This document shows, piece after piece, positions 1 through 37,391 of a DNA stretch of 37,391 nucleotides. Position 1 is the stretch's first letter. The number at the start of each line of letters is the position of its first letter. A program made the position numbers and the translations under genes. Source of the DNA: Anaerolineae bacterium. GTDB taxonomy: Bacteria; Chloroflexota; Anaerolineae; Anaerolineales; RBG-16-64-43. Below the pieces are notes generated by a model. The model searched no databases and was not told the DNA's origin. It was given only the letters and a program-made list of their open reading frames with translations. The stretch is taken from positions 1 to 37,391 of the forward strand of contig PLND01000008.1 in NCBI GenBank assembly GCA_003141675.1. Direction: 5' to 3'.

Positions 1-481
1 GCTAGAAGCTTGAAACCAGCTAATCAAAATATCCAGGGGGAAAAGAAACCCGGGGTATAACCCCTTCAAGGTTTTTCCTCCCAACCAATAATTCCATCTG
101 GAATCACAAGGAGTGTTTCGCCTTTACATTTCTTCCTTTTCCCTAAACCGGCGGTTTTCTCCATGGCGTCCGGACGACCGGACGGTTCGCGAAACCGCCA
201 AGGCTGCGTTATTTTTTCCGCCTGAGCGGGTACTGCGTTTCGATTGGTCCACGAGGGGGCATGATGAACGGCTGGAACACATCGCAAAAACATCGTTTCT
301 ATCTCTCTCCGCGGCTGCGACGGGATCCCATGGCATCGCCGATCACTTTTCCGGCAACCAGTCCCGCTGAAAAATTATCCTTTCCCCGCGATAGTCATTC
401 CTTCGTTCTGATAAGTATTCCGATGGGTTTTTTCCCAGGCGGCAATCCCGCGTATTCTTAGCGCGGTGCATTGGAGGAGCT
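1..481. other. Left-edge stretch with no convincing gene
   Basis: I see no gene with family resemblance in this 480-base stretch. Short open frames exist on both strands, but their translations are rich in Arg, Ser and Pro and look like non-coding sequence. The only structures noted are a small hairpin near 52-66 (GGGGT and ACCCC around ATA) and the purine-rich ribosome-binding site at 473-479 belonging to the next gene. The promoter of the VWA/FHA gene is presumably here, but no clear -35/-10 pair stood out. Confidence 0.5.
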
Positions 482-2413
482 ATGCCCCTTTTCCACCGGT
501 CCGTTCTCCGCGTACTCTCAATCTTTTTCCTTCTCAGCGCGGTAGGGCTTGCGCACCCCTCGGAAAAAGTCCGATCGCAGGGGACGGCCGCTACGCTGCA
601 AATCGTCAAACTGGATACCAGCGCCTTCCCGGAAATCCGGGTCCAGGTTCTGATTCTGGATCCGAACGGAGCAACGGCGGCAACCCCTTCCAATCAGAAT
701 CTCACCATGTCGGAAAACAGCCGCTCGGTGGAGTTCAGCGTGGAGCAAAAGGAACTCGGCGCGGAGATCGGATTCCTCATGGATGCCGGGATGGGGCTGT
801 ATGGCGGCGGAGCCAGCGGCGCGACGCGCCTGCAGGAAATGAAAGACGCCATCCAGAACCCCACCCAGGATCCGCTGCTCCTCACCGGGAAGGACGTCTT
901 CTACGTCGTCGCCCAGGAACCGCACGGTCCCACCACGCTGGTAACTCCGGACACCCAAGCGACTCAAATTCCGACGATCCTCGAACAGTACACTCCGCAA
1001 ATCACGTATCAGTACGCCTATCTTCTCGGCGGAGTGGATTCCCTCCTGGATTGGTTCGCCAAGGAAAATTCCTCCGGGATCGGACGAGGTCAGGCCATTA
1101 TTGTTTTTTCCGGATCGATGTTCGTTGATAAAAAATATCCCCTGAAAACCATCGCCGACAAAGCCAAAGCCATGGGTGTCGCGGTGCATACCGTGCTCGT
1201 CCGGTCTTCCCTGGCTCAACAGGAGACCCTGCAAAGCCTCGCGGATCAAACCGGAGGACATTTTTATTATCTCGACTCGGAAAGCCCTTCCAGCCTTTCG
1301 GGGCTGAAATCGCGCCTGATGGGAATCCGCAACCAGTTCATTCTCACTTACCGGTCTCCCAACGCCGAAAGCGGAACCCGGGTGATTTCCGTTACGCTCG
1401 CCTACGGCCAGGGCGAAAAACCGGCGCTGGCCCAATACACGATCGATCTCAAGCCTCCCGCGGCCGTTATCCTCTCTCCGGGCAACGATCAATCGGTGAG
1501 ACCGGAGAAATACAAGCCGACGGGGAATCCCCAAGCCACCCCGGTTTCGGGGATCGTGGTGACCGGATCGATATCCTGGCCCGACGGCCATCCGCGCATA
1601 ATCAAACAAGCCAAGTTGCTCGTCAACGGAAATCCCGAAGCGACGCTGGACGGCCCGACAGATCAATTAACCTTCGTATGGAATCCTTCCAAGGAAAATT
1701 CCTCCGGCCCCGTCACCCTGCAGATTCAAATCGAGGACGAACTGGGGTTGACCGGTCTGAGCGACCAGATCGTCGTGCGAATTACTTCCGGCGCCGCCTT
1801 TTCGTTTTGCAAAGCCGGGAGTTCCTCGCCGCTGTGCAATCTATCGGCATCCAACCTGCTGCCGTACCTGTCGATTCTCATCGCTCTCGCCGCCGTGGCC
1901 CTGGTGGTGGTTTTCCGCACTCAGGTGGCCGGGACGGCCGGGGAAGTGGCCGGCGCCGCCACCGACTTTTTCCAGGAAATGGGAGAAACATTGCGATTTA
2001 AAAACCGCCCCGGTTCAGCGAAAGCGGTCCTGGTGGATCTGGATGGAAATACCGGCACCGGCCGGACCTCCTTTAATTTGTTCGGCACAACCTCCATCGG
2101 GCGATCCAAGAAAAACGCCGATCTGGTTTTTCAAGTTAACCAGTCCGATAGTCCGATCAGCCGCCTGCATTGCACCATCCTGGAAGAGGACGGAAGTTTC
2201 TTCGTCCGCGACAACCAAAGCGCAAATGGCACATATCTCAACGGACTGCGGATGGTTCCAATGGACCGTTATCCGCTGAAAGAGGGAGATGAGATTCAAC
2301 TGGCCAACACGGAAAAAGGTGGTGTTCGTCTGCAATTCAAGTCTCAGCGCGAAGGCAGGCGCGGAAGCGGACCGGCGGACATCGAATCCACCAACCGGGT
2401 GAGCCGAGAGTAG
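482..2413 (+). CDS. Membrane-anchored VWA domain protein with C-terminal FHA domain
   Basis: The 643-residue product starts at an ATG preceded by GGAGGAG (473-479). Seen in order: a signal peptide (about 1-25), a von Willebrand factor A-like domain (about 95-290), an Ig-like or linker region opening with PPAAVILSPG, a single membrane segment (about 458-480, YLSILIALAAVALVVVF), and a C-terminal FHA domain (about 535-620) with GRS, SRLH and NGT motifs. FHA domains bind phosphothreonine peptides. The predicted topology puts the VWA part outside and the FHA part in the cytoplasm, suggesting a link between an extracellular contact and Ser/Thr kinase signalling; that role is inference. The VWA metal site is degenerate: FLMDAGMG replaces the usual DxSxS, so metal-dependent ligand binding may be lost. 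No kinase or phosphatase gene lies next to it. It appears to be transcribed alone. Confidence 0.88.
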   Translation: MPLFHRSVLRVLSIFFLLSAVGLAHPSEKVRSQGTAATLQIVKLDTSAFPEIRVQVLILDPNGATAATPSNQNLTMSENSRSVEFSVEQKELGAEIGFLMDAGMGLYGGGASGATRLQEMKDAIQNPTQDPLLLTGKDVFYVVAQEPHGPTTLVTPDTQATQIPTILEQYTPQITYQYAYLLGGVDSLLDWFAKENSSGIGRGQAIIVFSGSMFVDKKYPLKTIADKAKAMGVAVHTVLVRSSLAQQETLQSLADQTGGHFYYLDSESPSSLSGLKSRLMGIRNQFILTYRSPNAESGTRVISVTLAYGQGEKPALAQYTIDLKPPAAVILSPGNDQSVRPEKYKPTGNPQATPVSGIVVTGSISWPDGHPRIIKQAKLLVNGNPEATLDGPTDQLTFVWNPSKENSSGPVTLQIQIEDELGLTGLSDQIVVRITSGAAFSFCKAGSSSPLCNLSASNLLPYLSILIALAAVALVVVFRTQVAGTAGEVAGAATDFFQEMGETLRFKNRPGSAKAVLVDLDGNTGTGRTSFNLFGTTSIGRSKKNADLVFQVNQSDSPISRLHCTILEEDGSFFVRDNQSANGTYLNGLRMVPMDRYPLKEGDEIQLANTEKGGVRLQFKSQREGRRGSGPADIESTNRVSRE

Positions 2414-3165
2414 ACCGGCGCCCAGTGCCGGCCGTGGGGAAAATTTCACCGGTGGTATGCGCAGGAATGAATCCCGTTACAAACCGGAATTGAATTTTCG
2501 GCGCGGGATCACGCGGGCATGAATGCCCGCGCTAAGACACAAAGCCCGCTTCTGTGGGCTAATCCACCGCCCCATTCATAGCTCCGGAGGGGCTTCGTAT
2601 CAAAGCGCGGGGATTCATCCCCGCGCGAACGAGTGCAACGAGGGTTTTATTTCAGGGGTGAAATTTGCATAGGTTCACTTATAGGAGATCTTTCTTCGAC
2701 CCAATCCGATTCCAATCCAACCGGACCCCGGCCGAAAACCGTCGCTCCGCGCGCCGGCTCCATCCGCATCGGCATGGATCAAAACATCGGCGCCTCCCCC
2801 AAGCAACGTCTGCTGGAAGAAGCCTGCTTCGCCGAAACGATGCTCACCGCCGGAGGCCAGACGGTCACCCTGGCCATCGTGGCGTACGCGGAAATATATT
2901 CCGGTCAAGACCAGCGATGCGCCGGAATCCGGATCAAATCCCACCACCGCGCCGGAACTCTCTCCAACCAAACCGCCGAGCTTGTAACCACCGACGGGAG
3001 TACCGACGGAGGCGCCAGCACTTGCTGAACCGATTGCACCCGATTCATAGTTTATGTCCGGACAGGATACAGAACCTTGGGCTTTTGGCCCAATATTTCC
3101 GAGAAAAACCGCCCGCGCGCTGAAGGTTGTGGCGAAAAAATATAATATTGAGTATCATTTACTTT
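2414..3165. other. Gene-poor stretch with palindromic repeats
   Basis: No confident gene is visible in these 750 bases. The first part holds a group of short palindromes (2513-2626, listed separately). From about 2633 to 3028 there is an open frame on the + strand of 131 codons and an overlapping one on the - strand (2675-2971). Neither has a recognisable domain or a good ribosome-binding site. The + frame has a faintly protein-like central part (MDQNIGASPKQRLLEEACF), so a decayed or unknown gene cannot be excluded. Base composition falls after about 3100, towards the next gene. Confidence 0.4.
2511..2630. repeat. Cluster of three short intergenic palindromes
   Basis: Three hairpins follow one another. 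At 2513-2530 GCGGGCAT and ATGCCCGC flank GA. At about 2544-2560 AGCCCGC and GTGGGCT form an imperfect hairpin. At 2605-2626 ten-base arms GCGCGGGGAT and ATCCCCGCGC flank TC. The unit looks like a dispersed intergenic repeat: the first and third hairpins share the theme of GC arms ending in AT around a two-base centre. It is not followed by a T-tract on either strand, so it is not an ordinary terminator of the upstream gene. Only one copy of this exact unit was found here. Confidence 0.6.
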
Positions 3166-4080
3166 ATGAAAAAATCCCAACAACCGCAATCTCAACCCCA
3201 GCCGAGAATGCCTCAACCCGCGCGCAAGGGTTGGGTAATTCTTCTTGTTGTAGTTTTGTTGTTTGCCGCTGGATATTTTGCTTATGCAAAATATCAATTT
3301 CTATGGCCGTTTGCCCCTCCGGTAACGGTGGAGGTTTCTACTCCGGTAGTTGCGGAGATTTCCACTCCCACCGTGAGTCCTTCGCCCTTACCCAGTGCAA
3401 CCCAAGATCCAATGGCGGGTTGGAAAACCTATCAAAATACGGCCGTTGGGTTTACCTATAAATATCCGCCGGAAATAACGCCCAACGACAATCTTCCAGT
3501 TGCGTTTCCCGTTGCGGTTGAAACGATCTCCGACTTCAGAACGAAATACAGTCCGGCGAATTATCCAAGCGGATGCGAAGATCCCTGCGCAAAGTTGCTC
3601 GATCCTCAAACGCTGGAAAAACAATTTAGTATTCTTCGTCAAGCGCAAGGGTGTGAAATGCCGGATAGCTTTATAGAAGACGTTAAGAAAAACTTTATTC
3701 TTGTCGGGTCAGGCATCTATTCGATACTTGACGTGGAAAAAGTCAACAGCCCGTATCTGAAAATCTGCGGATTGAAAATTCTGGATTATGGTTCTTTTAT
3801 CGTCGACCTAAATGATTATGGTTATAAAGACGTCTTTCTCTCGGGCGACAAGGTCATTGTAGTGGCCATTCGCCCCTTTGCGTTATCGGAAGCAGATACA
3901 ATTTGGGACGGTCTCGGTAGAGTAGAAACCGGTGGGGGCTGGGGGTGTGATGCGGCCTGCGGCCAGAAAATGCTGGATTACTATAATCAGATGTCGGGTG
4001 CGCCGCTCGCCAATCCCATCATCCAACTAGGGGGAAATAGGGTCGATCAAATTCTTTCAACCTTCCAGTTAGCACAGTAG
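3166..4080 (+). CDS. Single-pass membrane protein of unknown function, AT-rich
   Basis: I take the ATG at 3166 (MKKSQQPQ...) as start, giving 304 residues; the frame is open 13 codons further upstream but without a better start, and there is no strong ribosome-binding site. Seen: a Gln/Pro-rich cytoplasmic N-terminus (1-20), one membrane segment (about 22-42, GWVILLVVVLLFAAGYFAYA), a Thr/Pro/Ser linker, then an exported domain starting near WKTYQNTAVGFTYKYP, which includes several Cys residues (SGCEDPCAKL, CEMP, ICGLK, CDAACG). The W-x-T-Y-x-N-x-x-x-G-F-x-x-K-Y-P signature is one I associate with small exported proteins of candidate phyla such as Patescibacteria, which is established only as a sequence resemblance. 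Codon use is clearly richer in A and T than the neighbours, suggesting transfer. Function unknown. Confidence 0.75.
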   Translation: MKKSQQPQSQPQPRMPQPARKGWVILLVVVLLFAAGYFAYAKYQFLWPFAPPVTVEVSTPVVAEISTPTVSPSPLPSATQDPMAGWKTYQNTAVGFTYKYPPEITPNDNLPVAFPVAVETISDFRTKYSPANYPSGCEDPCAKLLDPQTLEKQFSILRQAQGCEMPDSFIEDVKKNFILVGSGIYSILDVEKVNSPYLKICGLKILDYGSFIVDLNDYGYKDVFLSGDKVIVVAIRPFALSEADTIWDGLGRVETGGGWGCDAACGQKMLDYYNQMSGAPLANPIIQLGGNRVDQILSTFQLAQ

Positions 4081-4096
4081 GTTTTTCCGTTGTATT

Positions 4097-4399
<303 letters not shown>

Positions 4400-5440
4400 C
4401 TACCCTCTGATCTCCGCCATATATTTCGCCCCGCATCGGTAACAAACCGCGAGCGGCTGCTTCCGCCTGTACTGGCGGAATTTCTCGGCGCGCGGGCTGT
4501 TCCATAGATCGGCGATGGTCGACTCGCGGATGTTTCCGAACGTATAATCCGGAAAGTCCACGCAGAAGTTCGCAGCGCCCGAGGGCTGGATATCGATCAA
4601 CTTTTCCACGTTCGCACAGGCGGTGGACCCGACCGGCGTCTGCGCGTCGCCGAACCACGTCCGGTATTCCTCCTCTGACATTCTCATATACGGGTAATCT
4701 TCGATCCCGCCCAGCGTTGAGCGGTAGGTCCGGAGTTGAGTCAGGAACACATCCGGATCAATTCCGCTCTCCTCGTGGTGAAACCCGCGCCAGGAGAACG
4801 CCTCGCTGCTGAAATTTTCCCGGAGTTCCTTTTCATACTTTACCCCCATAGCTTGCGGGACGTAATAATAAGGAACGATGCATATACTCTTGATGCCCAA
4901 GCTTTTGGCCACTTCCGGCATTTTCCCCAGGCCGCGATAGGAATATGGGCTGATGGTGAAGGTGATGGATTTGGATTCCGTGATGCCACTCCGCTGTTCC
5001 TCTTCCTTGAGCCGGGCCAATCCGCGGCGGATCCGCTCAAAGCATCCCTGCAGCCCGCGGACCGAATCGTGGATCGGTTCCGGACCATCGACCGAAACGG
5101 TGAGGTGGATGTTTCCGATGCGGGCGATATCTCCGGCGAACCGCTCGAGTTGGGTGCCGTTGGTATCGATGGAAATAAAAATTCCTTTGCCGTGGATGTA
5201 TTCCAGCAAAGGGATGATTTCCGGATATAAAAAAACTTCCCCGCCGCGCAATAAAAGGCTGCGGATCTCATGCGCCGCCAACTCATCCACCACGCGCTTC
5301 CAATCCGCGAGTCCCAATTCCTCCTGGAGAAGATTGCGGCGGGAACGCATGTAGCCTTCCCGGCTCCACTGGCCGCACATCTGGCATTGCAGGTTGCAGG
5401 CGTTGGTGATCGTGAGGGAAATGCTTTGGGGAAATTCCAT
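4400..5440 (-). CDS. Radical SAM protein with SPASM-type C-terminus
   Basis: The 346-residue product has the radical SAM cluster motif at its N-terminus, CNLQCQMC (Cys15, Cys19, Cys22), followed by a GGE motif (RGGEVFLYPE) and the SAM-binding barrel strands (ISIDTNG, LTVSVDG). The C-terminal part, from about residue 270, has Cys in TACAN, NFCVDFP, and CYRC with the GNI...LW signature of SPASM or twitch domains, which bind auxiliary iron-sulphur clusters. Such enzymes modify peptides, proteins or small molecules; the substrate is not evident here. It starts immediately after the MurJ stop codon (5441-5443), so translation is coupled, and precedes the damaged amine oxidase. A peptide-modifying role is possible given the C39-like peptidase upstream, but no precursor peptide was found. 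Confidence 0.88.
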   Translation of the reverse strand: MEFPQSISLTITNACNLQCQMCGQWSREGYMRSRRNLLQEELGLADWKRVVDELAAHEIRSLLLRGGEVFLYPEIIPLLEYIHGKGIFISIDTNGTQLERFAGDIARIGNIHLTVSVDGPEPIHDSVRGLQGCFERIRRGLARLKEEEQRSGITESKSITFTISPYSYRGLGKMPEVAKSLGIKSICIVPYYYVPQAMGVKYEKELRENFSSEAFSWRGFHHEESGIDPDVFLTQLRTYRSTLGGIEDYPYMRMSEEEYRTWFGDAQTPVGSTACANVEKLIDIQPSGAANFCVDFPDYTFGNIRESTIADLWNSPRAEKFRQYRRKQPLAVCYRCGAKYMAEIRG

Positions 5441-6745
5441 TTAAACCAGAGCCTTCCGGCGCATTAGGATCAACAGCAGCACGGCTTCGGAGGAATAGGC
5501 AAGGATGTTGGCAAAAGCCACGCCGCGGTATCCAAGCGTCGGGGTCAGGGCAAAACACAAAACGAGAAAGAACCCGGCCGTCCAGATCGCCGTCCACAGC
5601 GGTGTGCGCGCGTCCTGCCGGGCGTAGAAAGCGCGCGCGGCAGTTTCGATCAGTGCGTGGGCCGGCAACCCGATCAGGAAGATGCTGGCGGTTGCGGCCA
5701 CCATTCCCGCGCCCTCCAATGTGAACGCACGGCCTTCGAACACCATTCGCACAGCCGCTCCCATGAGCGGAATCCCCACTGCCATAACCGGGAGCGTCAG
5801 CGCGAGCGTTAAGAGAATCGCGCGACGGATCATCCGCCGGAGTTCCTCCATCGCCCCGCGGTCGGCGAGTTCCGAAAGTGTCGGCAACAGCACGGTTCCG
5901 AGCGCGGAACCGATGACCGTTTCCGGGACCTGCATGATAAGCCAGCCGTATGCCAGCGCGGTGATGGCTCCTGTGCCCAGCCCGGAGGCGAAGTTATCGG
6001 TGGCGACGAAAATGGTTTGGATGGCGGCCACGGTCAGAATCCGAGGTCCCATCAGGGTGGCCCCCTTGATCACACCCGGTGAGCGCCAATCGAGCGAGGG
6101 CGTCCAATGGAAACCGTGGGCGATTAGGGCCGGAACCTGAATAGCCAGGTGCAATCCCGCGCCGAGAATCGTACCGTACGCCAATCCATAGATTCCATAC
6201 CGCGGCACCAGCACGATCACGCCGAAGATCAACCCGCAGTTGTATAAAATCGGCGCCAGGCCCGGCATCAGAAAATGCTTGAATGCCTGCAGGCTGCCCA
6301 TCACCAGCCCGCTGACGGAAAAAATCAGCAGAGCCAGAAGATCCAAACGCATCAGGCTCGCGGTGAGCGTCTGGTGGGCGGGGTCGAAATTCGGAACGAC
6401 CAGGCGGGAGATGAATGTTTGGGCGGTTAGGGCGAGTCCGCAAGCCAGAATGGCGGTGATGAGGAAGGCCCAGTTCGCCAGGCGTGAGAACAACGCCCAC
6501 GCCGCTTCCCTGCCCTCGCGGTCGAGCGTTTCGGTCAGGACCGGAATGACCGCCACGGCCATCGCCCCCCCGGAGATCAGGGCGAAGATCATATCCGGAA
6601 GGTTGTTGGCGGCGTTGAAGGCATCCAGCTGCGAGCCGATCCCGAAGGATTGTCCGATCAGGATCTGGCGCACCATCGCCAGCAGTTTATCCCCCGCAAA
6701 CAGGAAGCCGAGCAGCAGGAACGAACGCGCGATCCGCCGGTTCAA
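5441..6745 (-). CDS. murJ: MurJ/MviN-family lipid flippase
   Basis: The 434-residue polytopic membrane protein opens with the family N-terminus (FLLLGFLFAGDKLLAMVRQILIG, residues about 9-31) and DAFNAANNLPDMIF, typical of MurJ of the MOP superfamily. MurJ moves lipid II, the peptidoglycan precursor, across the cytoplasmic membrane. The usual length is about 500-520 residues with 14 membrane segments; this one looks nearer 12, so it may be a shorter lineage variant or act on another lipid-linked substrate. Its start overlaps the stop of the C39-like peptidase gene by four bases (6742-6745), and its stop directly abuts the radical SAM start. The gene order points to co-translation of three proteins. 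Family assignment is firm; the exact substrate is inferred. Confidence 0.88.
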   Translation of the reverse strand: MNRRIARSFLLLGFLFAGDKLLAMVRQILIGQSFGIGSQLDAFNAANNLPDMIFALISGGAMAVAVIPVLTETLDREGREAAWALFSRLANWAFLITAILACGLALTAQTFISRLVVPNFDPAHQTLTASLMRLDLLALLIFSVSGLVMGSLQAFKHFLMPGLAPILYNCGLIFGVIVLVPRYGIYGLAYGTILGAGLHLAIQVPALIAHGFHWTPSLDWRSPGVIKGATLMGPRILTVAAIQTIFVATDNFASGLGTGAITALAYGWLIMQVPETVIGSALGTVLLPTLSELADRGAMEELRRMIRRAILLTLALTLPVMAVGIPLMGAAVRMVFEGRAFTLEGAGMVAATASIFLIGLPAHALIETAARAFYARQDARTPLWTAIWTAGFFLVLCFALTPTLGYRGVAFANILAYSSEAVLLLILMRRKALV

Positions 6746-8001
6746 GACGTTTCCCCGATCTGCGAGAGTTGATCGAGCGCCGGGGCGAATCCCGAGTGTT
6801 TGACCAGCGCCTCACGCCAGTCGTCGATTGCTCCCGAACGGTCGCCGAGTTGCATGCGCGCCATGCCGCGCCAGTACCAGGATTCTTCCAGGTTTTCCTG
6901 CGCATATAGGGTGGAATTGGCAAGATCGATCACGTCCTGATACCTCCCGGCATAGTAATACGCAAAGTAAGGACCGGTCTGGTACCATAAAAACCGCCAG
7001 GGCAAACCCTGGAACCGCGCCATATCGTATGCGTAGGCGGCATCGATATATTCCTTCCGGCTGACGTGCGCGGAGCCGAGATTGAAATACGCAAACGCCA
7101 GAGATTGCCCCTGCAGGGATTGGGCTTCGTTCAGAGCCAGGTTCAACGTGTTCGTCTGATTGGTCTCCAGATCCGCGTTCGGCCCGAGGATGTCGGTCAC
7201 TTCTTTCTCCCGGTCCTTCGGATAGACCACCAGGTAGATGAAATTAAACGCACGCCAATCGTACATCAGGGAATCGTAATCGACCGTATGGTTTGGTCCG
7301 AGGTAGGAATCCTGGGTGAGTAAGGAATGCTTGTCGTCGAAGTACCCGGTCACAAAGTCGTAATGTCCCATCCAGCCCTTATTTCCTTCGATAACAATCA
7401 ATCCCTTTTCGATGATCACCGGAAACCCGGCCGCGATCAGGTTGCGTATATCGTCGAGCGTTCCCCCGGTGCGGATGAGGATTCCATACTTCGTCTGATC
7501 CAGCACGTAACGTTCAATTTCGTACGGCATGACGTTTTTATCGTCATGGTTGGGCTTCAGAGATGCGGCAGCCATTAACTGATTTCCGTCCCATCCCCAA
7601 AAATGCAGCGCCATGGAAAGGGTGGCCGGTCCGCAATCGTTATATCCCTGGTACTCGTGTTGGGCGAAGGGCAGCGTCACGGAAGCGGGAGTCGTCGGGC
7701 GATACCGCGTGGCGGTCGGCGTTACGGTGGGAAGATCCGCCTCGGTTGCACCCGCGGTGGGAGAAAGCACCGCGCTGTCGGCGGCGGCCCCGGTCAGGCT
7801 GGCCTGCATCATCGCCAGCCGGGCCTGATCCGGCGTGGAGATGCTTTGCGGATGCGGGTACAGATATCCCCGGACCTCCGCCTGGAATTCATCCAGTCTC
7901 CAATAAATCCGGTCGTGTACGGCGGGAACCTGATAGAGGAGCAACCCCGCCTCGAGCAGACAAACCGCGGTCAGGAGGATGATGGCGAATTTTTTTCTCA
8001 T
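6742..8001 (-). CDS. Membrane-anchored C39-like cysteine peptidase with TPR-like tail
   Basis: From the ATG at 8001 the product has 419 residues; a TTG three codons upstream is an alternative start and neither has a strong ribosome-binding site. Seen: an N-terminal membrane anchor (about 5-26), a Thr/Pro linker (about 85-108), and a papain-like domain of the C39_2 type with catalytic Cys123 in GYNDCGPATLSM and His213 in GHYDFVTGY; the later TQDSYLG segment fits the expected Asp region. The last 130 residues form repeated helices (AYFNLGSAHVSRKEYIDAAY, SWYWRGMARMQLGDRSGAID) typical of tetratricopeptide repeats. It should act outside the membrane on a protein or peptide. It is the first gene of a coupled cluster with the MurJ-type flippase and a radical SAM protein. 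Confidence 0.85.
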   Translation of the reverse strand: MRKKFAIILLTAVCLLEAGLLLYQVPAVHDRIYWRLDEFQAEVRGYLYPHPQSISTPDQARLAMMQASLTGAAADSAVLSPTAGATEADLPTVTPTATRYRPTTPASVTLPFAQHEYQGYNDCGPATLSMALHFWGWDGNQLMAAASLKPNHDDKNVMPYEIERYVLDQTKYGILIRTGGTLDDIRNLIAAGFPVIIEKGLIVIEGNKGWMGHYDFVTGYFDDKHSLLTQDSYLGPNHTVDYDSLMYDWRAFNFIYLVVYPKDREKEVTDILGPNADLETNQTNTLNLALNEAQSLQGQSLAFAYFNLGSAHVSRKEYIDAAYAYDMARFQGLPWRFLWYQTGPYFAYYYAGRYQDVIDLANSTLYAQENLEESWYWRGMARMQLGDRSGAIDDWREALVKHSGFAPALDQLSQIGETS

Positions 8002-8006
8002 GAAAA

Positions 8007-8190
8007 GCAACCGTTGAAATCCACGGGACTCCCGGGATTATACCTTCCGCCTGGAAGCGGCAGGCGGTCATGACGCTTGACCGAGATCGTTCCTTAACCG
8101 GGGGGCACTAGAAATATTTTTACCAACGGTTCTTTATCCGGAAATACCGTAGAGGCCTTGCGGGGAAAAACGAGGAATTTCAACGGTTGC
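8007..8190. repeat. 14-bp inverted repeat upstream of the C39 peptidase gene
   Basis: GCAACCGTTGAAAT at 8007-8020 reappears as its exact reverse complement at 8177-8190, with 156 bases between. A small hairpin (CCGCCTG at 8047-8053, CAGGCGG at 8061-8067) lies inside. The remaining bases up to 8271 hold no gene. This could be a pair of operator half-sites or the ends of a small degenerate element; neither is proven. Confidence 0.35.
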
Positions 8191-8271
8191 CCCACGGTCT
8201 TGTGCGGAATGCCGTTGGAGCCAATCATCCGCCGTGGCCGAATTCAGGAATGTTTTTTTAAGAAAGGGAGA

Positions 8272-9093
8272 TCAACTTTGCGGCGGGTATTTGCGCACCG
8301 CGCTGCAAAAAGGACACTCGGGGTTGTCGCAAAGCAGTGCCTGCGGATCCTGGCGGATCCAGGCGACGGCGATGTTTAATAAATCGCGCAACGGAATCCG
8401 TTGAAGGATGAACGAGCCGATTTTTTCCGAGCGCTCCACACCCGCCAGCATCGGTTCGATCGCTCCGAATCCCCTCGCGCAACCGGGGAACACCGGGCAT
8501 TCCACAACCCCCTTGGGAGTGAGCGCCCAGCGGACAAATTGTTTCCGCCCGGCGCGCTGTTCCGCCAGATGCAACGCCACGTTGGCCGAGGGCTCGGCAC
8601 CCAGCAGGATCACATCGCCGCCGGCTCTGGCCAGTTCATCGATCGGCGCAAACGGCTCGGCGAGAGTCTGCGTTTCCAGAATCTCCCCGGCGTTCCAACC
8701 GGCAAAGGAGAGAATCGGATGGCTCGAACGCGCCGTTCCGCCCGTGCGCCGGATCGATTCCGCCAGTGGTCCCATAAGCGGCGAAGCGGGCAGCGACCCG
8801 CGGGAAAAATCCGCATCGATGCTGGCACCGCTGGCGGCGGGGTAATCCACCGCGTTGTCCGCCGGTCCCTCCGACGGATACACCATCGTTTGGTACGTGA
8901 AGGTGGGCGTGATTACCGCGGTGCAGGAATCCGCCAGGGCCGCGGTAAGCGCGGACACCCCGCCGCGAAGGATCTCCGGTTCGGCCGCAGGTCCGATCGC
9001 CAAAACCCGCGCCCCCCCGTCGACGCCGATCCGCCGCAAGGCCAGCAGGATGTTCCGATATCCAAAAGCTCCAGTTTCTTTCTTGGAAGGCAT
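8272..9093 (-). CDS. AAC(3)-family acetyltransferase-like protein
   Basis: The 273-residue product resembles the aminoglycoside 3-N-acetyltransferase fold. The clearest match is ARSSHPILSFAGWNA (residues 121-135), corresponding to the conserved Ser/His-Pro...Ser-Phe block that positions acetyl-CoA and the catalytic His, plus VITPTFTY near residue 60 and VILLGAEPSANVALHLAE near 155-172. Many members in environmental bacteria acetylate unknown amines and do not confer drug resistance, so resistance should not be assumed. The C-terminus ends in a Cys-rich piece (LLCDNPECPFCSAVRKY) that might bind a metal and is not a usual part of AAC(3) enzymes as I know them. It lies 33 bases downstream of proC, so the two may be co-transcribed. 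No good ribosome-binding site is visible before the chosen ATG. Confidence 0.75.
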   Translation of the reverse strand: MPSKKETGAFGYRNILLALRRIGVDGGARVLAIGPAAEPEILRGGVSALTAALADSCTAVITPTFTYQTMVYPSEGPADNAVDYPAASGASIDADFSRGSLPASPLMGPLAESIRRTGGTARSSHPILSFAGWNAGEILETQTLAEPFAPIDELARAGGDVILLGAEPSANVALHLAEQRAGRKQFVRWALTPKGVVECPVFPGCARGFGAIEPMLAGVERSEKIGSFILQRIPLRDLLNIAVAWIRQDPQALLCDNPECPFCSAVRKYPPQS

Positions 9094-9126
9094 GCAGGTT
9101 TTTTTAATCCGGCGCGGGCGGTTCTG

Positions 9127-9969
9127 TTAATCCTTCTCCAGGTCGCTGCGCTTTTTTCCTTTGCCCAGTTCCACCGATCGCTGGAAGGCCGCCCAGACGG
9201 CGCGCGAGACGGCGGTCCGAAACCCCGCCTTCTCCAGATAATACATCGCTTCGGCGGTGGTTCCGCCCGGAGAGGTCACCTGATTGCGCAGGCGGGCCAG
9301 ATGCTGCGAGGTATGCATCGCATAATCCACAGAGCCCTTCACCGTTTGCAGCACCAGCTGTTCCGAAAGCTGGCGCGAGAACCCCAGATGCACGCCGGCG
9401 TCCACCAGCGCTTCCATGAACAGGAACACGTAGGCCGGCCCGCTTCCGGAAAGCGCCGTGGCAACGTCGAGCAGGTCTTCCTCCTCGACGTACACTTCCA
9501 CCCCGAGCGCGCCCAGGATCTGTTTGGCTTGGCCCTTCTGGATTTCGGTCACGGAGGGAGAGGAGGTCCAAACGGTCATGCCCTCGCCGATCTGGGCGGG
9601 CGTGTTCGGCATGGAGCGCACAACGGCCGCGTGGGCGAGCCCCTCGACGATCGCGCCGAGCTTGGCGCCGGCGATGATGGAAAGCACGAACGCCTGCTTG
9701 GGGACTCGGTCCTTGATGGTTGGCATCACTTCCGGTAGAACCTGTGGCTTAACCGAGAGCACCACCACGTCCGCTCCATCGATCGCCGCGCGATTATCGG
9801 TGACGAAGGAGATGCCATACCGCTCCTTAAGTTCCTGGCCGCGTTCCGGGCGGATATCGGCGGCCACGATATGGGACGGATCCATCAGTTTCCCGGTCAA
9901 CAATCCTTTAATCATCGCCTCGGCCATCACTCCGGAACCGATGAACGCCGCTTTGGATTTATCCAGCAT
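9127..9969 (-). CDS. proC: Pyrroline-5-carboxylate reductase
   Basis: The enzyme reduces 1-pyrroline-5-carboxylate to proline with NAD(P)H, the last step of proline synthesis in the cytoplasm. I start at the ATG at 9969 because AAGGAGG lies just upstream; an in-frame extension to 10047 has no such support. The 280 residues match the family length. Visible motifs: the nucleotide-binding loop AFIGSGVMAEAMIKG (8-22), the VVLSVKPQ segment, SGSGPAYVFLFMEAL, and the C-terminal signature region with TSPGGTTAEAMYYLEKAG. It lies between surE upstream (91 bases) and the AAC(3)-like gene downstream. Confidence 0.96.
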   Translation of the reverse strand: MLDKSKAAFIGSGVMAEAMIKGLLTGKLMDPSHIVAADIRPERGQELKERYGISFVTDNRAAIDGADVVVLSVKPQVLPEVMPTIKDRVPKQAFVLSIIAGAKLGAIVEGLAHAAVVRSMPNTPAQIGEGMTVWTSSPSVTEIQKGQAKQILGALGVEVYVEEEDLLDVATALSGSGPAYVFLFMEALVDAGVHLGFSRQLSEQLVLQTVKGSVDYAMHTSQHLARLRNQVTSPGGTTAEAMYYLEKAGFRTAVSRAVWAAFQRSVELGKGKKRSDLEKD

Positions 9970-10060
9970 GATTGCCTCCTTGAGCTTTTTGGGTGGATAT
10001 TTTCGGCCTGCAGTCGCTCTTCTCGGACGATCTCGCTTTTGCGGCATTAATCCCTCGCGA

Positions 10061-10834
10061 CTATCCGCCGCTCCAATCCCACGCTCGCAGTCCTTCGATC
10101 GCGGAATACGCCGTCAGGTCCAATTGCACCGGCGTCACCGAGATGAATCCCTCGGAGACCGCCCAGAAATCGGAGTCTTCCTCGGGAATACCCGTCGGCG
10201 GTCCGCTCCCGATCCAGTAATACGGCTTGCCGCGCGGATCTTTCCGGGCCACCAGTTCGTCGCGATACACCCGCAACCCCTGCCGGGTGATGCGCACCCC
10301 GAGGATTTTCTCCTCGGGCAGGCAGGGAACGTTGATATTGAGCAATATCCCTTTCGGGATTTTCCTCGCAAGTATATTCCGGGACGCGTGCAACGCGAAC
10401 CGCGCCGCCGCCGAATAATCGCAGACCTGCTCCGGCTCCGGTACGCAAAGCGAAATCGAGATCGCAGGCGCGCCGCTGATCACCGCCTCCATCGCCGCCG
10501 TGACGGTTCCCGAATACGTCAGGTCGTAGCCCAGGTTGGCGCCGGCATTGATCCCGGAAACGACCAGGTCGATGGCCCTCGGCACCAGCCCGAGCATCGC
10601 GAGCGCCACGCAGTCGGAGGGCGCGCCGTTGGAAACGATAACCGCCGTTCCGTCCGCGAGGCGGGAATCCCAGGCTCGCAACGGCTTGTGCAGGGTTTTC
10701 ACGTGGCCGCCGGCCGACCAGTTGCGTTCCGGAACGCAAACGGTCACCTCTCCAAAGCTCCGCAGCGCCTGAACCAGTGCGATCAATCCCGGAGCGTTGA
10801 TGCCATCGTCGTTGGTGACCAGAATGTGCGTCAT
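10061..10834 (-). CDS. surE: 5'/3'-nucleotidase SurE
   Basis: SurE is a metal-dependent phosphatase acting on nucleoside monophosphates, with a stationary-phase survival and nucleotide pool role in the cytoplasm. The 257 residues open with the family signature ILVTNDDGINAPG, where Asp9 and Asp10 bind the metal. Further conserved blocks are NGAPSDCVALA, LVVSGINAGANLGYDLTYSG and GTVTAAMEA. Its start overlaps the stop of the upstream GNAT acetyltransferase gene by four bases (10831-10834), so the two are translationally coupled. proC follows 91 bases downstream on the same strand. Confidence 0.96.
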   Translation of the reverse strand: MTHILVTNDDGINAPGLIALVQALRSFGEVTVCVPERNWSAGGHVKTLHKPLRAWDSRLADGTAVIVSNGAPSDCVALAMLGLVPRAIDLVVSGINAGANLGYDLTYSGTVTAAMEAVISGAPAISISLCVPEPEQVCDYSAAARFALHASRNILARKIPKGILLNINVPCLPEEKILGVRITRQGLRVYRDELVARKDPRGKPYYWIGSGPPTGIPEEDSDFWAVSEGFISVTPVQLDLTAYSAIEGLRAWDWSGG

Positions 10835-11505
10835 CCGCGCGGCCCGCCTTTTTCATCGGCCGGGAGAACTTCCAGCCGCTTGACCATCCGGTAAAATCCA
10901 TTGTACTGTACGCCCGCGACCCGCAAGCGGGTGGTCACTTTCCGGTCAATCCGGTACCCTTCCCGTTGGTAAAAACGAAGCGCGCGTTCATTCTGCAGCA
11001 TCACGGAAAGTGAACAGATTGGAAAACCCAATTCTCCCGCCCGCCGTCCGGCATCTTCCAAAAGCACGCGCCCGATTCCGCGGTTGCGATGGGAAGGCGC
11101 CACCGCCAACGTCTCGACGTAGTATTCTCCCGCTTCGGCATCCGGCTCCAGCACCAGGGGCAAACCCCTCCACGCCAGGCCGATTGCGGCTCCAAATCCG
11201 AGACCTTCCGCGCAAGCCCGGACCAACCCGATAGCGGCTTTCCACAAATCCGCTCCGGGAAGCGCCTGCGCCAGGCCGACAATTTCTCCCTCTGCTTCCG
11301 CTAGTGTTGTAAATTGAAACGAAAGCAGATGTCCTTTTTTTCTAAAAAGAACCGCAAGAACGCGAAGGACATCCTCCCGGTTGGACTGCCCCAGGAGATA
11401 ATCGCCGAGCGTCCCCATGGTTTCGTAAATCAACCCGGCGGCCCGATCGGCGTCATCCGGCGCAGCCGGACGCAGGGAGAGAGCGGGTTGGATTTGTCCG
11501 GCCAT
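10831..11505 (-). CDS. GNAT-family N-acetyltransferase
   Basis: The 224-residue product carries the acetyl-CoA binding motif A of GNAT proteins, VAPSHRNRGIGRVLLEDAGRR (about residues 131-151; the R/Q-x-x-G-x-G/A core is RNRGIG), and the later motif B with ALRFYQREGYR. The N-terminal half reads AAPDDADRAAGLIYETMG, a common opening for this family. Substrate unknown. Its last bases overlap the surE start, and the upstream end faces the divergent lipA gene across about 120 bases, so a promoter for the acetyltransferase-surE-proC group should lie near 11510-11560; no clear consensus was seen. Confidence 0.88.
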   Translation of the reverse strand: MAGQIQPALSLRPAAPDDADRAAGLIYETMGTLGDYLLGQSNREDVLRVLAVLFRKKGHLLSFQFTTLAEAEGEIVGLAQALPGADLWKAAIGLVRACAEGLGFGAAIGLAWRGLPLVLEPDAEAGEYYVETLAVAPSHRNRGIGRVLLEDAGRRAGELGFPICSLSVMLQNERALRFYQREGYRIDRKVTTRLRVAGVQYNGFYRMVKRLEVLPADEKGGPRG

Positions 11506-11627
11506 TCCAGCATTGTAACTAAATTTTTAATTCCGCGGAGGCGCCGTTGGTCGGAGGCCATTCCCACCGAGTGGATTGTCTTCCGATCAAAAGCGCATTA
11601 CACTGCCGCCGCGAGGAACAAACCAAA

Positions 11628-12566
11628 ATGTCCGAACCCGTCCGCGACCGGATGCGCATCCCGGAAGGAAACGAACCGCCCCGCCCTCAGCGGCGGCCGG
11701 ATTGGATTCGCCTGGGGAAGCCCTCCGGCGAGTCGGTGAACGCGGTGCGCGAGCTGATGCGCGGCGAAGGGCTGCATACCGTGTGCGAGGAGGCGATGTG
11801 CCCCAATCTGGGCGAATGCTGGAGCCGCGGAACCGCCACCTTCCTACTGCTGGGGGAGGTGTGCACCCGTGCCTGCGGTTTCTGCGACATCAAGCACGGG
11901 CGCCCGGAGCCGCTCTCTCCCGACGAACCCGATCGCGTCGCCCAGGCCGTGCAACGAATGCAGCTGCATCACGTGGTTATCACCTCGGTCAATCGGGACG
12001 ATTTAGCCGACGGCGGGGCTTCCGTTTTCGCCGCGAGCATCCAACGCATCCGCGAGCGGGTACCCGGCTGCACAGTGGAAGTGCTCATCCCGGATTTCAA
12101 GGGGAGACAGGATGCCCTGCGCATCGTAGCGGAAGCCCGCCCGGATATTCTCAATCACAATGTGGAAACGGTGCCGCGTCTGTTTCGGAAGGTCCAGCCG
12201 CAGGACCGGTACGAATGGGCGCAGACGACTTTGCAGGGCGCAAAACAATTGAACCCGGATCAGATTACCAAATCCGGAATTATGGTTGGGCTGGGCGAGA
12301 CGTTTGACGAAACGGCGGAAGTCATGCGCGACCTCCGCCGGTGGAGCGTGGATATCTTAACGATCGGCCAGTACCTTCAACCCTCGCGCCGGCATCTTCC
12401 GGTGGAACGCTATTATCCTCCGGAGGAATTCGCCGAGCTCAAGCGCATCGGTCTGGAGGAGATGGGATTCCGCTGGGTCGAATCCTCCCCCTTGGTGCGA
12501 TCTTCCTACCGGGCGGACGAACAAGCCAGGGTGTTGACCCCCAAAATACCATCAGGCCGAAGATAG
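11628..12566 (+). CDS. lipA: Lipoyl synthase
   Basis: LipA is a radical SAM enzyme that inserts two sulphur atoms into octanoyl groups on lipoyl-carrier proteins, finishing the lipoate cofactor of 2-oxoacid dehydrogenases and the glycine cleavage system. From the ATG at 11628 (GAGGA at 11613-11617) it has 312 residues. The auxiliary cluster ligands are Cys53, Cys58 and Cys64 ([12 protein letters not shown]), and the SAM cluster ligands are Cys79, Cys83 and Cys86 (CTRACGFC). The C-terminal Ser of the RSSY motif ([10 protein letters not shown]) is the third auxiliary ligand region. No lipB or lplA is adjacent. It converges with the ABC permease gene; only 13 bases separate the two stop codons, and I see no terminator between them. 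Confidence 0.97.
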
Positions 12567-12579
12567 TAAAGGCCGACCG

Positions 12580-13662
12580 TTACGTTTCCTGCCGCCGCAG
12601 AATCCAGATCACAAGCCCGAAGATCAAGATCAGACTCGCCAAAAGGACGCCAATATCCGTCGCCCCGGCGGATAGCGTGACCATGTTGCTCAGCGACAGG
12701 TTGAGGAGATCCGCCATGTAGTACGTCGGGATCAGCCGGACGATCGTATTGAGGATGGGCGGCAGTTGGAACACCGTAAACCAGGTGGGCGCTAAAATGA
12801 TCAGCATAATGATGCTCGACCAGGTGTTGACCTGCATCATGGTCTGGAACACGCTCCCCATCAATAACCCAACGGCCACCATGAATAGCGCACCCAACAA
12901 CACGGCTAGGAACGTCATCGGCCAATTCCCCGTCCAACCGTTGTTGAGAACGAGCATCGTGCCCGCCCCGATGGCGCTGTAAACCAACCCGGTGATCGCC
13001 TTTCCAGTCACCACCTCCGCCGGGGTTGCGGGGGAAACGAGCAGGAACTCCATCGTGTGTTTATCCTTTTCCTCCACCAACAGCAGCGGCACTACGAAGG
13101 CGCCGGTCATTGTCAGCGACATCACCAGAAATAAAACCAGCAAATAGAGTTCGACCCGAAAGGCCGCGCTCGCCGATGAGCCCTGGGAGGGGGCAACGTC
13201 CGACCAGTGGATCCTGGCCGGCTCGGCCGCGGGATTGAGCGCCCACACCTGATCCGAGATCAGCTGACGAAGGGCCGCGAGTTGCGTTGCGTTTTTTTGC
13301 ATGTTCAGATAGACGGTTATTTCCGGCTGGGTGCCGGAAGCAATATCCTGGTCGAAAGACGGGGGGATCGCGATTCCTCCGACCGACATTCCCGCATTTC
13401 GCACCTGCGTCTCCAGCTGCGTTAAGGAATCCACTTTCAATAAGTTAATTTGCGGCAGCGCCTGCAATTGCGCCGTTAAGCGCGATCCGCCCGGGTCGTA
13501 TACCGCCAGTGTGGGAGTGGCCACGTCCGACGCGCCGCTGAACAGTACGCGGAAGAGCAGGGACATTCCGACCGGCAAAATCAATCCGACCAGCAGATAC
13601 CGATTTTTTATGCCGTCGCGGATATCCTTTTGCGCGATGGCCAAAATAATCCGCCCGTTCAT
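12580..13662 (-). CDS. ABC-2 type exporter permease
   Basis: The 360-residue protein starts at ATG 13662, which overlaps the ATPase stop codon by four bases. It has one N-terminal membrane segment (about 20-40, LVGLILPVGMSLLFRVLF), a large extracytoplasmic domain (about 45-185), then five or six membrane segments with the ABC-2 signature region (VEEKDKHTMEFLLVSPATPAEVVTGK), as in NatB and related sodium or drug exporters. With the upstream ATPase it forms an export pump; the substrate is not predictable. It is the last gene of its operon and converges on lipA. Confidence 0.88.
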   Translation of the reverse strand: MNGRIILAIAQKDIRDGIKNRYLLVGLILPVGMSLLFRVLFSGASDVATPTLAVYDPGGSRLTAQLQALPQINLLKVDSLTQLETQVRNAGMSVGGIAIPPSFDQDIASGTQPEITVYLNMQKNATQLAALRQLISDQVWALNPAAEPARIHWSDVAPSQGSSASAAFRVELYLLVLFLVMSLTMTGAFVVPLLLVEEKDKHTMEFLLVSPATPAEVVTGKAITGLVYSAIGAGTMLVLNNGWTGNWPMTFLAVLLGALFMVAVGLLMGSVFQTMMQVNTWSSIIMLIILAPTWFTVFQLPPILNTIVRLIPTYYMADLLNLSLSNMVTLSAGATDIGVLLASLILIFGLVIWILRRQET

Positions 13663-14507
13663 TCCGCCAATCCTTTCCCGGTAAGCTGGATGAAGATTTC
13701 CTCCAGCGTGGCTTCCGCGGAATGCAGAGTGACAATCTCGCCCTGGGCGGCCCATTCGCCAAGCTGCCGCCCGTCGGCCGGATCATCCAGCCGCACGGTC
13801 CGTTCGCCGCCATCCCGGAATACCGCGCGTACCAGTCGCTGACCGTGCGCCACCTTCAAATTCTGCGACGTATCCAACGCCACAATCCGGCCGTCGCAAA
13901 GGAAAGCCACGCGCTGGCAAAGCTGGTCGGCTTCTTCCATATAATGCGTCGTGAGCAGGACCGTCACCCCCCGGCCCGCCAGATCCTTCACCAGGCTCCG
14001 GATCTGGCGCGACGCGGCGGGATCCAGCCCTTTGGTCGGTTCGTCCAGAAAAAGGATCCGCGGATCGTGGATCAGCGCCCGGGCGATGAGCAGGCGCTGC
14101 TTCATCCCATTGGAATAACTGCGGATGGGCTCGCCCGCCCGCTCCTGCAATCCCACCTTCTCCAGCATTTCCGCCACCCTGCGGGTATCGCATCCAAAGA
14201 GCCGGGCGGCCAGGAGCAGGTTGTCCCTGCCCGTCATCCGTTCGTATAAATTCTGATATTCGAATACCACGCCGATTTGCGATTTGAGCGCCTGCCGCTG
14301 GCGGACCACGTCGTACCCCGCCACGCAGGCTTCCCCGGAGGTCGGACGCAGTTGGCCGGTGAGCATGCGGATGGTGGTGGTCTTTCCGGCTCCGTTGGGC
14401 CCGAGCAATCCGAAGATCTCGCCCTCCGCAACGGCGAAGGAAATTCCGCGGACGGCTTCGCGCCCGTTGAAGGAACGATTCAGGGAATTCGTTTCGATCG
14501 TGTTCAT
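13659..14507 (-). CDS. ABC exporter ATP-binding protein
   Basis: The 282-residue ATPase has Walker A GPNGAGKT (36-43), Q-loop region FEYQNLYERMTGRDNL, the signature segment YSNGMKQRL (131-139, in place of LSGGQ as is common in ABC-2 exporters), Walker B ILFLDEP (151-157) and the H-loop TTHYMEEA. It powers the permease encoded directly downstream with a four-base overlap. The C-terminal 70 residues resemble the extension often seen in NatA/CcmA-type exporters. A winged-helix fragment lies 37 bases upstream, where such operons often keep a small regulator. Confidence 0.93.
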   Translation of the reverse strand: MNTIETNSLNRSFNGREAVRGISFAVAEGEIFGLLGPNGAGKTTTIRMLTGQLRPTSGEACVAGYDVVRQRQALKSQIGVVFEYQNLYERMTGRDNLLLAARLFGCDTRRVAEMLEKVGLQERAGEPIRSYSNGMKQRLLIARALIHDPRILFLDEPTKGLDPAASRQIRSLVKDLAGRGVTVLLTTHYMEEADQLCQRVAFLCDGRIVALDTSQNLKVAHGQRLVRAVFRDGGERTVRLDDPADGRQLGEWAAQGEIVTLHSAEATLEEIFIQLTGKGLAE

Positions 14508-14544
14508 TAAGATCCCTCGGAAAAGACCATCCGCCTCGGAGGGG

Positions 14545-14728
14545 CTACTCCTTCTTCCACTCCCTGGCTTTTTCCCCCAACTGGTCCAGCTTCTTCCAGT
14601 GTTCGCGTACGGCCTTCCGGCCCTGGTCGGTTATTTCAATCCGGGTGCCGGTGATATCCGACATTCTCCCCCGGCCCAGTGCCCGAATCACCGCAGTGGG
14701 AATAATCTGCGAAAGGAAAATGTATTCG
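14545..14728 (-). pseudogene. C-terminal fragment of a winged-helix regulator, or small ORF
   Basis: The frame ending at 14545 encodes AVIRALGRGRMSDITGTRIE and then ITDQGRKAVREHWKKLDQL, followed by a charged helix to KEKARE-like residues. This looks like the last helix, wing and dimer helix of MarR/PadR-type winged-helix regulators (the IT-x-x-GR-x-A motif). Upstream, the frame runs into the end of the lipoprotein gene (stop at 14729), so the DNA-binding N-terminal half is absent. A 39-codon version starting at ATG 14664 could be translated; a GGGGG run lies just upstream. It sits where a regulator of the ABC exporter would be expected. Either a decayed regulator or a mini-protein; confidence is modest. 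Confidence 0.4.
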
Positions 14729-15598
14729 TTACGATCCCGGGGAGGAAGCCACGCTATAGACCGCCAGATTATCAAATCCCACCGAGAGCATTTGGCTTTT
14801 TTCGGATTCCACGAACAATCCCACGCCTCCTGACGCGCTGACCGGGTCGTGGTTGGAAAACACCTCGGCGCCGTTGACGAAGAAGCGGAAAGTCGTCCCC
14901 TGCAGGAGCACGCCGATCTGATTCGTTGCGGGTGCGCCCTGCAGTAAACCGAGGGTGTCCTGCCAGGCGGTCGCCCCTTCCAGGGTGTTGCCCGCATAGC
15001 GTTCCATGCGCAACCGCCCGCGGCAGGTGACGGCAAACCGGTAACTGTGGTCGCCCTGGTTTCGGAAGATAATCCCGAACGTATCGACTCCCGCGCCGCA
15101 CAGGATCGTTTGCGCCGTAACCTCGATATAAATGTCGGACGGAAAATCTTTGGGCAGGGTGGAACTCAGCGAGGTGTAGGGTGCACCGACCGTAAACACC
15201 AGCCACCCGTTGGCGAAGGCGGCGGATCCAACTTCAGTCTTGCGCAGCGTCCATCCGGACGAGTTGTCGTCCAGCGCATCGTAGAAAATCCTCGCGACCG
15301 CCGCCGCCGGACGGGTGATCATCGGCGTCAGGGTGGCGGTTGGGGCGGGCGTCTCGGGTGTGACTTCATCCAGGGTCGGCAGGAGCGAAGACAGCGGCTG
15401 CTCGGCCGTGGGGGTAAGCGTCGGGGAAAGTTCCGCGGTGGGAGCGAGCGGTTCGATCCGGCATCCGGAAAGGAACCCTCCGGCCAGAATGACGATCGAG
15501 GTAATTCCAACCAGCGCGCGTAACCCATCCCGCCCCTCTCGGTCGGCCCGTCCCGCGGTTCGGGCCGGGGGCTGGAAGCTGGAGCGGGGAAATCTCAC
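14729..15598 (-). CDS. Lipoprotein with Thr/Pro linker and jelly-roll domain
   Basis: The 289-residue product starts at a GTG (15598) overlapping the previous gene's stop by four bases. A lipobox (ILAGGFLSGC, Cys46) marks a lipoprotein; the 30-odd residues before the signal helix are long for a signal peptide, so a later non-ATG start is possible. After a Thr/Pro/Glu linker (about 50-95) comes a domain of about 180 residues rich in beta strands (NGWLVFTVGAPY, IYIEVTAQTI, FRFFVNGAEVF, GGVGLFVESE), reminiscent of LamG or concanavalin-like folds that bind glycans. It shares layout and a spaced pair of Cys with the lipoprotein encoded just upstream, so the two are probable paralogues. Function unknown; cell-surface binding is inferred. 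Confidence 0.75.
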   Translation of the reverse strand: MRFPRSSFQPPARTAGRADREGRDGLRALVGITSIVILAGGFLSGCRIEPLAPTAELSPTLTPTAEQPLSSLLPTLDEVTPETPAPTATLTPMITRPAAAVARIFYDALDDNSSGWTLRKTEVGSAAFANGWLVFTVGAPYTSLSSTLPKDFPSDIYIEVTAQTILCGAGVDTFGIIFRNQGDHSYRFAVTCRGRLRMERYAGNTLEGATAWQDTLGLLQGAPATNQIGVLLQGTTFRFFVNGAEVFSNHDPVSASGGVGLFVESEKSQMLSVGFDNLAVYSVASSPGS

Positions 15599-16470
15599 GG
15601 CAGTTTCCAGTAAGCCACTTCGTTCAGGCGAACGACAAAGTTGGGGGTGTTTACGGATCCTACGGCCAGCCCGAACCGGCCTTCGCTGAACGCCGGCTCC
15701 GTCAGTTCCGTCAGATAGTGGCCGTTGGCGTAAAGCTTAAGGTTGGTACCTACGGCCTTGAACCCCATTCGGTTGGTCTGGTTGGATCCCGAATTGATGT
15801 AATTGCTCTTGGTCCAATCGGTAAGAAAGTGAAAATGGTTGTCCAGGTCGCTATTTAAAAATCCAAAGGAATAATACCCGTCGCAGGAAAAGCGCAGCAG
15901 ATAGGATGGATTGTTGGCGGGGTAGGGCACGCCCACCACCAGGCCGTAGCGGTCACGGCCCGAACAGGTATCCGGCGTGGCGGTCATCTCCAGATAGTAG
16001 TTGGTTAATTTCCAAGCCGTGAGGGTCCACCAGTCGGTGCCATTCGCCTGCTTGGCGGTCATGACGAATTTGTGGTCGACTACGTCGAATTTAACGTTCT
16101 CGTCCTCGTATAAAAACCAATTGGTGGCGTCGGGGAAATCGGTGAGGTAATAAGGCGTCCCCAGGCTGAGCCGCGGATCGTCCGCGGGGGGCGTATTGGT
16201 GAGCGTCGGCGTGGGGGTGGGCGAAACGGTCGGAGTCGGCGAGGGCGGAAGTGTGCCGGTCGGAGTGACGCTCGGCAATTGACCCTCGGGAGTGTTGCTG
16301 TTCACCTGCGCGGTTGCGGCATTTTGCAGCTTGGTTTGGGTGAGGGCGGCTGCGGAGGTCAATTGCCTGGCCACTTCGGTTCCAACCGCATCGGACGAAC
16401 CGGGCGTTGCGCCCAGGCACCCGACCGTGAATGCCAGACCCAACCCAAGGATCATAACTTTTTTATTCAT
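15595..16470 (-). CDS. Lipoprotein with Thr/Pro linker and jelly-roll domain (paralogue)
   Basis: From ATG 16470 (GGAGG about ten bases upstream) the product has 291 residues. The signal peptide ends in a lipobox-like FTVGC (Cys18). A linker of TPTGTLPPSPTPTVSPTPTP type (about 70-100) leads to a C-terminal domain with YYLTDFPD, NYYLEMTATPDTCSGRDRYG, YLLRFSCDG and LKLYANGHYLTEL, again a probable LamG/concanavalin-type jelly roll. The Cys in DTCSG and FSCDG are spaced like the Cys in ILCGAG and VTCRG of the next protein, suggesting a shared disulphide. A TATACT hexamer on this strand (16511-16516) could be the -10 box, without a good -35. It faces the spoVS gene divergently. Confidence 0.78.
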   Translation of the reverse strand: MNKKVMILGLGLAFTVGCLGATPGSSDAVGTEVARQLTSAAALTQTKLQNAATAQVNSNTPEGQLPSVTPTGTLPPSPTPTVSPTPTPTLTNTPPADDPRLSLGTPYYLTDFPDATNWFLYEDENVKFDVVDHKFVMTAKQANGTDWWTLTAWKLTNYYLEMTATPDTCSGRDRYGLVVGVPYPANNPSYLLRFSCDGYYSFGFLNSDLDNHFHFLTDWTKSNYINSGSNQTNRMGFKAVGTNLKLYANGHYLTELTEPAFSEGRFGLAVGSVNTPNFVVRLNEVAYWKLP

Positions 16471-16600
16471 GTGGACTGCCCCTCCGGAAGAAAATCCGCG
16501 GAATATGGGCAGTATAGCATGGTTGCGCCGCCCGATCCCCTCTTTACAATCGAAGCAGACGCGGACGGCACCGGATGCAAGATTCCGGAGGCAACATCCT

Positions 16601-16861
16601 ATGGATGTCATCAAGGTTTCCGCCGAATCGAGGACCAGCGCGGTGGCCGGCGCGATCGCCGGGGTAATGCGCGAGCAGAAACATGCGGAGGTGCAGGCCA
16701 TCGGCGCCGGCGCGGTGAATCAGGCCGTGAAGGCGTGCGCCATCGCCCGCACGTACCTCGCGCAGGATGGCCTGGATGTGGTTTGCATCCCTTCGTTTGT
16801 GCAAGTGGATATCGACGGGAAGGAACGTACCGCTCTGCGATTGGTGGTGGAACCCCACTAG
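16601..16861 (+). CDS. spoVS: SpoVS-family small protein
   Basis: The 86-residue product matches stage V sporulation protein S throughout: MDVIKVSAESRTSAVAGAIA, then HAEVQAIGAGAVNQAVKACAIAR and VQVDIDGKERTALRLVVEP. The start ATG at 16601 has GGAGG at 16587-16591. SpoVS is a small Alba-like fold protein that acts in spore coat formation in Bacillus, but it is widespread in Deinococcus-Thermus and Chloroflexota, which do not sporulate, so its role here is probably nucleic-acid binding or regulation. Its stop codon shares bases with the stop of the converging holB gene at the palindrome CTAG (16858-16861). Confidence 0.93.
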   Translation: MDVIKVSAESRTSAVAGAIAGVMREQKHAEVQAIGAGAVNQAVKACAIARTYLAQDGLDVVCIPSFVQVDIDGKERTALRLVVEPH

Positions 16862-17844
16862 AGGACCGGCGCGTCGAGGAACGCGGCTTCCAGCGCCAGC
16901 CGCACATTGGCATTCCGGTCGATCTGCTCCTCCGCCCGGCGCAAGGCCGAGAGCCAGCGCCGCGCCCGCTCCGGGGAAGTGCGTTCCGCCATTTTTTCCA
17001 GGGGGGCCTGGAAATCGATGTTGGTAAGCTCGGCGCCGCCCGACAGCGTGCGCAGCAATAGATCGTGGGCGAAGGATTGCCATATTTGAAGCGTGGCTCG
17101 CAATTCATCGCGGTCCACGCTCGTTTTTTGAGCCAGCGCAAACCGCGCGATGCGGTTCCCCTTCAGAATTTGAGACCACTGCTGGAAAAGCGCTTCCCGA
17201 TCGGCGCCCCAATCCTCGAGCTGCGCCTGGAGGACGGCCCAACCCAGCCGGCCCCCGGAGAGGCGCGCCAGAAGTTCCGCGCGCGCGGGAGCCAGCTTCC
17301 ACCGCTCCTGCAGCGCTCGCGCCACTTCCTCCTCCGGGAGCGGCCGCAGCGGCACAACCCGGCAGCGCGAGACGATCGTCGGCAATAGCTCATCGGCACT
17401 TTCCGTGGTGATCAGGATCAGGGCCGACGGCGGTGGTTCTTCGATCGTCTTGAGCAATGTGCTCGCAGCGTTGGGCAGCGCCCGGTGGAAATCCGTCAGC
17501 AGCGCGATCCGCCGGCGGGCTTCGATCGGTTTGAGGATCATGGCTTGGATCAGTTCGCGGGTGGAATCGATCGGGATCCGGGCCCCGGGTCCCTCCGGCT
17601 GTAAATGGAAAACGTCCGGATGTTTTCCCGAGCCGATCAGCCGGCACGCCCTGCATTGCCCGCAGGAGTCTCCGGGAGCGGGCGGGGCCTCGCAATTGAC
17701 GGCCCGGGCGAATTGCACAGCCAAGGTGCGTTTGCCGATCCCGTCGGCGCCGGTGAAAAGGTAGGCATGCGCCAACCGCCCGGCCGTGAGATCCCGCCGC
17801 AGGAGATCCACCGCTGCCTCGTGTCCGATAAGCTCCCAGGGCAT
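16858..17844 (-). CDS. holB: DNA polymerase III subunit delta'
   Basis: The delta' subunit is part of the clamp loader that opens the sliding clamp and places it on primed DNA. I start at ATG 17844 (MPWELIGHEAAVDLLRRDL), giving 328 residues; the upstream frame (to 17991) lacks similarity. Seen: Walker A-like GADGIGKRT (32-40), the four-Cys zinc module (Cys51, Cys61, Cys64, Cys67), TLLKTIEEPP and the SRC motif (IVSRCRVVPL), then the helical C-terminal collar domain with RLSGGRLGWAV. It is divergent from the HU-like gene and overlaps spoVS at the stop codons. holA, the partner subunit, lies 2.2 kb away on the other strand. Confidence 0.92.
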   Translation of the reverse strand: MPWELIGHEAAVDLLRRDLTAGRLAHAYLFTGADGIGKRTLAVQFARAVNCEAPPAPGDSCGQCRACRLIGSGKHPDVFHLQPEGPGARIPIDSTRELIQAMILKPIEARRRIALLTDFHRALPNAASTLLKTIEEPPPSALILITTESADELLPTIVSRCRVVPLRPLPEEEVARALQERWKLAPARAELLARLSGGRLGWAVLQAQLEDWGADREALFQQWSQILKGNRIARFALAQKTSVDRDELRATLQIWQSFAHDLLLRTLSGGAELTNIDFQAPLEKMAERTSPERARRWLSALRRAEEQIDRNANVRLALEAAFLDAPVL

Positions 17845-17881
17845 GTCGGCGATTCTACCATCGGCCCCTCCCCGTGGCATT

Positions 17882-17918
17882 ATTCCCACTTGCGGGAATC
17901 GTAAAAATCGCGTACATT
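17882..17918 (+). promoter_or_regulatory. Promoter with overlapping palindrome before the HU-like gene
   Basis: A -35-like TTGCGG (17890-17895) and -10-like TACATT (17913-17918) are separated by 17 bases. An 18-base imperfect palindrome (17882-17899; outer arms ATTCCC and GGGAAT) covers the -35 box, a usual place for an operator. The leader then runs about 60 bases to the AAGGAG (17971-17976) before the start codon. Confidence 0.4.
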
Positions 17919-17984
17919 TGACCCGTAGCATGGTTAACCCTCCTGGGGAACCTACCATTAGCATCTCAGAAAGGAGTTCCGGAA

Positions 17985-18284
17985 ATGGCAAAAGGACTGA
18001 GCAAGGCGGAGTTCATAAGCAAACTTGCCGAGGGAACAAATATTAGCAAGAAGGAAGCGGCTGCATACCTTGAGGCGGTGGGGAAAATCGTTGGCGAAGA
18101 ATTAAAAGCCCACGGCGAAGTTACGATCCCCGGCCTGATCAAGGTCCGTGTTGCAATCCGGAAAGCCACTCCCGAACGCGAGCGGATGAATCCCTTCACC
18201 AAGCAGATGCAGATGGTGCCGGCCAAACCCGAGCGCCGTGTGGTCAAGGCCGCTCCCGTTAAAGCCCTTAAAGAAATTCTTTAA
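17985..18284 (+). CDS. HU-like DNA-binding protein
   Basis: The 99-residue product is a member of the HU/IHF family of nucleoid proteins, which bend DNA as dimers. Seen: N-terminal helices LSKAEFISKLAEGTNISKKE and AAAYLEAVGKIVGEELKAHG, the strand VTIPGLIKVRVAIRKA, and a DNA-binding arm with MNPFTKQMQMVPAKPE; the Asn-Pro at the arm tip, which wedges DNA, is kept but the usual GRNPxTGE turn is altered. The tail ends KAAPVKALKEIL, close to the family end. AAGGAG lies eight bases upstream of the ATG. It is followed 62 bases later by the zinc-ribbon membrane protein gene. Confidence 0.92.
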   Translation: MAKGLSKAEFISKLAEGTNISKKEAAAYLEAVGKIVGEELKAHGEVTIPGLIKVRVAIRKATPERERMNPFTKQMQMVPAKPERRVVKAAPVKALKEIL

Positions 18285-18346
18285 TCTCTCCGGCGGCAGG
18301 TACATCGCTTCCCGATGTCCCCATGCACCTAAAGACGGTGTAATCC

Positions 18347-18973
18347 ATGCGTATTACCACATGCCCGAATTGCCAAATGCGCGTCCTTCCCAAAGCGGAC
18401 GGCACATGCCCCAGCTGTTATGCCGTGATTCCGCCGGAAGATGCGGCGCCCGTCGTCAAGGCGGTCGCGGCGCCTGCGAAAAAGGAAACCAAAGCCACCG
18501 GCCGCAGGAAACCGGCCGCGAAGGAAGTGCGTGCTTCCCCTTCCTCCGCTCCGGCCGCCCAAAGCCCGGACCAGATCTACGCGGATTATTATCAAACGGC
18601 GCTGGATATTTGGCAGGGATCGCTGCGGGTGTTCCTCCTCCCGTATTTTCTAACCGGTGTGATCCTCGGGGTCGTCGGCATCGTCGCCAGCCGGTTTACC
18701 TGGGAAGAGGTCGTTCTCGATACCGTGGTTCAACAGCCCAGCGCCTTGTCGTGGGTTCTCTTCTGGCTGGGCATTGCCTTTGTTGTCGTCTTGGCCATTG
18801 TTGGAATTCTCAAGGCGGACGAGTGGGCCAAGATCCAGATCCGCGATATTGTTCACTCCCGGACCGGTTTTCCGGAATTTTATAAAGCCTACCGGAAGAA
18901 TTACTGGCCGAAAACCGGCATGCCCTCCGGCGAGGCGTACGACACGTTTCTTTCCATCATCGGAAAAAAATAG
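18347..18973 (+). CDS. Zinc-ribbon membrane protein of unknown function
   Basis: The 208-residue product opens with two CxxC pairs (CPNC at 6-9 and CPSC at 21-24), a zinc ribbon, then a Lys/Ala/Pro-rich linker (about 35-72), and two membrane segments (FLLPYFLTGVILGVVGIVAS and LFWLGIAFVVVLAIVGIL). The C-terminal 45 residues are charged and cytoplasmic if both ends stay inside (EWAKIQIRDIVHSRTGFPEF). I do not recognise a family with a known job. No strong ribosome-binding site precedes the ATG. It follows the HU-like gene on the same strand and ends before a strong terminator at 18997. Confidence 0.75.
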   Translation: MRITTCPNCQMRVLPKADGTCPSCYAVIPPEDAAPVVKAVAAPAKKETKATGRRKPAAKEVRASPSSAPAAQSPDQIYADYYQTALDIWQGSLRVFLLPYFLTGVILGVVGIVASRFTWEEVVLDTVVQQPSALSWVLFWLGIAFVVVLAIVGILKADEWAKIQIRDIVHSRTGFPEFYKAYRKNYWPKTGMPSGEAYDTFLSIIGKK

Positions 18974-18996
18974 TCTTCCTGCAACATGTTTCTTAC

Positions 18997-19034
18997 CCGG
19001 GGCGGAGATTTCCTTCCGCCCCGGTTCTCTTTTA
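18997..19034 (+). terminator. Rho-independent terminator of the zinc-ribbon gene
   Basis: Perfect ten-base arms CCGGGGCGGA (18997-19006) and TCCGCCCCGG (19015-19024) enclose an eight-base loop and are followed by a pyrimidine tract TTCTCTTTT. It begins 24 bases after the stop codon at 18973. Confidence 0.8.
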
Positions 19035-19038
19035 TAAT
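19033..19038 (+). promoter_or_regulatory. -10 box of holA, nearly leaderless
   Basis: A perfect TATAAT starts inside the T-tract of the preceding terminator and ends eight bases before the holA ATG at 19047. Transcription would start at or within two or three bases of the start codon. The -35 position (about 19010-19015, TTCCTT) is weak and lies in the terminator stem. No ribosome-binding site fits in the gap. Confidence 0.5.
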
Positions 19039-19046
19039 CCTCTGTT

Positions 19047-20093
19047 ATGCCCCCCAAGACGCCCCCGACGATCTACATCCTGCACGGGGATGACGACCAA
19101 GCCATCGACGAATTCCTTCAGCAATTGCGCGCCAAGCTCGGCGATCCCGTCACGGCCGAGATGAACACGACCAGGGTCGACGCCAAGGGTCTGTCGCTCG
19201 GGGATCTCCGCGCGGCCTGCTTAACGGCGCCTTTCCTGGCCAAACGACGGTTGGTCATCCTGGAAGGATTTCTTTCGGCGCTGTCCTCCCGCCGGGGAAA
19301 ATCACAGGCCGAGGCGTCGGACGAGTCGGATGAGGGAGCGGAATCATCCTCCGCAGGGAAAGAGATCCTCAAGGAGTTCCTCGCGTTTCTTCCGGAGGTG
19401 CCCGCATCCACAGCGCTGGTGCTGGTGGAAAAACGCCAGCTTTCCGCAAGCAACCCGGTGCTGAAGTGGGCCGCGGGCGCCGGAGGTACGGCGTACGTCC
19501 GCGAGTTCCTTCCTCCCCGTGGGTCCGCGCTGCCGAATTGGATCCTCCAGCGCGCTCAGGTGCAGGGCGGCCAGTTCACGCTTCCGGCCGCGCAGCTGCT
19601 GGCATCCGTGGCCGGCGACGACCCGCGCACGCTCTCCCAGGAGATCGTCAAACTGCTCACCTACGCCAACTTCGCGCGCGCGGTCACGCCTCAGGACGTC
19701 ATCGATCTGACGCCGGAAAGCGCGCTGACCGGAATTTTCGAGATGGTGGATTCGATCGGCAGCCGCGACGGTTCCCGCGCGCTGCGGCTGCTGCGGAAAA
19801 CGGTCGAGCAGGGAAACGTCCCGGCCGTGTTCGGAATGGTCGTGCGCCAGTTCCGGCTGCTGCTCCTGGCGCGCGAGGCGCTGGACGCCGGTACTCCGGC
19901 TGCGAATCTCGCGCAGGCGCTGGAAGTGCATCCGTTCGTCGCCCAGAAACTCGCCTCGCAGGCGCGTAATTTCACCCTGCCCGCACTTGAAAATATCTAC
20001 CGCCGGTTGCGGGATATCGACGACGAAGTAAAAAGCGGCCGGGTGGAATTAGACACCGCGATGGAATCGCTGGTGGCGCAACTGGCGTCGTAA
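19047..20093 (+). CDS. holA: DNA polymerase III subunit delta
   Basis: The delta subunit opens the sliding clamp in the clamp loader. The 348 residues match the family: IYILHGDDDQAIDEFLQQLR at the N-terminus (equivalent of the YLLxGE motif), RVDAKGLSLGDLRAACLTAPFLAKRRLVILEGF, LPNWILQRAQVQGGQFTLPA, LSQEIVKLLTY, ALTGIFEMVDSIGSRDGSRALRLL and the C-terminal collar segment FVAQKLASQARNFTLPALENIYRRLRDIDDEVKSG. A Ser/Glu-rich insert near residues 85-110 is extra. The start follows a TATAAT box almost directly, so the mRNA may be leaderless. It pairs functionally with holB at 16858-17844. Confidence 0.95.
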   Translation: MPPKTPPTIYILHGDDDQAIDEFLQQLRAKLGDPVTAEMNTTRVDAKGLSLGDLRAACLTAPFLAKRRLVILEGFLSALSSRRGKSQAEASDESDEGAESSSAGKEILKEFLAFLPEVPASTALVLVEKRQLSASNPVLKWAAGAGGTAYVREFLPPRGSALPNWILQRAQVQGGQFTLPAAQLLASVAGDDPRTLSQEIVKLLTYANFARAVTPQDVIDLTPESALTGIFEMVDSIGSRDGSRALRLLRKTVEQGNVPAVFGMVVRQFRLLLLAREALDAGTPAANLAQALEVHPFVAQKLASQARNFTLPALENIYRRLRDIDDEVKSGRVELDTAMESLVAQLAS

Positions 20094-20215
20094 AACCGAT
20101 CTCGCCGGCCGCCCCAGCGATCGCTCTCGCTCAAATAATATTTTTACTTTTGATCAGCCGCCATCCGTGAATTTGATATTCGATGGTTGAATACATACCG
20201 TTCGTATATTTTGAA

Positions 20216-20926
20216 TCACCAGGACATCCGTTTATGGTCGTGGAATAGACCGCCTTGAGGCCCGCCCTTGGGCAATGTGGCCAGCCACACAATTCCTTCC
20301 GCGCCTTCGTCGATGGAACGAGTCGCACCTGGACCTCCCATCTCGGTCTGCACCCAGCCCGGATGCGCAGCGTTGATCAACACGTTCGCGCCCTTAACGC
20401 TGTCTGCCAACATCAGCGTCAGGCCGTTCAACGCGATTTTGGACAATCGATATGCCGTCATATCATCGACCATGCTTTCGATCTGGCCGGCGTCCGAAGA
20501 TACGTTGACCACGCGCCCGTAGTTGCGTTTTACCATTATGGGTATAAACGTCTGGCATAATAATAACGCGCCATAGACATTGATTTCCATCGTCGTACGG
20601 TACGTTTCCACTGATGTCTGTAAAACCCGGCCGTTTCGGTCGATCAGCACTGCGGCATTGTTCACCAATACATCCGCGGCTCCATAATCAGACATCACAA
20701 AATCGTAGAGCCTCTGGATACTATCGGGATCCGTCACGTCGAGTTGGCGGACTACGAGATCACCGGCTATCTTGGCGCCGATCTCATTTATTATTTCGTC
20801 GACGGTCCGCTTTCCATTGCCTTCATCGCGGCTGGTGAGAATGGTTCGATATCCCAGTTGAGCAAGCCGTTTGGCCACCCCGCGGCCGACGCCGCGATTC
20901 GCTCCGGTGACAATTGCAGTCCGCAT
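20216..20926 (-). CDS. Short-chain dehydrogenase/reductase
   Basis: From ATG 20926 (GGAGGG five bases upstream) the product has 236 residues, usual for a classical SDR. Seen: cofactor loop TGANRGVG (7-14), LDVTD (62-66), NNAA (89-92), catalytic Ser in NVSSDAG (143/144), Tyr159 and Lys163 in YRLSK, then HPGWVQTEMGG. The overall shape resembles carbonyl-reductase-like SDRs that use NADP(H). Substrate unknown. The gene stands alone on this strand; codon use is a little richer in A and T than the window average, as in the DUF402 gene upstream, which might mean shared foreign origin. Confidence 0.92.
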   Translation of the reverse strand: MRTAIVTGANRGVGRGVAKRLAQLGYRTILTSRDEGNGKRTVDEIINEIGAKIAGDLVVRQLDVTDPDSIQRLYDFVMSDYGAADVLVNNAAVLIDRNGRVLQTSVETYRTTMEINVYGALLLCQTFIPIMVKRNYGRVVNVSSDAGQIESMVDDMTAYRLSKIALNGLTLMLADSVKGANVLINAAHPGWVQTEMGGPGATRSIDEGAEGIVWLATLPKGGPQGGLFHDHKRMSW

Positions 20927-20968
20927 GATTCCCTCCAAAGCGTTTCATCCCGATTCCATGGATGATGA

Positions 20969-21026
20969 TGTCATTGCTTCGCTCCCCGCCCAGCGCGGTG
21001 AAGCAGGGGCGGGCTTGCAATGACAA
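20969..21026. repeat. Intergenic palindromic repeat (ATTGC type)
   Basis: Arms TGTCATTGC (20969-20977) and GCAATGACA (21018-21026) flank a GC-rich centre containing CTTCGCTCCCC and GGTGAAGC. It resembles the dispersed hairpin repeats with GTCATTGC ends found in many bacterial genomes and the palindrome at 27594-27650 in this window. The stretch from 21027 to 21203 holds no gene; it is AT-rich with another inverted repeat (about 21048-21055 and 21099-21107, TTGCTAAA type). Confidence 0.55.
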
Positions 21027-21203
21027 AGTCCGACTTTTTCCGCAGCTTGCTAAATTAAATACGGAGCAATTATTTTTCGTTTCCGCGAAATCCAGTTATT
21101 TTAGCAAATCCGCGTACCTGATCTTTTCTTCCGGATCATAACTTACCACTGGAAAGCATTTGCAATACAATCGTCGGTCGCTATATTTGGCTGGGTCTCA
21201 TTT

Positions 21204-21848
21204 TCAAACAACCTCCCACCCCTCCGGCAATTTGGGCGCAACCCAGGTTGGATCCGGCCGCCATGGCAACCATGAGCCATCCAACGGGTGGCTTCGCTTG
21301 TTTATTCTGTCGAAGACTTCCGCTTGATCTTTCTCGATACCTTTCACCCACGCTGCTTGAATGCCGCCCGCCCGGATTCCTTCCTGGTATTCATCCTCGT
21401 CCTTCCACTCCCAACGGTATTGAGGATCGATGACGATATCGAGGTCCAAATCCAACGTATCGAAACCACAATGGCTCCGGCGATAGGGAAGTTGAAAGTT
21501 GATGTAGTAACCACTGAATTGATCCGATGCATGATCCCAGACCATGAAACAGGAATAGTATTTTCCCGGTTCGAGGAACATCAGGAATCTTTTTTCTTGC
21601 CAGGCAAATTCCCGGAGAACAATGGGATCGCGTTTGGCTTCTTGCCACCGGGTTCCTTTGGAATAATCATTGTTTTTCCTCCGGCGCCAATACCCTTCGG
21701 GAAAAACACATTGGGCGCCGGGAGCCAACAAAAGCACCGTTTCGCCCGGCCCGTCCTTTACCACAATCACCGACTGTACCAGCCATACACGGTTGTTTAC
21801 TATTCCCCGTAAGCCGCAGCTTTGGCCTGCTTCACGGTATTCTTTCAA
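21204..21848 (-). CDS. DUF402-family protein (Ntdp/FomD-like)
   Basis: The 214-residue product matches the DUF402 fold: YYINFQLPYRRSHCGFDTLD (114-133), LDLDIVIDPQYRWEWKDEDEY (134-154). Characterised members are the nucleoside di/triphosphate phosphatase Ntdp of Gram-positive bacteria and FomD of fosfomycin synthesis, which hydrolyses a CMP-linked intermediate; both use the clustered acidic residues (here Asp130, Asp133, Asp135, Asp137, Asp150, Glu151, Asp152) to bind divalent metal. A phosphohydrolase role is therefore plausible, with the substrate open. The N-terminal 75 residues form the usual beta barrel with WRRRKN and RWQEAKRD. It sits between the ABC exporter pair and the SDR gene, not overlapping either. 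Confidence 0.85.
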   Translation of the reverse strand: MKEYREAGQSCGLRGIVNNRVWLVQSVIVVKDGPGETVLLLAPGAQCVFPEGYWRRRKNNDYSKGTRWQEAKRDPIVLREFAWQEKRFLMFLEPGKYYSCFMVWDHASDQFSGYYINFQLPYRRSHCGFDTLDLDLDIVIDPQYRWEWKDEDEYQEGIRAGGIQAAWVKGIEKDQAEVFDRINKRSHPLDGSWLPWRPDPTWVAPKLPEGWEVV

Positions 21849-21896
21849 GGATAATCTTCTCCTGAATGCGATGCGGTCGTTGCAATAGGCCCTGCC

Positions 21897-23528
21897 CTAT
21901 TCCATCCAACGATAGGCCAAGCCGACAGTTCGCAGGTTGAACATCATGATCATCCAGGCCAACGGTACGGCCGCCAGCGCCCAACCGATCTGCGCTGGAT
22001 GGGTTAGCGACCAGCACATCATTCCCATTGGAACGGCCACCGAGAGCAGAGCTCGGATAACACCTTCGATGTTTTGACGGGCGACATTCTCTTCAGCGAT
22101 GCTGGGCGACATCAGGTTTCGGGCTTTCGAATGGCTCAGGATGTCGTGCGCTGCCGCCAGCACGGAGATCGCAACCAGGATCGGCACCAGTACTGCCGCA
22201 AACACGCCAAGTAGCGGCGGTTTTCCGCTCACCGCCAGCGCCAGCCAGCCAAGCAGCGCCCCCAACCCGCAGGATAACCCGAGCTCCGCGATCAAAAGAT
22301 TGTTCGCCCTCAAGGGTAGCGAGCGCAGCAACCACCAGCGCGCCAGGTCGGCCCGCAGACGCTCGGTGGTCAGCCCTCCCAATGCGATCGTCCACAGTGC
22401 GCCCATCACCATCTGCACCGGAAAGTTGGAAAGCAGGAATATCTCCAAGCCCAGGCCGAATACAAAGACCCAACCCAGCGCCTGGCCGGCGCGCAGGGAA
22501 CGCAATGATTGGACGGCATCCTTCCAGACCAGCATCCACACGCCGGGCCGCGCTGGCAACCGGCTGGGTGCGTGCGTTGTCCCCAGATGCCGCCGATGCT
22601 CCAACGTATCTACCAGACTGAAATTCCCTGAGCCGCGAGCAAGTTGGACGGCCGCATGCAGCTGAGTCTCCTGCGCGGCGCGGCCCAAGTGGATTTTATC
22701 GGAACAGCGGATCAGGAACAGCAAGCCCGTTCCAATATATGCGAGGACTAAGGCAGCCCTGACCAACCAGCCAACTAGCGTCATACTCCCGGCGAAGGCA
22801 GCCTCGAGCGGAAAGCTCAACGGGGTCATAATCACGGCTCGCAACCCGGGAAGGAAAATACCGGCAAGCAATATTAATCCCAGCACGAAGACGGCCGGAC
22901 GCAACCAAGCCAATAACCACATGACGTCCCGCCAACTCCTGCGCAAACGTAACGCACCGATCCCCCAGGAAAAAGCTTGGAATGCCATCTGCAGCGGCAG
23001 GACGATCGCCAGCGCCCGCAGGCTGGTGCTGAAATACGAAATGAGATGAGCGTAATCGACCCCGTGTTGCAACGTCAGTTCCACCAGCGTGAAAGAAATG
23101 ACGATCGCGCCGGCCGCAAAGGGAAGTGCGGTCCCGATCCAGCTTTGAAGGAACCAGGCCAGCCCCACTTTCCTGCGGCTGACGGGAGTCTGGCAGAGTA
23201 AGTACGCATCCTCCTCGCTGAAGACGAACGGGCTGCGACCCGTCGCCTGCCAGAGCTGGATCCAGCTCCAGACCATAATTGAAAATACCCCGATCCGGAC
23301 CGCCAGCGCCGAAGGTGAGCCGACTGGTAAAGACCTGACAAAATTGGCGCCACTCGCGCCGAGCAGCGCGAAGACCGCCGTGATCCAGATCAACCAAAAG
23401 ATGCAGAAGTAGATGAAGTAAAAACGGTTGGTCCGTGTGCGGTCGCGCAGGTTATATCCCAGAACCGACAGCCAATAGGCCAGCTGTGCAAAGGTGCGGC
23501 GGGAAAAAAGGGTCCAGACTGGATCCAT
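21897..23528 (-). CDS. Large ABC exporter permease
   Basis: From ATG 23528 the product has 543 residues and about 12 hydrophobic segments. It begins MDPVWTLFSRRTFAQLAYWL and contains RSPFVFSEEDAYLLCQTPVSRRK, the type of motif seen in Firmicutes and Chloroflexota exporter permeases (between segments two and three). A TTG at 23537 is an alternative start that would overlap the ATPase stop. Paired with the ATPase encoded directly upstream, it forms an efflux system of unknown substrate. No ribosome-binding site is obvious, consistent with translational coupling. Confidence 0.82.
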   Translation of the reverse strand: MDPVWTLFSRRTFAQLAYWLSVLGYNLRDRTRTNRFYFIYFCIFWLIWITAVFALLGASGANFVRSLPVGSPSALAVRIGVFSIMVWSWIQLWQATGRSPFVFSEEDAYLLCQTPVSRRKVGLAWFLQSWIGTALPFAAGAIVISFTLVELTLQHGVDYAHLISYFSTSLRALAIVLPLQMAFQAFSWGIGALRLRRSWRDVMWLLAWLRPAVFVLGLILLAGIFLPGLRAVIMTPLSFPLEAAFAGSMTLVGWLVRAALVLAYIGTGLLFLIRCSDKIHLGRAAQETQLHAAVQLARGSGNFSLVDTLEHRRHLGTTHAPSRLPARPGVWMLVWKDAVQSLRSLRAGQALGWVFVFGLGLEIFLLSNFPVQMVMGALWTIALGGLTTERLRADLARWWLLRSLPLRANNLLIAELGLSCGLGALLGWLALAVSGKPPLLGVFAAVLVPILVAISVLAAAHDILSHSKARNLMSPSIAEENVARQNIEGVIRALLSVAVPMGMMCWSLTHPAQIGWALAAVPLAWMIMMFNLRTVGLAYRWME

Positions 23529-23529
23529 T

Positions 23530-24177
23530 CTAGGCAACGCTCAGCCGGCCATGTTCCAGAAAAAAAACCCGGTCGGCCAGGCCGCTCTTTAAATCCGGGT
23601 CGTGGGTGGAGAGCAGAATGGCGGCGCCTTGCCCTCTGAGCGCGGTGAGGCGGGCGACGAACATGTGGCTCGTCACGGCGTCCAAAGCCGAGGTGGGTTC
23701 ATCCAGGAGCAGCACTTTGAACGGCCGGATGAGCGCAAACATCAATCCCAGTTTGAGGCTCATCCCGCGCGAGTAGAGGTGGGGAAGCAGGTCGCGCGCC
23801 TCCCAAAGCCCGAACTCCTTGAGCAGCTGTTCCGCCCGGGTTTCGAATCCCTCGCCGGCGTCGTGGGCCAGGGCGAGGAAACGCAGATGCTCCCAGGCGG
23901 TCATCTCGGTGTAGAAACGGGGCACGTCCGGCATGAACGCCAGGCGGCGTTTGGCTTCCGGCTCGTCCGCATAAAGGTCGTAGCCCTCGATCCGGACGGT
24001 TCCCTCCGTCGGGCGCATCAACCCGGCCAGGCACAGCATCAAAGTGGACTTGCCGGACCCGTTGGGACCTTCGAGCACGGAGATTTCGCCCTCGCTAAGC
24101 GCCAGATCCGTCGGCGCCAATGCTTGAAATGCGCCGTAAGAATGGCTCAGACCAATCGCTTGCAGAATCTGCGGCAT
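23530..24177 (-). CDS. ABC exporter ATP-binding protein (CcmA-like)
   Basis: The 215-residue ATPase has Walker A GPNGSGKS (37-44), the signature region YSRGMSLKL (135-143, replacing LSGGQ), Walker B VLLLDEP (155-161) and H-loop STHDPD. It lacks the C-terminal extension of the other exporter ATPase in this window, so it is closer to CcmA-type short ATPases. The stop at 23530-23532 is one base from the permease ATG. A good -10 box lies just upstream of its start, so it probably heads the two-gene operon. Confidence 0.93.
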   Translation of the reverse strand: MPQILQAIGLSHSYGAFQALAPTDLALSEGEISVLEGPNGSGKSTLMLCLAGLMRPTEGTVRIEGYDLYADEPEAKRRLAFMPDVPRFYTEMTAWEHLRFLALAHDAGEGFETRAEQLLKEFGLWEARDLLPHLYSRGMSLKLGLMFALIRPFKVLLLDEPTSALDAVTSHMFVARLTALRGQGAAILLSTHDPDLKSGLADRVFFLEHGRLSVA

Positions 24178-24522
24178 ATTGCTCCCTTCCCAACTATTAT
24201 ATGTCCCGCGGACGTTCTTCTCCAGAAGGTATGATGCTCGTGCTCCGATATTCGGTTCTATGTCCGTCGTAACTCATCGATGGGCTTACGTTCGTTTACC
24301 GGAAACGCATATGTTGTCTGCTCGCATTGGATACCGCTCATTACCGCCTTCGCGACACCGGCGATGAAATTAATTCGAGAATGGCGAATGGGAAATGGCT
24401 ACGAGATCGCGGGGGGCGAATCGTGCGCCGTATTCGCTCATCCGTCATATACGCGATATGGGGAACTTTCTGATGCCTATGGTTAATTATTGGACCAAAT
24501 TCGGTTTGCCCGCCGCCGCCTT
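24178..24522. other. Gene-free stretch between ABC exporter and peptide-binding gene
   Basis: I see no gene here. The left end holds the exporter promoter (24196-24201) on the - strand. The rest is of mixed composition with several short frames lacking any protein-like pattern, and no T-tract hairpin that would end the peptide-binding protein gene at 24523. Confidence 0.5.
24196..24224 (-). promoter_or_regulatory. Promoter of the CcmA-like ABC exporter operon
   Basis: On the - strand a perfect TATAAT (24196-24201) is preceded, after 17 bases, by TGGAGA (24219-24224, four of six matches to TTGACA). The -10 lies 18 bases before the start codon, leaving a very short leader that still contains an AAGGGAG ribosome-binding site. 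Confidence 0.5.
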
Positions 24523-26115
24523 CTAAGGCAGCTTCGTCGCATCAATCGAAAGATAGCGCTCGATCGGGATGGCGATCGGCGTGCTGACGTAGCCTTGAAT
24601 ATACGGTTTGACCAGCGTGTGGGAAAGCGTGTTAACGGTGAACAGGACCGGCGCGTCGCGGATGATGATATCCTCCGCCTTCTGGTACAGCGCAATCCGC
24701 TTCACCGCGTCCGGCTCAGTGCGGGCCGCCTCGAGGATCGAATCCAGCTCGTGGTTCGAATACCCGCCCTCGTTGAAATTCGACCCCGTGTGGAAGAGGA
24801 TGTCGGCGAAGTTTTCCGGATCCGGGTAATCGGCGCACCAGCCGCCGGACCACATCTGCCCACTGCGACCCGCGCCGACCTCGTCCAAGAACTTTTCCGG
24901 CTGCAGGTTCTCCATCCGGACCGTCACCCCCAGATATTTCTTCCACATTGCCACCATCGCGGCGAAGTCCGGGCTGACGTAACTCCCGTAGCCCGCATCC
25001 GTGATCATCACATCGGGGAAATCGGTTCCGGCGTATTTGGATTCGGCCAACAACGCCTTTGCGCTTTCCGGGTCGAAGGGCAGCCCTTGCAGTCCCTCGC
25101 GCCTCCCCGGCAAGCCCGGCGGGTAGAGTCCGGCGGCGGGAAGCGCATCCCCGCTGTACACCAGATCGATGAACAATTGTCGGTCGAACGCCTCGCTGAA
25201 AGCCTGGCGGACTTTCGAGTCGTCGAACGGCGGCCGGGTGTTGTCGAATACCAAATAGCCGGTGCACAAATCGACTCCCGTCGAGAGTTCCGCATGCAAT
25301 GCGTTTGTGGGATCGCTTACGCGCGCTACGTCGACGGTCGATACTCCGGCAATGTCGATGGAATCGGATTCATACAGCTGGAGCGGGAGGCCGGTGTAGA
25401 GCTGCACATCCACGTACCGGATTGCGGGCGCCCCCAGGTAGAAATCGTCGTTGCGCGTGTAAACCATCTCCTTCATGCTCGTCCAGCTGGTCAGCTTGTA
25501 CGGCCCGGTTCCGTTCGGGTACTTGTACCAATCCACGCCCTCTTCCACATTCGCCTTATCGACGATAAACGCCGTGGGATAGGTGAGCTTGGCGAGGAAG
25601 TACGGCTTGGGCGCGTCGATCGTCACTTCCAGCGTGTGGTCGTCGATGGCGCGCAGGCCGGAAATGTGGTCGGCCTTCCCCCCGTGCATTTCGTTCACGC
25701 CGACGATGTCGCCCAGGTAGGTGAGCACCGTGTCGGATTTCGTCGCCCGATTGGCCGCCCGCTCCCAGGAATAGATCACGTCCTGCGCGGTCACCGCGCG
25801 CCCGTCGTGGAACTTGGCATTGGCCCGCAACGTGAAGGTGAACACCGTGCCGTCCTTCACCTGCCAGCTCTCCACGAGGTCCGGCACCAGTTGCATTTGC
25901 GGATTGAATGAAAACAATCCGCTGTACACCAACTTGTCGCCCGGGCCGCGCGTTGTGGCCGGATCGTAATCCCGCGGGTCGCTGCTTTCGCCGCCGGTCA
26001 GATACAGCGTCTCGGCGCGCGGGAAATTCTCGCGCGCGGGCGCGGGATTCCACGCAAACGCGGTCGCCAGGATCACCGCCGTAAATAAAAAGATCATCCG
26101 CCCGCGCCGGATCAT
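24523..26115 (-). CDS. Peptide/nickel-type ABC substrate-binding protein
   Basis: From ATG 26115 (GGAGG five bases upstream) the product has 530 residues, the normal size for SBP family 5 (DppA/OppA). Seen: an N-terminal signal peptide (RMIFLFTAVILATAFAW), the opening LYLTGGESSDPRDYDPATTR, VYSGLFSFNP, VPDLVESWQV, FTLRANAKFHDGRAVTAQDV, NGTGPYKLTSW, FDDSKVRQAFSEAFDR and YPDPENFADILF, all typical of the family. There is no lipobox Cys after the signal, which is unusual for a Gram-positive-like anchor. It should bind oligopeptides or similar ligands outside the membrane. No permease or ATPase of an Opp/Dpp system lies in the window; instead the gene is coupled, with a four-base overlap, to an exported metallopeptidase. 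Confidence 0.92.
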   Translation of the reverse strand: MIRRGRMIFLFTAVILATAFAWNPAPARENFPRAETLYLTGGESSDPRDYDPATTRGPGDKLVYSGLFSFNPQMQLVPDLVESWQVKDGTVFTFTLRANAKFHDGRAVTAQDVIYSWERAANRATKSDTVLTYLGDIVGVNEMHGGKADHISGLRAIDDHTLEVTIDAPKPYFLAKLTYPTAFIVDKANVEEGVDWYKYPNGTGPYKLTSWTSMKEMVYTRNDDFYLGAPAIRYVDVQLYTGLPLQLYESDSIDIAGVSTVDVARVSDPTNALHAELSTGVDLCTGYLVFDNTRPPFDDSKVRQAFSEAFDRQLFIDLVYSGDALPAAGLYPPGLPGRREGLQGLPFDPESAKALLAESKYAGTDFPDVMITDAGYGSYVSPDFAAMVAMWKKYLGVTVRMENLQPEKFLDEVGAGRSGQMWSGGWCADYPDPENFADILFHTGSNFNEGGYSNHELDSILEAARTEPDAVKRIALYQKAEDIIIRDAPVLFTVNTLSHTLVKPYIQGYVSTPIAIPIERYLSIDATKLP

Positions 26116-27560
26116 TTTTTCCTCCGGGTTATGACGATAATTAAAACCGTGCCTGCCGTCACGATCAGCAGAATGCACAGCAGCCAGGCGAAAATGACCA
26201 GGAACGTTTCATTCGATCCGATGGAACCGAAGCCGGAGGATTCGGTTGCCACTATCGCGGTGGTGGGAGTAGTTGTGGGCGTCGGCGTTACCGTCGGAGT
26301 GATAGCGCCGGCCGTCGGGCTTGCGGTGAGCGTGGGGGGCGGGTTGACCGAGAGCGGCTGAAACGTCGGAACGACGGTCGGCGTGGCGGTCGGTTGCAAT
26401 TGCGAATCCCCAAGCGGCTGCGCTCCGACGGATTGTCTCCAAGCGGTATCCAGACCGTTGACGCCGAATCCATATATCCCGTTCAGGGCGTCGTCGATCG
26501 GCATCCCGCCGCTGAGCAAGGTGAGCAGCGAACGCATCTTCGATGCTTCCCCCGTCCGGATGAGGTAATCCACCACGCTGAAGGATTCCTCGTAGGCCAG
26601 CTGCGCCTGGTTCGCATCCTCCGGGAAATTTCCACCCAAGGTTTGGAGCGGGAAGATGATATTCTGATGGATCGAGGCTTGCAGGTCGGATAATCCCTGC
26701 GCGCCCGGTCCGCCCTGGCTGACCATCGCCAGTCCTTCATTGAGCCAGGTGGGAATTTCCACCAGGCAGGAAAACGTGTAATCGCCCACGACCGTGTGCA
26801 TCAATTCGTGGGCGATCGCGCCCATCCCCCACGACTCCTCCCCGGCGGGAATTCCCAGAATGATGATGTTATACCCGCCGAAGGAAAGCCCGCCGGTCCA
26901 GCCCGGCTCGTACAAAACCGCCGCCCCCAATTCGTCATACGTGCTGTACAGGTAGATGTCGATCGTTCCCTGCGGCTGCAGGTCGATCAGATCGTGGATA
27001 TGCGTCAGCGCCTTGGTGGCGGTATCGTGCATCTGCTTTCCAAACGCCGCGTCGGCACGGTACCAGTGGAGCGTCACTCCTCCGCCCGCCAGGCTCTTCC
27101 ACGGATGCTCGGAATCCAGCCAGATGGATTCTTTTTTGTCGATCAGCGTTTCTGTTCCGTCCGAATCGGTCACACGCCACCGCCACCAGATGGTCGCGCC
27201 CGGCGGCTCGGAGCCGGATTGGTGCATGTTCCAGGTCCATTCGGCCGTCACATCCTCACCGGGGGAAAAATCCGGAAAGGCCTTCCCCACCACGTCACCG
27301 CATGTGGTCTGGTTCGCCCCATACTCCAGAACGATTCGCTCGATGGTTGTGGAAGAATGGATCTTCAATTGAAACGTTAGGGTGTTTGGAAAATCCGCGC
27401 TGGATTGATTGTTCTGGACGGTGACGTTCGCGGCGGGCGCGGCCCGGGCCGTGACGGGTGAAAGGCCCAGGCCAAATAGAATCAAACCGCCGGCGGCAAG
27501 CGCTGCCAGCGAACCTTGCCGGCGGTTGAGGATCCCCGTACTGCGAGTTGGAGCCGCCAT
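26112..27560 (-). CDS. Membrane-anchored peptidase MA-like metallopeptidase
   Basis: The 482-residue product has an N-terminal signal (about 17-40), a beta-rich domain (about 45-145), and a gluzincin-type catalytic domain with the zinc motif HELMH (251-255) and the third ligand region WLNEGLA (Glu275), as in the peptidase MA family. A Thr/Pro-rich linker (about 390-440, PTVVPTFQPLSV... TPTVTPTPTTTP) leads to a C-terminal membrane segment (about 452-478) followed by RRKK, so the enzyme is tethered with its catalytic part outside. The gene overlaps the peptide-binding protein gene downstream by four bases, suggesting that one cuts peptides and the other captures them; that link is inference. 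Confidence 0.87.
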   Translation of the reverse strand: MAAPTRSTGILNRRQGSLAALAAGGLILFGLGLSPVTARAAPAANVTVQNNQSSADFPNTLTFQLKIHSSTTIERIVLEYGANQTTCGDVVGKAFPDFSPGEDVTAEWTWNMHQSGSEPPGATIWWRWRVTDSDGTETLIDKKESIWLDSEHPWKSLAGGGVTLHWYRADAAFGKQMHDTATKALTHIHDLIDLQPQGTIDIYLYSTYDELGAAVLYEPGWTGGLSFGGYNIIILGIPAGEESWGMGAIAHELMHTVVGDYTFSCLVEIPTWLNEGLAMVSQGGPGAQGLSDLQASIHQNIIFPLQTLGGNFPEDANQAQLAYEESFSVVDYLIRTGEASKMRSLLTLLSGGMPIDDALNGIYGFGVNGLDTAWRQSVGAQPLGDSQLQPTATPTVVPTFQPLSVNPPPTLTASPTAGAITPTVTPTPTTTPTTAIVATESSGFGSIGSNETFLVIFAWLLCILLIVTAGTVLIIVITRRKK

Positions 27561-27593
27561 CTGGTCGGGATTTTCTCCGTAGGAAAAAAGTCT

Positions 27594-27650
27594 AACCTGT
27601 CATTGTGAGCCCGCCCCCGCTTCGCGACGGCAGGCTCACAATGACAGGTT
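27594..27650. repeat. Perfect 18-bp inverted repeat, possible clpC terminator
   Basis: The arms at 27594-27611 and 27633-27650 (ends AACCTGTCATTG and CAATGACAGGTT) are perfectly complementary over 18 bases around a 21-base GC-rich loop containing CGCTTCGCG. On the - strand the stem lies about 15 bases after the clpC stop and is followed by AGACTTTTTT, so it may end clpC transcription. It belongs with the GTCATTG-type palindrome at 20969. Confidence 0.65.
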
Positions 27651-27664
27651 TTTCCGTAGCTCGT

Positions 27665-30106
27665 TTACTTCTTCGCTTTCTCCAGGACGACTCCCTTCCC
27701 TTCCTGATAATCCGCGATGATCTTATCACCGTTCTTGAATTCACCCTGCAACATTTTCACCGATACCGGGCTTTCGATGTGTTTCTGCAGCGCGCGGTGT
27801 AGGGGACGGGCGCCGAAGGCCGGATCGAATCCTTCTTTGGCCAGTTCCTTGCGGGCGGCTTCGGTGAGGGTTACGGTTAATCCCTGCTCCGTGAGCCGCT
27901 CCTGGATTTTCTTCATCTGCAGATCGACGATTTTTTCCATGTCGGGCAGCTTGAGCGGGGAGAAGATGATGATCTCGTCGATCCGGTTGATGAACTCCGG
28001 ACGGAAGGTACTCTTAAGCGCCTTCTCGATCTTTTCATTGTTCTCGTCCTCCTCGCCGTTTTCCCCCTTGCGGAGAAAACCGAGCGAGCCGGATTTCGTG
28101 ACGAATTCCGTGCCCAGGTTGCTGGTCATGATCAGAACTGAATTGCGGAAATCCACCGTCCGTCCCTGGCCGTCGGTCATGCGGCCGTCGTCGAGGATCT
28201 GCAGCAGCGCGTTCCAAACGTCCGGATGCGCCTTCTCGATTTCGTCGAACAGCACCACCCGGTACGGGCGTCGGCGGATGGCTTCCGTCAGCTGGCCGCC
28301 CTCTTCGTACCCCACGTAGCCGGGCGGCGCGCCGAACAGCCGGCTGACCGTGTGCTGCTCGTGGTATTCCGACATGTCCACCCGGATCAGCGCATCCTCA
28401 TCGTCGAACATAAATTGGGCCAGGGCCTTAGCCATCTCGGTTTTTCCCACGCCCGAGGATCCGAGGAAGATGAAGGATCCGATCGGCCGGCGCGGATCTT
28501 TCAATCCCGAGCGGGCTCTGCGGATGGCGTCCGAGAGTGCGCCAATGGCCTCGTCCTGCCCGACGATCCGCTCCTGCAGCCGCTGTTCCATGTGCAGGAG
28601 CTTTTCCGATTCGGTTTCGAGCATCTGGGTGACCGGAATGCCCGTCCACTGGGCCACCACCTCGGCGATGTCGTTCTCGTCCACCACCTCGTCGAGGCGA
28701 TGATCGGATTCCCATTGGTTGCGTTTGGCGGTAAATTCCTCCTCGGTCCGCAACCGCTCGGCCTTTTTCTGGGCGGCGTGCTCGTAATCCCGCGCCAATC
28801 CCGCCTGCTCCTCCTCCCCCTGCAGCCGCGTGAGCTCGGCCTTAAGTTTTTTCAGGTCCGGCGGCAGCGAGTACAGGGCGACGCGCAGCTTGGCGGCCGC
28901 TTCGTCCATCAGGTCGATCGCCTTGTCCGGCAGCCGCCGGTCGGTGACGTAGCGGTGCGAAAGCTTCACCGCCGCCACCAGCGCCGCGTCGGAGAAATGC
29001 ACCTTGTGATGCGCCTCGTAGCGGTCGCGCAGCCCGCGCAGCATGTCGGTGGTCTCCCCCTCGCTCGGCTCGTCCACGAACACCGGCGCAAATCTCCGTT
29101 CAAGGGCCGCGTCCTTTTCGATGTATTTGTGATATTCATCCAGGGTGGTCGCGCCCACGCATTGCAGCTCCCCGCGCGAGAGGGCGGGCTTGAGCATGTT
29201 GGAGGCGTCCATCGCGCCCTGGGCCGCCCCCGCGCCCACCACCGTGTGCAGTTCGTCGATGAACAGGATCACTTCTCCGTTCGCGCGCTGGATCTCCTCG
29301 ATCGCCGCTTTCAGCCGTTCCTCGAATTCGCCGCGGAACCTCGATCCGGCGATCATCCCGCTTAAATCCAGCGCCACGACGCGCTTTCCGATCAGAATCT
29401 CGGGCACGTCGCCGCTTGCGATTTTCTGCGCCAGCCCCTCGACGATCGCCGTCTTCCCCACGCCCGCCTCGCCGATCAGCACCGGGTTGTTCTTGGTCCG
29501 GCGCGAAAGGATCTGGACCACGCGCAAGATTTCCTTGTCCCGTCCGATCACCGGATCCAGCTTCCCCTCTTTGGCCATCTGGGTCAGGTCGCGGGAATAT
29601 TTTTCGAGCGTCCGGTAGCGGCTTTCCGCCTGCGGATCGGTAATGCGCTGGCCGCCGCGGATCTCGCGGATTACGTCCTGAACGCGCTCCTTGGTGATCC
29701 CGCTGTCGGCCAGGATCCGGCCCGCGCTGGTATTATGTTCGGCCGAGATGATTGCCAGAAAAACGTGCTCGGTGGATATATATTCGTCCTTAAGCCGGTT
29801 GGCTTCCTCGTTGGCCAGATCGATCACCCGCTTCACGCGCGGGGTGATGAAGATCTGCCCGGTCCCCTGGCCATAGATGCTGGCTTTCGGGCTGCCGCGC
29901 AGAACCTCGTCCAGCCGCTGCGAGAGTAACTCCACGTTGACGCTCAGTTTTTCCAGTATTTGCGGGATCACCCCGTCCGGCTGCTCCAGCAGCGCCAAGA
30001 GTAGGTGCTCGGTATCGATCTGATTGTGGCCGTAGCGCTGGATGATTTCCGCCGCGCGTTGCGCGGCGTCCTGCGCGCGTTCGGTAAAGCGGTCGAATCG
30101 CATCAT
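27665..30106 (-). CDS. clpC: ATP-dependent Clp protease ATP-binding subunit ClpC
   Basis: ClpC unfolds proteins and feeds them to ClpP, or acts with adaptors in stress response, in the cytoplasm. The 813 residues match ClpC length. Seen: double Clp N-domain (1-145), first AAA+ module with Walker A GEAGVGKT (212-219), a short coiled middle domain with a UVR-like segment ([14 protein letters not shown]), second AAA+ module with GSSGVGKT (about 549-556) and [13 protein letters not shown], then the C-terminal D2 domain ending [20 protein letters not shown]. The short middle domain distinguishes it from ClpB. AGGAG lies nine bases before the first ATG. No CIRCE operator and no mcsA/mcsB/ctsR partners are visible nearby. 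Confidence 0.95.
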
Positions 30107-30159
30107 GGATTAATTCTCCTAAAAGGACCCTCTCTCCCCGAAAAGCGGGATTTCTTTCT

Positions 30160-30165
30160 ATTATA
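30160..30165 (-). promoter_or_regulatory. Possible -10 box of clpC
   Basis: TATAAT on the - strand lies about 54 bases upstream of the clpC start, within an AT-rich TACTATATAATAG context. The best -35 (TTCTCT, 18 bases upstream) is poor, so an extended or alternative sigma promoter is possible. A GC-rich imperfect hairpin follows at about 30191-30228 (GTAAAC/GTTTAC ends). Confidence 0.35.
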
Positions 30166-30237
30166 TAGTACGAGCGTCCAGTTAGAGAACCGTAAACGGG
30201 GAGAATCCCATTTTTTTGGGGGTTTACGCGATTTTTG

Positions 30238-30273
30238 AAAAAAAAAGCGCCCCCGGGAGATTTCCGGGGGCGC
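30238..30273 (-). terminator. Rho-independent terminator of the membrane protein operon
   Basis: On the - strand ten-base arms (GCGCCCCCGG at 30247-30256 and CCGGGGGCGC at 30264-30273 in + orientation) enclose a seven-base loop and run into nine T (30238-30246). It starts 14 bases after the stop codon of the gene at 30287 and separates that operon from clpC. Confidence 0.9.
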
Positions 30274-30286
30274 GGGAGGGTTGGAG

Positions 30287-31270
30287 TTATGGCTTCGACA
30301 CGGGCGCCGGCGGCAGATTCGCTGCCGTGATTACTGCCAGTTGTTGCGGCCCGATAAACGCCTGATAGGCGAAGGTCCATACGCCGGCTTCCCAAACCGT
30401 GTAGATCGAGTTGACCACCACGGAAACCAGCATGAAAAGCACGAGCAGTATCAGTCCGATCACCAGCAAGGCAACATTGAGGGCGCCGGTCTGGGAGATC
30501 AGCGGCAGGACGCTGAGGAAGATCAGCACGCCGGCCGGGGCAAAAAGGATCAGCAGGACAAAACCTACGCCCAGGGAAACCGCCCAAAGAATGAGATAGA
30601 GAATGACCGCCGGTCCGACGTGGTCGCGCAGGATATTCCATGCCCGCCCGATCGCCTCCCCCACTCTATGATTCTCCACCACCACGGCGTAATCCATCAG
30701 GCGGAACCAGAGGCGCAACCCCACCCCGATGATGATCGCTCCGCAACAGAGCGGGATGAATCCAATACCGCAGGTAAGCACGCCGAGGATCGCTCCGGGC
30801 AGGAATAGGACGATTGCGACGGCAATTCCCAACGCGATATCCAGCAATCGGAGCGCCAGCAGCCGCCAGAAGGATCGCAGCCCCATTCCCCAGGCTTCCC
30901 GGAAGGTAATGTTGCCGGCGGCATCCGCCTTGACGATTCCGCCGATCAGTCCGCCGCGTCCGATGACCGACAGGACCCAAAGGATCACCGCGAGGAGGAA
31001 CAGGCAGCACAAGACCCCGACGGCAATGTCGATCCATGTATTAATATTTATCTGGGAAAGTTGAGTAAAGAAAGACTTCCACGCCGGCGGTAGATTGGAA
31101 TTATTTATATCGTTGGAGCCGTAATTGTAGGCGGGCTGGAAATTAGCCCCTCCATTCCAACCGGCGCCCCCGCCTCCTAACATCGCCAGAAAACCGAAAA
31201 CCCATAGCACCTTGTATTTCCAGGCAATCGTCCAGGCCCTGGAAAGAATGGAAGAGTAATTGATCGACAT
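30287..31270 (-). CDS. Polytopic membrane protein, DUF7544-like
   Basis: The 327-residue protein begins with MSINYSSILSRAWTIAWKYKVLWVFGFLAML, an opening shared by a family of uncharacterised membrane proteins in Chloroflexota and Actinobacteria (DUF7544-like, related to the membrane domain of glycerophosphodiester phosphodiesterases). After a short extracytoplasmic Asn/Gly-rich loop come about six further membrane segments, including GRGGLIGGIVKADAAGNITFREAWGMGLRSFWRLL, the family's amphipathic connector. Function unknown. A second protein of similar layout is encoded 130 bases upstream, so the two may form a pair in the membrane. A strong terminator follows. Confidence 0.75.
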   Translation of the reverse strand: MSINYSSILSRAWTIAWKYKVLWVFGFLAMLGGGGAGWNGGANFQPAYNYGSNDINNSNLPPAWKSFFTQLSQININTWIDIAVGVLCCLFLLAVILWVLSVIGRGGLIGGIVKADAAGNITFREAWGMGLRSFWRLLALRLLDIALGIAVAIVLFLPGAILGVLTCGIGFIPLCCGAIIIGVGLRLWFRLMDYAVVVENHRVGEAIGRAWNILRDHVGPAVILYLILWAVSLGVGFVLLILFAPAGVLIFLSVLPLISQTGALNVALLVIGLILLVLFMLVSVVVNSIYTVWEAGVWTFAYQAFIGPQQLAVITAANLPPAPVSKP

Positions 31271-31400
31271 GGGAACCTCTCTTAGTCAAATCTGGTTGAC
31301 CAACCCCGCCCCCCGCCCCTCTCTATATTGAAGGGGGGAAAGAGATGGGGTCCGCTTCTATAATATACGAGGTTTCTCTTCCCGAGGTCGTAACGTTCTT
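31271..31400. repeat. Intergenic stretch with pyrimidine/purine hairpin
   Basis: CCCCTCTCT at 31316-31324 pairs with AGAGATGGGG at 31341-31350 with one bulge, around a 16-base loop. The pattern of C/T arm followed by G/A arm is like the perfect palindrome at 36904-36941, so this may be a decayed copy of the same family. No gene. Confidence 0.45.
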
Positions 31401-32309
31401 TTAATCCGTCTTGGATGCCGCCCGGTAAATTTGGGTGAACAAAACCGTGCTGAAAACCATGATAAACGTAAGCAATGCCAGCCCGACCGGCGAGGAAAAA
31501 ACGCAGACCGCTCCTCCAATCACGTATTCCAGGGACGATTGGAGAAACCAACCCGAGAGGAACAGGAAAATGGCGACGGTGAGGAGAAACGCAAAGGGAA
31601 TGATGAATGCCAGGGCAAGGACCCCCTGCAGGAGATAGGCCAGTAAAAATCCCCACCAGCTGCCCCGGATTAATTTCCATACCCGTTGCATCGCCGCGCG
31701 CGGGCGGATGTCTTCCAGCGCGATCGACATCGTCAGAAGGAACAGGAAGATCCCCAGTACGGTATTGACAGGCAGCAGCACCGTCTGTACCAGCGATAAC
31801 ATGCCCGCCCGTCCCACTCCGGAACCGGCAACCGCGATCACAAGCACGAGGGGCAGGATGCCCAGCGCTTGTATGATCAGACCGAACGTGAGCGCGAGTT
31901 TGATCAGGCTTTGCCAGCGCTTTTTTCCCAATTGCAGCGAGCCGCGGATCGAGACGGCTTGGCCCTCGGCCGCCGCATCCGAAGCGCGGATCATGGCCGC
32001 CTGGATTGCCCAGGAAAACAGCGTGGTTGCAGTGAGAATGATCAGCGTAACAAGGATATAAGCGATCCATCCGCCGATGGACAGACGTTGCAGAGGGGAA
32101 AGAATGGCGCCTGTCCCGGAGCCCTGCGACGGGATCGTCAGGAACGCGGTGGCTGCCCCGAAACCGCCCGCCAGTAGGAACGCCGGAAGCAGCGCGCAAT
32201 AAAGCAGCAGCGTCAGCACCCACAATTGCGGTGTGCGCAGGGCGATCCGCAGGCTGCTTCGAATTAATCCGATCGGATCCAACGCCGCTCGGCCCGTTTC
32301 CATTTTCAC
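31401..32309 (-). CDS. Polytopic membrane protein, paralogue-like partner
   Basis: I use the GTG at 32309 (302 residues), with an ATG two codons later at 32303 as alternative; GGGA lies eight bases before the GTG, and the guaA stop is five bases upstream, so it is coupled to guaA. The protein has about six membrane segments, a GGFGAATAF loop, and the connector SIRGSLQLGKKRWQSLIKLAL and DIRPRAAMQRVWKLIRGSWWG, which resemble the repeated GR-A-W and RAW-x-I motifs of the neighbouring protein (EAIGRAWNILRDHVG). Both probably share the same membrane fold. Function unknown. Confidence 0.72.
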   Translation of the reverse strand: MKMETGRAALDPIGLIRSSLRIALRTPQLWVLTLLLYCALLPAFLLAGGFGAATAFLTIPSQGSGTGAILSPLQRLSIGGWIAYILVTLIILTATTLFSWAIQAAMIRASDAAAEGQAVSIRGSLQLGKKRWQSLIKLALTFGLIIQALGILPLVLVIAVAGSGVGRAGMLSLVQTVLLPVNTVLGIFLFLLTMSIALEDIRPRAAMQRVWKLIRGSWWGFLLAYLLQGVLALAFIIPFAFLLTVAIFLFLSGWFLQSSLEYVIGGAVCVFSSPVGLALLTFIMVFSTVLFTQIYRAASKTD

Positions 32310-32313
32310 GCCG

Positions 32314-33858
32314 TCATTCCCACTCGATGGTGGCGGGAGGCTTGCTGGTGATGTCATAGACCACCCGGTTGATTCCTTTTACCTCGTTGACGATCCGGCT
32401 GGAAACGCGCGCCAGAAGCTCGTGCGGCAGGCGGGCCCAATCGGCCGTCATGAAATCCTCGGTGGTCACGGCGCGCAGGGCGCACACTTCCTGGTACGTG
32501 CGCCCGTCCCCCATCACGCCCACCGACCGGACGGGGAGCAGAACCGCAAACGCCTGGGCGGTATCCCCGCGGAGCATGCCCGCATTCCCCAGTTCGTCGG
32601 TGAGGATTTTATCCGCGCCCCGGAGGATTTCCAGCCGGTCCCAGGTGACTTCCCCCAAACAACGCACAGCGAGCCCCGGACCGGGGAAGGGTTGCCGCCA
32701 AACCAGGGCTTCCGGCAGGCCAAGCTCCAAACCCACCTTGCGAACCTCGTCTTTAAAAAGGAAACGCAACGGTTCCACCAGCTCGAAGCCGAGGTCTTCG
32801 GGCAGCCCGCCGACGTTGTGATGGGTCTTGATCTTGTCGGCGGTTTTTCGTTCCGGTCCGCGGCTCTCGACCACGTCCGGATAGATCGTGCCCTGCACCA
32901 AGAAGCGGGCCTGATCTCCCGGTTTTCCCGCGATCCGCCGGGCTTCCCGTTCGAAAATGCGGATGAACTTCTCTCCGATGATTTTTCTCTTCTTTTCCGG
33001 CTCGGTCACTCCCGCCAGGGCCTCGAGAAATTCTTCCGCGGCGTTCACCGCGACCAATTTGGCCCCCAGGGTCTTGCGGAACGTATCGACCACGATCTCC
33101 GGTTCGCCGGCGCGCAGGAGGCCGTTATCGACGAATATGCAGGCGAGCTGGGATCCGATGGCCCGGTGCACCAGCGCCGCCGCGACGGTCGAATCCACCC
33201 CGCCGCTGACGCCGGCCACCACTGGGGATGCCCCCACCCGGCGCCGGATCTCGGCGATGCTCTCCTCGACCACCGACCCGGGAGTCCACTCGGGCCGGAT
33301 TTCCGCCGCGCGGAGAAACGCCGCCAGAATTTCGATGCCGTGCTCAGTGTGCTTCACCTCCGGATGGAATTGCAGTGCGAAGAGGTTGCGCGCCGGATCC
33401 TCCATCGCCGCCACCGGGCAATTATCCGAGGTGGCCGTGGGGCGGAAACCTTCCGGCATGCGGTCGACCGTATCGCCGTGGCTCATCCAGGCTTGAAACG
33501 CCGCGGGGGGAAGGATCGAGGGCGTGGAATTTGGACGGACTTCCGCCCGGCCGTATTCGCGCTGAGGGGAAGCCGCCACGTGGCCGCCAAGCGAGCGGGC
33601 CAGCAAATGCATCCCGTAGCAGATGCCCAACACCGGCTTCCCGCTTCGGATTACATAATCCGGCAGGTCGGGAGCGCCCGGGTCATAGACGCTGTTTGGA
33701 CCGCCCGAAAGGATGAACGCCTTCGGATGCATCGCCAGAACCTTCTCCTCCGGCGCGTCGAAGGGGAACAGTTCGCAATACACTTGTGCTTCCCGCACGC
33801 GGCGGGCTATGAGTTGCGAATATTGGGAGCCAAAATCGAGGACGGCGATGGAATCCAT
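32314..33858 (-). CDS. guaA: GMP synthase (glutamine-hydrolysing)
   Basis: GuaA converts XMP to GMP with ATP and ammonia from glutamine. The 514 residues hold a class I glutamine amidotransferase domain with Cys80 in GICYGMH, His165 and Glu167 in [12 protein letters not shown], then the ATP pyrophosphatase domain with PP-loop SGGVDS (218-223) and the dimerisation domain ([20 protein letters not shown], ending TIEWE). Length and motifs are standard. The xanthine phosphoribosyltransferase encoded 141 bases upstream supplies XMP, and the two membrane proteins follow downstream in the same direction. Confidence 0.98.
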
Positions 33859-33937
33859 GAGGTCGTCTCTATTCCATTGTGCGTTGCATCGTACGGATAT
33901 TCTGCTTTAAATCGTTTACCTCCCCCCTGAAAATCAC

Positions 33938-33971
33938 TGTCCCCCCAATTTTTTTCGAAAATGGGGGGACA
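33938..33971. repeat. Strong hairpin between xpt and guaA
   Basis: Ten-base arms TGTCCCCCCA (33938-33947) and TGGGGGGACA (33962-33971) enclose a 14-base A/T-rich loop; outer C and G runs (33923-33928 and 33974-33979) could lengthen the stem. It is not followed by a T-tract in the direction of these genes, so it may be an mRNA-stability or repeat element and not a simple terminator. Confidence 0.6.
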
Positions 33972-33999
33972 AGAGGGGGCCTGGATTTCGCCGGTATCT

Positions 34000-34572
34000 T
34001 TACGGCGCAAAGATAATCTTCCCATCCTGCATGTCGGTAATGACCGCGAGGGCTTCGATCGGAACTTCGACGCTTTTGAGAAGGGCCCTTCCTCCGTCGA
34101 ATGTTTTTTCAATCAGCGCGCCGATCCCGACCACCTTCGCTCCGGCCGCCTGCGCCAACCGGACCAGCCCCAGGATGGTTTGGCCGGTGGCCAGAAAATC
34201 GTCGATGATCACCACCTTGTCCCCTTCCACCAGAAACTCGGGGGAAACGATCAATTCGATCGTGTGTCCCTTGGTATGCGAAGGCGCCAGGGTGAGAAAA
34301 ACCTGGTCGGGCATCGTGATCGGTTTGGTTTTTCGCGCGTAGACAATCGGAAGATTCAGGTGCAGGGCGGTCAGTAGCGCCGGGGCAATCCCGGAAATTT
34401 CCGCGGTAAGCACTTTGGTGGCGCCCACCTGTTGGAAGCGGCGGGCGAATTCTTTGCCGCAGGCGTCCATCAGGGCGGGATCCACCTGGTGATTGATGAA
34501 ACCATCGACTTTAAGAATTCCGTCGCCCAGGTTGCGGCCATTAGTCAGAATTCGCTGCTGCAACAGCTCCAT
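34000..34572 (-). CDS. xpt: Xanthine phosphoribosyltransferase
   Basis: Xpt joins xanthine and PRPP to make XMP in purine salvage. I start at ATG 34572 because GGAGGAG lies directly upstream; the frame upstream (to 34671) is unlike the family. The 190 residues match: MELLQQRILTNGRNLGDGILKVDGFINHQVDP at the N-terminus, LTAEISGIAPA (55-64), and the PRPP-binding loop VIIDDFLATGQT (121-132). With guaA downstream it completes xanthine to GMP. I looked upstream for a purine riboswitch, which controls xpt in Bacillus, and did not see its conserved core. A TATACT box lies at 34600-34605. Confidence 0.96.
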   Translation of the reverse strand: MELLQQRILTNGRNLGDGILKVDGFINHQVDPALMDACGKEFARRFQQVGATKVLTAEISGIAPALLTALHLNLPIVYARKTKPITMPDQVFLTLAPSHTKGHTIELIVSPEFLVEGDKVVIIDDFLATGQTILGLVRLAQAAGAKVVGIGALIEKTFDGGRALLKSVEVPIEALAVITDMQDGKIIFAP

Positions 34573-34935
34573 GATCTCCTCCGCCCCCCCCCAGATCGCA
34601 GTATAGCACAGACTACGGAGTTGTTCCGCTGTTGAATTCCGGAAAAATCCAAAATGCCCTCCGTCTTTCAATTTGTAGCAGACTACTCTCGCGAAGCGGG
34701 GCGACCGCCTGCCCTCGCGCTCTTCGGGGGAAGGGAGTGAAGCCCCGGCCTCGCCCCGGCAAGTGTAACGATTGCACAGTAGGGGCCGGGGCGGGGCAAT
34801 CTCGCCTTTGCGATCTGAAATGCGAGATCGCTTCGCCCGCTCCGGTTGGGGCGTGCTCGCGATGACATCGATCTATTATTTCCGTAGCCGATAATGTCTT
34901 GCAGACTTTGGGAGTTTTTTCACACACGATGAATC
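34573..34935. other. Non-coding stretch with xpt promoter and GC-rich repeats
   Basis: No gene is visible. On the - strand TATACT (34600-34605) may be the -10 box of xpt with a poor -35. From about 34690 to 34875 the sequence is a repeat-like mosaic: CGCGAAGCGGGGCGA, a GC-rich imperfect inverted repeat (about 34740-34797), a hairpin with arms GCGATCT (34810-34816) and AGATCGC (34825-34831), and a GATGACA end reminiscent of the ATTG/ATGACA palindromes elsewhere in the window. GACTAC occurs at 34611 and again at 34681. Confidence 0.45.
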
Positions 34936-34965
34936 AAAAACGCCGTCGTTATCGGCGGCGTTTTT
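34936..34965 (-). terminator. Terminator after the tRNA gene
   Basis: Arms AAAAACGCCG (34936-34945) and CGGCGTTTTT (34956-34965) enclose a ten-base loop. On the - strand the stem starts two bases after the tRNA 3' end and finishes in five T. It is symmetrical and could stop transcription from either side. Confidence 0.9.
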
Positions 34966-34966
34966 G

Positions 34967-35039
34967 TGTCCCAGGAGGGAATTGAACCCCCAACCTTGGC
35001 CTTAGGGGAGCCCTGCTCTATCCGTTGAGCTACTGGGAC
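34967..35039 (-). tRNA. tRNA-Arg (anticodon CCU), unusual anticodon arm
   Basis: A 73-base cloverleaf can be drawn. The acceptor stem is GTCCCAG with CTGGGAC (seven pairs), D arm GCTC/GAGC, T arm GGGGG with CCCTC around TTCAATT, and a five-base variable loop; A is the discriminator and CCA is not encoded. The anticodon loop reads CCCCTAA, giving anticodon CCT (codon AGG) at 35004-35006. Two features are abnormal: position 33 is C (35007), where T is nearly universal, and pair 27-43 is G-A, with a G-T pair at 31-39. The gene may still be functional or be a decaying copy. A strong terminator follows directly. Confidence 0.8.
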
Positions 35040-35097
35040 GCGATCCCTCGCCCTCGCTTCGCTTCGGGGTCGGGATGAGATCGTTACCGATTTAAAA

Positions 35098-35862
35098 TTA
35101 TACCGCCTCCTCAATCGCGCTCCGCACCCGGCCGGCCATTGCGCCGAATGTTTTCGTATACATCATCTCCGTTCGCCGCGGACGCGGAAGATCCACGGCC
35201 ATTTCCATCCGCAATCTGCCCGGCCGCGAGGTGAGCACCAGCACCCGGTCCGCCAGCAAAATCGCTTCCGGAATCGAATGGGTCACGAGCACCACGGTCT
35301 TCTTCCGCGATTGGGCGATGCGCATCACTTCGGATTCCATGCGCTCGCGGGTGAGGGCGTCCAGCGCGGCGAAGGGTTCGTCCAGCAGAAGCACTTCCGG
35401 ATCGTGCGCCAGGGCCCGCGCCAGTGCCACCCGTTGCGCCATCCCCCCGGAAAGTTCGCGCGGAAGGCTGCGCTCGAATCCCGCCAGGCCGACCAGTTCG
35501 ATCAGCCCATTCACGGTTTTTTTCGCCATTTCCGGCGCAATGCCGCTGATCTCCAGGGGAAGCAGGATGTTGCGCTCGACGCTGCGCCACGGCATTAAAT
35601 TCGAGCGCTGGAAGACAAACCCGATCCGGGACACCGGACCCGTCAATTCCCATCCCTCGATCAACACCCGCCCGGTCGTTGGGCGCAGCAACCCACCCAG
35701 AAGGCGCAACAGGGTGCTCTTCCCGCAGCCCGACGGTCCGACAACGCAGACGAACTCTTCCCTGCCCACGGCGAAGGAAACCTCCCCCAGGGCGCGCACT
35801 TCGGTTTCGCCGCCGGTGTATTCGGCCGTAAGGTTGATCGCCTGCAGGATGGGTGCCTTCAT
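35098..35862 (-). CDS. ABC importer ATP-binding protein (SsuB/TauB/ThiZ type)
   Basis: From ATG 35862 (GAGG just upstream) the ATPase has 254 residues with Walker A GPSGCGKST (42-50), Q-loop VFQRSNLMPW, signature LSGGM (137-141), Walker B VLLLDEP (157-163) and H-loop THSIPEA. The sequence type (nitrate/sulphonate/taurine importer family) fits the NMT1-like binding protein and the permease encoded upstream, 19 bases and about 1.1 kb away. It energises uptake across the membrane. Between its stop and the tRNA 5' end are 58 bases with a short inverted repeat (ATCCC/GGGAT). Confidence 0.94.
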   Translation of the reverse strand: MKAPILQAINLTAEYTGGETEVRALGEVSFAVGREEFVCVVGPSGCGKSTLLRLLGGLLRPTTGRVLIEGWELTGPVSRIGFVFQRSNLMPWRSVERNILLPLEISGIAPEMAKKTVNGLIELVGLAGFERSLPRELSGGMAQRVALARALAHDPEVLLLDEPFAALDALTRERMESEVMRIAQSRKKTVVLVTHSIPEAILLADRVLVLTSRPGRLRMEMAVDLPRPRRTEMMYTKTFGAMAGRVRSAIEEAV

Positions 35863-35881
35863 TTCCTCATCTTCCTGCCGC

Positions 35882-36850
35882 CTACTGCGGGAGATAATCA
35901 TTCGTAAAAGCCTGCGTGATGTCGAGCGGCTTGGTCAGCAGGCCCATTGATCGTAGCGTGGAGTCCATGTTCTGCCAGGCGGCGGGATCGCTCCAGCCGG
36001 CTTTGCCGGTCTTCCAGAAGCTGAGCGTTTGAGCGAGTACCTGGCGTTGCACGGGATCGTTTTCCGCCAAACCGTCGATGTACTTTCGGCAGGTTTCATA
36101 GGCCGCACCCGGATTCGATACGGCGTCGTCCACGCCCCGGAGAATGGCGCGGATCATCGCCCGCAGTAACGCGGGATCGTTTTTAATAGTCGATTCGTTG
36201 GTGAGCAAGCCGTTCGAGGCCAAGTTGACAAAGTCTGCCACGCGGATCACGTTCACCTTGTACCCGCGCGCCTCCAGTTGTATAGGTTCGTTGTTGGCGT
36301 AGATCACGGCGGCGTCCACCGTTCCCGCAATCAGTGCTTCCACCTGGTTGTATCCGATGACGTCAAGCGTTACGTCCTGCTCGGACATTCCCGCGGAATT
36401 CAGGAGAGCCCGGAACCCGACATAAGAGGCACCCGCCAAAATCGGGATCCCGACTTTCTTTCCTTTTAAATCCTGGACCGTCCGGATTCCGGAAGTCTCC
36501 AGCGCGGCGACGGCGACGGGATATCCGTGCCACCAGGCCATCGCGTAAACCACCGGAAGCCCCTGAGCCCGCGCCAGCAGCACTTGTTCCCCCGATGCCA
36601 CCGAGAATGGAATCTCGCCGGCGCCCACCAAGGCCACGCCGTCGGTCTCGAATTTATAATCGAAGGTGATATCGATGCCCGCTTCCCGGAAGTAACCCTT
36701 CTCCAGCGCAACGTAGAACGGCGCGAATTGTACATTGGGGATGTAGCCCATCGGCAGGCGGATGGTGCGCAGGGAGGGCGTGCCGTTCGGGGCGTGCGTG
36801 CACGCCGCAAGGAGAGTGAAGTATGCAATTAATAAGAAAAAGCGTTTCAT
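35882..36850 (-). CDS. NMT1/THI5-like ABC substrate-binding lipoprotein
   Basis: From ATG 36850 (AGGAG eight or nine bases upstream) the product has 322 residues. The lipobox LLAAC places the lipid on Cys17. The mature part begins with TIRLPMGYIPNVQFAPFYVALEKGYFREAGIDI, the hallmark of the NMT1/THI5-like family, followed by FSVASGEQVLLARAQGLPVV, DLKGKKVGIPILAGASYVGF and GTVDAAVIYANNEPIQLE. Known relatives bind thiamine pyrimidine precursors (ThiY), sulphonates, taurine or riboflavin, so the ligand cannot be named; a pyrimidine such as formylaminopyrimidine is one option. The longer open frame reaching 37216 overlaps the permease and is not used. Confidence 0.92.
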   Translation of the reverse strand: MKRFFLLIAYFTLLAACTHAPNGTPSLRTIRLPMGYIPNVQFAPFYVALEKGYFREAGIDITFDYKFETDGVALVGAGEIPFSVASGEQVLLARAQGLPVVYAMAWWHGYPVAVAALETSGIRTVQDLKGKKVGIPILAGASYVGFRALLNSAGMSEQDVTLDVIGYNQVEALIAGTVDAAVIYANNEPIQLEARGYKVNVIRVADFVNLASNGLLTNESTIKNDPALLRAMIRAILRGVDDAVSNPGAAYETCRKYIDGLAENDPVQRQVLAQTLSFWKTGKAGWSDPAAWQNMDSTLRSMGLLTKPLDITQAFTNDYLPQ

Positions 36851-36903
36851 ATTTATTCTCCTAGAAAAATTTCCCCATCCCGACCCAACCTCCACTCCCC
36901 CGT

Positions 36904-36941
36904 CCCCTCTCCCCCTTCCCTTAAGGGAAGGGGGAGAGGGG
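36904..36941. repeat. Perfect 38-bp palindrome inside the ABC importer operon
   Basis: The two halves, 36904-36922 and 36923-36941, are exact reverse complements (C/T-rich then G/A-rich, centre TTAA). It fills much of the 92-base gap between the permease stop and the binding-protein start. It resembles the C/T-G/A hairpin repeats common in intergenic regions of many bacterial genomes. In the operon mRNA it would form a very stable stem that could protect the mRNA or set unequal expression of binding protein and permease. Confidence 0.8.
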
Positions 36942-36942
36942 G

Positions 36943-37391
36943 TTAGGTTTCCCGCCAGCTGAGCCAGCGATGCTCCGCCCAGGCCACCAGGCCGTAGAGC
37001 GAGAGCGCCATCACCACCAGGGCAAACACTCCAACAAATACCAGCGCGGTGTCGTATTGTCCGCGGGCCACGCTGATGAGGTAGCCCAACCCCCGATCGG
37101 GCGCGAGGAACTCGCCCACCACGGCGCCGATCACCGAAAGCGTGGCGCCCACCTTCAACCCGCCGAGGAGAATGGGGAGCGCCGCCGGAAATTCGAGCAG
37201 CCGGAAATTCTGCCAACGCGTGGCGCCCAGCGAGCGCATCAGTTCGCGCAGATTGGCCGACACCGACCGCAACCCGACGATGGTGTTGATAAGCACCGGG
37301 AAAAAAACGATCAGGGCGCAGATGAGCACCTTGGAGGGAAGCCCGCTTCCCAGCCAGATGATCAGCAGCGGAGCGATGGCGACCACCGGGC
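36943..37391 (-). CDS. ABC importer permease, 5' part outside the window
   Basis: The C-terminal 149 residues of a BPD_transp_1 permease are present; the N-terminus lies beyond the right edge. The segment includes PLLIIWLGSGLPSKVLICAL, the family EAA-type loop (LRELMRSLGATRWQNFRLLEFP, then LPILLGGLKVGATL) that contacts the ATPase, AVVGEFLAPDRGLGYLI and the last membrane span. The type matches SsuC/TauC/ThiX permeases. It precedes the binding protein and ATPase genes in one operon. Confidence 0.93.
   Translation of the reverse strand, partial: PVVAIAPLLIIWLGSGLPSKVLICALIVFFPVLINTIVGLRSVSANLRELMRSLGATRWQNFRLLEFPAALPILLGGLKVGATLSVIGAVVGEFLAPDRGLGYLISVARGQYDTALVFVGVFALVVMALSLYGLVAWAEHRWLSWRET

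Follow-up and report, generated by a model that had tools for sequence, protein, structure and literature searches.

Does a tRNA gene that has lost U33, among the most constant of tRNA bases, still specify a working tRNA? The window, the whole stretch of 37,391 nucleotides analysed here from an Anaerolineae bacterium, raises this question with a tRNA-Arg(CCU) gene on its minus strand that carries C at position 33. The initial annotation had described C33, an unpaired G27-A43 and a U31-G39 wobble, and had taken the gene for a decaying or rewired minor tRNA or for the product of a sequencing error. All three positions were read likewise from the letters of the window, which give the anticodon arm GGGCU CCCCUAA GGCCA:

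34967..35039, minus strand: tRNA-Arg(CCU), with position 1 at 35039, position 73 at 34967 and CCA absent from the DNA
35009..35013, minus strand: 5' side of the anticodon stem, GGGCU, positions 27-31, read from the letters
35002..35004, minus strand: U36-A37-A38, read from the letters, the t6A37 determinant motif according to PMC9654439
35002..35008, minus strand: anticodon loop CCCCUAA, positions 32-38, read from the letters
35007..35007, minus strand: position 33, C in the tRNA and G on the plus strand
35004..35006, minus strand: anticodon CCU, positions 34-36, read from the letters and called by ARAGORN
34997..35001, minus strand: 3' side of the anticodon stem, GGCCA, positions 39-43, with the G27·A43 mismatch and the U31·G39 wobble

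With C at 35007 (minus strand), the gene lacks the U33 by which an elongator tRNA is recognised. ARAGORN nevertheless called an arginine tRNA with anticodon CCU at 34966-35039 on the minus strand. Infernal with Rfam RF00005, a check that the initial annotation had proposed, placed the gene at 34967-35039 and gave it 57.8 bits, above the gathering cut-off of 29. This is a standard score for a tRNA, and the match spans the whole model (1-71 of 71), which assigns the gene to the tRNA family. Conserved tRNA bases include a T loop with G53-C61 as well as U8, A14, G18 and G19; by eye, in the sequence and the RF00005 alignment, the T loop is closed by G53-C61 and the other four bases are present. The bacterial arginine identity bases, A20 and C35, are also present, the former as the A after two G in the D loop AACGGAUA and the latter in the anticodon CCU. 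No second copy of tRNA-Arg(CCU) was found in this genome.

The anticodon stem was compared with that of 61 further order genomes in which the gene was completely readable (L032-L057, L062-L070, L072-L074 and L115-L139); these are the order genomes with loci returned, duplicates being counted once and the present genome kept apart, and not a random draw. Non-standard 27-43 pairs, either A·G or G·A, occurred in 25 of the 61, and G27·A43 is common to the family members G001-G004. At 31-39, 52 genomes had A·C or A·G and nine a standard pair, while U31·G39 stood beside a normal U33 in five. The wobble of the present gene is therefore a better closing pair than the 31-39 positions of most of these relatives. 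Outside the order (class or phylum, n = 17), the 31-39 pair was standard in 17 and the 27-43 pair in 16. A non-standard 31-39 position beside the tRNA-Arg(CCU) anticodon loop is thus widespread in the order (52/61) as against 0/17 outside it. Separately, we observed A31·G39 in the anticodon stem of a tRNA with anticodon CAU, both in the present genome (L017) and in G003. U33 occurred in all 61 order genomes, as did C32, whereas the present copy has C33. Judged by these alignments, C33 is the only unusual one among the stem and loop oddities of the gene.

The rarity of C33 was further examined by pattern scans. Among 400 genomes of the order (patterns GYTCA...GGAYAGARC, other D arms not being counted), the U33 pattern was found in 329, the C33 pattern in one, which is the present genome, and neither pattern in 70; the genomes listed for the U33 and C33 scans look the same, and the genome counts are tallies. 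Among 400 genomes of the phylum, scanned with the stricter GCTCA...GGAYAGAGC that was also used for the wider collection described below, the gene was matched with any base at position 33 in 312 and with C33 again only in the present genome. Within this genome ARAGORN called 39 tRNAs, of which 38 have U33; one further Infernal match, a tRNA-Leu by eye that is broken by NN (L146), was left unscored for position 33. The initial annotation had allowed that C33 might turn out to be a normal variant shared by many relatives, but no relative searched nearby carries it. Among the genomes searched nearby, C33 is, as far as their sequences go, private to this genome.

A base seen in one genome only may be an assembly or sequencing error at 35007, or the base of a minority strain, the true tRNA having U33. 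Results of both scans favour such an error, since the single C33 genome among 400 of the order and among 400 of the phylum was the present one each time, and no independent assembly of the species was found. NN joins also cut tRNA genes elsewhere in the assembly: by eye, a tRNA-Leu is split by NN (L146, G000:C65 near 2829-2887), and NN lies between tRNA-Ser(GCU) and tRNA-Arg(GCG) (L147, G000:C34 near 147622), where only the 3' end of Arg-GCG is present. On the other hand, the window contains no N, the tRNA is internal to a contig of 44.8 kb, the other bases specific to this copy are structurally sensible, and no other genome among the 400 of the order showed C33, so that errors of this kind are, at the least, infrequent here. 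We regard a base error as possible, though much less likely than a real C33.

The same joins concern a reduced tRNA set, which we considered and rejected. Arg-GCG, Arg-CCG, Leu-UAA, Pro-CGG and Val-UAC were called in G001 and G003 and uncalled in the present genome, but two of the five absences are assembly cuts (the Leu gene and Arg-GCG). A search of the present genome for the tRNA-Arg(CCG) that G001 and G003 carry found none, which proves little. CGG nonetheless accounts for 1,682 of the 5,107 arginine codons sampled, although tRNA-Arg(CCG) is unmatched there. G003 (L184) and G001 (L216) carry a tRNA-Arg with anticodon GCG; the usual bacterial form is ACG (inosine).

The next question is whether the gene is already failing. 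Its RF00005 score of 57.8 bits lies between those of two relatives with U33 (G003, 60.9; G001, 57.5). In an alignment of eight copies, four bases were specific to the present one, namely U2 with A71, U31 and C33. The first two convert the acceptor pair C2-G71 into a compensated U2-A71, and U31 turns an A31·G39 mismatch into the U31·G39 wobble. The flanks were as follows:

35098..35901, minus strand: upstream reading frame, by eye an ABC-type ATPase, from the reading of open reading frames
35097..35102, minus strand: TATAAT, probably a -10 box, overlapping the stop codon of this frame
34941..34957, minus strand: hairpin and T run resembling an intrinsic terminator, just 3' of the tRNA

TATAAT precedes the tRNA in all four family loci that have upstream sequence (the present one, G001, G003 and G004; about 110 upstream bases were compared), the fifth, G002, lying at a contig edge. 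G001 and G003 show, by eye, the same end of the upstream frame together with TATAAT, and a generic scan around the tRNA gave no two-hexamer sigma-70 promoter. The family genes G001-G004 are thus like the present one in cloverleaf and in G27·A43, with TATAAT upstream in G001, G003 and G004. Relative to its orthologues, the gene has no lowered score, no newly broken stem and no lost flanking signal of the kind that mark a pseudogene, and it does not look dead by these signs.

Divergence was considerable all the same. Of the 33 tRNA kinds compared, tRNA-Arg(CCU) has diverged the most, with seven differences to G003 and eight to G001 where the median is 1 for both relatives; its lead is small, the next values being 5 and 7, and the ranking leaves aside tRNA-Met (1 and 0 differences), in which several kinds share CAU. 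Between G003 and G001, tRNA-Arg(CCU) has five differing sites. Because the present copy and those of G003 and G001 all diverge from one another, tRNA-Arg(CCU) seems weakly constrained across the whole family. High divergence would be expected for a weakly constrained isoacceptor, and it also fits the start of decay.

Such a start of decay, in which tRNA-Arg(UCU) reads AGG and the CCU tRNA drifts toward loss, would draw on this top rank in divergence, on the presence of a backup tRNA and on the infrequency of AGG (below). It is opposed by the compensated acceptor pair, the score in the range of the relatives and the retained -10 box, and weak pairs at 27-43 and 31-39 occur often in the order and are no sign of damage. 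Decay as put forward by the initial annotation is thus supported neither by what the copy shares with its relatives nor by the bases that it has alone, a compensated acceptor pair, a mismatch turned into a wobble and U33C. We also considered misfolding caused by C33, since the minimum-energy fold is not the cloverleaf and has the bases of the anticodon loop paired to the variable loop and to the T stem on its 5' side. This was dropped as an effect of C33, the gap from cloverleaf to best fold being 1.6 kcal/mol as against a median of 1.7 in U33 tRNAs (a rough model over 95 rows including duplicates; 15 of the 95 gaps were above 10, which were retained and taken as mis-registered arms). The ordinary size of this gap in the rough model likewise argues against decay, which we consider unlikely.

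How much the cell would depend on this tRNA was judged from codon use. In 176 long ORFs from 12 stretches, AGG made up 314 of 5,107 arginine codons, or 4.7 per 1000 codons, and AGA was rarer (204 of the same 5,107); AGG is infrequent but not negligible in this genome. tRNA-Arg(UCU) can read AGG by ordinary wobble, and an intact tRNA-Arg(UCU) with U33 was found in the genome (L011), which bears out the suggestion of the initial annotation that the CCU tRNA could be redundant. The genome also encodes homologues of TsaD and TsaB, both over their cut-offs. A review (PMC9654439) describes U36-A37-A38 as the universal determinant of t6A37; its section 4.1 states that C33 acts as an anti-determinant when the bacterial TsaD-TsaB-TsaE complex makes t6A. 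The loop CCCCUAA contains the determinant, and it also contains the C33 that a substrate should lack. The human mitochondrial homologue OSGEPL1 is reported as not significantly affected by U33C (PMC7102964), which weighs against a loss of t6A here. Since C33 is the stated anti-determinant for the bacterial enzymes, A37 of this tRNA may lack t6A, and AGG may be decoded less well. The word "rewired" in the initial annotation can stand only in this mild form, as a possible loss of t6A37 and a weaker decoding of AGG in line with the literature; nothing stronger survives.

C33 was then sought beyond the phylum. A scan of a GTDB-based collection, which may omit the present or very near genomes, gave 24 stretches with a C33 Arg-CCU pattern, by title 15 archaeal and nine bacterial (eight genomes). 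Five of the nine bacterial stretches (L091, L100, L108, L110 and L111) have an ARAGORN tRNA call where the pattern matched. L091 is from Adlercreutzia, L108 from a Kaiserbacteria MAG, L110 and L111 are contigs of a single Clostridia MAG, and L100, from Nitrospiraceae, is a doubtful C33 copy with a doubtful T arm. At the matched C33 place of L095 and L106 ARAGORN called no tRNA, and on L099 and L113 it called a separate and complete tRNA with U33 elsewhere on the stretch; these four are apparent C33 fragments of tRNA-Arg(CCU) by their sequence. They are possibly remnants of attachment sites or of duplications. Among the 15 archaeal stretches, eight were called Arg-CCU, six received other names with an intron, and L107 was uncalled at the place. 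The six (L094, L096, L097, L101, L103 and L105) are Arg-CCU-like genes with C33 for which ARAGORN proposes introns and the names Pyl, Ser or Phe. All five anticodon-stem pairs were standard in 12 of the 24 stretches. These scattered genes share the loop CCCCUAA with the present gene, and a tRNA was called in most of the stretches; unlike it, they belong to distant lineages, 15 of the 24 being archaeal and six of those having called introns. In genome collections of this sort, archaea make up a small part. On these matches, C33 in tRNA-Arg(CCU) is rare but recurrent, with archaea prominent.

Other departures from U33 are known: animal initiator tRNAs carry C33, and a Candida tRNA-Ser carries G33. 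On bacterial tRNA-Arg(CCU) with C33 we recognised no publication in a partial coverage of the literature. The tRNA-Cys(GCA) of Sulfolobales is described as having a natural C33 (PMC7668247); it resembles the present gene as a natural prokaryotic elongator gene with C33, and differs in being archaeal, of another isoacceptor and with G27·U43. In yeast tRNA-Gln(CUG) (SUP70), U33C and U33A increased pseudohyphal growth while U33G behaved like wild type, and the authors regard the extra growth as preliminary evidence that decoding had become worse (PMC3664417). U33C in tRNA-Gln(UUG) is reported to abolish the tRNA-induced acetyl-CoA hydrolysis by human Elongator (PMC11096365). The base change in these two reports is the one seen here, but both concern laboratory mutants of eukaryotic tRNAs; Elongator acts on U34, and the present tRNA has C34, so that the Elongator effect is inapplicable.

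That distant lineages, archaeal in 15 of the 24 stretches, also have Arg-CCU tRNAs with C33 could be read as a mark of selection, in which slowed decoding of AGG or a blocked t6A37 is advantageous and AGG serves as a regulatory codon. The link drawn between C33 and lost t6A in the review (PMC9654439) would suit this, but only one of 400 order genomes has the base, and we hold selection for C33 to be improbable. Least credible of all is a turn base moved to U31, with a nine-base loop from U31 to G39, an anticodon CCC or CCCC and a frameshifting tRNA: the U31·G39 wobble could open and U31 does precede a run of four C, but the same wobble accompanies a normal U33 in five of the 61 order genomes, and the loop called by ARAGORN and Infernal has the standard seven bases rather than the eight or more of a frameshift suppressor.

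The reading that we prefer, with a probability of about 0.6, is a real, single-copy and probably transcribed tRNA-Arg(CCU) in which U33C has been tolerated on the lineage of this genome within a redundant minor tRNA. U33 would have been replaced by C on this lineage only. The C would make a poorer U-turn and hence a slower or leakier reader of AGG, and the tRNA would be a poor substrate for TsaD-TsaB-TsaE, with A37 perhaps left without t6A. Because an intact U33 tRNA-Arg(UCU) is present and would cover AGG by wobble, the CCU tRNA would be a helper, and selection may tolerate C33 given the infrequency of AGG and the ability of tRNA-Arg(UCU) to read it. A more specific form of the preferred reading, a natural AGG-reading bacterial tRNA that C33 takes out of t6A37 modification and that works weakly with tRNA-Arg(UCU) as backup, we put forward tentatively and think more doubtful than true.

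If the base is an error, tRNA-Arg(CCU) is ordinary here. If it is real, this single-copy elongator gene, intact apart from C33, shows that the U33 rule can be relaxed in a minor isoacceptor with a backup, and it would provide a natural substrate on which to test whether C33 blocks t6A synthesis in bacteria, as reported. The loss of t6A37 may be the most interesting testable consequence of C33; if this dropout is true, the organism would offer a natural test of whether every ANN-reading tRNA needs t6A.
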